Assembly: GCA_016841245.1 (NCBI GenBank)
Contig: JAENZN010000003.1
Coordinates: 1 to 64,000, forward strand
Direction: 5' to 3'
Length of the DNA stretch: 64,000 bases
Source of the DNA: Syntrophomonas sp.
GTDB lineage: Bacteria > Bacillota > Syntrophomonadia > Syntrophomonadales > Syntrophomonadaceae
Shown: in pieces, positions 1 to 64,000 of the stretch
How the letters are laid out: every line of letters begins with the position of its first letter
How positions within the stretch are numbered: position 1 is the first letter of the stretch
Translations under genes and position numbers: made by a program
The notes under the pieces: generated by a model
Database searches by the model: none
What the model was told of the DNA's origin: nothing
The model's input: the letters and a program-made list of their open reading frames with translations, nothing else

Positions 1-58
1 ACTATTTTCTCATCATTTTGATGATGATTGGTATACTTTTATTCTAGCGTTTATAGCC

Positions 59-805
59 ATGAAGAATGAGACAATAAGAAAGCTAAAAAACATGCGTCTT
101 CCTGCATTTGCAGAAACTTACCAAAAGCAAATTGAGAACGAGACAGAGTATCAATCATTGTCTTTCCATGAAAGGTTGGCGCTTTTGGCAGATGCTGAAT
201 ATGATTCCAGACATAATAACAACATCCAGCGTCTGATTAAGAATGCCAAATTTGGTAACTCATCTGCTTTTCTTGGAAATATTGAATATCTTCCAGACCG
301 GCATCTAAACCGTGATCTGTTGGCAAGCTTAGCCGATAATGAATTTATCCGTCAGAGTCTCAATGTTATCCTCATAGGGGCTACTGGATCTGGCAAAACC
401 TTTATTTCCAATGCCCTTGGGGTCAATGCCTGTCAGTCGGGTTATAAAACCATATACATCCGCCTCCCTGAACTGTTCAGCGAATTTGAAGCAGCAAGGG
501 TACAGGGGAAGTATCAACAGCTCATGAAGCAGTATCAAAAATACTCCCTGATGATTCTGGACGAGTTCCTGCTGATTCCCACCTCTGATTCTGAACAGAG
601 GGATTTGCTCGAAATGATGGAATCCCGTTGCGGTCAATCATCTACTATCATCTGTTCTCAGTTTGTCCCTGAAGGTTGGCATAAAAGACTTGGAGGAGGT
701 GCCTTGGCAGATTCCATACTGGATAGAATCATCCCATCAGCATATACCATGATAATTGATGGAGATGTTTCCATGCGTCAGAGAAAACGACGAATACCAG
801 AATAA
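59..805 (+). CDS. istB: IS21-type transposition helper ATPase IstB
   Basis: An AAA+ ATPase that works with the IstA transposase of IS21 elements and controls target DNA engagement. The 248-residue length is normal for IstB. Walker A (GATGSGKT) lies at about residues 107-114 and Walker B (LMILDEF) at about 164-170, with a basic tail RQRKRR near the C-terminus. The N-terminal 100 residues match the helical IstB_IS21-type N-domain that precedes the AAA+ core. The frame is open to base 2, so the ATG at 59 is the first ATG rather than a proven start, and no good ribosome binding site precedes it. The gene is intact; IstA is outside the window. Confidence 0.88.
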   Translation: MKNETIRKLKNMRLPAFAETYQKQIENETEYQSLSFHERLALLADAEYDSRHNNNIQRLIKNAKFGNSSAFLGNIEYLPDRHLNRDLLASLADNEFIRQSLNVILIGATGSGKTFISNALGVNACQSGYKTIYIRLPELFSEFEAARVQGKYQQLMKQYQKYSLMILDEFLLIPTSDSEQRDLLEMMESRCGQSSTIICSQFVPEGWHKRLGGGALADSILDRIIPSAYTMIIDGDVSMRQRKRRIPE

Positions 806-821
806 TAATGAACATACTTCT

Positions 822-910
822 GGAGCCATCCAAAGGGTGGCTCCCACCATCAACACAGTGGCTCTATATAAAAGATTGAGTGGCTCTTTTTCAGGAGATT
901 AGGTGGCTCT
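822..910. repeat. Regularly spaced end repeats of the IS21 element
   Basis: Four copies of GTGGCTC(T/C) begin at 837, 858, 880 and 903, a spacing of 21 to 23 bp, so they sit on the same face of the helix. An inverted copy GGAGCCATCC at 822-831 pairs with GGGTGGCTCC at 835-844. They lie just after istB, where the IS21 right end is expected. I infer transposase binding sites. Confidence 0.6.
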
Positions 911-1335
911 GGAAACTCGTAATATTCATCATTTTGCTTTTTGCTTTTATAGCCCTTGATCTGCTTATGTTACAAAGCTTACATGCTTTATTTATAGAAC
1001 GCCCAAAGTTCTTATTCATATCTTTAACCATTGCTCTTTTAACTTCAGGCTGCAGATTGTTTGACAACTATATCTTACCAAGCAGCTGCGTCCATGTCCT
1101 TTATTTTTCTGGACGCTATATTAATTTGCGAAATTTATTTTACCTTATCCTTACAGAGTATACGAATTCAGAAATCATTATTTCCTTTATTAAACTCAAA
1201 GGACTGTGCAAAAAAACAAGTTTCAACACAGCCCCTTCTACTCGGTTAAGGACTTTTCCCAATTATAATGGGTGTTCCACTACGTATTCTCGGTGTTATT
1301 AATGAATAATTAGGGCTTTATTTCTCTGAGCCCAA
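911..1335. other. Gene-free stretch, no function seen
   Basis: AT-rich DNA between the IS right end and telA. Short hydrophobic frames can be read on the + strand (880-1302 and 1061-1249), but they start inside the IS repeats or lack ribosome binding sites and recognisable motifs. It may hold the remains of a gene broken by the insertion. I see nothing firm in it. Confidence 0.4.
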
Positions 1336-2436
1336 TCAGTCAAATTTCAAGTTTGATTGCTTAATTCTATCCTGTAGAACGGCTAATTTCTGCTTGCTTT
1401 CTTCCCGGTTTTGTTTGTTCTCCATTTCAATTTGCCGCGTTTCATCTATACCTTTCATGATAGTATCAAAGGTTTTCTCCAGAGTTTCGATTTTTATACT
1501 GGAACCAGACATCAACTTGGCTATTTCAGCTGATTGGCCTGCGATATTTTGGGCATTTTTCAAAAGCATTTCATTGGTAGTATCATCCAATGCTTTCATA
1601 GCATCCGATTGTATCTTTTGCCTTTTAATAGTTATTGCTTGTATCAATCCGGACTTGAATACAGGTATGGTAACAACAAATGCACTGCCTATTTTGCGCA
1701 GCAGGTTGTTATTACCATTTTGGATAAGCTTGATCTGGGGTATGGTTTGTAATGAAACCATTTTAGCCAATTCCAGATCATGGATTCTGTTTTCAAGTAA
1801 CTCCAGGGATTGAAGGGTATTTTGCAGGTTAAGTGCATCTATTTGTTCATTTGATGCAGCTTTTTTCTCCAGTTCAGGTATAACATTTTGTTTAACATTT
1901 TCAACTGCTAAATTGCCTGCATGTATGTAGGTTTCCAGGTTACCGTAATATCCTAAATTCTGATCGAATAATTGATCAAGCATCGTATTGGTTTTTTCTA
2001 TTTCACTTTCATATTGTTTTATTTGTATATATACCTTGGATATTTCATCATCTATGGTTTGATATTTATGAAGCAATTTTTCAATACCTTCACTTGCTTT
2101 GCTGAATAATTTGCCTAAAAACCCTTTTTTACTATCTTCTTCCACGAAATCTTTAGCATCAAATTTTTTCATTATGTAGTTGAGCTGGGTAAGCATTTTC
2201 CCGCTGTCTTCTACTGAAGAATTGCTGATAGATGATAATATACGATCACTGAACTTAGAAATTTCCTGAGCCGTTTCCTGACCGAAAGACATAATTGACT
2301 GAGGGTTTTGAATATCCACTTTCTGAGATAATTTGATTAATTCCGGCGAAGCTTTCGCTGTTTGGACTACAGCATTGACCTTATTATTTACATTTTCATC
2401 CAGATTCAGTTCATTAAAAGCTATATCAGAACTCAT
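1336..2436 (-). CDS. telA: TelA/YceH-family toxic anion resistance protein
   Basis: A soluble, almost entirely helical protein of the TelA (KlaA/YceH) family, linked to tellurite and other stress resistance; its molecular activity is not settled. The 366-residue length is usual. The sequence is rich in coiled-coil segments, roughly residues 60-240 and 310-366, with the conserved family tract around 220-300 (VSLQTIPQIKLIQNGN, then the VFKSGL segment). AAAGGTGG precedes the ATG at 2436. It follows yceG by 25 bases on the same strand, the same order as yceG-yceH in Bacillus subtilis, so the pair is probably co-transcribed. Its neighbours across the divergent promoter are the phosphoribosyltransferase and TerD genes of the Ter stress island. 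Confidence 0.88.
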   Translation of the reverse strand: MSSDIAFNELNLDENVNNKVNAVVQTAKASPELIKLSQKVDIQNPQSIMSFGQETAQEISKFSDRILSSISNSSVEDSGKMLTQLNYIMKKFDAKDFVEEDSKKGFLGKLFSKASEGIEKLLHKYQTIDDEISKVYIQIKQYESEIEKTNTMLDQLFDQNLGYYGNLETYIHAGNLAVENVKQNVIPELEKKAASNEQIDALNLQNTLQSLELLENRIHDLELAKMVSLQTIPQIKLIQNGNNNLLRKIGSAFVVTIPVFKSGLIQAITIKRQKIQSDAMKALDDTTNEMLLKNAQNIAGQSAEIAKLMSGSSIKIETLEKTFDTIMKGIDETRQIEMENKQNREESKQKLAVLQDRIKQSNLKFD

Positions 2437-2461
2437 TAAATAACCACCTTTCTATTTTACA

Positions 2462-4072
2462 TCAGGAGAATAATTTATTAAAAAACCCTTTTCTACTATT
2501 GCTGTTACAAGCATTTATAGGGTTTAATCCAGATTTAAAATTGCTTAACTTATGTATATCATAGTACTTTTCATTAACATCATTTTCTATATTATTGTAG
2601 CCGGTTGGAGTAAGAATAACTATATCAAATCCCAGCAAATAGAGAAAAGATATAATGATTATATCTTCTGGGCTGAATAGCTGTTCATTACCATCAAATA
2701 TTACTAATTTAGGTATGGACAAAGGAAAGTCAAAATTTTGAATTAAATCCAGGTATTCTCGATCAAGATTTAAAATCGTATAAAGTATTTTAAATTTAAA
2801 GTTTTGCTGAATTTCATATTTGAAGATATCAGTTGACAGAACCAGCTGATTGATTTTGTCCAGAATAAGATGCTGAACCGCTGTTCGCAAATATGCCAGT
2901 TTATATAATTTTGAACTGCGGACTTTATCTGGATTGAAACTGCCATCTTTATTCAATAAACTGAGATCTACCGGATAATTGCTTTCTATAGTGAAAGGAA
3001 TAGCAGCCTTAAATATAGTTAACTTTTTATTCTGCCTCAACAGGTCTAGATTATTCCAAAATGTGGATAAATCTGGGTTAGTGCCGCTGATTTTAGCAAA
3101 AATATTGGGAATGAGAATAAGTCCATTTTTTACTTCAAAGCCTGTCCTGAAACGGGCCTCTTCATTCCATACTATAAAAAGTTCATCATACGTAGTCTTC
3201 AGAGTACAGGGTACAGGGTTGTAATCTTCAAACTGCCAGGGGGCATAGGAACCCATATCTTCGTTATGAAGGATCTTGTGTATTTCTGTAGATGCTTTAT
3301 ATGCTATGGTCTCCTGCCGTTGTACATTTAGAGAAACCGGAAATGGCTTGATTGATTGCTTATTGGGATAATCCAGGAATGTGGAATACTTATTAATATC
3401 TGTTATAAGATCGAATTTATCATCTCCGGAAGAATTGTAATATAATATATCAGTTCCTAGAAGAGATAATAATATCATAAAATATGCTTCATCCCGTGAA
3501 GCTGCTCCATAGAATAATAGCTTGGGATTTATCGCAGTGATATTCCAGGATGAATAGATATCCAGAAAGTATTTATCCAGCCAGGATAGAATCTTAATGC
3601 AAAAGTTTTTACTTATACTCAGGTTTTTTTCTTTACTCCAGAACATGTTTAATAAAATAATTAGTTTATCATGTAGCATGCTATCCTTTTTTTCATCGAT
3701 GGGCTTCAAAACCTGGTTGCGAAAAAAAATATCGATAATATTCCTGGCGGTTGGAGAAATCATTCTTTCCACTATATCCCACAGCGGGTTAACTTTTTCT
3801 GCAATTTCATTTGATATATATTGCTTGATCCCATGATCTATTTTTGTATATAGACCATTAAGTTTAAGCAATTCATAATCCAGATTGAATATGTAATTAT
3901 AATACTCATTAATATTCTCAAAACCTGATATGCGATAAAAATATACCGGTATAGTCAAGGTATCGCCTAAAGAATATCCAGTTCGATCTTTGGGGGCTAG
4001 AAAGACGTCTGCGGCTAAATTTGAAGATTCTATATTTACAGTTGTAAATTGATTATTTCTTGATTTTTCCAT
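2462..4072 (-). CDS. yceG: YceG-family protein of the Ter stress island
   Basis: A 536-residue cytosolic protein matching the YceG_bac family (Bacillus subtilis YceG), described as a putative component of the Ter-associated biosynthetic module. No catalytic residues are established for the family and I see no known enzyme motif. There is no signal peptide or membrane segment. Spacing to telA downstream is 25 bases. The ATG at 4072 has only a distant purine tract (GAGG, 14 bases away), so the start is less certain than its neighbours'. The gene points away from the phosphoribosyltransferase genes, and the 296-base gap between them should hold both promoters. Confidence 0.82.
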   Translation of the reverse strand: MEKSRNNQFTTVNIESSNLAADVFLAPKDRTGYSLGDTLTIPVYFYRISGFENINEYYNYIFNLDYELLKLNGLYTKIDHGIKQYISNEIAEKVNPLWDIVERMISPTARNIIDIFFRNQVLKPIDEKKDSMLHDKLIILLNMFWSKEKNLSISKNFCIKILSWLDKYFLDIYSSWNITAINPKLLFYGAASRDEAYFMILLSLLGTDILYYNSSGDDKFDLITDINKYSTFLDYPNKQSIKPFPVSLNVQRQETIAYKASTEIHKILHNEDMGSYAPWQFEDYNPVPCTLKTTYDELFIVWNEEARFRTGFEVKNGLILIPNIFAKISGTNPDLSTFWNNLDLLRQNKKLTIFKAAIPFTIESNYPVDLSLLNKDGSFNPDKVRSSKLYKLAYLRTAVQHLILDKINQLVLSTDIFKYEIQQNFKFKILYTILNLDREYLDLIQNFDFPLSIPKLVIFDGNEQLFSPEDIIIISFLYLLGFDIVILTPTGYNNIENDVNEKYYDIHKLSNFKSGLNPINACNSNSRKGFFNKLFS

Positions 4073-4368
4073 AATTAACTGCTATACCCTCGTTTGTGCC
4101 TTTATCTTATTAAAACAATCTTTAAAAATTGTCCCGAAAACACTTCACATTTAATTCATCATTATAAAAGATATGATGAAAATGATATTATAAGAATTTT
4201 GTCATATTTTCTAATAAAAGAAAAGATTTGCAATTCATTATTTAACTTTATTATAATTGATTTGAGTACATTTTTAAAAACAAAAACATTGATAATGCAA
4301 AAAAGTTTGCCAAAAAACAGCATGAATATTGCAATATTGATATAAATCAACAGAGAGGAGAACTGAAT
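4073..4368. promoter_or_regulatory. Divergent promoter region of the Ter island
   Basis: An AT-rich gap between the leftward yceG-telA pair and the rightward PRTase-StiP-HAD-terD set. It must carry promoters for both. A TTGCCA at 4307-4312 followed by an AT-rich tract near 4332-4344 is a possible rightward promoter, but the match is weak. No clear inverted-repeat operator is visible. Confidence 0.35.
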
Positions 4369-5472
4369 TTGCTACATCCGGGGACAAACCGTGCCTGTGT
4401 AGAAAGCAATAAGGATGGATTTGTTGTAGTGAGAAGGAAAAATAACCCTTTGCGAGACTTTGCTGTGGTTCACAAACTTATGGGCAAAATAGGTGGTGTT
4501 CACCCCTTAGAAATAGTCAATCTGGTAAAAGAAATGAGCAAACTGGTTACTCCTGTCAAGGGCTCCCCCATAATAGGTTTAAGTGAGTCCTCCATATTGC
4601 TTGGTCGCGTTTTAAGTGAAATATTAGCTGAACCATTTGTTTTTTCGACCAGATATCCTGTTCCTGGAATGATGAACTTCTCTGAACTGCATTCCCATGC
4701 TCCAGCTCAATATTTGATTCCATTTCTCTTAAGGCAATCGAATGCTTTATGCATTGTTGAAGACGAAGTAACTACCGGTAACACAGCCATGAATCTGGTA
4801 AGAGCTCTTTCGGGAGAAATGCCCGGTTTATGTGATGTGGAAATGATAGCTTTGAAGGGATTTATATCTCCGGAGAGATTTACTGAAATGCAGAAATGTG
4901 CTGAATCAATGGGTATAAAGTTTTCGTTACATTTTCTTTACCAGGAAGCCTGTAATAATAATGAACCGCTGAATATATGTGAGTCGAGTGAGCCGACAGA
5001 TAATTCTGCGTTTGATTTCTTAATATCTGAGATTGAAAAAGGCAGAGGAAGAATTGACGTTTTTTCCCCTCAGCAAGCCTTTTTACGCTATGAGATGTGG
5101 GAAAGAGTTTTGGCTGGACTTGACCTTTCTCAATTCATCACAGTAATCGGGGCTTCAGAAGCAATTGATCTGGCTTTTGACATAAGCTATATACTCTACC
5201 TTAAAGGATATGATACCTGCTTTAGACACCTGACTATAAGTCCCTGGGAATTACCTTGCTGGTCCTTTCATACCCCGCAGTCAAGATCTATGTATCTGTA
5301 TATGCCGCCCAGCAAGGCCGACAAGGGTGATACTTACATATTAGTATATGATCAGCCTTTTCAGGAGAGCCAGGTAAGAGAACTTGCGGTCAAGCTCCGG
5401 AAAATGGGAGCAAGAGTTTATATATTAAACAATATTGAAGGAGATATTCACTTTATAAATGTTGAAGCATAA
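4369..5472 (+). CDS. Phosphoribosyltransferase-TRSP domain protein
   Basis: First gene of the rightward Ter-island operon. The N-terminal half is a PRTase_2-type phosphoribosyltransferase: the PRPP loop reads CIVEDEVTTGNT at about residues 128-139, with the acidic pair before the TTG turn typical of type I PRTases. The C-terminal third (about 230-365) matches the TRSP domain found fused to these enzymes. Family comparisons by Anantharaman and colleagues predict that such PRTases help make a nucleoside-like metabolite in Ter stress systems; this is prediction, not biochemistry. The TTG start at 4369 is chosen because AGAGAGGAG lies at the right distance; no ATG fits. The next gene overlaps by 14 bases, indicating translational coupling. 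Confidence 0.85.
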   Translation: MLHPGTNRACVESNKDGFVVVRRKNNPLRDFAVVHKLMGKIGGVHPLEIVNLVKEMSKLVTPVKGSPIIGLSESSILLGRVLSEILAEPFVFSTRYPVPGMMNFSELHSHAPAQYLIPFLLRQSNALCIVEDEVTTGNTAMNLVRALSGEMPGLCDVEMIALKGFISPERFTEMQKCAESMGIKFSLHFLYQEACNNNEPLNICESSEPTDNSAFDFLISEIEKGRGRIDVFSPQQAFLRYEMWERVLAGLDLSQFITVIGASEAIDLAFDISYILYLKGYDTCFRHLTISPWELPCWSFHTPQSRSMYLYMPPSKADKGDTYILVYDQPFQESQVRELAVKLRKMGARVYILNNIEGDIHFINVEA

Positions 5473-6559
5473 TACTCATAATAAATATATAAGATCTGTT
5501 TTACCCGGTGTACAGGTATATCTTAAGAATGAGGGGTTATGTAACCCTTTTGAAAAATCAGTTTTATTTCGCGGAGAAGAAGCTTTTAACGGAAGCTTTA
5601 AAGGCTGGCAAAGATGGCAAAAGCCCAGTCCCGAACCGCATACTGATCAAGAACTGAATCGTTTAATCATAGAATCGATGCAAAAGAATGCTGCTGATAT
5701 ATGTGGTTTGCATGATAAGCTTGTTAATAAATTGCTGGTTAAGGTTAATATTCTCGGGAAGTCAAAAATAGTACTGGTAGGTATTCTAAGAGCCGGTTTA
5801 TTTGCTTCTCTTGGTCTTGCCAGGAGAATTGCTTATTTAAGGGGAGAAGATGTACCCGTAGCAGCTATAGGCCTTTTCCATGAAGCCGGTATTGATAGAC
5901 AGGCTTTTGCGCAGATCTGTATGGATTATTCTGACTATTATCCTGTTTTTATAGATGGATGGACAGGAAGAGGGGTGGTCGCTGCAGAACTCAGGAAAGC
6001 ATGTTCCGAGCTGAATGAAGGATCTGATTGGCCCGGATTCCCTTTGTTAGCCACTCTGGTAGATCCCGGGCATTATGGTGATCTTTGGGGAACGGATAAA
6101 GATATGCTGCTTGAATGTGCGCATTTTTCTGCACCTGAGGTACTGGGGTTTTCAAGAGCCTTTATTAAAGATCCGGAAAAAATGTGGAATGCCTATACTT
6201 ATCCGAATGAATATTGTAATTATGATTTGATTAATGCATGGCTGAATATTTTCAACAGTGAAATATCAACACCGCCCGAGGACAAAAAAAATAAAGTCCA
6301 GGATTTATCGGAAGTACTGAAAGAAATCTCTGAAATTACAGGAACGCAAACGGGGCAGTGGAAAGTCAACATCAATGAAGTAGCCCGTACATTCGTTAAT
6401 AGAGAACCAAAACAGCTTATTTTAGGTATAACCAGACCTGAAACAGAATGTTTGCTGCCAAGTATCTTGTACCTGGCAGATAAGAGCAAGGTTCCTGTAA
6501 AATTCCTTCCACAACTGGGCAAAAAGCACAATTTTCTGGCTGCAGTAAGGGTGAAATAG
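5459..6559 (+). CDS. StiP-type PRTase with C-terminal PELOTA domain
   Basis: A 366-residue protein of the family often labelled 'cysteine protease StiP' in databases, which is the PRTase_1 family of the Ter biosynthetic module. Residues about 40-270 form the PRTase-like part (VLVGILRAGLFASLGLARR, then FIDGWTGRGVV, which corresponds to the PRPP-binding region). Residues about 280-366 match the PELOTA_1/L7Ae-like RNA-binding domain. The protease name is not supported by anything I can see. It overlaps the preceding PRTase gene by 14 bases and is followed after 3 bases by the HAD gene, so the three should be made together. Confidence 0.84.
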   Translation: MLKHNTHNKYIRSVLPGVQVYLKNEGLCNPFEKSVLFRGEEAFNGSFKGWQRWQKPSPEPHTDQELNRLIIESMQKNAADICGLHDKLVNKLLVKVNILGKSKIVLVGILRAGLFASLGLARRIAYLRGEDVPVAAIGLFHEAGIDRQAFAQICMDYSDYYPVFIDGWTGRGVVAAELRKACSELNEGSDWPGFPLLATLVDPGHYGDLWGTDKDMLLECAHFSAPEVLGFSRAFIKDPEKMWNAYTYPNEYCNYDLINAWLNIFNSEISTPPEDKKNKVQDLSEVLKEISEITGTQTGQWKVNINEVARTFVNREPKQLILGITRPETECLLPSILYLADKSKVPVKFLPQLGKKHNFLAAVRVK

Positions 6560-6562
6560 GAG

Positions 6563-7288
6563 ATGAAAGAACATTTAATACTGGATATTGATGGTACTCT
6601 GTTATTTGCCGATGAGAAGCCTGCTTCTATAGTGATTAAGGGCAGAAGGCGAAACAGCTATATGGCAAGAGAGACTATTCAACTCTTAAGGGAAATACAA
6701 GAATCATATAATATTGTTTTAGCTACCGGGAGAAGTTTGTTATCTGTTCAGTCAATATGTAAGCTCTTGGCAAAAGAAGGCGTATATTTTAAAGGGGCTG
6801 TGGCAGAAAATGGTGGTTTATATCAGAAAGATAATGAAGTCGAATACCTGGTAAGCCAGCAATGGATGCATCAGATCAAAGAGATAGCCCTGCATTTTGA
6901 TAGTATGGTGCAGTTGGAGTTTACTACTTGCCTGGCGCTTTTGCGGCCAACAAATTCCGATATTAATAAAGCGCTGGATTTATTTCAGGCGGCAAATTGC
7001 AGAGCGAATTTATTGAGAGATGGTAACAAGATATTTTTTCTATCTGGAAAAGTTAATAAGCGCAATGGCTTGACGTATTTATTGGGTGAAAAACAGCTTT
7101 CATTGGCTGCTGGTGTAGGGAATGATATCAATGATCTTGAATGGCTAAAAACGGTAAGGAAACCGGCAGCTCCAGCCTGTGCAGGAGAGAAGGTCTTGGA
7201 AACTGTGACTGCTGCAAATGGGATAATTTCTAAGAGTACTGGACATAAAGGAATAGCAGAATTACTTGCTGCTTTTATTTGTAAGTAA
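6563..7288 (+). CDS. HAD-superfamily phosphatase of the Ter module
   Basis: A 241-residue HAD hydrolase, Cof/IIB-like cap type. Motif I DIDGTL lies at residues 8-13, motif II ATGRS at about 55-59, and motif [16 protein letters not shown] at about 188-198. It probably removes a phosphate from the product of the neighbouring PRTases, which is the role proposed for HAD members of this module; the substrate is unknown. AGGAG overlaps the stop of the StiP gene and places the ATG at 6563. The terD gene follows within 25 bases. Confidence 0.85.
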
Positions 7289-7310
7289 TTTTGAGAAAGG
7301 AGAGTTAATA

Positions 7311-7892
7311 ATGGCTATTAGTTTACAAAAAGGGCAAAAAGTGGATTTAACCAAAGGACAGGCAGGATTAACCAAAGTTATGGTTGGATTGGGATGGGAT
7401 ACAAACAAGTATAGTGGTAGTCATGATTTCGATCTGGATGCTGCAGCTTTTGTACTGGGAGCATCCGGTAAGGTATCCAAAGATGAGGATTTTGTTTTTT
7501 ATAATAATCTAAGGCATAGCTCGGAAGCGGTTATACATATGGGAGACAATTTAACCGGAGAAGGTGAAGGTGATGATGAGCAGATTCTGGTTGATTTGAG
7601 CAAGCTGCCTGTAAGTATTGATAAAATTGCGTTTACGGTTACTATCCACGAGGCTGATGTGCGTGGGCAAAATTTTGGCCAGGTTTCCAATGCCTTTATA
7701 CGTATTGTTAACGATAGTAATGGAGAAGAAATTATACGTTATGATCTGGGAGAAGACTTTTCCATCGAAACTGCGCTGGTGGTAGGTGAACTTTATCGGC
7801 ACAGTGGAGAGTGGAAATTTAATGCTATCGGAAGCGGATTCCAGGGAGGATTAAGATCGTTGTGCCTAAACTTTGGGGTTAATGTTTCTTAG
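7311..7892 (+). CDS. terD: TerD-family calcium-binding stress protein 1
   Basis: A 193-residue TerD protein. It begins [15 protein letters not shown], then has GLGWDTNKY, the acidic [10 protein letters not shown] strand and [15 protein letters not shown], which holds the acidic residues that bind calcium in solved TerD structures. TerD proteins are cytosolic or membrane-peripheral and are linked to tellurite, oxidative and cell-envelope stress. The ATG at 7311 is chosen over an upstream in-frame start because GAAAGGAG lies at good spacing and the family begins with this peptide. It lies between the HAD gene and the calcium ATPase. Confidence 0.93.
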
Positions 7893-7990
7893 AACAAAAT
7901 TTGATGCTCAAAGCAAATCACAAGATAAAAAAAGTCGTACTTTTCCAAATAATCTAAAGCTGGAATAATGCGGGAGAGGAAAAAATTATA

Positions 7991-10591
7991 ATGCTCAAAC
8001 TAAACCAGATAACCGATATGGTAGGAGATAAAGGCCTTGAATCTTCGCAGGTTAAAGAATTAAGACAAAAATATGGCATTAACCGAATGACTCCTCCTAT
8101 TAGAGAGTCGATATTGAAACAATACTTAAAGAACTTTGATGATCCGATCATAAAGATACTTATGGTTGCTGTAGTTGTCTCTGCAATAATAGCAGCAATG
8201 CAGGGAACGGGCTTGTTGGATACAATTGCGATTATTTTAGCAGTTATGCTTGCTACCGGTATTTCATTTGTAAATGAATATCGTAGCAGCAAAGAATTTG
8301 ATGTTCTTAATGCGCAACGTGATGAAATGGCCGTGAAACTCATACGCAATGGTCATCCCTGTACTGTGCCTTCCAGGGAGGTTGTGGTAGGAGACCTGGT
8401 AATACTTGAAGCAGGAGATGCCATACCGGCAGATGGATGGCTGCTCTCCTCAGATGATATGCATGTAGATGAATCGGCCTTTACAGGTGAAAGTGAACCG
8501 ATGCTGAAAAAAGTGGCTGACCAGGTTTGCAAGGGGTCTTTTCTTACCGCTGGTAAAGGAAGAGTACTGGTTGGAGGTGTGGGAGATCATACCAAGATGG
8601 GAGCTATTGCGGCATCCCTGGGGATGGACCACAGTATTCCAACTCCGTTGGAGCAGAAACTTGAAGCTTTAGCCCAATTAATAAGCAAGTTCGGTTATGT
8701 TATGGCTATTGGTATTTCTGTTGCACTTTTTATCAAAGGTATGTTTACCGGTGAAGTGACTGGATTTAATATGGATACATTTAGTAATGTACTTAATTAT
8801 TTTATGCTATCTGTAGTAATTATTGTAGTGGCAGTACCCGAAGGCTTACCTATGAGTGTTGCCTTATCACTTTCATTGGCAATGCGGAAGATGACCAAGG
8901 CCAATAGTCTGGTCAGAAAAATGATTGCCTGTGAAACCATAGGTTCTGCAACTACCATATGCACAGATAAAACAGGTACATTGACCAAAAACCAGATGGA
9001 AGTAGTGGAAAGTTCTATTGATAAACTGAAACTACCGGAAAGGATTCCGGAAAGCAGTTCCGAGTGGCTAACCTTAATTGCAGCCATAAACAGTACGGCA
9101 TATCTGGAAGAACGTGATGGTAAAACGCTGGTTATTGGTAATTCCACCGAAGGTGCTCTTTTGCACTGGTTGAAAAATTGCGAAATTGATTATAACACGA
9201 TAAGACAGGATAGCTCTATTGTCAAACAATTTCTTTTTGACGGCACCAGAAAAAGAATGTCTACTATTGTGGAAATTGATGAGCGAAGGTGGATGCTGGT
9301 AAAAGGTGCTCCTGAAATCGTTGCGTCCCTTTGCGATAGTCGAGTAGATCTTTCCGGCACCTATAAACTGGCTGTACGTGCTATGCGTACTTTGGGGTTT
9401 GCTCATCGGGAAATCATCGATGATGATGAGAGTGAATCCAAGCTGACATGGGATGGTTATGTAGGCATAAGAGATCATCTGCGCGAAGATGTTCCTAATT
9501 CGATTCATTACTGCCAGAACGCCGGGATATCTGTGAGAATGGTTACCGGTGATAATCTGGAAACTGCCAAGGCTATTGCTAAAGAATCCGGCATTTTGAA
9601 TGGTGGAATAAGTATGAGCGGGCAGGAGTTTAGAGCATTGTCCGATGAGAAGCTGGAAAAGATTGCGTTTGACATAGAAGTTCTTGCTCGGGCTGAACCT
9701 ATGGACAAATTGAGGCTGGTTCAAGCTTTACAGAAAGATGGACAAGTTGTTGCGGTAACAGGAGATGGAACCAATGATGCACCTGCACTTAAACATGCAG
9801 ATGTTGGCTTGTCTATGGGAAAATCCGGTACCGAGGTGGCTAGAGAAGCCAGCTCCATTATTCTCTTGGATGATTCCTTTCCAACAATAACAAATGCTGT
9901 GTGGTGGGGGAGGGCTTTATATGAAAATATCCAGAGATTTTTGCAATTTCAGCTCACTATAAACTTTGGAGCATGTTTTATTGCCTTTTTAGCCCCGTTG
10001 TTTGGATATCCGTCACCCTTTAACATTATCCAATTACTATGGATAAACTTAATAATGGATACACTGGCTGCTATAGCTCTCTGTTCAGAAGCTCCTCATA
10101 AGGGGTTGCTTAATAGACCACCGATACCGCGTGGTGAAAATATAATTACCCCATATATGTGGCGTTGCATAATAGTAACCGGATTATTTTATATCGCCGT
10201 TGCTCTTATTAATATGAAAACTGCTTTTCTGGGAGGTTCAACTCCGTCTGAACAAAGTACGGTATTTTTCGCCTGGTTTGTTATAGCTCAGATATGGAAT
10301 GGGATAAACTGTCGGGCAGTTAATGGGCAAATGCCTTCTTTTTTCAGCGGAAACCCAACCTTTTTTGGCATAATGGGTATAATTGCCGTAATTCAGATAC
10401 TGATGGTGCAGTTCGGTGGAGATGTGTTTGGAACTGTTCCCCTTTCCCTGGAATTGTGGGGCAGGGTGTTTCTCTATTCGGCTTCAATTTTAGTGATTGG
10501 CTTTTTACTGCGGATTACTGCTCGAAGCCGGGAGATTAATGAACAAGTAAACGAAGCGACAAATGCAGAAAGCAGAAAGCTTAGCGCGTGA
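7991..10591 (+). CDS. P-type (type IIB-like) calcium-translocating ATPase
   Basis: An 866-residue cation pump that exports Ca2+ from the cytosol using ATP. Visible motifs are TGES of the actuator domain (about residue 164), the phosphorylation site CTDKTGTLTKNQ with Asp326, the hinge TGDGTNDAPA, PEGLP in transmembrane helix 4, and NLIMDTLAA in helix 6, the pattern of PMCA-type calcium ATPases. Length is normal for bacterial members without a calmodulin tail. It is embedded between terD genes in the same direction, 98 bases after terD1. Since TerD proteins bind calcium, I infer that the pump sets the calcium level they sense or buffer. TerC, the usual membrane partner, is not in the window. 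Confidence 0.92.
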   Translation: MLKLNQITDMVGDKGLESSQVKELRQKYGINRMTPPIRESILKQYLKNFDDPIIKILMVAVVVSAIIAAMQGTGLLDTIAIILAVMLATGISFVNEYRSSKEFDVLNAQRDEMAVKLIRNGHPCTVPSREVVVGDLVILEAGDAIPADGWLLSSDDMHVDESAFTGESEPMLKKVADQVCKGSFLTAGKGRVLVGGVGDHTKMGAIAASLGMDHSIPTPLEQKLEALAQLISKFGYVMAIGISVALFIKGMFTGEVTGFNMDTFSNVLNYFMLSVVIIVVAVPEGLPMSVALSLSLAMRKMTKANSLVRKMIACETIGSATTICTDKTGTLTKNQMEVVESSIDKLKLPERIPESSSEWLTLIAAINSTAYLEERDGKTLVIGNSTEGALLHWLKNCEIDYNTIRQDSSIVKQFLFDGTRKRMSTIVEIDERRWMLVKGAPEIVASLCDSRVDLSGTYKLAVRAMRTLGFAHREIIDDDESESKLTWDGYVGIRDHLREDVPNSIHYCQNAGISVRMVTGDNLETAKAIAKESGILNGGISMSGQEFRALSDEKLEKIAFDIEVLARAEPMDKLRLVQALQKDGQVVAVTGDGTNDAPALKHADVGLSMGKSGTEVAREASSIILLDDSFPTITNAVWWGRALYENIQRFLQFQLTINFGACFIAFLAPLFGYPSPFNIIQLLWINLIMDTLAAIALCSEAPHKGLLNRPPIPRGENIITPYMWRCIIVTGLFYIAVALINMKTAFLGGSTPSEQSTVFFAWFVIAQIWNGINCRAVNGQMPSFFSGNPTFFGIMGIIAVIQILMVQFGGDVFGTVPLSLELWGRVFLYSASILVIGFLLRITARSREINEQVNEATNAESRKLSA

Positions 10592-10632
10592 GTTCATACC
10601 CTCAAATATCTATTGTGAAAGGATAGTTATGG

Positions 10633-10728
10633 ATGCATAGTAAAAGCCATTCGGGCAGGATTTTTTTAGGCGGAAGCCTTGTCCTTCTAGGGTTAATAAT
10701 GTACATAGCGGCCAAGTTGGGGTCATAA
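10633..10728 (+). CDS. Small membrane peptide, 31 residues
   Basis: A short gene in the 266-base gap between the calcium ATPase and terD2. It has an AAAGGA ribosome binding site about 9 bases before its ATG and encodes one strongly hydrophobic helix (GGSLVLLGLIMYIAAKLG) after a short polar start. It resembles the small single-helix peptides often found beside transporters, but I cannot place it in a family. Context suggests a partner of the pump or of TerD; this is inference. Confidence 0.45.
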   Translation: MHSKSHSGRIFLGGSLVLLGLIMYIAAKLGS

Positions 10729-10857
10729 ATGCTTTAAGCAGTTTATACCCAAAATACAGTTTGAATGCGGATTATAAGTGTATTGTAGAGGAAGTAGAAG
10801 AATTAATTAAGTTTAAAGCTTTTTCTTGAACAGGTATCAATAAGGAGGGATTTTTTA

Positions 10858-11472
10858 ATGTCAGTTACATTACAAAAAGGACAAAAGGTAGATTTGACTA
10901 AAGGCAATAAAGGGCTTAGCACTATAATGGTAGGTCTGGGATGGGATGAAGTCGATAAAGGCAGAAAAAAGGGGTTTGGCCTTTTAGGCGGTTTAGGTGG
11001 TGGCAAGGCAGCCGATATAGATTGTGATGCTTCTGTGCTAATGCTGGATGCAAATTCTAAGTTGAAGGGCAAAAAGAATGTCATATACTTTGGCAATTTA
11101 AAGAGTAGTAATGGTAGTATAAAACATATGGGCGATAATCTTACGGGTGCCGGTGAGGGAGATGATGAACAAATATGGGTTGACGTTAATAAGATACCCG
11201 AAGATGTACATCGTTTAGTGTTTGTGGTTAACATCTATAATTGTAAGAACCGCCGACAGGATTTTGGAATGATTGAGAATGCATTTATCAGGATAGTAAA
11301 CAGTACTTCTAACCAGGAACTGCTTAAATTTAATCTTAGCGATAATTATTCGGGGAAAACAGCCCTTATTGCAGGAGAGGTTTACCGTTATAATGGCGAA
11401 TGGAAATTTGCAGCTATTGGTGAAGGAACGACTGATATATCATTGGATGAAATTGCAAAAAGATATGTTTAG
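10858..11472 (+). CDS. terD: TerD-family protein 2 with glycine-rich insert
   Basis: A 204-residue TerD paralogue. Compared with its two neighbours it has an insert right after GLGWDE, a basic, glycine-rich loop of about 15 residues ([18 protein letters not shown]), before the [10 protein letters not shown] strand. The calcium-binding segment [15 protein letters not shown] is kept. AAGGAGGG precedes the ATG at 10858. It is followed by terD3 after 41 bases. The loop sits next to the calcium-binding face and could change partner or membrane contacts. Such divergent TerD copies are common in ter clusters. Confidence 0.88.
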
Positions 11473-11513
11473 CTTGTATTTTGAAATTAGTGGTACATAA
11501 AGGAGGTTTTAAA

Positions 11514-12095
11514 ATGGCAGTAAGTTTACAGAAAGGTCAAAAAGTTGATTTGACCAAAACAAATCCCGGTTTAACTACTGTTATGGTTGGACTTGGCTGG
11601 GATACCAATAAATATGACGGGGGTCAAGACTTTGACTTGGATGCATCTGTTTTTTTGTTGGGTGAAAATAGTAAAGTAACCAGTGATGCAGATTTTATTT
11701 TCTATAATAACCTTCAGGGAGGTAACGGTTCGGTAGTTCACATGGGTGATAACCTTACCGGTGAAGGCGAAGGCGACGACGAACAGGTTAAGGTGAATCT
11801 GGTAAATATACCCGCTTCTATCCATAAAGTAAGTTTTACCGTAACTATTCATGATGCTGAATCCAGGGGCCAAAATTTTGGACAAGTATCCAATGCTTTC
11901 ATTAGGATTTTTAATGAAAGTAATAATGAAGAATTAATAAGGTATGATTTAGGGGAAGATTTTAGTATCGAAACTGCGGTAGTAGTTGGGGAACTTTATC
12001 GCCATAATAACGAGTGGAAATTCAACGCTATTGGCAGCGGGTTCCAGGGAGGATTGGCTGCTCTGGGTACAAATTTTGGGGTAAATTTGGGATAA
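11514..12095 (+). CDS. terD: TerD-family calcium-binding stress protein 3
   Basis: A 193-residue TerD protein very close to terD1 (same [19 protein letters not shown] and [13 protein letters not shown] motifs, and the same [12 protein letters not shown] near the C-terminus), pointing to a local duplication. The ATG at 11514 is preceded by AAAGGAGG at good spacing; an in-frame TTG 33 bases earlier is less likely. It is the last gene of the island and is followed 25 bases later by a strong terminator. Confidence 0.92.
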
Positions 12096-12120
12096 AATTT
12101 TCAATAGGGTTTGCCCATGG

Positions 12121-12151
12121 AAAAAAGGGAGATATAAGTGCTCCCTTTTTT
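12121..12151. terminator. Rho-independent terminator after terD3
   Basis: Perfect 11-bp stem: AAAAAAGGGAG at 12121-12131 pairs with CTCCCTTTTTT at 12141-12151, with a 9-base loop and a T run on the + strand. The A run on the other side would let it also work leftward. Confidence 0.9.
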
Positions 12152-12159
12152 AGTGTACC

Positions 12160-12408
12160 TCACATGGACGCAATCTAACGGGTGAGTGAGTACATGGCTT
12201 AAGGCAGGGGTATCGGTCATAAGACCGAATCACCCTTGCGGATACAGGCTGAGGAAAGCCGGCGGCAAACCTTTGGTCTAGCGAACAGAAACCATATCAA
12301 GCATATACCTGTGGGTGAGATTGCTAGACAAATCCAAGCCCAATAGCTATATGGAACAGGTACGATATAGGTGGAGGGAAATATTGCATTCTTACACCTA
12401 GGAAGGTC
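12160..12408. other. Non-coding stretch, possible intron or structured RNA remnant
   Basis: About 250 bases with no gene, unlike the AT-rich gaps around it in composition. It contains local hairpins such as TCGGTCATAAGACCGA (12211-12226) and several purine-rich single-stranded-looking blocks. The style resembles domain I of bacterial group II introns, but I cannot align it to a class, find domain V, or find a reverse transcriptase. The recombinase fragment follows directly. Confidence 0.2.
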
Positions 12409-12900
12409 TTATATACGTTCTTGTGAAAGAAAGTTAAAAATGGAAAACTTAAGGTCTTTAGTATACTTAACTTCATTTCTGCATACAAATGGGTACTTCC
12501 CGCCTCCACCAAATGAAACAAGGTCTATGTAGAGATGGAAGACTACTTGGACATAGTCTCCATAAACTAGGACTTTTTCAACATATTGATCGATGAAGGG
12601 CTTGCATTCGGAGATATTTCTGTTAATAACAGCGTCCCAATGATTTGCCAGAACATTCTTACGAGTTTGTTCATCGACGTGTACAGTACTTTGAGAATTT
12701 AGAATCTGCTTGAGTTGGACTTCCAGTCCAGCTTTTTCTTTTTCCGCCTTTTCCAACTCACTCACCAGGGATGGCGAAGAGCAGCCTTGTCGTATTATAC
12801 GGATTATATCAGCTATTTCTTGGCTGATCTGGCCGTTCAAAGCACTGGGTTTAACGGTAATATCACTGTTCTGTTGCTGCAAAAATTTATCTCTTCGATT
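12409..12900 (-). pseudogene. C-terminal fragment of a large serine recombinase
   Basis: The leftward frame encodes about 160 residues typical of the tail of large serine recombinases: a coiled-coil stretch (ELEKAEKEKAGLEVQLKQ), then PFIDQYVEKVLVYGDYVQV. The catalytic and zinc-ribbon domains are absent, and the frame runs into the marR promoter region instead. It is a remnant of an integrative element, not a working enzyme. Confidence 0.6.
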
Positions 12901-12921
12901 TTTTATAAACCTAAAAAAATA

Positions 12922-12957
12922 TTGACAAACATATACAGGTAATGCATTACCTGTATA
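12922..12957 (+). promoter_or_regulatory. marR promoter with 26-bp perfect palindrome
   Basis: TTGACA at 12922-12927 is followed by a perfect palindrome at 12932-12957, with half-site TATACAGGTAATG. The palindrome covers the spacer and the expected -10 region, and the MarR-type gene starts 37 bases further on. MarR proteins bind such palindromes as dimers, so this is probably its own operator. Confidence 0.65.
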
Positions 12958-12994
12958 GCAAGGCACTATCTACAATAATTAAGGTGGTGTTATT

Positions 12995-13282
12995 TTGAAC
13001 CCAAAGAAGACAAACTCAATTCCTGATGAGCCGATGATTTTTGCTTTGCTGCTGATAATTTCAAATAAGATGAACACACTTCTTGATAGGGAATTTAAGG
13101 AATTTGATGTGACAACAAAGCAATGGTTTTTATCCGAAACTATAAAAAGTCTATTTGATACCTCTCCGACTATGAAAGAGTTAGCTAGCGAAATGGGGAG
13201 CTCCCATCAGAATATTAAACAAGTAGCTTTGAAGCTTCAGCAGAAAGGTTTATTGCCGAGAAAACCTAGATTAATAAAATGA
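12995..13282 (+). CDS. Short MarR-type transcriptional regulator
   Basis: A 95-residue protein with the MarR winged-helix core: helix 1 (MIFALLLIISNKMNTLLD), the LTxKQW-like strand VTTKQWF, then a helix-turn-helix TMKELASEMGSSHQNIKQVA. Normal MarR proteins have about 140 residues; this one stops right after the recognition helix and QKGLL, so the wing and the C-terminal dimerisation helices are missing. It may be truncated by a nonsense change, or belong to a short-form family. AAGGTGG precedes the start near 12995, and the palindrome upstream suggests it was once autoregulated. Confidence 0.65.
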   Translation: MNPKKTNSIPDEPMIFALLLIISNKMNTLLDREFKEFDVTTKQWFLSETIKSLFDTSPTMKELASEMGSSHQNIKQVALKLQQKGLLPRKPRLIK

Positions 13283-13709
13283 GGTATTGTTTGAAAAGCT
13301 TGAGTACAGCAGGATTCCATGGGGCATTATTGTATATGTATTATTACTCGTTGTGCAGATTTTCTTTGGAAAAGCAGGTCACTTTGCTTCAGTGCAATAA
13401 GTTGAGGTGTTTCTTCGTAATAATCCCAGTTGGAGTATCTAAGAAACTCCTCTTGTGGTGGCGCATATATAGATTTTCCATTTCTCGCTGCTAACTGGGA
13501 ACATCATATTATTAATAAAGAAATTGTATCAAAAATTATGTATTTAGCCTAATCTCCTCAGCTAGATAGTTAGGAGTTACTCCATAAATGATAGGGAGCA
13601 ATAGTACCCTTTTTGGAAGACTTTTGCTTAGAGCTAACTTTGCCCTGCTGTTGAATATTACGAACAATAATGCCACTATAACAACAGCAAAATAGAAGGG
13701 AGATATGCT
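13283..13709. other. Decayed DNA with a possible small membrane peptide
   Basis: No full gene. Overlapping the marR stop, the frame 13281-13400 can encode about 39 residues with one good transmembrane helix (IPWGIIVYVLLLVVQIFF); a TTG at 13287 could start it, but the ribosome binding site is poor. The rest holds short A/T-rich segments and no recognisable protein. Confidence 0.3.
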
Positions 13710-13781
13710 ATGCCTAGTATTACGCCAATTTCTGATTTGAGGAATTACAACGAAGTTTTACGTAACATAGATGTGGGTTGA
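13710..13781 (+). pseudogene. N-terminal stub of a YefM/Phd-type antitoxin
   Basis: AGAAGGGAG followed by an ATG gives 23 residues, MPSITPISDLRNYNEVLRN..., and then a TGA. This is the very conserved start of Phd/YefM antitoxins (normally about 80-90 residues). The toxin partner and the rest of the antitoxin are not present downstream, so the locus is dead. Confidence 0.65.
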
Positions 13782-14142
13782 CACCCGGAAGTCCAGAAGT
13801 TTGTTTTATGATCGGCAGCAGATATTGAAGAATAGTAGAAAACAAGACCAAACCTATAGCGCGGTTTATAAAATGTTGCTATTGGTTTTCTCTATTTAGA
13901 GTAATAATTGTGGCTTCGAATGATTGTAGCTTCAGAAATAAGGGCTGGTCTCTTCCGATCTTAGCAGAACTAAAATACCTTGAAAAATATGTTATGTTAT
14001 GCTATGTTATGTCATGAAATGCTATGTTATGTAATTTTAAACCATTATAGTATTGGTTTAGCTTCCTTTTAATTAGTTGCGTTATGTTAATAGGATTGGG
14101 GTTGAATAAGCCCTTTCCAGCTTTCAAACGGGGTGTTACATC
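13782..14142. other. Intergenic leader before the first ABC operon
   Basis: No gene seen. It contains the 12-mer CTCTTCCGATCT at 13950-13961, identical to the end of common Illumina adapters, and a tandem TTATG/CTATG repeat at 13989-14033. The promoter of the ABC-radical SAM operon should lie here, but I cannot place it with confidence. Confidence 0.4.
13989..14033. repeat. Imperfect 5-bp tandem repeat (TTATG/CTATG)
   Basis: Nine consecutive five-base units of the type (T/C/G)(T/C/A)ATG in about 45 bases, ending 110 bases before the ABC ATPase start. Such arrays can vary in length by slippage. A role in regulation is only a possibility. Confidence 0.6.
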
Positions 14143-14862
14143 TTGTTTAGTCTACATGATATCGGACTTGACTATGGCCTGCTCAACGTCCTGGACCGTT
14201 TTAATCTGAGCTGCGAAAAACAGCAGTTCGTCTGCCTCTTCGGCCCTTCAGGAGTCGGCAAAACAAGCATTCTAAATATCCTGGCCCGCCTTGTCAAACC
14301 ACAATCAGGCCAGGTTGTCTGTAATAGCAAAAGATTGGCCTATGTCTTTCAGGACCCCAGGTTGGTTCCCTGGCTCAACGTTGAACAAAACCTGCAGCTT
14401 GGGCTGTATGCCTCTGGCCAAAGCGCTAAACAAAGGAGTTCAGCAGCAAACAGACTCCTGCCGGTACTGGGCCTGGATGGTTTTGCCAAATACTATCCCG
14501 GACAATTAAGCGGCGGCATGAAACAAAGGGTTTCGCTCGGCCGTGCTTTTGCTATAAAGCCAGATTTACTCTTGTTGGATGAACCGTTTTCCAGCCTGGA
14601 TGCAGGTATCAAGAATGAAATGCAAGATCTGCTGGCTTCACTGCGACAATTGCATGCGTGTACAACAGTAATGGTTACCCACGACGAAAAGGAGGCGATA
14701 AAGCTAAGCGACCGCGTAGTGGTTCTCAATGGCCGACCGTGTCGAATGGTTATAGACATCTTTCCCGGCCCGCAAAAGGTTACGGACAACCTCTATGCGC
14801 AGGATCTTGCAACGTCATTGCTGACCGCGCTAAATAACAACGATTCCCTGGTAAGTTGCTAA
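14143..14862 (+). CDS. NitT/TauT-type ABC importer, ATPase subunit
   Basis: A 239-residue ATP-binding subunit of the nitrate/sulfonate/taurine type. Walker A is GPSGVGKT (about residues 33-40), the signature is QLSGGMKQR (about 121-129), Walker B is DLLLLDEPF with the switch histidine in VTHDE. The start is a TTG at 14143 without a strong ribosome binding site; no better start is available without losing the first strand. It is the first gene of an operon that continues with the binding lipoprotein, the permease, a methyltransferase and a radical SAM fusion. Sequence alone does not tell the substrate. Confidence 0.9.
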   Translation: MFSLHDIGLDYGLLNVLDRFNLSCEKQQFVCLFGPSGVGKTSILNILARLVKPQSGQVVCNSKRLAYVFQDPRLVPWLNVEQNLQLGLYASGQSAKQRSSAANRLLPVLGLDGFAKYYPGQLSGGMKQRVSLGRAFAIKPDLLLLDEPFSSLDAGIKNEMQDLLASLRQLHACTTVMVTHDEKEAIKLSDRVVVLNGRPCRMVIDIFPGPQKVTDNLYAQDLATSLLTALNNNDSLVSC

Positions 14863-14912
14863 TACTCTAGGAAGCAACCAGGATTTATTCAGGAAACGGA
14901 GGCACATATAAT

Positions 14913-15920
14913 ATGAAAACAAAGGTATTGGCCTTTTTGATCTGTCTGGCCATGCTGCTATGTATGGCAGGATGTTCAAAAACTGACACAACAATAAAAG
15001 ACTCCTCTGAAGAACCGGTAAAACTTTCAGACCTAAAACTTGCGTTAGGAACCGCACCCGGCCCACCTACCTACCCACTGGCATATATGGCTGAGCAGAA
15101 CAGCAACTTAACCCTTAAACCCTGGCAAAGTGGAGATCAGCTTCTAGCCATGCTGAGCTCCAAAGAAGTGCAGATCAGCAGTTGTCCTGTTACCACCGCC
15201 CTGATTGCTTACAATAAGGGTTTAGGCGTGCAGGTTCTGGATGTCGCGGTATGGGGGATGCTCTATGTTATGACCACGGAATCGGATGTGAAGTCCCTGC
15301 AGGATCTTAAAGGAAAAGAAGTCGTGGTATCCGGGCAAGGCGGCCTTCACGACCTGATATTCCTGCATCTTTTGAAAATGAACAATATTGATCCCCAGAA
15401 AGACCTTACCCTTACATACCTTGATATGTCCCAGGCGTCTGCCATGCTGGCCAGCGGACGGATCAAATATGCCGTACTTAATGAGCCCAATTCCAGTGTC
15501 GCGGCTCTAAATGCCAAGAAGAACGGGCTCAATCTAAACCGGGTGCTGGATCTGACCGATGAATGGCATAAACTGCCCGGACAAGAGAATGTCCGCCTGC
15601 CCATGGGTACTATCGTAATTGTTAACGGTACAAATGTGACAGATGAACAAATCGACGTCTTCGAAAAAGGCTTTGTTGAAGCAGCGGAATGGGTAAATTC
15701 GCATCCTGACGAAATCGGTCCTATGGTTGAAAAATATGTTCCCTGGATGAAGGCACAAGCGGTTACCGAATCTATAAAATATGCTCGTTTGCAGCCCAAT
15801 CATGCCGCTGACTGCCAGGCTGAAGTTGAGGCATTCTTCCAAGAATTGAGCAAAGACACCGATCCTAAAGCTTTTGGAGGCAAAATGCCTGATGACGGAT
15901 TCTATTACCAGGCTCAATAA
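14913..15920 (+). CDS. ABC importer solute-binding lipoprotein (NMT1/SsuA-like)
   Basis: A 335-residue extracellular binding protein held by a lipid anchor. The signal peptide ends in the lipobox LLCMAGC, with the acylated Cys at residue 21. The body has the NMT1/SsuA fold pattern: VKLSDLKLALGTAPGPPTYPLAYM, then KSLQDLKGKEVVVSGQGG and the second-lobe SGRIKYAVLNEP. Substrates of this class include sulfonates, nitrate and pyrimidine precursors; in this operon a cofactor-related compound is possible, but that is inference. The permease gene begins inside its 3' end. Confidence 0.88.
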   Translation: MKTKVLAFLICLAMLLCMAGCSKTDTTIKDSSEEPVKLSDLKLALGTAPGPPTYPLAYMAEQNSNLTLKPWQSGDQLLAMLSSKEVQISSCPVTTALIAYNKGLGVQVLDVAVWGMLYVMTTESDVKSLQDLKGKEVVVSGQGGLHDLIFLHLLKMNNIDPQKDLTLTYLDMSQASAMLASGRIKYAVLNEPNSSVAALNAKKNGLNLNRVLDLTDEWHKLPGQENVRLPMGTIVIVNGTNVTDEQIDVFEKGFVEAAEWVNSHPDEIGPMVEKYVPWMKAQAVTESIKYARLQPNHAADCQAEVEAFFQELSKDTDPKAFGGKMPDDGFYYQAQ

Positions 15921-16665
15921 GCATTATTACTATGGGTTCGGCATCCTGCTGCTGTTGATGCTCTGGCAGTTGCTGTCGGAGCAGTACCCTCAGGTGCTGG
16001 TCCCGTCTCCATATGAAACCTGGCAAGGCCTGGTTAATATATGGACAAGTGGCGTGCTGACCGACAATCTCGGAATCAGTTTCAAACGACAGTTATTAGG
16101 CATGAGCCTGGGCCTGATGATGGGCCTAACCACTGGTATGCTGTCGGGTTGGTTTACCAGGCTGGAACTGCTAATGCAGCCTCTGGTCAGTCTCTTGCTG
16201 GCCATGCCGCCGATAATTTTGGCTGTTATGGCAATGATCTGGTTTGGTATGGGTACGCAGATGACGATATTCCTGGTGGCACTGCTGGTTTTCCCGGTTA
16301 TGCACACCAATACCGTTGAGGGCTTCAAATCTATCGATCCTTCATTAATCCAAATGAGCAAGGTTTATCGTTTGCCTCTACCTCTGGCTATAAGCAAAAT
16401 ATACATCCCGGGCATGCTCCATAGCCTGATAGCAGGGTTCTCAATGGGTGTGGCATCCTCCATTCGCCTTACCGTAATGGCAGAATTGTTGGGAGCCCGG
16501 GAAGGCATGGGACAGCAGATAGCGATTTCCCGATCCTACATGGAGACCGAGCAACTGTTTGCCTGGGTACTCGTACTGCTTGTTATTCTGGCCAGCCTGG
16601 AATTCGTGTTGATCCGGCCTCTGCACCGCTGGTCCACCCGCGGGATGACCGATACCGGGTCTTGA
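15892..16665 (+). CDS. ABC importer permease (SsuC/TauC-like)
   Basis: About 257 residues with roughly six transmembrane helices and the BPD_transp_1 coupling region (AMSKVYRLPLP-like segment around SKVYRLPLPLAISKIYIPG). The ATG at 15892 is chosen because GGAGG lies at 15876-15880; an in-frame TTG at 15874 lies within that site. The gene overlaps the lipoprotein gene by 29 bases, so the two are translationally coupled. Confidence 0.88.
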   Translation: MTDSITRLNKHYYYGFGILLLLMLWQLLSEQYPQVLVPSPYETWQGLVNIWTSGVLTDNLGISFKRQLLGMSLGLMMGLTTGMLSGWFTRLELLMQPLVSLLLAMPPIILAVMAMIWFGMGTQMTIFLVALLVFPVMHTNTVEGFKSIDPSLIQMSKVYRLPLPLAISKIYIPGMLHSLIAGFSMGVASSIRLTVMAELLGAREGMGQQIAISRSYMETEQLFAWVLVLLVILASLEFVLIRPLHRWSTRGMTDTGS

Positions 16666-16714
16666 TGGCTCCACGTTTAAATCAAGTCCATTTTCAAGAC
16701 GGAGGGTAAAAGCT

Positions 16715-17332
16715 ATGTCAAGTAAAGCAGAAGAATTTGATCTCCTGGTCAGGGAAGTCTTTGCGCCCTGTTATCCAGTTGTCGCTAATCAAATTTTTGA
16801 AAAAACCGGCGTTTGCGAGGGTTTATGCCTCGATCTGGGTTGTGGAAATGGCTACCTCGGCCTGGCTATTGCTGAGGCCACTAAGATGGAGGTTTGTCTG
16901 TTAGATAATGACCCGGAAATGCTGTCAATTTGTGAACGTAACATAATTGCCCGCCAGTTAGGCGAGCGAGTTCGAACACAGCCGGGGGATGTCCATCGAA
17001 TACCCTTGCCCGGCCAATCGATTCAACTGGTGGTAAGCCGGGGTTCGGTATTTTTCTGGGAAGATCCGGTCCAGGCTTTTCACCAGATATACCAGGTTCT
17101 GGCCCCCCAAGGAATGGCCTGCATCGGTGGTGGATTCGGCACAGTAGAAATAAAGCAGCAGATTGACCGCGAAATGGAGAAACGCAATCCCGGCTGGCAC
17201 GAGCATCTACGCGACAGGATAGGCCCGGGTTGTACTGATAAATATCCCCCATTGCTGGCTGCTGCCGGTATCGACCATTTTGAAATCGACCATGGCCCGA
17301 CCGGGCTGTGGATATTGTTCGGGAGGGCATAA
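16715..17332 (+). CDS. Class I SAM-dependent methyltransferase
   Basis: A 205-residue cytosolic methyltransferase. Motif I is LDLGCGNGYLG (about residues 36-46), motif II LLDNDPEML, and the post-motif region VVSRGSVFFWEDP follows the UbiE/COQ5-like arrangement. The substrate cannot be named. GACGGAGGG precedes the ATG. It lies 49 bases after the permease and ends 2 bases before the radical SAM gene, so it belongs to the same operon and may act on the product or ligand handled by the radical SAM enzyme. Confidence 0.85.
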   Translation: MSSKAEEFDLLVREVFAPCYPVVANQIFEKTGVCEGLCLDLGCGNGYLGLAIAEATKMEVCLLDNDPEMLSICERNIIARQLGERVRTQPGDVHRIPLPGQSIQLVVSRGSVFFWEDPVQAFHQIYQVLAPQGMACIGGGFGTVEIKQQIDREMEKRNPGWHEHLRDRIGPGCTDKYPPLLAAAGIDHFEIDHGPTGLWILFGRA

Positions 17333-17334
17333 TT

Positions 17335-19149
17335 ATGCAATGCGATATATGCGCTATCGGCTGCGAGGTATTTGAAGGAGGCCAGGGCATTTGCGGCAAA
17401 TACACCCTGCAAGCCGGCCATATGGTAGAAATTTACCCGGACCGCTACTTGATGATCTGCCCGATCTCGATTGAAACCATGCCCATGCTGCATTTCTATC
17501 CTGGAGGCAGGTTTTTGCAGATCAGCACCACGGGCTGCAACCTGGATTGTCCGGGCTGCGTTTCCACCGTGCTGGTGAAAGAAATGAGCCACAACAGCGC
17601 TGCCATGCAGCACATGAGCCCTGAACAGATTGTGGCCGAAGCAGTCGCAAATAACTGTCTGGGAATAGCCTTCCTTATGAATGACCCGTTGGCTTCATTC
17701 CACACCTTTTTACGGGTGGCTAAATGCGCCCGGGAACATCATCTGCTGGTGGGCTGCTCCAGCAATGGCTATTTCAGCGAGGCTTCGCTGGAACAAATAG
17801 TCCCCTATCTTGACTTTATCAATATAGGCTTGAAAGGTTTTGATGATGCTTCGTATCGCCGCTGCGGTGCTCCTTTAATTCAACCCGTTTTGGAAAATCT
17901 GAGGAAGCTGCATGAGCGTGGGGTGCATATAGAAGTATCATGCATGTCTGACAAGAATAACAAGCAGGCACTTCTGAACCTGGCCCACTATCTAGCTGAT
18001 ATTTCGGGTGACCTGCCACTTTTGATCATGCGTTACATACCATTAGAACAGGCTTCCCCCGATTTAGAAATATCAATCCGCGAATCCGAGGAAGTGCAAA
18101 AAGAAATTCAGGGCATATTGAAGTATGTTTACCTTTTTAATTCTCCGGGCTGCGATGGACTCAATAGCTTATGTCCCTCCTGCAAAACTATGCTATATCA
18201 ACGGGATTTCTATGGTCCGATGGGAGCTAAGCTGCGAACCAGGCCGGACGAGCTGCTGGAAAGCAATGTCTGCCCTGTTTGCAGCTGCAGCATTAACTTC
18301 CGGGGAACGTCCCGAAGAGAAGCCTACCAGGAAAAAGCCTTCCAGGGTGGCTATCCCTTCACCCGGGCCCTGGAAATGCTGGAAGCCATGCTGCTGGCTA
18401 TGGGAATGCATGATCGACGCCAGGTAAGTGTAGTATGGGAAGACATCTTGGTCAATCAACGCCTGGAAGAACTGCATCACGACATCCAACGGCTGCCGTC
18501 TTATCTGGATACATTGTTGCATTGCGGCGAAATAGCCGGCTGTCAGGAACAGGCCAGGGAACTGGCCAACTATATCCGCAGCAGAATGGAGATTGTAAAG
18601 GAAGTCAAAAACGAATCCGGATTCGGATCCAGGCCCCGGGTTTATTATGCTATGGGCAAGCCCCTGTTTTGCATTAAGGGCGAACGGATGGAAAATCAAC
18701 TGGTGGAAGCAGCGGGAGGACACAGTGTAAACCGAGAACTTGAGATTGACGGACGACCTGGCGCACGAATCAGTGCCGAACAGTTGATGGCCCTGAATCC
18801 GGAAGTCATATTTATTTCCGCCTTCATATCATCCAGTGTCGATAACTTTATAACAGCCTGCAGGGAGGATGACATAGATGTTGAAGCTCTGAGAACCGGA
18901 CGCATATACTGCCATCCGGCTGCGGGTTGGGATTTCGGCAGCCCCCGATGGATCTTGGGATTGATGCATATTAGCAACATGCTTTTCCCCAATTCAAATC
19001 GTTTCGATATAATGGCTGAAGCAAAAGAATTCTATCACCGTTTCTACGATCTGGAATTCGATCCTGTTTCCATCAACCGTTCGTTTGGCAAACCTCATAT
19101 TCAATGGCAGTGGCAGCAATCCGCCGATCTTATCACAGGAAACAAATAG
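17335..19149 (+). CDS. AmrS-like radical SAM enzyme fused to BtuF-type domain
   Basis: A 604-residue two-part protein without signal peptide. The N-terminus has a four-cysteine knot (Cys3, 6, 10, 20; ending GICGKY), then the radical SAM motif CNLDCPGC (Cys68, 72, 75), as in the AmmeMemoRadiSam enzyme AmrS, including the HFYPGG segment before it. A later cysteine cluster (LCPSC ... NVCPVCSC, about residues 280-320) matches the zinc-ribbon tail of AmrS. Residues about 425-604 look like a TroA/BtuF periplasmic-binding fold (AAGGHSVNRE, EQLMALNPEVIF, GRIYCHPA, SPRWILGL), but here it is cytosolic. The ATG at 17335 follows GGGAGGG; an upstream GTG is less likely. Function is unknown; I infer chemistry on, or delivery of, a metal- or corrinoid-like ligand. 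Confidence 0.78.
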   Translation: MQCDICAIGCEVFEGGQGICGKYTLQAGHMVEIYPDRYLMICPISIETMPMLHFYPGGRFLQISTTGCNLDCPGCVSTVLVKEMSHNSAAMQHMSPEQIVAEAVANNCLGIAFLMNDPLASFHTFLRVAKCAREHHLLVGCSSNGYFSEASLEQIVPYLDFINIGLKGFDDASYRRCGAPLIQPVLENLRKLHERGVHIEVSCMSDKNNKQALLNLAHYLADISGDLPLLIMRYIPLEQASPDLEISIRESEEVQKEIQGILKYVYLFNSPGCDGLNSLCPSCKTMLYQRDFYGPMGAKLRTRPDELLESNVCPVCSCSINFRGTSRREAYQEKAFQGGYPFTRALEMLEAMLLAMGMHDRRQVSVVWEDILVNQRLEELHHDIQRLPSYLDTLLHCGEIAGCQEQARELANYIRSRMEIVKEVKNESGFGSRPRVYYAMGKPLFCIKGERMENQLVEAAGGHSVNRELEIDGRPGARISAEQLMALNPEVIFISAFISSSVDNFITACREDDIDVEALRTGRIYCHPAAGWDFGSPRWILGLMHISNMLFPNSNRFDIMAEAKEFYHRFYDLEFDPVSINRSFGKPHIQWQWQQSADLITGNK

Positions 19150-19170
19150 CAAGCTGGCGTCTTTTGCAGG

Positions 19171-19297
19171 GTTGATGCAGCAGCCAGAGAATACGGTCTG
19201 CTTGCAATTGTAGGTGTGGAAAACGCTGCCAGGATGATTGAAGACAGAAACTGGAAACGAATAAACGGAACAGAATGGCAATCTTTTTTGCAGCGGC
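19171..19297 (+). pseudogene. C-terminal fragment of a rifamycin phosphotransferase gene
   Basis: Directly after the radical SAM stop codon the + strand encodes AAREYGLLAIVGVENAARM and then RINGTE. This is the end of the phosphohistidine domain of rph (the intact copy at 48383-51127 has AREYGLPAVAGVENATR and RVNGTR). The catalytic His region and everything before it are missing, and the frame runs past the normal end. It is a relic of a fifth copy of the family in this window. Confidence 0.75.
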
Positions 19298-19317
19298 CTC
19301 ATCTAAGGTTAAACATA

Positions 19318-19839
19318 TTATTTATATACTTTTACCGCCATAGTTTTGAACACAGTATATAGTTCGGTTCCTTTTTCAAGCCCCATTTCAGCTGAAGACT
19401 TTTTAGTTATTAGGGCAACAATGGGAATACCGATATCAATGACCACTTTTGCATGATTTCCATCTTTGATAATGTTGGCCACTAAACCTTTATGGACATT
19501 TCTTGCACTGCTCGAAAATGTCCCTTTGCTTAAGATGATATCTTCTGGACGGATAGAAACTTTTACATATCCTTCTAGTTCAGTATTAACAATTATATTT
19601 ACTGGCCCAATTTCGGCTATAGTTTCGTCGTCGCCCTGAGCTATTATCGCCTCATAAATATTTTCAGTACCTTTGGATTTTTGCAGATAGATTTCAAACT
19701 GGTTGTCAGATATCCGAAGATGCTTTCCTATATGATGAGCATCGAGATCTCCGCGTTTAATCATTTCATATACAGTACCTTTAGCTATCCTGAGCTTTTC
19801 TGCAATTTCAGCCGGCGTATATAACTTATCTTTATTCAT
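19318..19839 (-). CDS. HTH-TOBE regulator, molybdate/tungstate type
   Basis: A 173-residue protein with an excisionase-type DNA-binding domain at residues 5-55 (LYTPAEIAEKLRIAKGTVYEMI, then IGKHLRIS) and a TOBE/Mop-like domain at about 95-173 (SIRPEDIILSKG, SSARNVHKGLVANII, VIDIGIPIVALIT). This layout is known from regulators that bind molybdate or tungstate. It converges with the radical SAM operon, so it could regulate that operon or an importer elsewhere. The start ATG at 19839 has GAGGTGA just upstream. Confidence 0.82.
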   Translation of the reverse strand: MNKDKLYTPAEIAEKLRIAKGTVYEMIKRGDLDAHHIGKHLRISDNQFEIYLQKSKGTENIYEAIIAQGDDETIAEIGPVNIIVNTELEGYVKVSIRPEDIILSKGTFSSSARNVHKGLVANIIKDGNHAKVVIDIGIPIVALITKKSSAEMGLEKGTELYTVFKTMAVKVYK

Positions 19840-20396
19840 TTACTTCACCTCGTTCGATTTAGATAGTTACTATTTTATTTTAACATTAATAGATTCAACA
19901 AAAGAATTAGAAATATGTGTTTGATTGCTAGTATTCTACACTAATTGTTTAGATTCGAATAGTATTACAAATGATTTTTTCTCAAGCCAGTGAATTAGTA
20001 CTATGTAAAAAATCATTGCTAAAGGGGTTTGTGTTAGAATTTCGGATAGTCTGATAAGATAAAGAAACCAAGTCCATCAAGCGCTTGAATATGCCTTTAT
20101 AGGTCTAAGGCCAAGAGTATAAAAAAACCGCTAGTTATCGAATCGATTCGATTATCAAAATGTAATTGTTCTGGTAAAATACCCCCCCCCTTTCGTTCTT
20201 TTGTCTTTGACTGATCAAGATGGTATAATCAACTTTGGGTGATAGAAAATGGCAAGACATAAGAGAATGAAAAAAAACCAACCTGTCACTACGCCAAATT
20301 GCGATCATTACTGGGATAAATAAGGATAGGGTTAATAAATTCTTCAGGGACGGTTAGACAGAAGAACCGTCCCCTTGTCTTGGAGGGAGAATTGAA
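19840..20396. other. Intergenic region upstream of the GH130 gene
   Basis: No gene seen in 557 bases. It includes the upstream region of the TOBE regulator, a run of nine C at 20182-20190, and one copy of the GGGACGGTT/AACCGTCCC palindrome just before the GH130 ribosome binding site. The DNA between 20041 and 20340 has stop codons in all frames at short intervals. Confidence 0.5.
20348..20374. repeat. Dispersed GGGACGGTT palindrome, copy 1
   Basis: GGGACGGTT (20348-20356) and AACCGTCCC (20365-20373) form a 9-bp stem with an 8-base loop. The same element occurs near 35018, 52237 and 56921. Here it sits 23 bases before the GH130 start codon and could form a hairpin in the leader. Confidence 0.75.
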
Positions 20397-21554
20397 ATGG
20401 GCCATATGAAAGCACGTGTTGAGTTAAATGGATTTGAGGGAACAGTTACAATTAATGAACCGGTTTTACGCTACCCCGGCAACCCCATATTAACATGCCA
20501 TGATGTCAATAAAGTCTGGGGTACTGACAGCCTTTTATATACATATACAGTTCATAATGCAGGAATGGCAGAAGTGACAGGTGCGAATGGCAAGAATCAA
20601 ACCATAATGCTTTTTCGTTCTCACATTGCCGATGGTCGCAGTGTAATAGGAAAAGCTGTAAGCGACAATGGCCTGAACAGTTGGATGGTAGACCCCAGAC
20701 CATTTTTATTACCTGCCACAGAGAATGATGTATATGCTGAAGGCGTCAATATTAACTCTATTATTGAAACTGAGGCTGGCGGAGTGGAAGATATTCGGGT
20801 TAATCCCGTTGGGAGCGGCTTATATGTATTGACTTACAGTGCCTACCATGAACAGGTTCCTGATCGAGTCAAGGTTATGATGGCCTTAACCAGGGACTTG
20901 AAAACTGTTGTTCGCTATGGTCCAATTTCCGAGCAGGATATGCGTAATGTTGTTATATTTCCTGAACCGGATAGAAATAAAAAATGGAGAGCCTTGCTGC
21001 GTCCAAACGACAAAGAAATGGAAGTTCCCGGCTCCGGTCATATCGGTGGCTCATTTGGAGAAATATGCTCAGGTTTTGCACCAAGTCCTACCGGACCATG
21101 GGAAATCGGTAATGTAATCATGAGAAGCGGTCACGGGCCAAGTGCGTTCCAGGCTAAGATCGGGCCAGGTGCTCCGCCTATCAGGACTCGATATGGGTGG
21201 CTGAATATCTTTCATGGTGTGCGTTCAACTATGGCTGGCAATTCTTATACCCTGGGTGTGGCCTTCCATGACCTTGAAGACCCAAGCAATCCAAGTAAAA
21301 TTCGTGTTAGTGCCAAACCCATATTAATGCCCAGTGCAAGTGATTGTTTAGTAAGAGAGACCGATTATGTCCACGTTCCTAATGTAGTATTCAGTTGCGG
21401 TGCATTAACCGGCCAGGACGATACGGTAGCTATATATTATGGCGGCAATGATACAGTTATGAATGTTGGCCTGGCAAATATACAAATTTTAAATGATATG
21501 TGTAATGTTTTCCGCCTGAACCCATTAACAGGGAAATATCTATATTCTCTATAA
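20397..21554 (+). CDS. GH130-family glycoside phosphorylase/hydrolase
   Basis: A 385-residue cytosolic protein with the five-bladed propeller pattern of glycoside hydrolase family 130: repeated strand motifs, GWLNIFHGVR, and the C-terminal YYGGNDTVMNVGLANI segment typical of the family. GH130 enzymes cleave beta-mannosides, mostly by phosphorolysis. The exact linkage and whether phosphate is used cannot be told by eye. No signal peptide. GGAGGG precedes the ATG at 20397. It stands alone: the next gene is convergent. Confidence 0.82.
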   Translation: MGHMKARVELNGFEGTVTINEPVLRYPGNPILTCHDVNKVWGTDSLLYTYTVHNAGMAEVTGANGKNQTIMLFRSHIADGRSVIGKAVSDNGLNSWMVDPRPFLLPATENDVYAEGVNINSIIETEAGGVEDIRVNPVGSGLYVLTYSAYHEQVPDRVKVMMALTRDLKTVVRYGPISEQDMRNVVIFPEPDRNKKWRALLRPNDKEMEVPGSGHIGGSFGEICSGFAPSPTGPWEIGNVIMRSGHGPSAFQAKIGPGAPPIRTRYGWLNIFHGVRSTMAGNSYTLGVAFHDLEDPSNPSKIRVSAKPILMPSASDCLVRETDYVHVPNVVFSCGALTGQDDTVAIYYGGNDTVMNVGLANIQILNDMCNVFRLNPLTGKYLYSL

Positions 21555-21639
21555 AAGGCTGATCCATCGATGAATGTCCTGCTCCGTTTCCTCGTACTTT
21601 GCCAGTCGGTCAGCCAGCTCACCGGCTCAGCCGTTTTTT

Positions 21640-22758
21640 TCAATAATCCTGACCTATTCTCAATTTTTGATATATTCTTGAATCTATTGCATCTTTTATC
21701 TCATTCCAGGGCACCAATTTAACATTGGTACGGTCAGTACAATCGTTAATGTGATCATGAGCTATAAACACGCCTTCGGAAAAAGGACCACCAAAATTTA
21801 CATTACTGACATCGCAGCCGTCTGTTTCCGTTGTTTCATCAATTTGCTCCGTGGCACCAACGGTAAAGGCATGAAGGTGCTGGTTGCTTTTTCTATCATA
21901 AACCTGAAACGTACTATTTCCTTGACTGGAAACGATAAGGTACCCCTCATTCTCATCTTTCCCATAATATATAGTCATTCCTTCCACATCTGCGGTCAGA
22001 TGCCCTCCAGCTTTCTTGTCGACTGAATCAACCATTGTACGGGTGCTGCCGTCACCAGGTTCTGCACCATATTTCCAAACCCCAATGTCTTCTTCGCCGA
22101 TGTAAAAATACCCCATCTGATCATCTGCAACACACCCCTCAACTTGACTCCCGACATTAAAAGTTCGAGCCAGACTTCCTGTGATCTCACCACTTGCTCC
22201 ATCAAGTTGCCATTGTTGAACGGTACCATCTTTCCAATTGACAAAGAAATAAAACTGCTTCGTCACATCACTCAAGTACATACATCCGCCATAAGGATTT
22301 TCCTTATTTAATGGTATGCTGCCTATATTTCTAACGAGTCTTGTGTCAGAATCTACCGTATAAAAACTCAGACACATTCCATTTTCATTGACAACACCAA
22401 TAAGCGGAATTTTCTGGTTGCCTAAATTAAAATCATATCGAATATCCAAATTATTCATATCACTTTCGGGATCTAAATACTGGTTTTCTGTTCCATCCAA
22501 ATTCCATACGCAAAGTCCACCTTCTTTATCATCACCTATAACCAGACTGAGCCATTTATCATCAGGGTTTATCCAGATGCACATGTCATCGGCTGTATCA
22601 CCAATGTGGTGTGCAGGATTAGTTTCAACTGATGGTTTAACGGTGCTTAATGTATCATTTCTTTGATGAGATAAAATGTAGACAATGAATATAAGCGCTA
22701 ATATAAAAAGTATACTAAAGAAATAAAATAGTATATGACGCAATCTTAATATATACAT
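21640..22758 (-). CDS. Membrane-anchored beta-propeller phytase
   Basis: A 372-residue member of the beta-propeller (BPP, PhyC-like) phytase family, which uses calcium to strip phosphates from phytate. Family marks visible are DTADDMCIWINP (the DDPAIW region), GDDKEGGLCVWNLDG, EGCVADDQMGYFYIGEEDIGVWKY and DVEGMTIYY. A single N-terminal helix (residues 8-30) anchors it facing outward instead of a cleaved signal. The usual DDPAIW reads DDMCIW, so one calcium ligand neighbourhood is altered. GGAGG precedes the ATG at 22758. No phosphate-regulon box was recognised. Confidence 0.85.
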   Translation of the reverse strand: MYILRLRHILFYFFSILFILALIFIVYILSHQRNDTLSTVKPSVETNPAHHIGDTADDMCIWINPDDKWLSLVIGDDKEGGLCVWNLDGTENQYLDPESDMNNLDIRYDFNLGNQKIPLIGVVNENGMCLSFYTVDSDTRLVRNIGSIPLNKENPYGGCMYLSDVTKQFYFFVNWKDGTVQQWQLDGASGEITGSLARTFNVGSQVEGCVADDQMGYFYIGEEDIGVWKYGAEPGDGSTRTMVDSVDKKAGGHLTADVEGMTIYYGKDENEGYLIVSSQGNSTFQVYDRKSNQHLHAFTVGATEQIDETTETDGCDVSNVNFGGPFSEGVFIAHDHINDCTDRTNVKLVPWNEIKDAIDSRIYQKLRIGQDY

Positions 22759-22960
22759 AAGAAGCCTCCTATCTGCTTAATAAATTGTAATGTAATCGAG
22801 TAAGCCTATCATTTCATGTATATGCAAGGTTGACAAAAATAATTATTAACGCCATTATCGAAATGCTTCAGTATACCAGCGTAAGGAAAAAGAACTGAAC
22901 GGTGCAAGAAGCGGATTGGGTAATCCTCACAAACGGAAATGAAAGTATCCAAGCAAAAGC

Positions 22961-23875
22961 CTAAGGAATGCCAAGAACAAAGTAAGTGGTGCAATCCTGC
23001 AGTATCGGATTTTCAAAAAAATCGGCGGCGCTTTTATGGCTAAACAGGGTGGCTGCACACGCCCCGCGCTCCTGCATATAGTACAGAACGGCGCACAGCG
23101 TCTCGGGTGAATCCAGGTTTTCATTGGGCATCCTTTTTATTCTTTCCAGGTCGTTATCAAGAATTGCTTTTTGGGTATCTTCATCCCTTATCTTTGCTTC
23201 TTCGACAGGCAGGCCATGCGAGAAATCTACGGAACCAACGACCAGACATTTTTTATTTTTAGCTATGCTGTTGAGCAGCAGGGCGATATTCTTTGACTGT
23301 TCCAGGGTTACCTGCCGGGTCAAAAGCATCGCAGCCACCTTTACATCAGGCAGGTAATACTTAATATATGGAACCAGGCTTGATACTGCATGGTCGTTTT
23401 GCAGAATGTCATCATTGATTCTGGCCTCCAGCGTTTTGCAGGCTATAATTTCAGAGACTGCATCCTCATCACAGTCAAGTGTCCCAAATTCAGTCTTCCA
23501 ACTGCAGGCAGTGGTGCTGATATTGGCCCCCTCACCCTGGTGATTAGGGCCTAATAGTATGACTGTATCGTATTTTTCCCCGGTTTGAGCTGCTGTTTTA
23601 AAGAATGATGCGATCAACTCCCCGGCCAGCAGATGGTGGGGGACCACCCCGGCGGAAAGCGTCTTGGCTCCATAGGTCTCTGCCCTTGCGGTATGGGCTG
23701 AAAAATCACCGGTCTCAAAATAAACGCAATCAAGCTGCTTTATATATCCTGTGCCGGTGGCAGTTGGAACTGTATCAGCCGGTAATTTACCGATCGGGGG
23801 TGAGCAGCCGGATACTGTGAGAAGGATCAGTACTGCCAATACAGCGGTTGTTTTTTTACTCACCGATCGTGACAT
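22961..23875 (-). CDS. MEMO-family (AmrB-like) lipoprotein
   Basis: A 304-residue protein of the MEMO/AmmeMemoRadiSam-B family. Family marks are AGVVPHHLLAG, ILLGPNHQG, NDHAVSSLVPYIKYYLPDVKV and VGSVDFSHG, which bring the metal-binding histidines together in MEMO structures. Unlike most family members, it has a signal peptide with lipobox TVSGC (Cys24), so it should sit outside the membrane. It overlaps the end of the alpha-2-macroglobulin gene by 20 bases and is read from the same message. Activity is unknown; a metal-dependent role on the cell surface is inferred. Confidence 0.85.
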   Translation of the reverse strand: MSRSVSKKTTAVLAVLILLTVSGCSPPIGKLPADTVPTATGTGYIKQLDCVYFETGDFSAHTARAETYGAKTLSAGVVPHHLLAGELIASFFKTAAQTGEKYDTVILLGPNHQGEGANISTTACSWKTEFGTLDCDEDAVSEIIACKTLEARINDDILQNDHAVSSLVPYIKYYLPDVKVAAMLLTRQVTLEQSKNIALLLNSIAKNKKCLVVGSVDFSHGLPVEEAKIRDEDTQKAILDNDLERIKRMPNENLDSPETLCAVLYYMQERGACAATLFSHKSAADFFENPILQDCTTYFVLGIP

Positions 23876-26800
23876 CCTTCCTCACACTCATTCCCCACGC
23901 CGCGGTTTCGGTATGCTTGATATATGCATTGTCCGCAATGAAGGTTCCGGTAAGAACTGCTCTGGCGTAGTAGACAATAGGCGCCTGCTTTTTGGAATTG
24001 TAATACCTGCTGTCTTTATCTATATTGATAAGTGAAAAACTGATTTTTTGTCCCTCTATCTCTTCCGTCCACCAGTTATAATCCCAACTGCCCTTACTGG
24101 AAACATAGCGCATGCCCGATGGAATGTATTCCGACAGCTCATACCATCCTTTGGGGGCGTCCTCGCTAAAAGTAGGTATTAAGGTGATCTTTACCAGGGA
24201 AGACTGGGTGATAGATGTTCCATCTACAGGCTCAATGATCTTCTGGAGCGAAACAAAGTTGGAATTTACGTCGACCACATCTGCGGCACTGCCGGTGAAT
24301 GCAGCCGTGACTCCGACATCTCCGCTGACTGGTTTGAAATTGGCTGCTTTCAATTCCTCAGCAGTCATGTCCAGTATGCAGGCCTGGTTTTTATCAATGT
24401 TTACGTTTTTAAGCGATCCGTTTTCCATATAGCTGAAGGCGGCTTCGGCCCCGTCAGTCTTAGGTTTCTCACGTATATAGGCCAGTCGCTCCAGACAGGT
24501 GGTCACCTCATTGGATGAGTTGGCAATGATATATCGCAGCATGCCATCCAAGTCGTCCCGGCCGGTTTTCATGGCTGTAAGCGCGGCGAGAGCTGTACAC
24601 TCGATATCGGTGTCCCTGCTTTCTCCGCTGTTTAAATAGACCCATGGATCGTTTTTGGTGATAAGCGGGGCAGCTATCTGGTCATAGTATTTTTCGGCGT
24701 TATCCAGGTCTCCTATAAACGCCAGCGCTGCGGTCAGGTAAAGCTTTTCCTGCAAGCTAAACGATTTCTCATTTTCCAGCAGATAGCGAACATCAATCAG
24801 AACCGGTTCCCGCAGGGCCGCCAGTCCCATATATGCAGCTGCGATATCGGTTGGCTGTGAATTTTTATTGCTGATAACCTGGTTCAAATAAGCAGCGGCA
24901 GCAGTGGTATTCAGGTATTCGGGCGCTGCTGCGCACAGCCTGGCGGTAAGTTCGGTCTGAGGTTCACCATAGTCAAGCAGTTTAACGCCTCCGGTATAAT
25001 CCTGAAGAGACCCCGGTTCCAGTTCCTCGGTCTGGGTACCATAAAAATAATAGGGCAGATCTTTTCCGTAAAGTTCCTTTAACAGCTTCTGGGCTGCAGC
25101 CCGGCTGGCACGGATGTCGGCCCGTACGCCGTAGCCAGAGGCCAGGCTCTGCAGGCACTCGTTATACAACGAGCGGGATTGGTCAAAGAAGACCAGTGTA
25201 ACCGGTGATCGCAGGGCATTGATATCAATCCCCTCTGTCAGGGAAAAGGTCTTTATGACCGGTATTTCCAGCGCACTGCCCACAACCCGGAAGCTCTTTT
25301 CGATGCTGTCAGTGCCTGCGGCGGATTTTGCCGTAACTGTAAGTGTGTAGTCTCCCGCCGGTCCCGTTCCAAAATTAAGGTTTACATATTCCTGTGCTTT
25401 TCCGCTTCCGGCAAAGTCTTTTTTGGTACCGTCCGGATAGCGGAGCACCGCATTGAACTCAACACCGTCGCTGCTTTTGAGGGCTGTACCAAACCCGCGA
25501 ACGGCAGCCGCCAGGTTGTCTCCCTGGATAAACACCTTATTTATCAGCAGGTCGGCAAAAAACGGCTGAGTGGTTTTGATATCCATACGGCTGTTTCCGG
25601 CATAAACACCATTGGACACAGCCAGGGCAGTCACACGCCATGCAGTCAGGTTGTCGGGAAGACTGAAGGTCAGAGAAGCATGACCCTGTTTATCTGTAGT
25701 TGTGGTCAGAAATGCAGCGGTATCGAGAAAATTCTTGCGGATATAATCCGAACCGCCCTCTCCTCCTCCTTCTGCTATAGACGACCCGCTGAAATCATGC
25801 TGGACATAAGAAGAATAAGTGGTGACCCGCGGATAAAAATAGCGGGAATAAATTTCTCCCAGCGGGTCTGCATTCTGATCGGCTACCGCAAAAGCGGCTT
25901 CATCAACAACACTTACGCATACTGCAGCTCCGTTTACCGGTTTTTGATTTTTATCAGTGACATAGATGTCCAAATGGACTTCACTGCCTGGGGCAAAGCT
26001 GTCCCCGTCCGGGACCGTAGTAACAGTGAGCTGCATTTCATCGGGATCATAAGCAAGAAAGTCTTTTGCAACCGGGAAGATATTTTTTCCGTCAAAGTAA
26101 GCTCCACAAATAGCGATATTGGGAATATCAGATTGGTTGAATGTGTAATCAAAACTTGTTCCCTCGGTTGTTTTATAGTCTCCCAGGCTGTTTTGGACGA
26201 CTGCATAAAGCAGCCTGCCTTGATTGAGTGAGGGATGGCTGTTTTCAAGCAGTTTGATGTTAACCGTATCGCCGACCGAGAAACCCTCGGAGTCCTGGTG
26301 GGAAAAGGTGTAATACTTGATATCGGACTGGCTGGGATACATATTGCCGTAAAAGTAGACCTGCTCACTGATAGCGCTGCCGCGTGTATCGGCACACTCG
26401 ATCAGGGCATAGTAATAGTGCTCGCTGGTGTTGCTGTAGCCGAGCTTATCAAAAAGCAGGCTGCCGTTTTGTGTGATTCCGGTCCGCGTTTCTACCTGCT
26501 TTTCAGATTTTTCATATCGATATTTAGGTATAGTGACCTTGTTGATATAGTCGTAGTAGGTGCCTTCCTGAATCCTGTTCCAGGTTACTTCGAAAATCTT
26601 GATTGTGACAGGTATATCGATACTCGCCCCTTTGATATGCTCATAATTGTCCGTGTAAATGTCATTCCCGTTTTTAAGTGAACTAATGTCGATGCGGTTG
26701 GTATCCACGTTTATGGAAAAGCCATCGGGATTCTCTTTCAAAGTGCTTTGTATCATGGTATCCCTGGGGAACACTATGATAGTACCAGTAGTGCTAGATT

Positions 26801-28727
26801 GGGCATCCTCTGCGCCCGCGGTATTGATTGAGTAGTAAAGGGACTCCGGATGCCATGAGCTTTTGGTATATTTGAACTCCAGGCCGGTCTGAAACATCCC
26901 GTTTTCATTGCTGTTTACTCTCAGGTTTTCGTCTATTCCACCGTTGTACACGTCAAACGGCATATTTCCTGCAGGAGTTCCATCGAAAAATGACGCCCTG
27001 CCGGTCAGGTTTATCGGCTCCCAGGCAGAATAGGCCGGTTTATCGGTAGTGGCCTCAATTACATAGGAAGGTTTAACATATTCTCCCACAACAACATTGG
27101 TGTTACAATAGACTGTATTGTCGGAAATCAATTTCAGGCTGTAATAACCGGAAGCCAGACCTGAAATTGCTATTTCCCCTGAAAAAGCACCCGCATCATC
27201 CAGACTTACCTTGGTTTTTAGGGGGGTTTCGTCATATGCCCCTATATCCAGCTGCAGTTCAGCCTCCCTGGGCGGATTTGATTTCCCGTCCTTGGGAAGA
27301 ACAATTCCCCATATGGATACGGTATCGGTCGGCTGGTATTTCTCCCGGTCGGTGTAAATATAGGTGTAATACTGCTCATCGACCTTTCTCGAATCATCGG
27401 GCCTGGTTAGACTGAGCTCGGCTGCGAAGGGCAGTCCTTCACCTTTAAGCATTAGCGAATTAAAGCCGTCCGCATCAAGTTCCGGCGTGTTGATACGTGC
27501 GGTACCGTCAGCGGCAGTCTTTGAACTTATTCCGTTAATATCTGCCTGCACCCCCTCAACCGGAGAAGAACTGCCCGTGTCATTTACCCAGACCAGTTCA
27601 GCACCGTTGACAGACATGACATACACGGCATAAGGGTGAATCTGAAGAAATTTCTGTATGTGTCCCGTGTTGTCACCGGCAGTATTGTCTTCTGCGGCAT
27701 CTATTAGATAGTGACCTTCGGGAAGCTTTTCCGGCAAAACAATATATGCAGGCGACCAGGTTTGCTGAGGATTTTCTCTTCTGATTTCAGTTGTAAAATC
27801 CCATATCTGCTCTAAACTTTCCGATGGAGCAAAATAATTGTTTTCATAACCCAGCTGGTCGTTTAAATAATCATGCCTTGCCTTAAGGGCCTTTAAATAC
27901 GAGCCGGAATCGGAAAACTTAAACACCCGTACTCTGAGATCGGTTCCATTGTAGTGCTCGCTGGCCCTGACCTCAATGACCGGAGTTACATTGGGGGCGA
28001 AGGTCTCCGCTGCTTCTCCGTTTATGTATAGATAGTTGCTGTTGGTGGCGGTTTCATTGGTTCGAAAGGAAAAAGTATAATCCTCGCCTAAAAGCTCACC
28101 GCCCGATGACTTCAGACCCTTATCGATGGTAACCTTATAAAGGGTGTTGGGTTGAAGACCATTCGGGACAAAAACCCAGGTCTTTCCGTGTTTTTCGTAT
28201 TTTCCGGCAGCAGAGGGTTCGATCCTAAAGCTATTCTGGAAATCTGCCACATCCAGGTAAGACAGGCTGATTTCTATTCCAGTATTGACAGGAACTCTTT
28301 TGCTTTTATCAGCGGGAAGGGTCTGAGTTATCCGAAAGATATTCTCAGTCTGGAAAGCCCATGAATAAGGTTTGAGCGTATCAGCTTGGGTAAAACTTAT
28401 AATGGAATCGGGTTCAAGCTCTTCATCAAAATTCAAAATATATTGATTTCCGGACTGGTGTTTAAGTGCATATTTGGTTAACGGTGTTACCGCAATGCTA
28501 TTTCTGACCGCTTGCTCGTTCATATGTTCCGAGCAGGTAAGCAGAAACCCCGTATTGGTTTTCACTCCATGCCCGGTAGTATCCAAAGCACTTATTTCTA
28601 CAACCGTTCCGGAACTCAAACTTGACCTTGAAGCTGTAAAGTAATAGACTGCTAGCCCTGCTGCTGCCACTGCTATTAAGGCAAGGGCAATACATAGCTT
28701 TTTGTTCAGTATAAGTTTATTAAGCAT
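23856..28727 (-). CDS. Bacterial alpha-2-macroglobulin-like surface protein
   Basis: A 1623-residue protein with an N-terminal membrane anchor (about residues 10-30). Ig-like Big_5 domains come first (about 40-230), then MG2-type strands (YTDREKYQPTDTVSIWG, near 460), further macroglobulin repeats, the bait-region domain (about 910-1010), the A2M domain (LPDNLTAWRVTALAV, near 1060) and a helical thioester-type domain (about 1180-1480). The reactive CxEQ thioester is absent: the place reads NECLQS with Cys near 1191. Bacterial A2Ms trap attacking proteases; a form without thioester would trap without covalent capture. GGAG precedes the ATG. The MEMO lipoprotein follows with a 20-base overlap. 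Confidence 0.85.
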   Translation of the reverse strand: MLNKLILNKKLCIALALIAVAAAGLAVYYFTASRSSLSSGTVVEISALDTTGHGVKTNTGFLLTCSEHMNEQAVRNSIAVTPLTKYALKHQSGNQYILNFDEELEPDSIISFTQADTLKPYSWAFQTENIFRITQTLPADKSKRVPVNTGIEISLSYLDVADFQNSFRIEPSAAGKYEKHGKTWVFVPNGLQPNTLYKVTIDKGLKSSGGELLGEDYTFSFRTNETATNSNYLYINGEAAETFAPNVTPVIEVRASEHYNGTDLRVRVFKFSDSGSYLKALKARHDYLNDQLGYENNYFAPSESLEQIWDFTTEIRRENPQQTWSPAYIVLPEKLPEGHYLIDAAEDNTAGDNTGHIQKFLQIHPYAVYVMSVNGAELVWVNDTGSSSPVEGVQADINGISSKTAADGTARINTPELDADGFNSLMLKGEGLPFAAELSLTRPDDSRKVDEQYYTYIYTDREKYQPTDTVSIWGIVLPKDGKSNPPREAELQLDIGAYDETPLKTKVSLDDAGAFSGEIAISGLASGYYSLKLISDNTVYCNTNVVVGEYVKPSYVIEATTDKPAYSAWEPINLTGRASFFDGTPAGNMPFDVYNGGIDENLRVNSNENGMFQTGLEFKYTKSSWHPESLYYSINTAGAEDAQSSTTGTIIVFPRDTMIQSTLKENPDGFSINVDTNRIDISSLKNGNDIYTDNYEHIKGASIDIPVTIKIFEVTWNRIQEGTYYDYINKVTIPKYRYEKSEKQVETRTGITQNGSLLFDKLGYSNTSEHYYYALIECADTRGSAISEQVYFYGNMYPSQSDIKYYTFSHQDSEGFSVGDTVNIKLLENSHPSLNQGRLLYAVVQNSLGDYKTTEGTSFDYTFNQSDIPNIAICGAYFDGKNIFPVAKDFLAYDPDEMQLTVTTVPDGDSFAPGSEVHLDIYVTDKNQKPVNGAAVCVSVVDEAAFAVADQNADPLGEIYSRYFYPRVTTYSSYVQHDFSGSSIAEGGGEGGSDYIRKNFLDTAAFLTTTTDKQGHASLTFSLPDNLTAWRVTALAVSNGVYAGNSRMDIKTTQPFFADLLINKVFIQGDNLAAAVRGFGTALKSSDGVEFNAVLRYPDGTKKDFAGSGKAQEYVNLNFGTGPAGDYTLTVTAKSAAGTDSIEKSFRVVGSALEIPVIKTFSLTEGIDINALRSPVTLVFFDQSRSLYNECLQSLASGYGVRADIRASRAAAQKLLKELYGKDLPYYFYGTQTEELEPGSLQDYTGGVKLLDYGEPQTELTARLCAAAPEYLNTTAAAAYLNQVISNKNSQPTDIAAAYMGLAALREPVLIDVRYLLENEKSFSLQEKLYLTAALAFIGDLDNAEKYYDQIAAPLITKNDPWVYLNSGESRDTDIECTALAALTAMKTGRDDLDGMLRYIIANSSNEVTTCLERLAYIREKPKTDGAEAAFSYMENGSLKNVNIDKNQACILDMTAEELKAANFKPVSGDVGVTAAFTGSAADVVDVNSNFVSLQKIIEPVDGTSITQSSLVKITLIPTFSEDAPKGWYELSEYIPSGMRYVSSKGSWDYNWWTEEIEGQKISFSLINIDKDSRYYNSKKQAPIVYYARAVLTGTFIADNAYIKHTETAAWGMSVRKDVTIGE

Positions 28728-29026
28728 GGGTTGATTTCTCCTCTCCGATTTGCTTGCTGACTAACCCTGCATAAACGGTGGTTTCTATATTTACATCCGT
28801 CTACCAACGTATACGCAAGCTGGTTAATATTTCTTCCATCCAATAGATAAACGGTAAATTTTACTAATTATATTATAGTATTAATTATAACGTTTAGCTG
28901 GTGGAAGACAAGGTTGACAGGGGGGGGGGTAAGATGGCCGAGGATGGGGCGGAGCTGTAGCAGGTTGCACTACGCAAAGCATTCGTGTCAAGACAATCTT
29001 CGGTTGAGATAATCTGGACAGTTAAA
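28728..29026. other. Intergenic region with a run of ten G
   Basis: No gene. It should hold the leftward promoter of the A2M-MEMO pair in its AT-rich part (28855-28900). A homopolymer of ten G lies at 28920-28929, about 190 bases upstream of the A2M start codon. Confidence 0.5.
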
Positions 29027-30148
29027 CTATTTATCGTCTGCCAGACTATTTGTACCATTCATTACATCATTTATCATAATCGATACCACTTTGTCCGGTT
29101 CTTCGAATATCGGACTATGTGCTGAGTTTTTAAAGAGATAAAATCCTTTAACCGGAACCTTTAGATGGACAAGATAATCCCCCGACAGCTGATAATTTAC
29201 TGTATAGTCATAAATTCCTGAAAAAAAATATACTGGAATATCAAGTTTTTGAATCATCTTTCGTAAATCTGTTTCATCCATTTCCTGGAACAGAGAAGTA
29301 TTACGCGAAAAGATCTTACCTTTCCATATATTGATTTTTTCGCTTAAAGTATATTCCTTGTTTTTAAGCGAAGCCAAAAACAGGCCGCTGACTACGGACT
29401 TCATATCATGGGTTGTTCCAATACCCGCCTTATGCATTATAGCGTCCCTCATCCCGGCATATTCATCTGACTCATAATCAACTTTTTTAATCTTTGCTGC
29501 TGTTCTGTTATTCCCCACGTTTTCGTAATACTGAAGCATATATTCATAGGCCAGTTTCTCTGATTCATTTTGATATGTTACCTGTTCTACTCCTATGTAT
29601 GCGTTATATAATTCCGGAGCTTGGTCAACGGCTTGAATAGCAATAAAAGTTCCCCATGAATGGGCCATAAGATAGATTTTATCCTGACCAAATCGTTCAC
29701 GCAGATAATTTGTCACAGCAATTGTATCATCAATAAACTGCTCTGTAGTCATGGTGTTTTCATCAGTATCACCATGGTACGATAAGCCGGCTCCTCTTTG
29801 GTCCCACCAAACCACTGTAAAATAATCTTCAAGTCCGGTTGGATAATTCTCCTGGAGAAAATACTCCGTCATTCCGGGTCCGCCATGTACAAACAAAAGT
29901 AATGGATTCGAAACATCTTTACCCTTAATGATCATTCCCATCTCAATATTATTAACTTCCACGAATACTTTTTCGTAAATGCTGTTTTCTAACCTATTAC
30001 CGTTCTCATCTGTAAATTGCGTTAATTCGCCCGGGCTTAAGGTCAGAAGAACTGCCAGGCAGGCTATAATACATAGGAATATTATACTAAGTAACATAAA
30101 CATTGTGTATCTTACCTTTCTTTTCCTTGTGGCAGCTATCTTCTTCAT
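29027..30148 (-). CDS. Membrane-anchored alpha/beta hydrolase (proline iminopeptidase-like)
   Basis: About 373 residues with an N-terminal membrane anchor (TMFMLLSIIFLCIIACLAVLL) and an alpha/beta hydrolase body. The oxyanion segment is FVHGGPGM, followed by VVWWDQRGAGLS as in prolyl iminopeptidases; the nucleophile elbow is MAHSWGT (Ser), and the histidine lies in NSAHSPIFEEP near the end. The substrate is unknown. The ATG at 30148 is chosen because GAAAGG lies upstream; an in-frame TTG at 30166 lies before that site. The TetR gene ends one base before that TTG, so the two form an operon. Confidence 0.85.
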   Translation of the reverse strand: MKKIAATRKRKVRYTMFMLLSIIFLCIIACLAVLLTLSPGELTQFTDENGNRLENSIYEKVFVEVNNIEMGMIIKGKDVSNPLLLFVHGGPGMTEYFLQENYPTGLEDYFTVVWWDQRGAGLSYHGDTDENTMTTEQFIDDTIAVTNYLRERFGQDKIYLMAHSWGTFIAIQAVDQAPELYNAYIGVEQVTYQNESEKLAYEYMLQYYENVGNNRTAAKIKKVDYESDEYAGMRDAIMHKAGIGTTHDMKSVVSGLFLASLKNKEYTLSEKINIWKGKIFSRNTSLFQEMDETDLRKMIQKLDIPVYFFSGIYDYTVNYQLSGDYLVHLKVPVKGFYLFKNSAHSPIFEEPDKVVSIMINDVMNGTNSLADDK

Positions 30149-30166
30149 TATAATTTGACCTTTCAA

Positions 30167-30748
30167 TCATTTATGCACGATAATATCCTCTATTTTTTGT
30201 TCCCAATCATAATCGTAAGAGATCCCTTTCATAGTTAATATTGCCGCCAGCCCATGAACGGTTGCCCATTCTGAAATAACGATATCTTTAATTTCATTTT
30301 TGGGCATTCCCATTTTCCTGAAGACTCTGAATGTTAATTTTCTCAGCAATTCAAATGGCGGATAATTATTCGCACCATCATCATTCATGTTGAGATCTAC
30401 TCTTACTAAAGACTGTGAAAATAGAAATTCAAAATACTGTGGGTTCCTTATAAAAAACATAACATAGCATTTTCCCAATTTTATTATTGCAGTCGGACTG
30501 TCCAAGTCTTCGTCCTTGATGGATTTTTTCAGCTCAGCGGTAAATTGATCTGTAACATGATTTTGCATGGCCTTAAGTAATTCTTCTTTACTTTTAAAAT
30601 GACTATAGGGGGCTGCATTGCTTACGCCGCATAAAGCCGCAACTCTGCGCAAAGAGAAATGCTTTTCGCCCTCTTCATTAATCAGATTGATTCCTGCTTC
30701 AATCAGGCCCTCTTTTAAATTGCCGTGATGATAACTTTTTTCCGCCAT
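30167..30748 (-). CDS. TetR/AcrR-family regulator of the hydrolase operon
   Basis: About 193 residues. The helix-turn-helix lies at residues 10-56 (YHHGNLKEGLIEAGINLI, FSLRRVAALCGVSNAAPYSHF). The C-terminal part resembles the WHG/TetR_C_33 type. The start is the ATG at 30748, which has GGAGC at proper spacing; an upstream in-frame ATG at 30781 lacks one. It is transcribed ahead of the alpha/beta hydrolase, and a perfect 9-bp inverted repeat lies 44 bases upstream, so autoregulation of both genes is likely. Confidence 0.88.
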   Translation of the reverse strand: MAEKSYHHGNLKEGLIEAGINLINEEGEKHFSLRRVAALCGVSNAAPYSHFKSKEELLKAMQNHVTDQFTAELKKSIKDEDLDSPTAIIKLGKCYVMFFIRNPQYFEFLFSQSLVRVDLNMNDDGANNYPPFELLRKLTFRVFRKMGMPKNEIKDIVISEWATVHGLAAILTMKGISYDYDWEQKIEDIIVHK

Positions 30749-30791
30749 AAATATTGCTCCTAATCTTAACGTTGTATACATTATATTCTTA

Positions 30792-30812
30792 AATCTTTAC
30801 AGCGTAAAGATT
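30792..30812. promoter_or_regulatory. Inverted-repeat operator of the TetR/hydrolase operon
   Basis: AATCTTTAC and GTAAAGATT form a perfect 9-bp inverted repeat with a 3-base centre, 44 bases upstream of the TetR start codon. Size and symmetry fit a TetR dimer site. Confidence 0.65.
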
Positions 30813-31036
30813 GAGTTTGATTTTTAGGATATCAAATCAAACGTAATAAACCGTGAAGACAGCGGAAATTAATAAAATGGATGAGATCGCCGGAATATGC
30901 GAAGAGTAAGGGCTATTTACCGCACAATCTGCGGATGCAAAATGGGAGGACGCTTGGTGCTAACGACATCCTTGCCTTTTTTTCCCTATGCTATAGAAAC
31001 AATTATGATGTATCTGACGCAATGGTGCAGTAATGC

Positions 31037-32374
31037 TTATCTATTGCTTTTGCGCCAGATGTTCATTTTTTGAGCATCTTCAATTAATTCATCCCTTAGA
31101 TCAGGATGGGCTACATTAATCAACGCCTCAGCCCGCTGCCATGAAGAACGGCCGGCCAAGTCGGCTATGCCATATTCAGTTACTATACAATGGGCCTGGG
31201 AACGGGGAACCGTCACTATAGACCCTGGAGGCAGTGTGGGAACGATTCGAGACTTGAGATTTCCATTCTTGTCCTTATAAGAAGCGTTGCAACAGATAAA
31301 AGAAATCCCACCCTCGGACATATAAGCTCCCGTGGCAAAGTCAAGTTGGCCGCCGGTTCCGCTGATATGACGAGTTCCAGATGACTCTGAGGAAATCTGT
31401 CCATACAGGTCCACTTCCAAGCACGCATTTATGGATATGGTATTAGAATTTTGAGCGATTAGCCATGGGTTGTTGGTATATGTTGCCGGGTAGGTAGCTA
31501 ATAAAGGATTAAAATCAAGCCAATCATAAAGAAACTGACTGCCCAAGGCGAAGGCATAGGTAGATTTACCCTTGTCCACGCCCTTCTTGCGGTTGGTGAG
31601 TTTCCCTGCTTCATTGAGATGATAAAAGGCGTCCACCAGCATCTCCGAATTGCATCCCAAATCTTTAATGTCGGATTCAGCGAGCATAGTACCTACAAAG
31701 TTGGGGAGACCGCCAATACCCAGCTGAATACAGGCGCCATTCGGTATAAGGGGAACGATGTGTTCGGCGATTTTTATGTCCGTTGCGCTGGGCGAAGCGG
31801 CAGACATGACCTCGACCTCGGATTCAGCTTCTATGATATAATCAACCTCGGAAATATGAATAAGTTCGTCAGCTCCACCCAAAGCCCAGGGAAGATTTTC
31901 GTTCACTTCAAGTACAACCTTTTTAGCTGCTTCGATAGTTGCACGCCCAGAAGCACAAGCACAGTGGAGATTAAAAAAGCCGTCTTTGTTCATCTTGGTG
32001 ACCCGAAACATAGCCACATCGACCTGGTCGTTAATACTTTTTTGGTAGTATAGAGACTGGTTTCTAAACATCAAAGGACTGTAAAAAGCCCGTCTTTTAT
32101 CATGCAGCTTGCGATCATAAGCGGAAAAATGCCATGCATTCAGGGTGAACACTTCACCGTCTGGATCAGCCTCGATACAGGCCTGTGGACTTATACTTAG
32201 AACGTGGCGAATATTAATATCTTTTAACTCATCTTTCCGGGTCGCCAGTGCGTTATCAAGAGCTATTGGTTTGGAATGGCCGAAGCCATAGTCAATCCAG
32301 TCTCCACTCTGGACTATTTTAACTGCTTCTTTTGCGCTAAGCAGTTTTGATCTATATTCTTCGGTATAATTCAT
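31037..32374 (-). CDS. Acetyl-CoA hydrolase/CoA-transferase family (butyryl-CoA type)
   Basis: A 445-residue enzyme of the family that includes butyryl-CoA:acetate and 4-hydroxybutyrate CoA-transferases. It moves CoA between short-chain acids and suits a fermentative or syntrophic anaerobe. Visible marks are GDWIDYGFGHSKP near the N-terminus, QLGIGGLPN, and the catalytic-glutamate region INACLEVDLYGQISSESSG followed by SGTGGQLDFATGA. Length is normal. Exact acid preference cannot be told. AAGGAGC lies about 11 bases before the ATG. It stands alone, with a 255-base gap to the TetR gene and about 500 bases upstream. Confidence 0.88.
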   Translation of the reverse strand: MNYTEEYRSKLLSAKEAVKIVQSGDWIDYGFGHSKPIALDNALATRKDELKDINIRHVLSISPQACIEADPDGEVFTLNAWHFSAYDRKLHDKRRAFYSPLMFRNQSLYYQKSINDQVDVAMFRVTKMNKDGFFNLHCACASGRATIEAAKKVVLEVNENLPWALGGADELIHISEVDYIIEAESEVEVMSAASPSATDIKIAEHIVPLIPNGACIQLGIGGLPNFVGTMLAESDIKDLGCNSEMLVDAFYHLNEAGKLTNRKKGVDKGKSTYAFALGSQFLYDWLDFNPLLATYPATYTNNPWLIAQNSNTISINACLEVDLYGQISSESSGTRHISGTGGQLDFATGAYMSEGGISFICCNASYKDKNGNLKSRIVPTLPPGSIVTVPRSQAHCIVTEYGIADLAGRSSWQRAEALINVAHPDLRDELIEDAQKMNIWRKSNR

Positions 32375-32798
32375 TTAATATAATGCTCCTTATTATTTAT
32401 ATTCAGGGATAGCTAACCATATTAAAATTTCAATGTTTACCAAAAAAATGATAAAGATTGTAGTGGGGCCGATGGAATCTATATTCTGAGCCGGTGCTGT
32501 ATATTTTGGAAAATTGTTTTTCCCCTACACATATATTCGGCAATAAAGGATCATTTCCTTGTTCATTATTGGTTTTTTGCTCCGTTATTAGCTAAAACTA
32601 ATCACCTTCATGATGTTTGTTTTAACAATCGGAAAAGCCGGCGTCTCCTGATAAGCGGATTTGGCAGCCATGCCCCCCACCATGTAAATCCACGACCAAT
32701 CTGAGGATTAAGGTTGGTTATAGAATAGAATAAAACGAACGTTTGTCCCTAAATCCTCGCTATGAAAATTTTGGTAGAGAAATAAAATAATTTACTAT
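32375..32798. other. Intergenic region, CoA-transferase and tetR promoters
   Basis: No gene seen. The left end carries the leftward promoter of the CoA-transferase. The segment from about 32735 resembles DNA at 33690 and 33910, the upstream parts of the decayed tetR copies. The 14-mer TTTTTCCCCTACAC at 32517-32530 recurs at 36823-36836. Confidence 0.45.
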
Positions 32799-32815
32799 TG
32801 ACTGACGGTCGGTCA
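32799..32815. promoter_or_regulatory. TetR operator, copy 1
   Basis: TGACTGACGGTCGGTCA is a near-perfect palindrome (TGAC-GAC-GTC-GTCA) 58 bases upstream of the tetR start. A second partial half, ACTGGTCAGTCATT, follows near 32841. The same palindrome recurs at 33760 and 33977. Confidence 0.75.
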
Positions 32816-32873
32816 TGTGCTAAATTAGCATTATAGACCACTGGTCAGTCATTGAAGTATATAGGAGGTAATA

Positions 32874-33488
32874 ATGAAAAAGAGAATTGTTAAAGATCCG
32901 GAGGTGCGGCAGGCGGAAATATTGAAGACTGCTGGAGAACTATTCAAAACCCAAGGATATGGCAACACAACTGTGGAGACAATTATTCAGAAAGTGGGGA
33001 TAGCCAAAGGGACATTTTATTACTACTTTAAATCGAAGGAAGATATTCTGGATGCACTTGTTCACGAGATGGTCAATAAACTCTGTGAAGATTACCAAAA
33101 AATAGCAGCTGACCCTGAAAGGAGCGCTATGGATAAGATGCGCGAAATGCTAAGGGGTGAAAACAAACTTTCCGAACAAGAAAATGAGTTGACAGAAAAT
33201 CTGCATCGACCTGAGAATAGAGAACTCCATGAGCGGATCAACATTGAAATTATCTTAAGAATTTCACCTATAATTGCTCAAGTTATCGAACAAGGCAAAA
33301 AAGAATCGGTGTTCAATGTTGAAAATTCCCTGCAAACCCTTCAATTCCTTTTGGCGGGATCTCAATTCTTACTGGAATCAGGCCTCTTCAAGTGGAATGA
33401 GGAAGAGCAGGTGAAACACGTACTGTCTATGCAGGCCATTATTGAGCGGTCTTTAGGTGCTGCTCCGGGCTCCTTTTCTTTTATTTAA
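32874..33488 (+). CDS. TetR-family regulator of the CPBP/MFS genes
   Basis: A 204-residue TetR protein with the DNA-binding domain at residues 10-58 (ILKTAGELFKTQGYGNTTV, IIQKVGIAKGTFYYYFKSKE). The ligand domain is not assignable. AGGAGG precedes the ATG at 32874. Operators lie upstream of this gene and twice more ahead of the CPBP protease and MFS pump genes, so it probably represses itself and those two genes. Two decayed partial copies of its own 5' and 3' ends follow downstream. Confidence 0.88.
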   Translation: MKKRIVKDPEVRQAEILKTAGELFKTQGYGNTTVETIIQKVGIAKGTFYYYFKSKEDILDALVHEMVNKLCEDYQKIAADPERSAMDKMREMLRGENKLSEQENELTENLHRPENRELHERINIEIILRISPIIAQVIEQGKKESVFNVENSLQTLQFLLAGSQFLLESGLFKWNEEEQVKHVLSMQAIIERSLGAAPGSFSFI

Positions 33489-33689
33489 ACACTTGATTGA
33501 TGACATGTAATCAAATTTGAGGGCGGTAATTTACTGGAATCATTATAGTTATGAAGCATAACGGTGTATTCTCTGATTACATCGGTGCCGTGTATTTCTA
33601 TAACCATTTGGTAATAACTGCCGACTACATCTGTGCGAGGAGAATGATATGAAAAAGAGGAGTAAGAAAAGAATGTTAATCATTCTTCA

Positions 33690-34080
33690 ATGTTAAGGGC
33701 CTGCTACTTAATTCCTAAATGATGATATTTTTTGGCTAAGGGAAATATTTAATTACTACAGACCGACGGTCAGTTTAGGGGGCGATCAAAAAGCAGATTT
33801 TAAAGACCTGGAGACAGCACAGACATGTAATCGAATTTGAGCGGAGCTATTGAACAGGTCATTATAAGTGGTTGAAATGTCTTATATGGCTGAAATGATT
33901 ACTCTGTTATGTTAAGGGGCCAGTCCTTAATTCCTCACTATGATAGTTCAGGTGGGGATATTAATTTAATTAATAATGACTGACGGTCGGTCATAGAAAG
34001 TGCCGATGAAAAGGAGAGTTGTTAAGGTCCAGAGATATGACAGACATGTAATCGAACTTGAGGGGGGTGATAGGTCATTA
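33690..34080 (+). repeat. Two decayed tandem copies of the tetR locus
   Basis: Two blocks (about 33690-33850 and 33905-34080) each repeat the order found around the intact tetR gene: a TTAAGGGCC..CTTAATTCCT stretch, the TGACNGACGGTC operator (33760-33774 and 33977-33993), remains of the tetR start (GATGAAAAGGAGAGTTGTTA at 34005 aligns with the real start), then directly the 3' flank ACATGTAATCGAA-TTGAG, which also follows the real stop at about 33503. The coding part between is deleted in both. Confidence 0.7.
33977..33993. promoter_or_regulatory. TetR operator, copy 3, ahead of the CPBP gene
   Basis: Identical to the 17-base palindrome at 32799. It lies 157 bases before the CPBP protease start, in the second decayed tetR copy. 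A weaker copy is at 33760-33774. An AT-rich stretch on both sides could serve as promoter. Confidence 0.65.
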
Positions 34081-34149
34081 TATCTGATTGAGGACTGGCT
34101 GTACACGGGCTTTATTTACTAAATAACAGGAAAAAAAGGAGTTGGAAAA

Positions 34150-34992
34150 ATGATTTCAAACTACAAGTATAATCCCAAAGCCTATTTTGCTATGACTTTT
34201 ATTGTAAGCTATATTTTTTACTTTGCCGGAGCCTGGATGAGTTTCCAGGAAGGAAACAACGGATTGTATATGTTGTTAATGCTTCCTGGAATGATGGCGC
34301 CCTTTATTATCTCGGCTGTGATGACTGCCACATCAAAGAATGACGATTTAAAAAAGGATTATATAAACCGGCTTGTGAATCCCAGGTTAATACAGTTGAA
34401 GATGCTGCCGGCGTTTTTCCTGATAATGCCCTTGTCTGTGCTGGCATCCATGGCCCTTTCGTTACCTTTTGGAGAATCGGTTTACCAGTTCCAATTCGCC
34501 AAAGGTTTTTCTTTTTCAGCGGGTTTTGTCCCGGTATTGCTCCTGCTGATACTTGCCGCTACTTTTGAAGAGCTGGGCTGGAGACAATATGGATTCGACA
34601 GTCTGCAGAGCCGGTATAATTTATTTACAGCATCAATTATATTCGGCATACTCTGGTCGCTGTGGCACTTCCCCCTCATTTTTGTCAATAACACCTATCA
34701 GTATGAGATTATTCACAAGAGTATCTGGTTGGGGATGAACTTTTTTGTAAGCATCATTCCTATGGGAGTGATCGTCAGCTGGATATGTATAAAAAACAGA
34801 AAAAGCGTTATGGCAGCGATTCTCTTTCACTTTATGATCAATATGTCCCAGGAGATGTGGGCCATTTCTCAAACGACAAAATGTATTGAAACTGTGGTTC
34901 TAACTATCGTTGCCGCTGTAATTGTGATATTGGACAAAGAGATGTTTTTTCAAAGACAGGGGGACTCGACTTCTTCTGTCTTGCGAATTTAA
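34150..34992 (+). CDS. CPBP-family intramembrane metalloprotease
   Basis: A 280-residue membrane protein with about eight hydrophobic helices and the Rce1/Abi (CPBP) motifs: EELGWR (about residues 139-144), WSLWHFPLIF (about 173-182) and HFMINMSQE near residue 225. The family cleaves prenylated or bacteriocin-type peptides, or acts in immunity; the bacterial substrate is usually unknown. AGGAG precedes the ATG. The MFS gene follows after 78 bases, and both lie behind TetR operators, so a shared resistance or immunity role is likely. Confidence 0.87.
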   Translation: MISNYKYNPKAYFAMTFIVSYIFYFAGAWMSFQEGNNGLYMLLMLPGMMAPFIISAVMTATSKNDDLKKDYINRLVNPRLIQLKMLPAFFLIMPLSVLASMALSLPFGESVYQFQFAKGFSFSAGFVPVLLLLILAATFEELGWRQYGFDSLQSRYNLFTASIIFGILWSLWHFPLIFVNNTYQYEIIHKSIWLGMNFFVSIIPMGVIVSWICIKNRKSVMAAILFHFMINMSQEMWAISQTTKCIETVVLTIVAAVIVILDKEMFFQRQGDSTSSVLRI

Positions 34993-35017
34993 CTATGCAT
35001 GCTTTTAATCAAGCAGG

Positions 35018-35045
35018 AGAGACGGAAGAACCGTCCCCCTGTCTT
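35018..35045. repeat. Dispersed ACCGTCCCC repeat, copy 2
   Basis: GAGACGGAAGAACCGTCCCC followed by CTGTCTT, related to copy 1 at 20348 but with a shortened left arm. It lies between the CPBP and MFS genes, 26 bases before the MFS start codon. Confidence 0.65.
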
Positions 35046-35070
35046 ATTTTTAAGAGAGAAGGTAAGAGAG

Positions 35071-36375
35071 ATGGATGCTCAGGATAAAAATTTCAAGAGA
35101 TTTCTTATTATCTGGTTGGGGCAGTTGATGTCGGCTGTCGGAAGTGGACTTACAGCTTTCGCATTGGGTGTCTTTGTATTTCAGAAGACCCAATCTGCCA
35201 CGAGTTTTTCCTTAATCATTCTTTTTTCCTTAATCATTCTTTTTTCCTTTCTGCCGTCATTCTTTTTGCTTCCCTTTGGGGGAGTGCTGGCAGACAGATT
35301 TGATCGCAAGAAGATGATGATAATTGGGGATCTGGGTGCTATAACAGGTTTAGTATTCATTCTGCTGGTCATGTTATCGGGAAGTATAAAATTATGGCAC
35401 ATTTATATTGGAGTAGCACTGAGTTCGATCTTTGCAGCCATTCAAATCCCTGCCTATAAGGCGGCCGTCACCGACCTGGTTTCAGAAGAATTGTATTCCC
35501 GGGCCAGCGGTCTTATTCAATTGGCGGGTTCGGCGCAATATCTTATATCTCCAATTGTGGCAGGATTCCTGATAAGTTTTTTTGACATCAAACTAGTCTT
35601 AATAATTGATATCATAACCTTCCTGATTGCTGTTACGGCAGTATTAATAATTAAGAAGCAGGATGTCGTTCGCCAAAAGCATGAAAAGCAGGAATTTTTC
35701 CATGATATGGCCGATTCCTTTCGATACCTGCTCTCCCAGAAAGGGGTTTTATGGTTGGTTTTGTTAACATCCATGGTTTGCTTCTATATAGGGCTGCTGC
35801 AATCGTTATTTAGTCCGATGATGTTGACCCTGACCAATTCCAAGACCCTTGGTATAGCCCTTTCTATATCGGCAACAGGAATGCTGGTAAGCAGTATGTT
35901 TATCGGCATATTAGGAATAAAAAAAAGCAAGGTATTCATACTTTCATGGTCTCTGGCACTCGCCGGGCTGTTTTATGCCCTCATGGGCCTTTTCACTGCA
36001 GTGGCCTTGATCATCGTTTTTTGTTTCCTCTTTTTCAGTACCCTCCCATTTGTGAATACCAGTCTGGAGGTCCTCATTCGCAGTAATGTAGACAATGCAA
36101 AGCAGGGCAGGATATGGTCCATGGTTTACGCTATTTCACAAGCAGGTTACATTTTAGCATTTGGGTCAGCTGGTTTTTTAGCAGATCACCTGTTTAACCC
36201 GTTATTCTATTCCGGCGGGGCTTTGAACCAAACTGTCGGGCAAATCATCGGCACAGGGCAGGGAAGGGGCATTGGTTTTCTGTTTGTGATTTCCGGATTA
36301 CTGGTTTCAATCCTGGCCCTCATTATAGGACGGGTTAAGAAAATAGGAGCATTGGAATTAAAAACACTTGGATAA
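35071..36375 (+). CDS. MFS efflux transporter, multidrug type
   Basis: A 434-residue protein with about 12 transmembrane helices and the loop 2-3 motif GGVLADRFDRKK typical of MFS drug exporters (MFS_3/enterobactin-exporter-like). The ATG at 35071 is chosen because GAGAAGGTAAGAG lies just before it; the open frame continues upstream to 34999 through the repeat. A perfect 18-base tandem duplication (35211-35228 and 35229-35246) adds a second SLIILF to the second helix, which could lengthen that helix. It lies after the CPBP gene behind TetR operators. Substrate unknown. Confidence 0.87.
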   Translation: MDAQDKNFKRFLIIWLGQLMSAVGSGLTAFALGVFVFQKTQSATSFSLIILFSLIILFSFLPSFFLLPFGGVLADRFDRKKMMIIGDLGAITGLVFILLVMLSGSIKLWHIYIGVALSSIFAAIQIPAYKAAVTDLVSEELYSRASGLIQLAGSAQYLISPIVAGFLISFFDIKLVLIIDIITFLIAVTAVLIIKKQDVVRQKHEKQEFFHDMADSFRYLLSQKGVLWLVLLTSMVCFYIGLLQSLFSPMMLTLTNSKTLGIALSISATGMLVSSMFIGILGIKKSKVFILSWSLALAGLFYALMGLFTAVALIIVFCFLFFSTLPFVNTSLEVLIRSNVDNAKQGRIWSMVYAISQAGYILAFGSAGFLADHLFNPLFYSGGALNQTVGQIIGTGQGRGIGFLFVISGLLVSILALIIGRVKKIGALELKTLG

Positions 36376-36894
36376 TAAAAAGTTATAGGTAAAAATTTAA
36401 AAGTGAAATTAGCCATTTCTGACGGTGTGCGGATTTTGGACCAGGTGAGCCAGGCCAATGAGTAGGTTGACAGCAGCATAGCTGACAAAAAGTATCGCAA
36501 TGATTCTGTTTAGTCAAGTTGCGTACCAATCCATTTTTGAAATATAACAGACTGGCAGTCATCAACTCCGCTCCTAAAGAATCCGATAAAACATATGAAG
36601 CTAAATATCAACCTCAAAAATAAATTCTAATATTATCTGGGTCGGAAACTTCTAGCGCCGGTTTATTTTCCACCACTTTTTTTAAAACTGTTTTCTAAAA
36701 GTAATTTTCGTTTTTAAAATCCTCAGCAAATTTACGACATCGTGTGCCCGGGAACCCATATGGGGGATATTAGTCCCCCGGGCACACCAAAACAAAATTT
36801 GACATTAAAATAAAGCAGAGCATTTTTCCCCTACACGTAAGAATAGTTGTCGTGCAGATGATATAATATTTTGACAAGAAAGGTTGGTATCTGC
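36376..36894. other. Intergenic region with a long inverted repeat
   Basis: No gene supported. GTGTGCCCGGG (36742-36752) and CCCGGGCACAC (36777-36787) form a perfect 11-bp inverted repeat around a 24-base centre containing CCCATATGGG. It could be a terminator-like hairpin, or the end of a lost element. A TTGACA at 36800-36805 and TATAAT at 36863-36868 are at wrong spacing to form one promoter. Confidence 0.45.
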
Positions 36895-37026
36895 ATGACA
36901 GTTAATAAGACTTATTCTGAAGAGTTTATAGAAAGGATATTAAAGAAATTACAGCCGCCCGAGAATAAGAAAGTTGCTCAAGTGGTTAGAGAGGAGAACA
37001 TTTACGGATGGATGGGTTCGCCATGA
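36895..37026 (+). pseudogene. N-terminal fragment of a transposase (OrfA type)
   Basis: After AGAAAGG an ATG opens a frame of 43 residues beginning MTVNKTYSEEFIERILKKLQ, followed by PPENKKVAQVVREENI. This resembles the start of helix-turn-helix transposase OrfA proteins. The frame ends at 37026 inside the 3' end of the SDR gene, so the rest of the element is lost. The overlap with the SDR gene suggests the SDR C-terminus may be encoded by DNA at the junction. Confidence 0.5.
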
Positions 37027-37867
37027 ATGTTGAACCGGTAAGCTCTTCGCAAATACTCCAGAGCTTCTCTTCAGCTTCTACATCTCTGAACTCGCATACA
37101 ATTTCTTTCCGCTTCTCAAAAAATTTACCGCTTATACCGTCTGCTTCGGAACTGCTTGCAAGCCATACCGCTGTATCTGCTCCATCTTCAATACTGCATC
37201 CTTTCCTCTTACTCAACTCCAAACGGCTTTCTACAGGCATACTGCGAAAAAGGCCTGTATCCGGTGTCAGCCCAGGTGCCATAGCATTAGAAGTGACGCC
37301 ACTGTTTTCAAGGCGTCGGGCAAATGCCCATGTAAGCATTCGGTCGTAGGCTTTCGACTGTGCATATGCTTTCATAGCATCATAGGGCCGATGCTCAAAC
37401 TGGACATCATGAAGATTGACATCACTAGCTAAGGTTGATGCTACATTTACAATACGTGCCGACGCTTTTGACTTTAGAAGTTCGAGCAGCTCACACGTTA
37501 GTAAGTAATACCCCAGTACATTCGTGGCAAAAGTAAGCTCAATTCCTTGCGTACTATGCTGCCGCTCCTTTCCAGTCAGGTTGACTCCAGCATTGTTGAC
37601 AAGTACATCAAGCCGGGAATACTTTTCACGAAATTGGCAAGCAAATTCTTTAATAGATTGAATGTCGGACATATCGATGTGCATCACATCAATAATTGCA
37701 CTATTATTTCTCCGAATAATCTCTTCCGCTACCTGCCTTCCTTTATTTATGTCACGGCAGGCAAGCACCAAATTCGCGTCCATACTGCCTATGTCTGAAG
37801 CGATTTTTTTCCCTATTCCGGATGTTGGGCCAGTAACGACAACTAGTTTACCTTTCATAAAATCCAA
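36986..37867 (-). CDS. SDR-family oxidoreductase (retinol dehydrogenase-like)
   Basis: A 293-residue NAD(P)-dependent short-chain dehydrogenase. The cofactor loop is TGPTSGIGKK (about residues 13-22), NNAGV follows near 91, and the catalytic tyrosine-lysine appears as YAQSK (about 168-172) after the serine of NVASTLAS. It resembles retinol dehydrogenase/WWOX-like members, with an unusual C-terminal extension after GKFFEKRK. The TTG at 37867 is favoured because GGAGG stands 7 bases before it; an ATG 9 bases later is too far. The MerR gene lies upstream on the same strand. Confidence 0.85.
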   Translation of the reverse strand: MDFMKGKLVVVTGPTSGIGKKIASDIGSMDANLVLACRDINKGRQVAEEIIRRNNSAIIDVMHIDMSDIQSIKEFACQFREKYSRLDVLVNNAGVNLTGKERQHSTQGIELTFATNVLGYYLLTCELLELLKSKASARIVNVASTLASDVNLHDVQFEHRPYDAMKAYAQSKAYDRMLTWAFARRLENSGVTSNAMAPGLTPDTGLFRSMPVESRLELSKRKGCSIEDGADTAVWLASSSEADGISGKFFEKRKEIVCEFRDVEAEEKLWSICEELTGSTFMANPSIRKCSPL

Positions 37868-38051
37868 CCTAATACCTCCTCGTCTACTATGAGATTATTA
37901 TAAATTTGGAAAACGATACAATTTTGCATTTATGAATATTTTGAGACAATATGCTTTCTGTTTTTTTGACTATGTTTCTCAAATTATTAATATTGCTATA
38001 TATGCCTTAGTATCACTTTCGCAAAATTTACACCTTTAGTTAATGTTACTT

Positions 38052-38065
38052 TTACGTAAACGTAA
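38052..38065. promoter_or_regulatory. Inverted repeat between merR and the SDR gene
   Basis: TTACGT-AA-ACGTAA, a perfect 6-bp inverted repeat, lies between merR and the SDR gene. A near copy (TTACGTTAACGTTAA, 38514-38528) lies just upstream of merR. The pair suggests a shared operator; which protein binds is inferred. Confidence 0.5.
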
Positions 38066-38097
38066 TGTAAATTCAAAAAAATTTATTACACCTCTAT

Positions 38098-38496
38098 TTA
38101 GCTTTCTTTTTGTTTGCTTTCATCCTTTTTAATAATCAATTCCAATTTAGCAATATTTGCTTCACTTTCCGCTTTAAATGTGTTTAGTTCTCTAATTTTT
38201 TCTTCAGCAACTGCGATATGACCTTTCAGCAATTCAATGACTCTGCGTTTTCCTTCCATAACTTGACCATCGGTAAAGTATAAATCAATAACCTGACTAA
38301 TTTCCTCTAAACTAAGTCCTAAATCTTTCAGCATATGAATCTTCTTTAAACGCTGAATATCTTCGTTGTCAAAAAAACGAAGTTGGCCTTGAGACCTTTT
38401 CTCTCTAGTGCCCAATAATCTCAGTTCTTCATAATATCGAATTGTTCGAGGCGTTAAATTTGTAAGCTCAGCAATTTCACCAATCTTATACTTCAT
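38098..38496 (-). CDS. MerR-family transcriptional regulator
   Basis: A 132-residue MerR protein. The winged helix occupies residues 1-70 (YKIGEIAELTNLTPRTIRYYEELRLL split over the HTH, then RFFDNEDIQRLKKI), followed by a long dimerisation coiled coil (about 80-120). There are no conserved cysteines at the C-terminus, so it is not a metal sensor of the MerR/CueR type. AAGGAAT precedes the ATG. The ACGT-rich inverted repeat lies 18 bases upstream of the start and recurs before the SDR gene, so it probably controls itself and that gene. Confidence 0.87.
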   Translation of the reverse strand: MKYKIGEIAELTNLTPRTIRYYEELRLLGTREKRSQGQLRFFDNEDIQRLKKIHMLKDLGLSLEEISQVIDLYFTDGQVMEGKRRVIELLKGHIAVAEEKIRELNTFKAESEANIAKLELIIKKDESKQKES

Positions 38497-38513
38497 CTAT
38501 ATCATTCCTTTTA

Positions 38514-38528
38514 TTACGTTAACGTTAA
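38514..38528. promoter_or_regulatory. Inverted repeat upstream of merR
   Basis: TTACGTTAACGTTAA, 18 bases upstream of the merR start codon, nearly identical to the repeat at 38052-38065. Likely the autoregulatory site of the MerR protein. Confidence 0.5.
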
Positions 38529-38768
38529 CTGTATAATAACACCTATTTTGATAGTTGTCTAATCTTATCATTTCTATATTTTCCTCGATAATTTACTTAT
38601 TGAATATAGCCCGGCCAAGGGTTCAGATTTATTATTTAACTGGAAGATCTGACCGGTGAATAAGTCACAGTCATTAACACCTTCCTTAAAATCACGCTTG
38701 CTAATTTCCTTCATATAATAACTTAGGATGCAAAGTAGTTACTTTTCTAAAAGGATTGGAGAGGGGAA

Positions 38769-39791
38769 GTGAGTTTGTTGAAAAGGTCAGTAATAGTACT
38801 GTTGCTAATGCTGCTGATCGGCGGCACTATAATCGGGGGGTGCAGCAATAAGGAAACGAAAACCGCAGAGCTTATTCCGGTAAATCTAGTTGAAGTGGTA
38901 CACTCCATATTCTACGCTCCACAGTATGTAGCCATCAGCCAGGGCTACTTCATGGACGAGGGGTTGGATATTACGCTCACCACTGCGCAGGGTTCAGATA
39001 AGGTAATGACTGCTCTGCTTTCTGGTACGGGTGATATTGGCCTGGGCGGTTCAGAAGCACCAATCTATGTATATAATCAGGGACAGGAAGATTATGTCAT
39101 TAATTTCGCCCAGTTAACCCGGTGTGATGGTTCTTTCCTGGTTGGACGCCAAGCTGAACCTAATTTTAAATGGGAGGACCTGAAAGGTAAAACTATTATT
39201 GGCGGCAGACCTGGCGGGATGCCCGAAATGGTACTTGAGTACATTTTGAAAGATCACGGTTTAACACCAGGAAAAGACGTGCAGATCATAACTAATCTCC
39301 AATTTACCGCAACTGCAGGTGCTTTCAAGGGAGGAACAGGCGACTATGTAGCCCTGTTTGAGCCAACCGCAACTCTGCTGGAACAAGAAGGAGCCGGTCA
39401 TGTGGTTGCTTCTATCGGCAAGAGCAGCGGTGAAATTCCCTATACGGTGTTCATGGCCAGAAAGAGTCGAATCGAGAGAGATCCCGAGATGCTGCAGAAG
39501 TTTACCAATGCCATTTATCAAGGACAGATCTGGGTAGACCAGCATAGTTCACAGGAAATTGCCAGTGCTATTGCTTCTTTTTTCCCAGACACAGATATTG
39601 ATGGATTAACCAGAGTGGTCGAGCGCTATAAATCCCAGAATACCTGGAGTACTTCTCCGGTAATGAATGAAGAATCGTACCTGTTGGCACAGGAAATCAT
39701 GCAAATTGCCGGAGAGCTTAGCAATCCCGTAGAGCCCGCTGTTTTAATCAACCATCAATTTGCCGAACAGGCTATTTTAAAATCACCTTAG
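38769..39791 (+). CDS. ABC importer solute-binding lipoprotein (NMT1/SsuA-like), second system
   Basis: A 340-residue lipoprotein with lipobox IIGGC (Cys near residue 25). The NMT1/THI5-like pattern is clear: LVEVVHSIFYAPQYVAISQGYF, DEGLDITLT, then KGKTIIGGRPGGMPEM. It is the first gene of a three-gene importer with the ATPase and permease. The GTG at 38769 is taken because GGAGAGGGGA lies just before; a TTG 6 bases later is possible. I looked for a thiamine riboswitch upstream and found none, so thiamine-precursor uptake is not supported. Confidence 0.88.
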   Translation: MSLLKRSVIVLLLMLLIGGTIIGGCSNKETKTAELIPVNLVEVVHSIFYAPQYVAISQGYFMDEGLDITLTTAQGSDKVMTALLSGTGDIGLGGSEAPIYVYNQGQEDYVINFAQLTRCDGSFLVGRQAEPNFKWEDLKGKTIIGGRPGGMPEMVLEYILKDHGLTPGKDVQIITNLQFTATAGAFKGGTGDYVALFEPTATLLEQEGAGHVVASIGKSSGEIPYTVFMARKSRIERDPEMLQKFTNAIYQGQIWVDQHSSQEIASAIASFFPDTDIDGLTRVVERYKSQNTWSTSPVMNEESYLLAQEIMQIAGELSNPVEPAVLINHQFAEQAILKSP

Positions 39792-39903
39792 CATATCAGA
39801 AGTTTAGAGTAATTTATTAGCGGATGAGTCTGTCTAAACCAATTTTAATTTGAGGTGAGATATGCTGTGCTCCCCTCAAGACTCTTAGTGTGGGGGTGAT
39901 TCA

Positions 39904-40656
39904 ATGACTGCGTTTCAGGTCGAGCTCGACCATATTTCCATGACCTACCAGTCTCCTTCCGAAGAAACGGAAGCGATCTCAGATGTCAGCCTGGGTTTAA
40001 CGCAGGGTGAGTTTGTCTCCATCGTTGGTCCAAGTGGCTGTGGCAAATCGACCCTGCTGGATATCATCTGTGGTCTGGTAAAACCGACCCGGGGAAGCGT
40101 CCGGTTACAACGCCCAGCCGGTTACATGCTGCAGCGGGACTATTTGCTGGAATGGCGAACAATTCGGCAAAACTGCCTGCTGGGTCCGGAACTGCAGAAG
40201 CATAATATGAAGGAAGCCCGGACTTATGTGGACCACCTCCTGGAGACTTATGGCCTGGCGGAATTTGCAGACCATTATCCCCGGCAATTGTCCGGTGGGA
40301 TGCGTCAGCGTGCCGCGCTCATTCGAACCCTGGCTTTAAAACCCGATGTACTGCTGTTGGATGAACCATTCTCCGCCTTGGACTATCAGACCCGTCTGGC
40401 AGTAGTGGATGAAGTCTGGACCATTCTTCGCAAGGAAAATAAAACAGTTATTTTGGTTACTCATGATATTGCGGAGGCAATTTCAATGTCCGATCGGGTG
40501 GTCGTATTAAGCGCTCGACCGGCTCGGGTCAAAGTTATTTATCAGGTTAGGTTGTCCACAGCAGGTCTGCCCCTGCAGCGGCGTCAAGATGAAAACTTCC
40601 GCAAATATTTCGATGCTATCTGGAAGGAGTTGGACATTTATGTCAGCCTCGGCTAA
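39904..40656 (+). CDS. ABC importer ATPase, second NitT/TauT-type system
   Basis: A 250-residue ATP-binding subunit. Walker A is GPSGCGKS (about residues 40-47), the signature QLSGGMRQR, Walker B VLLLDEPF, and VTHDI carries the switch histidine. GGGGGTG precedes the ATG at 39904. The permease gene begins inside its 3' end with a 17-base overlap. Related to, but clearly different from, the ATPase at 14143. Confidence 0.9.
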   Translation: MTAFQVELDHISMTYQSPSEETEAISDVSLGLTQGEFVSIVGPSGCGKSTLLDIICGLVKPTRGSVRLQRPAGYMLQRDYLLEWRTIRQNCLLGPELQKHNMKEARTYVDHLLETYGLAEFADHYPRQLSGGMRQRAALIRTLALKPDVLLLDEPFSALDYQTRLAVVDEVWTILRKENKTVILVTHDIAEAISMSDRVVVLSARPARVKVIYQVRLSTAGLPLQRRQDENFRKYFDAIWKELDIYVSLG

Positions 40657-41449
40657 ACCATCGCTGGAGAGGAAGACCTACCTGCAAAAAATGCGCATCC
40701 ACAGGGTTGTGGTTTTATTGACTCAGCTCATGATTTTAATAGCCTTTCTTTTAATCTGGGAATTAGCTGCCAATGCCAGGTTTATCGATCCTTTCATCAC
40801 GTCCCAACCTTCTCGTGTGCTGGCTGCGATAATAAGGCTTCACCAAGATGGCTCTCTCTATTTGCATGTATGGGTGACCATTGTTGAAACCTTCTGGGGA
40901 TTCATCCTGGGGACAGGCGGAGGCTTTCTTTGCGCTGTTTTGCTCTGGTGGTCCCGTTTCTTGCATGAGATCAGCGAACCTTACCTGGTGGTCCTCAATG
41001 CCCTGCCCAAAGTTGCCCTGGGACCCTTATTGATTGTCTGGCTGGGAAATGGGTCAGCACCTATCATCGGCATGGCGCTCCTCATCTCTATTATCGTTAC
41101 GATCATAAGTTTGGTCAGCGGCTTTCAAGATGTGGATCCGGATAAGATCAAACTGTTATTATCATTCGGGGCTACGCGCCTGCAAATCTTCACCAAGGTC
41201 GTTCTTCCTTCGAGTCTGCCGACCTTAATTTCAACCCTTAAGGTAAGTGTAGGGCTCAGCCTGGTAGGGGTAATCATGGGAGAATTTCTGGTATCAAAAG
41301 CGGGGCTGGGATATTTGATCGTTTACGGCAGTCAGGTTTTTAAACTGGATCTAGTGATGCTCAGTATTATCATTCTGGCAGCAATGGCAGCAATTATCTA
41401 CTTCGGCGTCTCCTTTGTAGAAAAAAAGCTGCTTCGCTGGCAGAAATAA
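40640..41449 (+). CDS. ABC importer permease, second NitT/TauT-type system
   Basis: About 269 residues with six predicted helices and the BPD_transp_1 coupling segment (LLLSFGATRLQIFTKVVLP). The ATG at 40640 is preceded by AAGGAG and is preferred to in-frame starts further up inside the ATPase gene. It ends the importer operon; the convergent rph-like gene ends 18 bases later. Confidence 0.88.
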   Translation: MSASAKPSLERKTYLQKMRIHRVVVLLTQLMILIAFLLIWELAANARFIDPFITSQPSRVLAAIIRLHQDGSLYLHVWVTIVETFWGFILGTGGGFLCAVLLWWSRFLHEISEPYLVVLNALPKVALGPLLIVWLGNGSAPIIGMALLISIIVTIISLVSGFQDVDPDKIKLLLSFGATRLQIFTKVVLPSSLPTLISTLKVSVGLSLVGVIMGEFLVSKAGLGYLIVYGSQVFKLDLVMLSIIILAAMAAIIYFGVSFVEKKLLRWQK

Positions 41450-41466
41450 ATAAGGCAACTTGTTAA

Positions 41467-44103
41467 TCAGTTTAGAAATACTTTGCCTTCATCACCATCT
41501 ACTACGATGTTCTGCCCGTCTTTAATAATTTGCATAATGCCCGGTATATTCATGACCGTGGGTATTCCGTATTCTCTGGCTACTATGGCACCGTGTGATC
41601 CTGCCCCGCCTGTTTCTACAATTATAGCTGCTGCTCGCAAAAATAAGGGCGTCCAACCGGGGTCGGCGGAACGGGCGACTAAGACATCGCCCCGGTGCAG
41701 TTTAGCCTCCTGACTGGGATGATCCATTAATTTTGCCGGACCAGAAGCTCTTCCCGCTGAGACTCCCAGACCTTTTAGTACTTCGCCTGAAGCATTCGGG
41801 CTGGATTCTTCAAAATGCGGGGTCTCATCTACAAAATAATCAGGCGGAGCCAGCTCCTCCATTTTTTGTTGCCATGCTTTCCGCTCCATTACCAAAACTT
41901 TCAACCCTTTGCCGTTCCAATCTCCCTTTAAAACGGAAAATAATTCGGTCCAGCTGCAGTGAAATACATCGGTTTCCGCTGCCAGAATCCCTCTATCTTG
42001 CAAAGAGCGTCCTATCTGCAGGGATATTATGCGGAGGGCCCCATAGAGCTTTACCAGATCATACTTGGCCATTTTCCTTAATTCCATACCTTTTACAGCC
42101 TGTTTTACCAGGCGCTTAATCTTCCTATACCGGGAAGGAGGAGTACCTGGTTTTATTTCCTGCCAAATCTGGTCCGCTTTTACTTTCTGCCGCGTCTTGA
42201 ATTCCTTAAGATTAGCGGTTGCCATGGTGTTTTTAACTATATGCAATAGATAGGAAGGGTCCTCTCGCCAGCGGGGATTGCAGATATCCATTTCATAGAC
42301 GCCACGGTCCCCGTAGTCGGCCAGAAAGGCTTGAAATAGCTGTTTGAAACGTGATTCATCAGGCAGTTCCATCTCCCAGGCTAAAGGGTCAAACCCTTCC
42401 CTGGAAAAATAATTTCGGGCCGCCGCATCTTGCCCGGCTATTTCCGCCAGTTCCACCAATCGGTAACCGTGTTGGGCGCTGGTTATGTCTCCCTGTCCTA
42501 TCATAAGGGCATTGGCCAGAGCTTTTCCGCGACCGGGGAAATTCTTTTCCAGGGTTTTTATCAACGGCATCATATTGGCCGCCATATTACACGCGAAGAA
42601 AATGGGACTGAATTCATCCAACATATCTGTTATCGCTGTCATACTGGCGATTAAATCGTTGTCTGAAAGATTAACTAGATCTTTATGAACACAAGCATCA
42701 ACAAACTCATCTACTTTTTTAAAAGCCGCTTCGCTGCTCCCGCTGATTCTGCGGATAAACTGAATTAATTTTACCACCCACCATATTCGTTTAAATCTTT
42801 TTATTATACGATGAGCTTGGTCAGGGGCGATTTCAATCTCCGGCTGGTGCCCTCCCTGAGCTTCGTTTATTTGCCCGGGCATCATGCCAAAAGCATCGTA
42901 CAAAATCCATTGCTGCAGAGATAGATTAGAGTAGGCCCGCCCCCAGAAACGTTTCATTTGCTGTAATCCCGGTGGAGTTGGAAAACCTACTAACTTACCC
43001 AGGTCAACTCCCTGACTTTGTTTGACCCGGCTCCAATTAAGGGTGGATTGAACCATAGGCAGAGCGTCCCTGAGATTGGCATTGGACCAGATATCAGGCT
43101 GATTTTTTATTCTCGCAAAGGTATAACGCGGCAGGGTTGTAACCGGACGAGCCTGGACCAGAATGAAATCTGTGCCGTTAAACACCCATTCAACATCCTG
43201 GTGCTGTTCGCCGTTTCCCAGAGCATCATATACCCGTTGGATTATCAAACTTAAGCGTTTAATATGCTCCTGGCTTAAAACCTGTTTCTTTGAGGATTCA
43301 GGGGAATCAATCCAACTTGTTCCCCCATTGGCACAGGCAATTGTTTTATATTCTTTGCGGCCGATTTTTAACTGAATGATCTCATTCTCAGCATCCAGTC
43401 GGTATTCATCAGGCTGGACGCAGCCGCTTACCACACTTTCGCCCAGACCAAAATTGGCGTTAATAAGCACTACGTCTTCCCGCCCGGTTTGGGGGTCGCA
43501 GGTAAAACCCACTCCGGCAGCCAGGGGTTCAACCATTTCCATGACAACTGCTGCCGGGTTTACCTGGTTATCATCAAACCCCATTTTTCTCCGGTAAGCA
43601 AGCGCCCGGGGAGTCCATAGAGATGCATAGCATTCCTTGACAGCCAGTATGATATTGTCGGTCCCGCGGATATTCAAGAATGAATCGTGCATCCCGGCAA
43701 AAGAGGCCCGGGCCGAGTCCTCGCAGGTGGCGGAAGAACGGACAGCGACCGGTTTATCAAAAATGTTGATTTTGGTAAGACTTGAGATCAATTCATCCTG
43801 CATATAGGCCGGGAATAATCCCGCTTTGATCTTTTCCCTCAAGAGAAATAATTCTTTCTCAGACTCTTCCTCTCCGATATTTTCGATGTTAACTGATTGT
43901 GAAATTTTCTCTATGGCAGCCAGCAGATTGTTTTCATCAATGAAAACCTGGTATGCTTTAGCAATCAGAACGCCACCGGACGGGATCATAAAGCCATAGC
44001 GCTCCAGCCTGGCCAGGTTCCAACCCTTTCCCCCTACGACTTCCGCCCCGGCAGAGAAGGCCTCCGGCCAATTTATAAAAAATCCTTTTTCCCCCTGTTT
44101 CAC
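41467..44103 (-). CDS. Rifamycin-phosphotransferase-like dikinase A
   Basis: An 878-residue enzyme with the three-domain plan of rifamycin phosphotransferase and PEP synthase. The ATP-grasp domain (1-320) has GGKGWNLARL, VRSSATCEDSARASFAG, the FGLGESVVSG block and, at its end, DVEWVF and VQARPVT. The middle domain (about 330-760) would hold the acceptor. The swivelling domain carries His837 in GAGSHGAIVAREYG, the residue that carries phosphate in the family. In rph, ATP gives its beta-phosphate to the drug. The middle domain differs strongly from rph, so the acceptor is likely different. GTG start with GGAGGGGG at good spacing. A TetR remnant precedes it by 26 bases. Confidence 0.82.
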   Translation of the reverse strand: MKQGEKGFFINWPEAFSAGAEVVGGKGWNLARLERYGFMIPSGGVLIAKAYQVFIDENNLLAAIEKISQSVNIENIGEEESEKELFLLREKIKAGLFPAYMQDELISSLTKINIFDKPVAVRSSATCEDSARASFAGMHDSFLNIRGTDNIILAVKECYASLWTPRALAYRRKMGFDDNQVNPAAVVMEMVEPLAAGVGFTCDPQTGREDVVLINANFGLGESVVSGCVQPDEYRLDAENEIIQLKIGRKEYKTIACANGGTSWIDSPESSKKQVLSQEHIKRLSLIIQRVYDALGNGEQHQDVEWVFNGTDFILVQARPVTTLPRYTFARIKNQPDIWSNANLRDALPMVQSTLNWSRVKQSQGVDLGKLVGFPTPPGLQQMKRFWGRAYSNLSLQQWILYDAFGMMPGQINEAQGGHQPEIEIAPDQAHRIIKRFKRIWWVVKLIQFIRRISGSSEAAFKKVDEFVDACVHKDLVNLSDNDLIASMTAITDMLDEFSPIFFACNMAANMMPLIKTLEKNFPGRGKALANALMIGQGDITSAQHGYRLVELAEIAGQDAAARNYFSREGFDPLAWEMELPDESRFKQLFQAFLADYGDRGVYEMDICNPRWREDPSYLLHIVKNTMATANLKEFKTRQKVKADQIWQEIKPGTPPSRYRKIKRLVKQAVKGMELRKMAKYDLVKLYGALRIISLQIGRSLQDRGILAAETDVFHCSWTELFSVLKGDWNGKGLKVLVMERKAWQQKMEELAPPDYFVDETPHFEESSPNASGEVLKGLGVSAGRASGPAKLMDHPSQEAKLHRGDVLVARSADPGWTPLFLRAAAIIVETGGAGSHGAIVAREYGIPTVMNIPGIMQIIKDGQNIVVDGDEGKVFLN

Positions 44104-44129
44104 ATCTAATCCCCCTCCAGGAAATGTTA

Positions 44130-44576
44130 TTATTCACTTACCCTGTTTTTGGCCCCATTGAGAAAAAGATCGACATTCTTCTCGATGCTCTCATGTATCG
44201 ATGACATTTGCGGATATGTTACCCAGCAGATGGCAAAAACATAATGATTCATTTCCAGCTGGGCAGCCAGAAATGCACTGTCCAGGTCCGGCCTGAGCTC
44301 TCCGGTTTTCTTGCCCAATTCTAAAATATCTTCCAAAACAGTCCGAAAACCGCTGCTTACATGGGGACCTACTCCTTTCAAAGCCTGGGCTACTTTTGAC
44401 ATTTTGTAGGTGAAGTATCTTTCATATAGATCATTGTTTAAATCGATATGCATCCACTCCAGCGACTTGTGCAGAGCCGCAGCCAGCCGTGCACGTGTAT
44501 CGTTCACCTTCATGCACTGGAGGATTTGTGATGGATGATGATGAAACACTTGAGTAGGATTCAAGTTACCGCTCAA
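44130..44576 (-). pseudogene. TetR-family protein lacking its DNA-binding domain
   Basis: 148 residues that align with the ligand-binding half of the neighbouring TetR proteins (DTRARLAAALHKSLEWMHID, then FTYKMSKVAQALKG). The first 65-70 residues with the helix-turn-helix are missing, and the gene begins 18 bases after the upstream dikinase stop, so a deletion removed promoter and HTH. The TTG start has no good ribosome binding site. It could be dead, or a partner that forms inactive dimers with the full-length regulators. Confidence 0.6.
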
Positions 44577-44594
44577 TCAAAACCAGTCCGAGTG

Positions 44595-47234
44595 TTATTG
44601 TATATAAACCTTGCCTTCATCCCCGTCGACCACCACGTTCTGTCCATCTTTAATAAGGCGCATGGCTCCGGGTATATTTAAGACAGCAGGTATTCCATAC
44701 TCCCGGGCGACAATAGCGCCGTGGGATGCGATTCCGCCCCTTTCTAAAACTATGGCCGCAGCTCTTAAAAACAAAGGTGTCCAACCCGGATCGGTGGAAG
44801 GGGCAACGAGCACATCTCCTGAGTCCAACTTCTTCTCCTGATTGGGATGCTGCATAAGTTTTGCCGGGCCGCAAGCTCTTCCGGCCGAAACTCCCAGTCC
44901 TTCCAGAACCGAGCCTGAACCGGTGGCAACGGCTTCAACAAAATGCGAGGTTTCGTCTATATAGTAGTCGGGAGGTGATAACTTCTCCATTTCTTCTTTC
45001 CAATTCTTTCTTTCCGCTGCCAGCGTTTTAAGTCCCCGGCCGCTCCAATCCCCTTTTAAAATGGAGAATAATTCTATCCCGCTGCAATGGAATACATCGG
45101 CCTTTTCTGTCAGGATACCCCTATCCTCCAGTCGGCTTCCCATTTCCAGGAATACCTTTCGGATTACTTCATAAAACTTGAGTAATTCGAATTTGGCCAT
45201 TTCACGCAAATTAGAACCTTTTATGACCTTTTCCACCTGTTTTCTAATCATGTTATGACGAGACTTGGGTATGCCTTGTTCAACTTTTCGCCAGGCCTCT
45301 TTGACCTTAGCCTGTTGTTGCTTTTTAAGATCTGCGACATTAGCGGTTGCCATGGCGTTTTTGATGACATTCAAAGGATAGGAGGGATCTTCTCTCCAAC
45401 GGGGATTACTTATATCCATTTCATATACGCTCCGATGCCCGTATTGGTCCAGGAAATTTCGGAATAATCGTTTGAACGATGAACCTTCAGAAAGTTCCTT
45501 TTCCCATGCGTAAGGATTGAAATCGCTCCTGCCCAAATAGGTTCGGACGTCATTATCGTCCCTGGCTACTTCAGCCAGTTCCATTAGACGGTAACCCTGC
45601 TCGGCGCTGGTTACTTCCCCCTGGCCGATCATTAAGGCGTTGGCTATAGCATTTCCTCTGCCGCTAAAATACTTCTCCAGGGTTTTCACCAAGGACGTTA
45701 TAGGGGCAATTGACAGGTTGCACGCGCCGAAAGTAGGTAAATATTCATGCCATGCAGCTTTGATTAAAGCTATGGTATTGATTAAATCGTTATCGGAAAG
45801 ACCTTGTAAATCTTGCCTATTTAAATTATCTGTAAACTTATCTACCTGCTCGAAAGCCGCCTGAGGGTTTCTGCTGTTTTTAATGATAAGAAGGACAACC
45901 TTAATAATCCGCCCTATTCTTTTTAATCCTTTAATGCCATGGTAAGGTTTATCAGCATTAATCTTGATTTGCGGCTCGTGTCCCCCCAATGCATTTGCCC
46001 CGGGTTTTCCCCCAAAGGCATCAAAACCAGTCCATTGGTGCATCGAAGAGTTCCAATAAAACCGTCCTCTGAGCCGTTTAGTATCCTGCAAACCCGGGAG
46101 CATTCGATAACCCGTTAAATTTGCTGACCTCAAAGGGCCGATGTCCATAAATGTTTGTTGGATCAGATTCCAACTGAGGATGGGCAGAACCATAGGAACA
46201 GCCTCTTTTAAGTTGGTATTGGACCAGATATCAGGCTGGTCTTTAAGCTCTGGAAAGGTATAGCGCGGTTTGACGGTTACCGGGCGCGCCTGGACCAGAA
46301 CAAAATCCTGACCGTCATACACCCATTCTATATCCTGGTGCTGTTCACTACCTCCTAAAGCATCGTAGACCCTCCGGATAACCAATCCCAGCCGTTTTAT
46401 ATTTTCATCGCTTAATACTTGCTGCCCAGAGGAGCCCGGGGAAGCGATTAATTCTGTTCCGCCATCGGGGCGGGTTGCGGTTTGGTTTTCTTTTAGGCCC
46501 ATTTTCCGCTCCATTATTTTCAGAGCGGCATCCAGGCAGTATTCGTCCGGCTCTACGGCACCGCTGACTACGCTTTCTCCCAGACCGAAATTGGCGTTGA
46601 TAAGCACTACATCTTCCCGGCCGGTACGGGGATCGCAGGTAAAACCTACCCCCGCAGCCATGGCTTGAACCAATTCCAGGATTACGACCGCCTGAAATAC
46701 CTCATCATCCCCAACCTGCATTTTACGCCGGTAGGCAACCGCCCGGGGAGTCCAAAGGGAAGCATAGCAATCCTTGACAGCCATTATGATATTGTCGGTC
46801 CCCCGGACATTTAGAAATGAATCGTGCATCCCGGCAAAGGAGGCCCGGGCCGAGTCCTCGCAGGTGGCGGAAGAACGGACCGCCAGCGGCTTGGATAGGA
46901 TGCCTATGCTTTTAAGTTGGGCGATCAATTCTTCCTGGATATACCCAGGGAATAATCCCGTTTTGATTCTCTCTCTTAGCTTAAGAAATTCTTCTTCAAT
47001 TTCTTTCTCTGTAATATTGTCGACGGTAACCCTTGTAGAAAACTTAGCTATTTCCCTGGATAGGTTATTTTCTTTAATAAAGGCCTTATAGGCATCAGCA
47101 CACAAAACACCACCAGCCGGAATAGTAAAACCATAGCGCTCCAGCCGGGCCAGATTCCAGCCCTTTTCCCCAACTACCTCCGCTCCGGCGGCAAAAGCTT
47201 CAAGCCAATTTAAAAAAATTCCTTTCTCAAGCAT
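44595..47234 (-). CDS. Rifamycin-phosphotransferase-like dikinase B
   Basis: An 879-residue paralogue of dikinase A with the same domains: ATP-grasp (GEKGWNLARL, VRSSATCEDSARASFAG, FGLGESVVSG, DIEWVY, VQARPVT), a middle acceptor domain and His838 in GIASHGAIVAREYG. The two proteins share long stretches and clearly arose by duplication; the GGKG of the ATP-grasp start reads GEKG here. GGGGGAAGAGG precedes the ATG. A full TetR gene lies 38 bases upstream on the same strand, giving a tetR-dikinase unit, and the message may run on through the TetR remnant into dikinase A. Confidence 0.83.
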   Translation of the reverse strand: MLEKGIFLNWLEAFAAGAEVVGEKGWNLARLERYGFTIPAGGVLCADAYKAFIKENNLSREIAKFSTRVTVDNITEKEIEEEFLKLRERIKTGLFPGYIQEELIAQLKSIGILSKPLAVRSSATCEDSARASFAGMHDSFLNVRGTDNIIMAVKDCYASLWTPRAVAYRRKMQVGDDEVFQAVVILELVQAMAAGVGFTCDPRTGREDVVLINANFGLGESVVSGAVEPDEYCLDAALKIMERKMGLKENQTATRPDGGTELIASPGSSGQQVLSDENIKRLGLVIRRVYDALGGSEQHQDIEWVYDGQDFVLVQARPVTVKPRYTFPELKDQPDIWSNTNLKEAVPMVLPILSWNLIQQTFMDIGPLRSANLTGYRMLPGLQDTKRLRGRFYWNSSMHQWTGFDAFGGKPGANALGGHEPQIKINADKPYHGIKGLKRIGRIIKVVLLIIKNSRNPQAAFEQVDKFTDNLNRQDLQGLSDNDLINTIALIKAAWHEYLPTFGACNLSIAPITSLVKTLEKYFSGRGNAIANALMIGQGEVTSAEQGYRLMELAEVARDDNDVRTYLGRSDFNPYAWEKELSEGSSFKRLFRNFLDQYGHRSVYEMDISNPRWREDPSYPLNVIKNAMATANVADLKKQQQAKVKEAWRKVEQGIPKSRHNMIRKQVEKVIKGSNLREMAKFELLKFYEVIRKVFLEMGSRLEDRGILTEKADVFHCSGIELFSILKGDWSGRGLKTLAAERKNWKEEMEKLSPPDYYIDETSHFVEAVATGSGSVLEGLGVSAGRACGPAKLMQHPNQEKKLDSGDVLVAPSTDPGWTPLFLRAAAIVLERGGIASHGAIVAREYGIPAVLNIPGAMRLIKDGQNVVVDGDEGKVYIQ

Positions 47235-47272
47235 ACCTCTTCCCCCTTTGCTAACGGTTTGATCCTTTATTA

Positions 47273-47902
47273 TCAGGAATCGCGAGATTTGTTTTCTACC
47301 CCCTTGAGAAAACAGTCTACATTATTCTCTATACTTTCATTTATTGATACTAATTCCGGGTGGTTCACCCCCCAAAGGGCGGAAAAAAAGTGGTTGTATT
47401 CCAGTCCACCCATAACCAAAACATTTACATCCGGTCTGATTTCCCCAGATTCAATACCCAGTTTAAATACATGTACCAAAATGGTTGAGAAACCGGTGCC
47501 TACGTTCCCATCCAAATGTTTTATAGCCTTAACGGCTTGGGACATTTTGTAGGTAAAGTGCCGCTCAAACAAGTCATTGCTCACATCTATATGCATCCAT
47601 TCCAGTGATTTTTGCAGGGCAGCGATCAGACGTGTCCGGGTATCGGGTAATTTGTTTAAATACTCCAACATCGCTGGGGTTTGCTCCCGTATAACACTCT
47701 GAATATGTTCATAGATAATGGCTTCCTTTTCAGGGAAATGGTTAAAAACGGTACCTTTGGCGACATCCGCCACCATGGCGATTTGGTCTACGGTAGTCTT
47801 ATCAAAACCCTGCCGTTTGAATAAATCCATGGCCACCGCCAAGATTTTATTTCTTGTCTCTTCCTTTTTCCTTTCCGTCCTGCTCTTTTTGTTCGCGTCC
47901 AT
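47273..47902 (-). CDS. TetR-family regulator of dikinases B and A
   Basis: A 209-residue TetR protein. The HTH spans residues 14-60 (ILAVAMDLFKRQGFDKTTVD, IAMVADVAKGTVFNHFPEKE). It is very similar to the TetR at 51297 over its whole length, for example RTRLIAALQKSLEWMHID and ERHFTYKMSQ, showing recent shared origin. AGAGGTAAAGG precedes the ATG. The dikinase B gene follows after 38 bases. A TGTAC-CGA-GTACA inverted repeat 28 bases upstream is a likely operator. Confidence 0.9.
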   Translation of the reverse strand: MDANKKSRTERKKEETRNKILAVAMDLFKRQGFDKTTVDQIAMVADVAKGTVFNHFPEKEAIIYEHIQSVIREQTPAMLEYLNKLPDTRTRLIAALQKSLEWMHIDVSNDLFERHFTYKMSQAVKAIKHLDGNVGTGFSTILVHVFKLGIESGEIRPDVNVLVMGGLEYNHFFSALWGVNHPELVSINESIENNVDCFLKGVENKSRDS

Positions 47903-47930
47903 GCCTTTACCTCTATTCCAAGTTTATTAT

Positions 47931-47943
47931 TGTACCGAGTACA
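47931..47943. promoter_or_regulatory. Inverted repeat upstream of the dikinase-B tetR
   Basis: TGTAC-CGA-GTACA within a longer AT-rich symmetry (ATTATTGTAC ... GTACATTAT), 28 bases upstream of the tetR start. Fits a TetR autoregulatory site. Confidence 0.5.
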
Positions 47944-48382
47944 TTATTAATCTTGGTTCATTTTACATTAAAAAACATGATTGTACAAGAAAAATGTTTT
48001 TGTGAATATTGGGGAAAGAAGAATATAAAAGCGGAAGATCAAGAAGCGGCTTTCAATGAATGGGCGCCGCTTTAGAAATCTTGAAAGCAAATCAAGCCAG
48101 CATTCAAAGTACTGGCTTGTAATAAGTCTTTTGAAATCAACAGATGGATTGTGCCTGCGCTTCAGGCAGCCGATCTGAGCCTCTTCGCCGGCTCTCTAGA
48201 TTTCTGCAGGTACTTGAACCAGGACTCGGCTTAGTACGTTCGGCGCTCGTAATCGAGCCAGCCCTTGCGGTGAGGGAAGCTCTTTTCAGGATTTCAGTCT
48301 TTTTTAAGAGATTTTTTAGCGCGAACTAAATAGTTTAACTGTATATGGTATCGGAATGAGCTACTGCGCCTGCTGGAAGACA
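47944..48382. other. Intergenic region between tetR and rph
   Basis: No gene supported. AAGCCAG (48094-48100) and CTGGCTT (48112-48118) form a 7-bp hairpin followed by a weak T-rich stretch, a possible terminator on the + strand. Short frames in the GC-richer part (48144-48329) have no ribosome binding site or motif. Confidence 0.4.
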
Positions 48383-51127
48383 CTACAGTATTTCCACGTA
48401 CCCACGGGTGCCGTTCACCCGGATTCTTTGCCCGTCTTCAATCAACCTGGTGGCGTTTTCCACGCCGGCAACCGCCGGCAGTCCGTACTCACGGGCAATG
48501 GTGGACCCATGGCTCATCAACCCGCCCACCTCCGTCACCAGACCCCTGACGGATAAAAACAGCGGTGTCCAACTGGGATCGGTGAATGTGGTTACCAGGA
48601 TATCGCCGTCTTCCAGGCTGGCATCCTCCATCCTTAAAACAATACGGGCAGGCCCCTCGATGACGCCTGAGGATACGGGCGCGCCCACCAGGGCCTGCGG
48701 AGGAATATCGTCGGCCTCATACTCGCCGGAGATGACCTCGCCCTCGGATGTCAGCACCCGCGGCGGCGACATCTTCTCGAAGGCCGCGTACTCCTCTCTT
48801 CTAGCGGCGATAATGCTATGATCAAGGTGACCGGAGTGGACGGCATCCCGGAACTCCTCGAACGATAAGTAGTAGACATCCTCCCGGTCCTGAATAACGC
48901 CCCTTTGCACCAGGACGGCAGCCTCTCTCATCAAAGCCTCTTTATAAATCTGCCAGCGTCTGATTATAAAATACTTGGGGTATTCCCGGTAGCCGATAAA
49001 ATTGCGCAAAATGCTAATCTTCCTCCTGGTTTTCCTGGCTTTCCGTTTGCCTCCGGGCAATCGTTCCAGGCGGGCCAGGAGATCCCGCTCCTTCTGCTCC
49101 GCTTCCAGCCATCCCTCTTCGACCTTTGTCTCATGCGCACCAGGCTGGGAATTTCTGACGTTGCTAAGTATTGCAGGTACCAGGGCGGTCGGCTGCTCGC
49201 TCCAGCGCGGCGTGGTAATGTCGATCTCGCCGGGGCAGCGCATGCCGTATTGCTCCAGGAACGCCTGAATGGAGTCGCGGACCGCACCGCCACCGGGCAG
49301 CCCATCAAAACCCTCAAAAAAGGTGTTATCGTCAGCCTGTTCCAGATAAGCGATCACCGCCGGATATGGGCGGACGACATCCGCCACATCCAGGAGCGCC
49401 AGGCCCATTTCGGAAGTGATGTTGTGGGGCGCGAATCGGGAAAGCGTACCGCACACCTTCATATCGCCTAACCACTTGGCCATGTTCTTGTCGAGCCATT
49501 TCAACGCTTGCTGGCCGGTCATGAACACTGCGAAGTTTTCCGGATCGGAACTGAGCGCCTGAAATTCTTTTTGCTCCTGCAAGATCAGGTCAAACAGTTC
49601 GTCGCCGGATACACCGGCGATCTTTTCTTGCAGGCTACGGATTAGGGCATCGCTGCGCTCGATCTCTTTGGGAACGCGCGCTGCATCATTGGCCCGGGAA
49701 ATCTTGACGATATGAAACAATAGGCGCAGAACCCCGCTCATGGTGATGAACCTTCTGCCCGGCAGTTTGCGCGGCAGAGTTTTCAGGAAATCCTTCCTCT
49801 CAATCACTTTGAACATGGCGTTCTCCATCAGGATATCCCCATCGCCTCTCATAGAGAACAGAGTCTTTCGTCCGATAGCCGAGGACAACGTGGCGGACAT
49901 ATCCATAAATAGCCTCCCACCGGCCTGGGGCATCGGATAGTCACTCAGAAACTGGAAAAAAGAGATGCCCAATGGTTTGATGGCATCCGTCATCATCTGC
50001 TGGTGGCCCATCGACCCGAACACATGGTTCTTCCCGTCGCTTACCTCTGGAACTGGGTACAGGGTGGTGATCGGGCGGCTCTGAACAATAAATAAGGTCA
50101 GGGGACACACCTCCCCTGGAGGAATGTCCCCGTTTGATAGGCCATTAAGGAAAGGGGACACACCGCCTTCGGAGGAATGTCCCCGATTAAGGTTAGGGGA
50201 CACACCTTCTCCGCAGGAAAGTCCCCTTTCTATGCACCATTCAATATCCTGGGGGCAGGCAAAATAGGCCTCGATCTTTCTGCCGATCTGCTCCAGCCGC
50301 AAAACCTGTTCGTCGGTCAGCGTCTGGATATGCTGCTGTTCAGGTTCGATGCCTCGTTCTTCTGTGCCGCCTTCCTTCGTAGCATAAACACCCAATTTCT
50401 TGTGGGCTACCACTTTATCGATTATCCGGCCGTCGCGCACCGTAAAGAGATCGGCGTTGACCAGGCCGGAGACCAGGGCCTCGCCGAGCCCGAAGCAGGA
50501 GTTGATGGACAGCACTTTCCGGTTGGACGTTGCCGGATCAGCCGTGAACATGACACCCGAGGCCTCGGGAAAAACCATCCGCTGAATGATCACGGACAGG
50601 TAGACCTGACGATGGTCGAACCCGTTTCGCAGGCGGTAGATCACCGCCCGGTCGGTAAACAGTGAAGCCCAGCACTTTTTGACGCTCTCCAGGATCGCCT
50701 CCCGGCCTTTGACGTTTAAATACGTATCCTGCTGGCCGGCAAAAGAGGCGTAGGGCAGGTCTTCAGCCGTGGCGCTGGAACGCACGGCATAGGCGTTCTC
50801 CCCCCCCAGGGCGTCGAGATGCCGAACGATCTCCGACTCAATCTCTGCGGCGATCTCACTCCCTTCGATGACGCCGCGGACACGAGCGCTGATTTCTGAA
50901 ATTTGTGTCCGGTCTTCCGCCTTGAACATGGCCAGTTGAGAGACTAATGCCGTGAATTCCTCATTATGCTTGATCGCTGTTCGATAGGCCTCGGTGGTGA
51001 TACAGAAACCATCCGGGACATTTATTCCCTCGATCCTGAACAGCTGTCCCAGGTTCCAGCCTTTTCCGCCGACGAGACCCGGCTTAGACTCATTGATTTC
51101 CTGAAAACTAAACAGATACCGATTCAT
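48383..51127 (-). CDS. rph: Rifamycin phosphotransferase with in-frame repeat insertion
   Basis: A 914-residue enzyme that matches rifamycin phosphotransferase (RPH) from end to end; RPH inactivates rifamycins by moving the beta-phosphate of ATP to the drug. Marks are LVGGKGWNLGQL, VRSSATAEDLPYASFAGQQD, FGLGEALVSG, DIEWC, then VQSRPITTLYPVPE, the drug-domain block GHQQMMTDAIKPLG, and His873 in GLMSHGSTIAREYG. RPH is normally about 870 residues; the excess is a block of roughly 43 residues (about 300-343) between the DIEW glutamate and QSR, encoded by GGGGAC repeats in frame. These two flanking motifs bind ATP-magnesium, so activity may be altered. The start ATG at 51127 has GGGAGG; a longer frame reaches 51172. 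A TetR gene lies upstream. Confidence 0.88.
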   Translation of the reverse strand: MNRYLFSFQEINESKPGLVGGKGWNLGQLFRIEGINVPDGFCITTEAYRTAIKHNEEFTALVSQLAMFKAEDRTQISEISARVRGVIEGSEIAAEIESEIVRHLDALGGENAYAVRSSATAEDLPYASFAGQQDTYLNVKGREAILESVKKCWASLFTDRAVIYRLRNGFDHRQVYLSVIIQRMVFPEASGVMFTADPATSNRKVLSINSCFGLGEALVSGLVNADLFTVRDGRIIDKVVAHKKLGVYATKEGGTEERGIEPEQQHIQTLTDEQVLRLEQIGRKIEAYFACPQDIEWCIERGLSCGEGVSPNLNRGHSSEGGVSPFLNGLSNGDIPPGEVCPLTLFIVQSRPITTLYPVPEVSDGKNHVFGSMGHQQMMTDAIKPLGISFFQFLSDYPMPQAGGRLFMDMSATLSSAIGRKTLFSMRGDGDILMENAMFKVIERKDFLKTLPRKLPGRRFITMSGVLRLLFHIVKISRANDAARVPKEIERSDALIRSLQEKIAGVSGDELFDLILQEQKEFQALSSDPENFAVFMTGQQALKWLDKNMAKWLGDMKVCGTLSRFAPHNITSEMGLALLDVADVVRPYPAVIAYLEQADDNTFFEGFDGLPGGGAVRDSIQAFLEQYGMRCPGEIDITTPRWSEQPTALVPAILSNVRNSQPGAHETKVEEGWLEAEQKERDLLARLERLPGGKRKARKTRRKISILRNFIGYREYPKYFIIRRWQIYKEALMREAAVLVQRGVIQDREDVYYLSFEEFRDAVHSGHLDHSIIAARREEYAAFEKMSPPRVLTSEGEVISGEYEADDIPPQALVGAPVSSGVIEGPARIVLRMEDASLEDGDILVTTFTDPSWTPLFLSVRGLVTEVGGLMSHGSTIAREYGLPAVAGVENATRLIEDGQRIRVNGTRGYVEIL
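50101..50226. repeat. Three GGGGACA...TGTCCCC hairpin repeats inside rph
   Basis: Three imperfect copies, at 50101-50132, 50154-50185 and 50196-50226, each about 31 bases and each with GGGGACACACC at one end and (T/A)GTCCCC at the other. They are separated by short AT-richer spacers. All lie within the rph coding region and keep its frame open. They belong with the dispersed GGGGAC-type palindromes at 20348, 35018, 52237 and 56921. Confidence 0.85.
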
Positions 51128-51216
51128 CCATACATTCCTCCCTAACGTTTGAATTTTGCTGAGCAACCACACCTCTTCCCCCCAATAAAATGCTCGCTGT
51201 TTTATGTTAATGAAGC

Positions 51217-51242
51217 TAAACTAACTACCGTTTGTTAGTTTA
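51217..51242. promoter_or_regulatory. Inverted repeat upstream of rph
   Basis: TAAACTAAC and GTTAGTTTA form a perfect 9-bp inverted repeat with an 8-base spacer, 90 bases upstream of the rph start and just after the tetR stop. It suggests that rph has its own regulated promoter. Confidence 0.6.
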
Positions 51243-51296
51243 ATGTGCAAAATTAGAGATCAATAATAATTATTACTGTAGAATCTGCCATTTATT

Positions 51297-51935
51297 TTAA
51301 ATGGCAGTAGGAGTCATGCAGCTCGTTTTTACCCCGTTGAGAAAACAGTCTACATTATTCTCTATACTCTCATTTATTGATATTAATTCCGGGTGGTTCA
51401 CCCATAAAATTGCCATGAGAAAGTGGCTGCATTCCAGTCCACCTACAACAAAAGGATGCATATCCGGCCTGATTTCACCGGATTCTACACCCAGCTTTAA
51501 TATATGTTCCATAACGGTTGAAAAACCGGTGCTTACGTTCCGATCTAAATGCTTTATGGCGTGCACCCATTGGGACATTTTGTAGGTAAAGTGCCGCTCA
51601 AACAAGTCATTGCTCAAATCTATATGCATCCATTCCAATGTTTTTTGCAGGGCGGCAATGAGCCGGGTCCGGGTATCGGGTAATTTATCTAAATACTCCA
51701 ACATTGCCGGCGTTTGTTCCCATATAATACTCTGAATATGTTCGTAGATAATTGCTTCCTTTTCAGGGAAATGGCTATAGATAGTGCATTTAGCCACATC
51801 AGCTTCATTGGCAATTTGATCTACGGTAGTCTCATCAAAACCCTGCTGTTTGAATAGATCAATAGCCACCCTCATGATTCTTTTCCTGTTTTCTTCTTTT
51901 CGTCTCTCAGTTCTGCTTACTTTTTTGGCTTCCAT
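51297..51935 (-). CDS. TetR-family regulator of rph
   Basis: A 212-residue TetR protein. The HTH lies at residues 14-60 (IMRVAIDLFKQQGFDETTVD, IANEADVAKCTIYSHFPEKE). It is a close paralogue of the TetR at 47273. GGAGGCGAGGAC precedes the ATG at 51935. It stands directly upstream of rph on the same strand. Inverted repeats lie on both sides of the gene (51217 and 51969), so it probably controls itself and rph. Rifamycin sensing is possible but not shown. Confidence 0.9.
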   Translation of the reverse strand: MEAKKVSRTERRKEENRKRIMRVAIDLFKQQGFDETTVDQIANEADVAKCTIYSHFPEKEAIIYEHIQSIIWEQTPAMLEYLDKLPDTRTRLIAALQKTLEWMHIDLSNDLFERHFTYKMSQWVHAIKHLDRNVSTGFSTVMEHILKLGVESGEIRPDMHPFVVGGLECSHFLMAILWVNHPELISINESIENNVDCFLNGVKTSCMTPTAI

Positions 51936-51968
51936 GTCCTCGCCTCCATACTAAGTCTTTTTACATAA

Positions 51969-51988
51969 TTAGTATTGTATCATACTAA
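51969..51988. promoter_or_regulatory. Inverted repeat upstream of the rph tetR
   Basis: TTAGTAT and ATACTAA form a 7-bp inverted repeat with a 6-base centre, 33 bases upstream of the tetR start; another ATACTAA lies at 51948-51954. Likely autoregulatory operator. Confidence 0.5.
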
Positions 51989-52236
51989 GTTTATTTTATA
52001 TGAATTGACCGATTGATGCAAGAAAAGTGCAGCGAAACTTTTATAAGGAGTTGTGAGAAGTAAAATATGGAGAGATAGATGAAAAGTATAACAGAAATCG
52101 CTGGAGGAAAATGTACCATTTTATAAGAATGTCTAATTTATCCCCGTACTGCACTTGTACTGCATTTTAAAATACTGCAATTGAAAAGGATTGAAACAAA
52201 TTGCATCAGGGTATCAATAACCTGCAATATATAAAA
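51989..52236. other. AT-rich intergenic region, nothing found
   Basis: Between the rph-linked tetR and the end of the histidine kinase gene. No gene, promoter or clear repeat apart from a poorly matching CTGCA-rich stretch near 52148-52176. Confidence 0.4.
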
Positions 52237-52264
52237 GACAGGGGTACGGTTCAACCGTCCCCTG
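52237..52264. repeat. Dispersed GGGGACGGTT palindrome, copy 3
   Basis: CAGGGGTACGGTT and AACCGTCCCCTG form a long near-perfect palindrome around a 1-base centre. The stop codon of the histidine kinase gene (read leftward, at 52251-52253) lies inside it, so the repeat provides the last residues GDG and the stop. Confidence 0.75.
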
Positions 52265-53639
52265 ATATGGAAGGGTCTTGTCTTACGGGCAGGCAGAGTA
52301 CAATTTTGCAGCCGTCTCCGGGCAGATTATGAAAATCTGTGGTTCCCCCGTGAGCCTTGATGATCTGTCGGACGATGGTCAGACCTAAGCCATGGTTTTG
52401 CAGCCCGACAGAACATCGGGGATGGTTCAGGTTTTCGAGAATTTCCTGAGTGAAGCCTGCTCCGTTGTCGGAAATGATACAAGAGCAATTGTCCAGTCCT
52501 TTTTCCAGAGTTATTTTTATGGCGCAGCCGTTTGAGTTATGGCGAATGCTGTTTGCAATCAAATTGGTAACCGCACGGCGCAGAAGCTCATCGTCGCCGG
52601 TGACTACGGCATTTTGTGCTTCTTTAGCGATCATTACGTCTATCGAATAGCGATTATCTAGCCCGCCGTTTATAAAATCAGCAGCAACGCTGCGCAAGAG
52701 CGCAGCCAGCCCCACGGAGCTTAGCCGCAGCGGCTGCATGTCGTATTCCAGCTTGGAGGCAAGATTTAAGTCGCTGACCAGCGTCTTGATCCGTTCGCTC
52801 TGCCTGCGAATAATACCCGCCTGTTCCCGCTTAGCCGGCAGCAGTTCGGGGTCATCTTCGAGCTGGCTGGCATAACCCATAACCAGAGAAAGCGGTGTGC
52901 GGATATCGTGGGACACACCGGCAATCCAGGTTGTACGGGCATTGTCCCGCTGATTGAGAGCGTCCTCCTGCTTTATTAACCGCCTGGAAGTTTTATTGAT
53001 CCCGAGGGCCAGGTCTCCGAGCAGACCGCGGGTTGAAAGCTCCACCGGCTGCTTTTCGGCCATGTCTTCAATGCCTTTGGCCAGCGGCTTCAAAGCGCGG
53101 AACAAACGCATACCGAAAAGCAACGCCAGCAGTATTGCCGCAAGAGCGTTTAATATTAGAACGGCAGGAACCCACACGAGTATATTTTCCATTTCCTCAT
53201 GATACATTTCAATACTATGCTTCCACCGGCTGCCCTTTTCGCTGCCCAACACCAACAGACCGTCCGGATGCCGCCAGACGTAGACCGGATAGTCGTTTAA
53301 ATACCAGCGGGTAAAGCTTGCTATATCGGGAGCCGTGTACTTAAGCGGTACGTCGCCGGGCAGGTTTTTGCTCCAGATAACCTTACCGGTATCGTCCAGC
53401 AGCATGGCCCATTGATATTGTTTTTCGATCTCCCTTGCGGCGGATTCGGCAAGCGTGTAAACACCATGAGATTCAGTCAGGCTCATCGCTAATTGTGCGG
53501 TACTGTAATCCCGCTGCTCGTATTTGCCCGCTTGAATAATCCACGCGGCCAATACCGAAAAATTTATGATGAGTAGAATAAGGGCTATCCCGGCAGCCGA
53601 CAGCACATAGCGGGACAGGATTTTCATCATGCTTTTCAT
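52251..53639 (-). CDS. Sensor histidine kinase of the LanFEG locus
   Basis: A 462-residue membrane kinase. Two helices (about residues 12-35 and 155-180) frame an extracellular domain of about 115 residues. HAMP-like linker, then the phosphoacceptor GVSHDIRTPLS (His near 245), and the ATPase with N-box NLIANSIRHNSNG, DNGAGF and GLGLTIV. The start overlaps the response regulator stop by 4 bases. Since a LanFEG-type exporter is divergent to it, it probably senses an antimicrobial peptide or envelope stress. Its C-terminal end is supplied by a dispersed repeat, so the last few residues may differ from relatives. Confidence 0.9.
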   Translation of the reverse strand: MKSMMKILSRYVLSAAGIALILLIINFSVLAAWIIQAGKYEQRDYSTAQLAMSLTESHGVYTLAESAAREIEKQYQWAMLLDDTGKVIWSKNLPGDVPLKYTAPDIASFTRWYLNDYPVYVWRHPDGLLVLGSEKGSRWKHSIEMYHEEMENILVWVPAVLILNALAAILLALLFGMRLFRALKPLAKGIEDMAEKQPVELSTRGLLGDLALGINKTSRRLIKQEDALNQRDNARTTWIAGVSHDIRTPLSLVMGYASQLEDDPELLPAKREQAGIIRRQSERIKTLVSDLNLASKLEYDMQPLRLSSVGLAALLRSVAADFINGGLDNRYSIDVMIAKEAQNAVVTGDDELLRRAVTNLIANSIRHNSNGCAIKITLEKGLDNCSCIISDNGAGFTQEILENLNHPRCSVGLQNHGLGLTIVRQIIKAHGGTTDFHNLPGDGCKIVLCLPVRQDPSISGDG

Positions 53640-54355
53640 ATCACGTCCGCTCCCGTCAGTTTGTAACCAAGCCCCCGCACGGTAAGAAGATAGCGCGGGG
53701 CGGAGGGCTCCGGTTCGATCTTCTCACGCAACCGCCGGATGTGCACCATCAGGGTATTTTCATAGCCGTACAGATCGTCGCCCCAAGCGGCCTGACATAG
53801 CCTATCGCCAGTTACAATGTTTCCCCGGTTTTCATACAGCTTTTCCAGCAGTGCAAATTCTTTCGCGGTCAGAGTTAGCTGACCTTTATGGCTTGTAACC
53901 GAGCCGCTGTTTAAGTCGATCTCAATTTCGCCCAAACGGAAGACCGGCTTTTCCGTTTGCTTGAGTATGACCGGAAAATAGGTGCGGCTTAATACCGCCC
54001 GCAATCTCAGGGTCAGTTCGCGGGGCAAAAACGGCTTGGTGATATAGTCGTCCGCGCCCAGTCCCAGCCCGAGCAAGCGATTTTCATCCTCGTCGCGCGC
54101 GGAAAGGAACAGTACGGGAACAGCCGACTCCGTGCGAAAATCACGCATTAATGCAAAGCCGTCTCCATCCGGCAGGGAAACGTCCAGAATCACCCCGTCG
54201 GGCTTCTCCGAGGCCATAAGTCTCCTGGCCTGTTTACAGTCGGCAGCGGAAAACACCTTCATAAAGCCTTCCCGCCGCAATATTTCATTAACCATCCTGC
54301 GAAGCTCCGGCTCGTCGTCCACGATCAGCAGCTTGCAGTCAAAAATGTCTTTCAT
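53636..54355 (-). CDS. OmpR-family response regulator
   Basis: About 239 residues: a receiver domain (LLIVDDEPELRRM near the N-terminus, phosphoacceptor Asp in GVILDVSLPDGDG, Lys in YITKPF) and a winged-helix domain (LTAKEFALLEKLYENRG, HIRRLREKIEP). The ATG at 54355 has GGTGA before it; an in-frame ATG at 54373 has no ribosome binding site. It is translationally coupled to the histidine kinase. The likely target is the divergent LanFEG promoter, where two TGTAAG repeats sit 22 bases apart. Confidence 0.92.
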   Translation of the reverse strand: MKDIFDCKLLIVDDEPELRRMVNEILRREGFMKVFSAADCKQARRLMASEKPDGVILDVSLPDGDGFALMRDFRTESAVPVLFLSARDEDENRLLGLGLGADDYITKPFLPRELTLRLRAVLSRTYFPVILKQTEKPVFRLGEIEIDLNSGSVTSHKGQLTLTAKEFALLEKLYENRGNIVTGDRLCQAAWGDDLYGYENTLMVHIRRLREKIEPEPSAPRYLLTVRGLGYKLTGADVI

Positions 54356-54423
54356 AGTAATCACCATGCCCATTATATTATATAAATAATATGATTTTGG
54401 GATTTTCCCTCAAAATTAAGGTA

Positions 54424-54469
54424 AATGTAAGCTTAAGTACAGGCCATTGTAAGGCAGACCGGTTATGAT
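54424..54469 (+). promoter_or_regulatory. Promoter of the LanFEG exporter with direct repeats
   Basis: TGTAAG at 54426-54431 and 54448-54453, 22 bases apart, fits OmpR-type binding on one face of the helix. A TATGAT at 54464-54469 is a good -10 box, and the ATPase gene starts 33 bases later. The -35 role would be taken by the second repeat, as at activator-dependent promoters. Confidence 0.6.
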
Positions 54470-54501
54470 GTTCCCAGTTTTATAAAAGGAGGGACATTGA
54501 A

Positions 54502-55416
54502 ATGTCTGATATTATCGAAACAAATGGCCTGTGCAAACAGTATGGAAAGTTTCTTCGGGTGAAGGACCTGGATCTTAAAGTACCGGGGGGCGCGGTCTAC
54601 GGTTTTCTCGGGCCTAACGGGGCAGGTAAATCCACCACCATGAAAATGTTGTTGGGGATTGCCCGGCCGACGGCTGGTACCATTAGCGTTTTCGGCAAAC
54701 AGGTTAACAGCCGGAACCGGCTTTCCATCCTTAAGCATGTCGGGTCCTTGATTGAGTCGCCCAGCTATTACGGGCACCTGACCGGAGCGGAGAATCTTCG
54801 GATAATCTGTGTGCTCAAGGGTGTGCCGGACCGGGATATAAACAGGGTTCTGCAAATTGTCCGGCTGGAAAACCAAAAGGAGAAAAAGGTCGCGCAGTAC
54901 TCTATGGGCATGAAGCAGCGCCTGGGGCTCGCCTGCGCGCTGTTGGGCAACCCGAAGCTCTTAATCCTCGACGAGCCGACCAACGGCCTGGACCCGGCGG
55001 GCATCCAGGAGATGCGCGAGTTGATTTGCTCTCTGCCGCAGCAGTACGGAATGACGGTGATGGTCTCCAGCCATCTGCTCAGTGAGATCGACCAGATCGC
55101 TGCCAATGTCGGAATCATCAGTCACGGCGAACTGGTTTTTCAGGACCGTTTGTCAACCCTTCATGAAAGGAGCAGAACCAGCATTGCCGTCCGCACTCAA
55201 AACAACGAAGCAGCGGTAAGAATATTTGACGAACAGGGCGTTTCCTGCCGGAGACAGGATGACTACCTTTTGCTGCCCAAGCTTTCCGATAACGAGCTGG
55301 CCGGCCATATCTCCGGGCTTTTTGAAAGCAAGATAGGTGTTGTACGCATCGAAGAACGGCGCAAGAGTCTTGAGGACATCTTCATCGAACTGACTGGAAC
55401 GGCGGTGAGCTTATGA
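54502..55416 (+). CDS. LanF/BcrA-type ABC ATPase, peptide immunity
   Basis: A 304-residue ATP-binding subunit of the lantibiotic/bacitracin self-protection type. Walker A GPNGAGKS (about residues 38-45), signature YSMGMKQRLG, Walker B LLILDEPTNGLDP, and the C-terminal extension of about 80 residues typical of BcrA/LanF. It pairs with the two permeases that follow and should pump antimicrobial peptides off the membrane. AAAGGAGGG precedes the ATG at 54502. The next gene overlaps by 4 bases. No lantibiotic precursor or modification enzyme is near, so this is resistance rather than self-immunity. Confidence 0.9.
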   Translation: MSDIIETNGLCKQYGKFLRVKDLDLKVPGGAVYGFLGPNGAGKSTTMKMLLGIARPTAGTISVFGKQVNSRNRLSILKHVGSLIESPSYYGHLTGAENLRIICVLKGVPDRDINRVLQIVRLENQKEKKVAQYSMGMKQRLGLACALLGNPKLLILDEPTNGLDPAGIQEMRELICSLPQQYGMTVMVSSHLLSEIDQIAANVGIISHGELVFQDRLSTLHERSRTSIAVRTQNNEAAVRIFDEQGVSCRRQDDYLLLPKLSDNELAGHISGLFESKIGVVRIEERRKSLEDIFIELTGTAVSL

Positions 55417-56165
55417 TAAAGGCCCTCGCCATGGAATTCCAGAAAATCCGCCGCCGCAAGGTCTGGGCCATCGTTGCCGCCCTGATTTCCGTACAGATAC
55501 TGTTGGCGCTTTGGGGAGTCGACCGAATGGACGCGCACGAGCTTTCCCAGGGTTGGATGCATTTTCTATACCAGTTCCCGATCCTAAACTCCATTATGAT
55601 GCCGGTCATGGCAGCCGTAGTGGCCTCGCGGCTGTGCGATATCGAACACAAGGGACAGACGTTGAAGCTCCTGCATACCGTAATGCCCGCTGGGCGCTTG
55701 TTCGCCGCCAAATTTTTATGCGGTGCTCTGTACATGCTCGCTGCGGCTCTTTTACAGATCATGGTCATTGTTAGCGCGGGGCTCGTGATCGGATTCGAGG
55801 GAAGCCCGCCGCTTGATAAGCTGTTATATTACCTGCTCTTTACCACGGCTGTAAATCTAACCATCCTTTTGCTGCAGCAGGTTCTGTCGCTTCTGTTCAG
55901 AAACCAGATGATACCGCTTACCGTGGGCATTATCGGCAGCTTTGCCGGTCTTTTTATCATGTTTTTTCCGCAGAACCTGGGAAGATTTCTCCTTTGGGGA
56001 TATTACGGCGTGCTGATGTTTGTGGGCCTGGACTGGGACCGAGCGACGCGCATTGCCGATTTTTACTATGTGCCGGTTGATTGGACCGGGTTTAGCATCC
56101 TGGCCATCATGTTCTGCATGATCTATATTATTGGCCGCGCATTGTTTATTCGAAAGGAGATGTAA
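55413..56165 (+). CDS. LanE/MutE-type ABC permease
   Basis: A 250-residue membrane protein with six predicted helices; family marks are MEFQKIRRRKVW at the N-terminus, FPILNSIMMPVMAAVVASRLCDIEH and the TLKLLHTVMPAGRLFAAKF loop. It overlaps the ATPase gene by 4 bases and is followed by LanG after 4 bases. A collapsed second copy of part of it lies at 58577-59054. Confidence 0.88.
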   Translation: MIKALAMEFQKIRRRKVWAIVAALISVQILLALWGVDRMDAHELSQGWMHFLYQFPILNSIMMPVMAAVVASRLCDIEHKGQTLKLLHTVMPAGRLFAAKFLCGALYMLAAALLQIMVIVSAGLVIGFEGSPPLDKLLYYLLFTTAVNLTILLLQQVLSLLFRNQMIPLTVGIIGSFAGLFIMFFPQNLGRFLLWGYYGVLMFVGLDWDRATRIADFYYVPVDWTGFSILAIMFCMIYIIGRALFIRKEM

Positions 56166-56169
56166 AGAT

Positions 56170-56904
56170 ATGTTTCTTCGTACGCTTTGGGCCGAAAGGA
56201 TGAAACTTCATCACAGCCCGGTCTGGCTTGCTTTTTTGATTCTTCCCGTCCTGCCCGCGGTCATGGGCACCTTTAATTATCTGCAAAATGTCGGCATCTT
56301 ACAGGATCAATGGTACAGCCTGTGGACCCAGCACACCCTTTTCACCTGTTATTTTTTCCTGCCGGCCATCATAGGTGTTTACTGTTCGTATTTATGCCGC
56401 CTGGAACATCTCAATCATAACTGGAACGCTGTTATGACGGCACCCGTACCGGTTTCGTATGTTTATCTGGCCAAGCTCATATCCGCTTCCGTCATGGTTT
56501 TACTGACCGAAGCCTGGATCGGTATTCTATTCTTCATTTCCGGCAGGCTTTGCGGACTGAACACCCCCATTCCGCCGGAGCTTCCGGAGTGGCTTCTGTA
56601 TGGCGCGGCCGGGGGGATCGTGATCTGCGCCCTCCAGCTTTGCCTATCGCTGGTGATCCGCAGTTTCGCCGTACCGGTGGGAATCGCGCTGATCGGCGGC
56701 GTATCAGGATTGGCGGCATTTGCCAAGGGTTACGGTGTATGGTTTCCCTATTCACTTTTATGTCTGGGCATGCGCGCCAACCAACCCGGCGGAGCAATGC
56801 AGTCCAGTACGGAACAGTTTGTCCTGAACGGTCTTCTCTATCTGGCGGTCTGCATTATCTTTGCCGTCATATGGCTGAAAAAACGAGATGTGGTCGCGGG
56901 TTAA
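56170..56904 (+). CDS. LanG/MutG-type ABC permease
   Basis: About 244 residues with six helices; begins MFLRTLWAERMKLHHSP and contains VYCSYLCRLEHLNHNWN, the second-permease pattern of LanFEG systems. The ATG at 56170 is used because AAGGAGATG lies 10-15 bases before it inside the lanE end; an upstream in-frame start at 56131 lies within lanE. It completes the exporter. A dispersed repeat (56921-56950) follows the stop codon and could act as transcription terminator. Confidence 0.88.
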   Translation: MFLRTLWAERMKLHHSPVWLAFLILPVLPAVMGTFNYLQNVGILQDQWYSLWTQHTLFTCYFFLPAIIGVYCSYLCRLEHLNHNWNAVMTAPVPVSYVYLAKLISASVMVLLTEAWIGILFFISGRLCGLNTPIPPELPEWLLYGAAGGIVICALQLCLSLVIRSFAVPVGIALIGGVSGLAAFAKGYGVWFPYSLLCLGMRANQPGGAMQSSTEQFVLNGLLYLAVCIIFAVIWLKKRDVVAG

Positions 56905-56920
56905 TTCAACAAGGGGGCAC

Positions 56921-56950
56921 GGGGAGGGGCAAGAACCGTCCCCTTGCCCC
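56921..56950. repeat. Dispersed GGGGCAAG palindrome, copy 4
   Basis: GGGGCAAG (56926-56933) and CTTGCCCC (56943-56950) form an 8-bp stem around GAACCGTCC. It follows the lanG stop. In the duplicated lanG copy at 59584 the DNA after TTCAACAAG is different and has no such element. Confidence 0.7.
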
Positions 56951-57211
56951 AGTGTACATAACGACCGGGAGCTTACCTTCACATTTAAGGATGGAAAGAA
57001 ACTGCAGTGGCAAGTTGGGTTTTAATCTTTTAAATTGGTCAAAGATTTATCATATTCGCCTTTATATCCCATTGTTATTTACATAATTATATCGACAATG
57101 ATAGAATAATTAGAATAATTATGTAATAATGCTATTTGCATCCAAGGATTTCTTGCTTCTAAAGGATTATTAAATGAGGTTGAATAATCCCACAGGGAGG
57201 GACATCTAATT
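56951..57211. other. Intergenic stretch with a possible protein tail
   Basis: From 56958 to 57024 the + strand could encode the end of a beta-rich protein (NDRELTFTFKDGKKLQWQVG, then F and stop), which looks like real coding sequence left from a deleted gene. The remainder is AT-rich leader before the chimeric sigma ORF. Confidence 0.35.
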
Positions 57212-57745
57212 ATGGATAATAATCCGGAGTTCGGAGATGATTCGCTCTGGCGTTTGGCAATACAAAACTATTATCCGAGAATTCTCAACTATGTTTATTT
57301 TTTAACCGAAGACCGATATTTGGCTGAAGATATTGCTCAGGAAACCTTTGCCAAAAAGCAGCAGATAAATAATACTGTATTATATGCTTTTCAACAGAGC
57401 AATACATATTCGTGGAAAGATGATGCCTTTGTTAAAGGTATACAATACTTCACACCGCAACTGCAAAATCGGTATTACTTAAATGAATATGATAACAATA
57501 AAGAATATGTCAAGGAGCATAAAGTCATATCTACCGCGAAAATCAGAGATATTAAAGATATTAACTTAATAAATAGTAGAACTGCTAAAGTATCGTTAGA
57601 ACTATCTCAGACTCTGGTTGAAAATAATAAAAAAACAAACTGGTCCAGCAAAATAAAAACTGTTTTAGTAAAAAATTCAGATGGTAATTGGATTATTTCA
57701 GAAATAAATCAATCAGATTTTCAAGGTGATAACAATCTAAAATAG
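57212..57745 (+). CDS. Chimeric ORF: ECF sigma region 2 joined to NTF2-like domain
   Basis: A 177-residue ORF. Residues 8-46 match ECF sigma factor region 2 (SLWRLAIQNYYPRILNYVYF, LAEDIAQETF), but regions 3-4 are missing. From about residue 48 on, the sequence changes to a lysine/asparagine-rich domain with an NTF2-like look (VISTAKIRDIKDINLINSRTAKVSLELSQT, here split, and DGNWIISEINQ at the end). This looks like a fusion by deletion between a sigma-factor gene and an unrelated gene. GGAGGG precedes the ATG. Promoter recognition is unlikely; whether the C-terminal part still works is open. Confidence 0.55.
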   Translation: MDNNPEFGDDSLWRLAIQNYYPRILNYVYFLTEDRYLAEDIAQETFAKKQQINNTVLYAFQQSNTYSWKDDAFVKGIQYFTPQLQNRYYLNEYDNNKEYVKEHKVISTAKIRDIKDINLINSRTAKVSLELSQTLVENNKKTNWSSKIKTVLVKNSDGNWIISEINQSDFQGDNNLK

Positions 57746-57775
57746 ATTGTTATCACTGGGATAAGGGGGATTTTA

Positions 57776-58243
57776 ATGCGTTTTAAAGCTGCTGATAAAG
57801 AAATATCTGCTCGTATGACCGGAATTTTATTAAATGATATGAACGCTGATGAACGTCAAACGGCTTTTGAAGAATGGGTCGGCTCATATTGTGATTTTTA
57901 TTCTTCTTTTGAGGAAGCCGAAAATCACTTGCCATTCAAAGTAAAAATACCTAATTCTCCTATGATCTCCACCTTAAGTGGTATATATATAATAAAAGGA
58001 CAAGAAAACTTAATTGATACAGTAATTTGCCATTTTGAAAATGGTATAAACGGAATCACATTGACTATTACTTGTAATTACTCAGAAATAGATTACCATT
58101 TTAATATGATTCAAGACCGGGATGGGAATAATCCTCCAATGATTCGATGGTTAGACGGCGATTTGTTATACGTTTTATGTGGTGGATGGGAAGACTGCCA
58201 TTCAAAAGAGGATTTGGAGGAAATTCGAATATCTTTTAAATAA
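57776..58243 (+). CDS. Uncharacterised protein, 155 residues
   Basis: A soluble acidic protein with no membrane segment and no family that I recognise with confidence. The pattern (short helical start ISARMTGILLNDMNADERQ, then alternating strands, with GINGITLTITCNYSEIDYH and an acidic end GGWEDCHSKEDLEEI) might relate to DUF4367-type domains of anti-sigma factors, which would fit the sigma remnant upstream. AAGGGGG precedes the ATG at 57776, 30 bases after the chimeric ORF, so both may share a message. Confidence 0.55.
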   Translation: MRFKAADKEISARMTGILLNDMNADERQTAFEEWVGSYCDFYSSFEEAENHLPFKVKIPNSPMISTLSGIYIIKGQENLIDTVICHFENGINGITLTITCNYSEIDYHFNMIQDRDGNNPPMIRWLDGDLLYVLCGGWEDCHSKEDLEEIRISFK

Positions 58244-58576
58244 AACCTGAATTCGTGACAGAACATTACTAAAAGCTATATAAAAAACAAGTAAAGCAGG
58301 TTAAAATAGAGTAAATAGAGGATAAACCTGTATTTAATATTTTCACCCAACGTGTTGATAACAGTCAGACCAAAAACGATAAGAAGGATGGGTTCTGAAC
58401 ATTCTTTAGTCTAAACGGAATAATCATCCAAAATTTTGTTAATGCTTTTATTGTCGCATAAGCAGGGCAACGCTGAGGAGCGACCCCACGCTTGCTACGG
58501 CTTATACGGTGAAACGGCGGGCTTATTGTTCGCTGTTTTTTATTTTACCGGTAAGCCCAAAGAGTAGCTGTACGCT
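58244..58576. other. Junction region before the duplicated permease segment
   Basis: No gene. AT-rich to about 58450, then GC-richer DNA leading into the copied lanE segment. The left breakpoint of the duplication is near 58577, where similarity to 55540 begins. Confidence 0.45.
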
Positions 58577-59054
58577 TTCCCAGGGTTGGATGTTTTTTCT
58601 ATACCAGTTTCCGATCCTAAACTCCATCATGATGCCGGTCATGGCAGCCGTAGTGGCCTCGCGGCTGTGCGATATCGAACACAAGGGACAGACGCTGAAG
58701 CTCCTGCATACCGTAATGCCTGCCGGGCGTTTGTTCGCCGCCAAATTTCTATGCGGCGCTCAGTATATGCTCACTGCGGCTCTTTTACAGATCATAGCCA
58801 TTGTTATCGCGGGGCTTGTGGTCGGATTTGAGGGAAGCCCGCCGCTTGATAAGCTGTTATATTACCTGCTCTTTACCACGGCCGTAAATGTAACCATCCT
58901 TTTACTGCAGCAGGTTCTGTCGCTCCTATTCAGAAACCAGATGATACCGCTTACCGTGGGTATTATCGGGAGTTTTGCCGGACTTTTTATCATGTTTTTT
59001 CCGCAAAACCTGGGAAGATTTCTCCTTTGGGGATATTATGGGGTGCCATCATAG
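58577..59054 (+). pseudogene. Truncated duplicate of the LanE permease
   Basis: Nearly identical to the lanE gene from its codon ~44 on (LSQGWM..FLYQFPILNSIMM), but the first 40-odd codons are replaced by unrelated sequence, and the end is cut after GYYG, where the reading frame meets the lanG copy and stops. Helices 5-6 are lost. Confidence 0.8.
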
Positions 59055-59584
59055 GTGTTTACTGTTCGTATTTATGCCGTCTGGAACATCTCAATCACAA
59101 CTGGAACGCGGTTATGACGGCACCCGTACCGGTCTCGTATGTTTATCTGGCCAAGCTCATATCCGCTTCTGTTATGGTTTTGCTGACCGAAGCATGGATC
59201 GGCATTCTATTCTTCATTTCCGGCAGGCTTTGCGGATTGAACACGCCCATTCCGCCGGAACTTCCGGAATGGCTCCTGTACGGCGTTGCCGGTGGGATCG
59301 TGATCTGCGCTCTCCAGCTTTGTATATCACTGGTGATCCGCAGTTTCGCAGTACCGGTGGGAATCGCGCTGATCGGCGGCATATCCGGGTTAGCAGCATT
59401 TGCCAAGGGTTACGGTGTATGGTTTCCATATTCCCTTTTATGTCTGGGCATGCGCGCCAACCAACCCGGCGGGGCAATGGAGTGCAGTACCGAACAGTTT
59501 GTCCTGAACGGTCTTTTCTATCTGGCGGTCTGCATTATGTTTGCCGTCGTATGGCTGAAAAAACGGGATGTGGCTGCGGGTTAG
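59046..59584 (+). pseudogene. Truncated duplicate of the LanG permease
   Basis: Matches lanG from about codon 66 (AIIGVYCSYLCRLEHLNHNW) to its stop, including TTCAACAAG just beyond. The first 65 codons are missing because DNA equivalent to 56013-56365 (about 350 bases) was deleted, joining it to the lanE copy in another frame. A frame can start upstream at 59027, but no ribosome binding site supports it. Confidence 0.8.
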
Positions 59585-59733
59585 TTCAACAAGTACTGAT
59601 TTGCAAAGGCTCATCCTATAATTGATGCGCCTTTGTAAAATCAACCTGAAAGAAATGATGCCATTTACCTACCTTCATTTATTTTTTTCTAAACTTATTG
59701 ACAATTAGTGGGAAGGAGCCTATGATGTATTTA

Positions 59734-59762
59734 TACAATGTGTAACTTTTTACACTGTGTAA
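59734..59762. promoter_or_regulatory. Inverted repeat upstream of the fourth dikinase tetR
   Basis: ACAATGTGTAA and TTACACTGTGT, an imperfect inverted repeat with TGTGTAA/TTACAC cores, lies about 45 bases upstream of the tetR start. TTGACA at 59698-59703 may be a -35 box. Fits a TetR site. Confidence 0.55.
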
Positions 59763-59804
59763 TTTAAGCCATAGATTATTAAGGTGTAATTTCAGGAGGT
59801 GCAG

Positions 59805-60458
59805 ATGGTGGAAACAGGCAGTAGTTCAGGTGAAGGGCGGATGGAGAGAAAAAAAAGAGAATTGCGGCAGAAGATAATAGACGTTGCTATGAAGCTGTTT
59901 GAGCAGCAAGGCTTTTCCAATACTACCATGGAGCAGATTGCAGAAGAAGCCGATGTAGCTCGGAAAACGCTGTACAACTATTTCCCGGTGAAAGAGGCTA
60001 TCGCTGATGAATATGTTAAAGGCATTTCCAACCACCTGGCGCAGGAGGCACTGGCAAAACTTCAAAACCTGCCTGATGCCCGGTCTCGCTTACTTAGCGC
60101 ACTAAACAACGCCTACGGGTGGGTGGAGATCAACCCGGAGCTTACAGGAATTGTTCTCGCCTATCGCTTTAAAACCACGTATCAAGCTTCAGAAAATTAT
60201 CAGTGTTCAGGGAATGAACTTGAAGGAAGGGGTACCTATCGGATTTTAGCTGAGATAATCCGGCAGGGGCAAGAGACTGGAGAAATAAGGTCCGATGTCC
60301 AGTTGAAGCTGCTGGTTCGTTATATTGATTTGATGCGCGGTACTATAGTCTGGGAATGGCTGCAGGATACTTCCGGTTTTGAACTCCGGGAGGAGATCAG
60401 CAAAATGGTGGATATAGTTCTGGATGGCATAAGCAGTAATGAAAAGCGATCGAAATAG
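59805..60458 (+). CDS. TetR-family regulator of dikinase C
   Basis: About 217 residues. HTH at residues 20-65 (IIDVAMKLFEQQGFSNTTME, IAEEADVARKTLYNYFPVKE). Related to the TetR proteins at 47273 and 51297 but more distant. The ATG at 59805 follows GGAGG by 5 bases; a GTG two codons earlier overlaps that site. The dikinase C gene begins 54 bases after its stop. An inverted repeat upstream suggests autoregulation. Confidence 0.9.
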   Translation: MVETGSSSGEGRMERKKRELRQKIIDVAMKLFEQQGFSNTTMEQIAEEADVARKTLYNYFPVKEAIADEYVKGISNHLAQEALAKLQNLPDARSRLLSALNNAYGWVEINPELTGIVLAYRFKTTYQASENYQCSGNELEGRGTYRILAEIIRQGQETGEIRSDVQLKLLVRYIDLMRGTIVWEWLQDTSGFELREEISKMVDIVLDGISSNEKRSK

Positions 60459-60512
60459 AATCATAAGCAGAGTCGATTGATACCTGGCATTTATAGAAAG
60501 GAGCGATGAGTT

Positions 60513-63188
60513 TTGAAGAAGCATTCAGGGAATTTCTTTATCATGTGGGATGAAGCCTTTGAATCAGGAGCTGTTCAAGTGGGGGGGAAAGGTTGGAACC
60601 TGGCGCGGCTGGACAGCTTTGGCTTTAAAGTACCGCCCGGTGGTGTACTGTCAAGCGATGCTTATATGGAGTTCATCAACTACAACGGTTTAAACCGTGA
60701 TATTGCATATATATCAAGCAGAATAACCGCCGCCAACCTCGGCGATTATACTCACGACTTGTCTCAGCTGGAGGAAAAAATCAGATCGGGCTTGATGCCC
60801 CAGACCATTATAGATGAAATATCTGCCGCCCTGCAAAACCTGGGCCTGCTTGATAAGGCGATTGCGGTAAGATCGTCGGCTTCGGCGGAGGATTCGGCTG
60901 CTGCATCTTTTGCCGGAATTCATGAATCTTTTCTGAATGTTCGCGGCCTGGAAAACATACTTGCGGCCATCAAAGGCTGCTATGCCAGTTTGTGGTCAGC
61001 ACGAGCCGCAGCCTACCGGCGCAAGATGAAACTGGATGATAATGAGGTGCTTCCAGCCGTGGTATTGTTGGAAATGGTGGCCGCCCAGGCGGCCGGGGTA
61101 GGTTTCACCTGCGATCCTCAGACCGGACGCCGGGATCTTTTGGTTGTCAATGCCAACTTCGGCCTGGGAGAATCGGTAGTAAGCGGCTCAGTGGAACCGG
61201 ACAGCTATTATCTGGATGCTCAGCCCTGGAATACCGTACCTGCTCTGCTCAAGCGTAATACCGGAAGTAAAAAAGGCTTCACCCGACCTGCGGAGGACGG
61301 AGGCATTGAATTTATATATACCGATGAGCTGTCATCCCGACCAGTCTTGAGCGATGAGGAAATTCAGAAATTGGGCCTGCTGCTGCTGCGGGTTTTTGAC
61401 TCCCTGGGGGAATGCGAACAACAGCAGGATGTAGAATGGGCCTATGATGGCCGGGACTTTTTCTTATTGCAGGCCAGGCCCGTAACTGCCTTGGCCGAAT
61501 ATACATTTACGGCACTTAAAAACCAGCCGATCATATGGTCAAACGGCAATTACCGGGATGCGGCACCTATGGTCATTTCCCCCTTGCAGCGCCGCCTGCT
61601 GAAATATTGGATTGATACTATTCAATACGCTCAGTTTCCCGCCAACGGGTACCAGATACCTGAAGGTTTTGAGTTTTCCCGTTATTTTAACGGGCGGTTA
61701 TACTGCAATATGTCCGCTCTGCAGTGGGCCTACTACGATTGTCTCGGAACCTTGCCCGATTTCTTTAATGACTTCTGGGGAGGACACCAGCCCCAGCTGG
61801 CAATAGATGACCCTGATCCTTATGCAGGAGAGGTCGGACAGGAAAGACAGAAACGCGGTATGAATATGATGAATCTGATTATGGAGGCGGCTGTCGATGC
61901 GTCCTGTATTTTCGCTGAAGTTCCCCGTTGCGCCCAAGCCGTAACCGGGACAGGCTTTGCCCATCTGCCAGACTCAGAGTTTGGCGACAAATACACTGAG
62001 CTGGGAAATATTATAAGGAATTATTGTGATAAATTCACTTTCCTGGCTGCAGTCGGCACTATGCCGGTTATGACCCTGCTGCAAAAGCTGTACGAATACT
62101 TCGGTGCTCGTGCAACTGAGGTTCTGAATGGCTTAATGGTCGGCGGTCAGACTGGAATAACCAGCGCCGATCACGGTTACCGGCTCTTGGAACTGGCCGA
62201 ACTGGCCAGCCGGGATGAGGTTGCAGTCCGGTATTTGACAACTGCGAATTTTAACCCGTTTTTGTGGAGAGAAGAACTGCCGGAAAGTTCTCCCTTCAAA
62301 CAGGCTTTTCGGGCCTTTATAGAGGAGTATGGTCACCGGGGAGTATATGAGCTGGATATTATTAATCCCCGCTGGAAAGAAGACCCCACTTACCCGCTGG
62401 ATATAATTAAGAGCACTATGGCTACCGCCAGGCTTGACAGCCTGAAGACCCAGCAGCAAGTACAGTTTGAGCGGGCCTGGCAAGAGGTGGTGGAAACTGT
62501 CCCCGCCGATACCCGGGAGGAGATTCGCCAGGGGATAAAGGAGGCACAGGAAGGTGCAGCAGTTAGAGAAATGACCAAGTCGGTTCTGGTTATGGCTCTG
62601 GAACCCTACCGCTTGATGGCCCAGGAGCTGGGTAGGCGCCTTTATCGGCGGGGCCTCATTAATGAGCCGGGCGACGTGTTTTTCTGTTCCTGGGCGGATC
62701 TGTTTTCCATATTGCGTGAGGACTGGAATGGAGACGGGCTTCCGGCCCTGGTGGAGTTTAGAAAACTGAGCCAAAAGAAAAAGGCAACCCTTCCTGCTCC
62801 TGATATCATCTGCGGGGAAAAGCCGGTCTTTTCAGAGCCGGTGGGGCAGGGTTCCGGAGACTGTCTGCAAGGAGTAGGGGCAGCGACCGGCAGAGCTTCC
62901 GGCATAGCCAGGTTGATTGCTCACCCGTCCGAAGGAAACCGCCTGCAGCCCGGAGAGATACTGGTAGCACCCTCCACCGACCCGGCATGGACCCCCTTAT
63001 TTTTAAAAGCCGGTGCAATAGTTATGGAAACCGGAGGATTTCTCTCCCATGGAGCCATCGTTGCCCGCGAATATGGAATACCCGCCGTAGTAAATGTAGC
63101 CGGGGCCATGCGAATCATTCAAGATGGACAGGAGATTGTTGTCGATGGTGATGCGGGCAGAGTGCAGAGCGTCCAAAAAGCCCAGTAG
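60513..63188 (+). CDS. Rifamycin-phosphotransferase-like dikinase C
   Basis: An 891-residue paralogue of dikinases A and B, on the opposite strand. The ATP-grasp has GGKGWNLARL, VRSSASAEDSAAASFAG, FGLGESVVSG, DVEWAY and QARPVT. The middle domain contains the family-specific block around DHGYRLLELAEL, and His846 lies in GFLSHGAIVAREYG. The TTG start at 60513 is used because AAAGGAG lies 10 bases upstream and no ATG fits. It follows its own tetR gene and precedes a MATE efflux gene, an arrangement in keeping with drug resistance. The acceptor substrate is not known. Confidence 0.84.
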   Translation: MKKHSGNFFIMWDEAFESGAVQVGGKGWNLARLDSFGFKVPPGGVLSSDAYMEFINYNGLNRDIAYISSRITAANLGDYTHDLSQLEEKIRSGLMPQTIIDEISAALQNLGLLDKAIAVRSSASAEDSAAASFAGIHESFLNVRGLENILAAIKGCYASLWSARAAAYRRKMKLDDNEVLPAVVLLEMVAAQAAGVGFTCDPQTGRRDLLVVNANFGLGESVVSGSVEPDSYYLDAQPWNTVPALLKRNTGSKKGFTRPAEDGGIEFIYTDELSSRPVLSDEEIQKLGLLLLRVFDSLGECEQQQDVEWAYDGRDFFLLQARPVTALAEYTFTALKNQPIIWSNGNYRDAAPMVISPLQRRLLKYWIDTIQYAQFPANGYQIPEGFEFSRYFNGRLYCNMSALQWAYYDCLGTLPDFFNDFWGGHQPQLAIDDPDPYAGEVGQERQKRGMNMMNLIMEAAVDASCIFAEVPRCAQAVTGTGFAHLPDSEFGDKYTELGNIIRNYCDKFTFLAAVGTMPVMTLLQKLYEYFGARATEVLNGLMVGGQTGITSADHGYRLLELAELASRDEVAVRYLTTANFNPFLWREELPESSPFKQAFRAFIEEYGHRGVYELDIINPRWKEDPTYPLDIIKSTMATARLDSLKTQQQVQFERAWQEVVETVPADTREEIRQGIKEAQEGAAVREMTKSVLVMALEPYRLMAQELGRRLYRRGLINEPGDVFFCSWADLFSILREDWNGDGLPALVEFRKLSQKKKATLPAPDIICGEKPVFSEPVGQGSGDCLQGVGAATGRASGIARLIAHPSEGNRLQPGEILVAPSTDPAWTPLFLKAGAIVMETGGFLSHGAIVAREYGIPAVVNVAGAMRIIQDGQEIVVDGDAGRVQSVQKAQ

Positions 63189-63451
63189 CTGCGTTATTAA
63201 CAAAAGTCCGTTCAATCGACGTACTTAAGTACGCCTCAATCACGGCCTTTTATTAATGCCTTGCTCTTGAACTTTTTGCCTCGCTCTGGAAGATGCGACT
63301 TTTCAGACAGCCTGAGTGGAAAACAAGGGGACTAGTTGGACTAATCCAAGTTGCGGGAGTGCAGCCGCGGATTAGGCTCATAATTACCAGCTCTTAAAGT
63401 TCTGACCTGTAGCGGAAGCAAAATTTGTTAAAAAACACTGAGGGGTATTGG
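63189..63451. other. Intergenic region before the MATE gene
   Basis: No gene. CGTACTTAAGTACG at 63220-63233 is a perfect 14-bp palindrome shortly after the dikinase C stop. No strong terminator. The segment 63301-63450 should contain the MATE promoter, not placed. Confidence 0.45.
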
Positions 63452-64000
63452 ATGGATCATTCTAAACAATTGGGAGAAGGCAATATCAGCACGCTTCTTA
63501 TAAAATTCTCCACACCCGCTATAGTTGGAATGACAGTGAGTGCCTTATATAACATTGTGGACCGGATTTTCGTGGGCCGGGGGGTTGGGTCCCTGGCCAT
63601 TGCCGGTACCACTATTGTATTCCCTGTTACGCTTATCATTATGGCCTTTTCCATGCTGGTAGGGATGGGAGCCACCTCCTTGATATCCATCAGATTGGGC
63701 GAAAAGAAAAAGGCGGAGGCCGAATTAATAGCGGGAAATGCCCTGCTTTTGCTGATTATTATTTCATTAGCCCTGACCATTCCGGGTTTGCTTTTCCTGA
63801 CTCCTTTATTGCAGTTATTGGGAGCCAGTAATGATGTATTACCCTATGCCAGCGACTACTTGAGAATAATCTTGCTGGGGACAGTATTATTGGGAATAAG
63901 CCTTGGCATGAACAATTTCATACGCGCCGAAGGAAATCCCCGCACAGCTATGTATACTATGCTTGTTGCAGCAGTTGCCAACATTATTCTGGATTATTAT
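63452..64000 (+). CDS. MATE-family efflux transporter, 5' part
   Basis: The first 183 residues of a multidrug and toxin extrusion protein; the gene runs out of the window. It starts MDHSKQLGEGNISTLLIKFS, continues with PAIVGMTVSALYNIVDRIFVG and GVGSLAIAGTTIVFP, the typical first two helices, and MGATSLISIRLGEKKK follows. GAGGGG lies before the ATG. It uses sodium or proton gradients to export cationic drugs. Placed after the tetR-dikinase C unit, it may belong to the same resistance group. Confidence 0.88.
   Translation, partial: MDHSKQLGEGNISTLLIKFSTPAIVGMTVSALYNIVDRIFVGRGVGSLAIAGTTIVFPVTLIIMAFSMLVGMGATSLISIRLGEKKKAEAELIAGNALLLLIIISLALTIPGLLFLTPLLQLLGASNDVLPYASDYLRIILLGTVLLGISLGMNNFIRAEGNPRTAMYTMLVAAVANIILDYY

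Follow-up and report, generated by a model that had tools for sequence, protein, structure and literature searches.

A radical SAM enzyme fused to a binding-protein lobe in a Syntrophomonas operon, and its possible role in molybdenum and tungsten acquisition

What might an operon do that combines an ABC importer with a methyltransferase and a radical SAM enzyme carrying part of a binding protein? We addressed this question for a locus in a 64,000-nt stretch of Syntrophomonas sp. DNA, referred to here as the window, where five co-directional genes occupy positions 14143-19149 of the + strand (Table 1). A sequence-only reading of the window had described an operon with importer, methyltransferase and fusion genes. 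This five-gene arrangement is real: all ORFs are intact, and Pfam families ABC_tran, NMT1, BPD_transp_1, Methyltransf_25/11, Radical_SAM and Peripla_BP_2 were identified across them. The ATPase gene ends 50 bp before that of the lipoprotein substrate-binding protein (SBP), which overlaps the permease gene; about 50 bp separate the permease gene from the methyltransferase gene, and 2 bp the methyltransferase gene from the fusion gene. All five were found again in a second genome at ~82-87% identity (L038 and L052 both denote this locus), and chance therefore does not explain the arrangement. In this nearest relative, a gene matching DUF364 (PF04016) is inserted between the methyltransferase and the fusion, whereas the window operon has none.

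Table 1. Coordinates of features in and around the window operon, with the evidence for each.
Feature	Position	Strand	Evidence or remark
Tandem TATGT/TATGTTATG array, possible operator	13988..14032	.	about 110 bp upstream of first gene
ABC transporter ATPase, SsuB/TauB type, TTG start	14143..14862	+	PF00005 E=1.1e-27
Substrate-binding lipoprotein, NMT1/SsuA type	14913..15920	+	PF16868/PF09084/PF13379 above gathering score
Permease, SsuC type	15892..16665	+	PF00528 E=3.5e-16
Class I SAM-dependent methyltransferase	16715..17332	+	PF13649 E=2.3e-17
Fusion, 604 aa: AmrS-like radical SAM + helical linker + TroA-type backbone helix and C-lobe	17335..19149	+	PF04055 E=6.5e-16, PF01497 E=4.2e-7
CX3CX2C radical SAM cluster motif, C68, C72, C75	17536..17559	+	invariant in 35 homologues
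Helical segment, residues 339-401, in place of SBP N-lobe	18349..18537	+	AlphaFold helices 339-355, 361-373, 377-383, 387-401
TroA backbone helix + C-lobe, residues 404-580	18544..19074	+	conservation, AlphaFold, Foldseek, PDB matches
HTH_17-TOBE protein, candidate molybdate/tungstate sensor	19318..19839	-	PF12728, PF03459

The three importer proteins share a broad family, that of SsuABC/TauABC/NMT1-type systems. The NMT1-family SBP, the SsuC-type permease and the ATPase all reach their Pfam gathering scores, but none of the three attains a substrate-specific NCBIfam cut-off. The best models for the ATPase are oxyanion/taurine/phosphonate-type ATPases, every one below cut-off, as are the SaoP (NF040733) and SsuC models for the permease. 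The latter likely starts at ATG 15892 behind a GGAGG, while the mechanical ORF start is TTG 15874. The lipoprotein has a hydrophobic N-terminus with a lipobox-like LCMAGC, and its nearest solved structure is a 'nitrate transport protein' (3hn0, E=1.5e-11). It belongs to the NMT1/SsuA family and not to ModA, TupA or WtpA. A further difference from other importers of this type is that the window genes share their operon with a radical SAM fusion. The methyltransferase matched PDB chain 3dlc_A with an E-value of 1.5e-45.

The fusion, which likely starts at ATG 17335, had been proposed to be AmrS-like. It does resemble AmrS, the AmmeMemoRadiSam radical SAM enzyme (TIGR04337), which is its best NCBIfam match and with which it shares an N-terminal Cys cluster, the CX3CX2C core and C-terminal Cys pairs; C3, C6, C10, C20, C68, C72, C75, C280, C283, C313 and C316 are all invariant. 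Its score of 123.4 bits is nevertheless well under the curated cut-off of 220; the L054 fusion and an unfused sister reached 121.1 and 173.7 bits, respectively. In phylogenetic trees, fused and unfused genes grouped together in a clade that excluded the 15 canonical AmrS sequences (support 1.0 in FastTree, 100 in UFBoot), while the fused genes by themselves had supports of 0.665 and 29. With this low score and the separate clade, membership of the AmrS family is not supported; the fusion further differs from that family by its extra C-terminal lobe and its molybdenum/tungsten (Mo/W) neighbourhood.

The claim of a TroA/BtuF-like C-terminal domain held in part. The region is binding-protein-like in both sequence and predicted structure, and PF01497 scored 30.1 bits against a gathering threshold of 27.5. 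It is a single lobe, however, and not a complete ligand binder: the match spans profile positions 94-233 of 235, PDB chains align only from about residue 112-150 on, and of the two-lobe architecture the fusion keeps the backbone helix and C-lobe, with helices replacing the N-lobe. Residues K442, R451, E453, N454, R474, W532, P537 and W539 of the C-lobe are invariant. The AlphaFold model (pLDDT 90.5, pTM 0.90) and Foldseek agree on the lobe, and the pTM suggests that it has a fixed placement on the rest of the protein. PDB matches included 4ovk, 4pag, 4hn9 and the molybdate-binding protein MolA (HI_1472, 3psa, E=5e-10). The C-lobe is thus homologous to that of MolA, among others, although MolA is not its closest PDB relative and no ligand-binding residues could be matched to a known molybdate site. 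Compared with MolBC-A and related TroA-type importers (HI1470-72 and the systems of the other three structures), the fusion lacks the N-lobe, has gained an enzyme domain and is predicted to be cytosolic, as none of 35 fusion homologues has an N-terminal hydrophobic segment that could serve as an export signal. The importer in the window is also of another family.

We identified 41 related fusion loci, 40 of them intact, in strict anaerobes. The hosts include acetogens, syntrophs, sulfate reducers and metal reducers, organisms that rely on formate dehydrogenases and other Mo/W enzymes. No viral relatives were found, and plasmids yielded partial matches, none of them to a full-length fusion. The methyltransferase is the steadiest partner, sharing a gene run with the fusion gene at 25 of the 40 intact loci and often overlapping it, followed by importer and lipoprotein genes. 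The expectation that the fusion would lie beside an importer and a methyltransferase in other genomes was therefore usually borne out, but the importer is as a rule of the BtuCDF type, similar to MolBC-A. The NMT1/SsuABC type occurs in two of the 40 intact loci, those of the window and its nearest relative. Neither of two findings that would speak against the sequence-only reading was made, namely a C-terminal domain without similarity to a binding-protein fold, or relatives that never lie beside an importer. Gram-negative loci additionally contain TonB or outer-membrane receptors, suggesting that a chelate is imported rather than a free oxyanion. One gene beside an unfused sister matched no Pfam or NCBIfam family and had no significant PDB relative.

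Several observations link this family to Mo/W. With Rfam's own model for the Moco/Tuco riboswitch (RF01055), we detected such elements at 9 of the 39 fusion loci, where the number of them in each genome would predict 0.95. Given that the loci are related to one another, the simulated probability of this linkage treats them as more independent than they are. The remaining 30 loci, some of which are on short contigs, had no RF01055 within reach. Six of the riboswitches appear to be leaders (L053, L059, L062, L081, L083 and L087), and Moco-II RNAs are present at L079. Unfused sister genes are downstream of RF01055 in eight of ten cases, while none of seven canonical AmrS genes from the same genomes is. 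In C. thailandense, the fusion, the methyltransferase and ModABC form a single run in which ModA scores over its cut-off, and ModA-like genes also occur near other fusions. MoeA, Mo oxidoreductase, XdhC-like, TupA-like, HTH-PBP and DUF364 proteins are recurrent neighbours. Genome context has linked DUF364 to tungstate, molybdate and vanadium transport, its function itself being only predicted (PMC2954201). The Mo/W assignment of the fusion family is thus well supported.

At the window operon itself, no Moco/Tuco riboswitch was detected upstream, even at a permissive threshold. Of the elements that the sequence-only reading had proposed to look for, the riboswitches across the family point to molybdenum/tungsten and lend no support to corrinoid. 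Because no such riboswitch precedes the window operon, and because its importer belongs to no type known for Mo/W, the metal assignment here is based on the fusion and methyltransferase genes and on an adjoining, convergent HTH_17-TOBE gene. The product of this gene partially matches the NCBIfam WtpC tail (93.9 bits) and reaches 52.4 bits for the Mop domain (cut-off 55). From these we infer that the metal handled by the window operon is that of its relatives.

We consider it about an even chance (roughly 0.5) that the window operon is a variant Mo/W acquisition-and-processing module of strict anaerobes, in which import is coupled to a fusion and a methyltransferase acting on the imported complex or its ligand. 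The ABC importer, here of the NMT1/SsuABC rather than the customary BtuCDF type, would bring in Mo/W, probably as an oxyanion or chelate. The cytosolic fusion would bind this species, or its carrier ligand, between the SBP C-lobe and the portion of the fusion that stands in for the N-lobe. Its radical SAM half may then act on the bound ligand via 5'-deoxyadenosyl radical chemistry, with the adjacent methyltransferase making or finishing the same small molecule. Either Mo/W would be freed from the imported chelate or a Mo/W ligand would be built, leading into Moco/Tuco synthesis. The earlier idea of an enzyme acting on an imported metal complex fits this picture. Known Mo/W uptake is otherwise viewed as transport of the oxyanion and then standard Moco synthesis, without a radical step between the two, and no requirement for a radical SAM enzyme or methyltransferase is known in ModABC, TupABC or WtpABC systems. 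More tentatively, the family may form a distinct anaerobic Mo/W pathway, where a complex held between receptor lobe and catalytic barrel is altered on arrival in the cytosol by the fusion, the methyltransferase and their partners, through metallophore-like or new cofactor chemistry.

The fusion and methyltransferase might instead tailor the cofactor, altering its pterin or some other portion of Moco/Tuco, with the importer merely co-regulated. Moco/Tuco riboswitches are thought to sense the finished cofactor (PMC2408646). TrmO-family and TrmO-FmdE proteins are found near the fusion alongside MoeA and XdhC-like proteins, and fusion and methyltransferase persist while importer types vary between loci. 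Conversely, the frequency of importer and lipoprotein genes and the added outer-membrane receptors argue for uptake, and many anaerobes produce Moco/Tuco without the fusion. We regard tailoring as rather unlikely, if the most serious competitor.

It is improbable that the fusion of the window and of its nearest relative was recruited to another, Mo/W-independent ligand (sulfonate, nitrate-like or pyrimidine) delivered by the NMT1/SsuABC importer. The unusual importer type, an SBP nearest to nitrate/sulfonate-type binding proteins and the missing riboswitch would fit such a switch, but fusion and methyltransferase are retained together with the DUF364-matching gene of the relative, the TOBE-HTH gene adjoins the operon, and many residues of the fusion stay the same whichever importer type accompanies it. 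Least probable is salvage of a corrinoid or other tetrapyrrole, supplied by BtuCDF-type importers and remodelled by the two enzymes: BtuCDF-type transport, TonB receptors (for one of them TonB-B12 was the top match, though below cut-off), NifD/K/H-like genes within the run at one locus and a DUF364 pocket similar to tetrapyrrole sites (PMC2954201) are in its favour, but we lowered it because cobalamin riboswitches are absent from the scanned fusion loci despite being present, often in many copies, in all 14 of these genomes that were tested, with Moco/Tuco riboswitches and ModABC found there instead, and TroA-type proteins such as MolA serve molybdate too.

The sequence-only reading knew of no described pathway with this gene set, and we likewise found none in the openly licensed literature, where nothing joins DUF364 with radical SAM, or a Moco riboswitch with an ABC transporter and radical SAM. 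A conserved fusion and methyltransferase linked to Mo/W riboswitches suggests a missing step involving a Mo/W chelate or modified cofactor. It also provides a first functional handle on DUF364 and on an uncharacterised clade of AmrS-like radical SAM enzymes, and an example of how a binding-protein lobe is reused inside an enzyme.

Near matches to the 19-base TATGTTATG array pattern upstream of the window operon occur essentially only at this site genome-wide, so a role as a regulon-wide operator is unsupported. In the nearest relative, the region that aligns with it contains a related but diverged GTTATGTTATATAATGTTATAC stretch.

The window operon consists of five intact genes on the forward strand that overlap or are separated by short gaps. 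A second family genome carries all five at ~82-87% identity, and there a DUF364-matching gene (PF04016) is inserted between the methyltransferase and the gene for the radical SAM/binding-protein fusion. This intactness and recurrence bear out the co-directional five-gene operon proposed by the sequence-only reading.

Coordinates of the operon genes and of other features discussed in the text (window, or locus number for other contigs and genomes)
Feature	Location	Strand	Remark
SsuB-type ATPase	window 14143-14862	+	intact
Lipoprotein, NMT1/SsuA-type	window 14913-15920	+	intact
Permease, SsuC-type	window 15892-16665	+	intact
Class I methyltransferase	window 16715-17332	+	intact
Fusion protein	window 17335-19149	+	intact; 604 residues
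TerD-like proteins and P-ATPase	window 7266-12095	+	
Group II intron D1-D4-3 (RF02001)	window 12237-12390	+	
Memo-family protein (PF01875)	window 22961-23875	-	
Second importer set	window 38769-41449	+	
Gene X	L037 8067-9203	-	conserved beside unfused AmrS-like genes
Nif-like genes	L056 5200-8909		
TrmO_N-FmdE protein	L069 10971-11732		
SBP_bac_6-type protein	L062 14800-15666		leaderless
SBP_bac_6-type protein	L090 13322-14191		leaderless
SBP_bac_6-type protein	L091 17697-18587		leaderless
SBP_bac_6-type protein	L116 16958-17851		leaderless

Residues ~1-325 of the fusion correspond to an AmrS-like radical SAM enzyme. The expected cysteine clusters are present, a CX3CX2C motif and its flanking clusters being invariant in 35 homologues, and the AmrS model scores the protein at 123 bits, short of its cut-off of 220. 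Peripla_BP_2 matches the C-terminal part only over profile positions 94-233 of 235, and profile alignments of this part to 4ovk, 4pag, 4hn9 and MolA (3psa) start at about chain residue 112-150. AlphaFold, run with 35 sequences (pLDDT 90.5, pTM 0.90), predicted four helices (339-401), a backbone helix (404-427) and a C-lobe, in that order. Foldseek recovered the same substrate-binding proteins with roughly half of each target covered, and separately matched the radical SAM fold to pyruvate formate-lyase activating enzyme. An N-terminal hydrophobic segment was absent from every homologue checked. From these partial matches, the models and the missing segment, the fusion is predicted to be a cytosolic enzyme with one binding-protein lobe. 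The proposed TroA/BtuF-like domain is thus binding-protein-like in sequence and predicted structure, but it is a single lobe whose N-terminal counterpart is missing. So high a pTM points to firm packing of the modelled lobe against the rest of the protein, and the radical SAM half would form the other side of a putative binding cleft.

Scanning 84,980 species genomes identified at least 41 fusion loci, a lower bound because the scan relies on exact short patterns. The lineages are strict anaerobes: Syntrophomonadaceae, Desulfosporosinus, Pelotomaculum, Clostridium, Sporomusa, Acetobacterium, Anaerovorax, Dethiobacter, several Desulfobacterota, Geobacter, Desulfuromonas and Treponema. The anticipated co-occurrence with a methyltransferase and an importer was partly recovered. 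Among 40 intact loci, window included, the methyltransferase shares a gene run with the fusion in 25, frequently overlapping it by 22-31 bp, and a BtuF-type protein does so in 22, an ABC ATPase in 20 and BtuC in 14, but the NMT1/SsuC importer adjoins it in two only (the window and its nearest relative, L052). The Clostridium thailandense locus reads fusion, methyltransferase, ModA (above its family cut-off), ModB and ATPase. The midpoint-rooted fusion tree places the two NMT1-linked fusions inside a set of members with different partners, which suggests that the window's importer replaced another type. The fusion-containing run of Desulfosporosinus fructosivorans (L056) also holds NifD/K-like and NifH-like genes, followed downstream by a second set, Fe-only nitrogenase-like in appearance. 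Near another fusion, TrmO_N and FmdE domains are joined in one protein; related TrmO-family proteins occur in the vicinity of other fusions and unfused sisters.

Fused and unfused genes form one clade apart from 15 canonical AmrS (support 1.0 and 100); a clade of the fused genes alone is poorly supported (0.665 and 29). The window's genome carries such an unfused AmrS-like gene (L037) beside BtuF, BtuC, BtuD and gene X, for which Pfam and NCBIfam gave no family and the PDB no significant relative. A Moco/Tuco riboswitch precedes this set, as is the case for 8 of the 10 unfused sister genes examined, and none is listed on the contigs of seven canonical AmrS genes from the same genomes. At locus L117 of one relative, a single row comprises a Mo oxidoreductase, XdhC-like, TrmO-family and DUF364-like genes, the riboswitch, BtuF, radical SAM, X, BtuC and ATPase. 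The Memo-family protein encoded in the window has a lipoprotein-like N-terminus, and its gene lies 4-5 kb from an AmrS-like gene; in the AmmeMemoRadiSam set, AmrS is partnered by Memo.

Rfam's Moco/Tuco riboswitch model (RF01055) has matches in 9 of the 39 fusion loci scanned. Per-genome riboswitch numbers gave an expectation of 0.95, and no simulation out of 200,000 gave as many as nine; the resulting probability is only indicative because the loci are not independent. Judged by strand and gene order, six matches are apparent leaders of the fusion run (L053, L059, L062, L081, L083 and L087); at L083 and L087, the fusion and the last gene before it are ~650 bases apart. In alignments, the RNAs of L053, L059, L062 and L081 have a P3 stem, which those of L083 and L087 lack; presence of P3 has been associated with Moco and its absence with Tuco (PMC2408646). 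Cobalamin riboswitches occurred in all 14 fusion-carrying genomes tested and in none of the scanned fusion loci. Recurrent neighbours are MoeA, Mo oxidoreductases, XdhC-like, TupA-like, an HTH-PBP regulator and DUF364, some of these labels deriving from sequence clusters and reading rather than a family model per gene. Published genome-context analysis links DUF364 to the transport of tungstate, molybdate, vanadium and iron (PMC2954201). We consider it very likely that the fusion family is linked to Mo/W. TonB-dependent receptors join the neighbourhood in Gram-negative carriers, pointing to an imported species bigger than a free oxyanion. Four Mo/W neighbourhoods contain SBP_bac_6-type proteins, another binding-protein fold without an export signal.

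Upstream response elements, which the sequence-only reading listed for checking, occur in the family but no riboswitch was found upstream of the window operon. A TATGTTATG array lies ~110 bp upstream of it. An HTH-TOBE gene of the molybdate/tungstate-sensor type lies convergently downstream. The genome (3.9 Mb) has 16 RF01055 matches above cut-off; those ~60 kb downstream of the operon on the same contig lie with a homologue of its methyltransferase, a leaderless substrate-binding protein, HypB-like GTPases and a BtuCDF set. The Mo/W assignment of this operon therefore rests on homology and neighbourhood and is indirect.

We propose, with a probability of about 0.5, that the importer would supply Mo/W as an oxyanion or chelate, the fusion would bind the imported species or its ligand, and radical SAM chemistry and methylation would alter the ligand, the whole feeding Moco/Tuco synthesis. 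The leading alternative is a role in tailoring the Moco/Tuco cofactor itself instead of in uptake. The component families are already known; a search of openly licensed papers turned up no description of the fusion architecture or of its association with Mo/W, and the operon may be part of a distinct pathway. Elsewhere in the window, a Group II intron match lies upstream of the operon region, three TerD-like proteins flank a calcium-type P-ATPase (translations judged by eye), and a second lipoprotein, ATPase and permease set is SsuABC-like by its N-terminal sequences.
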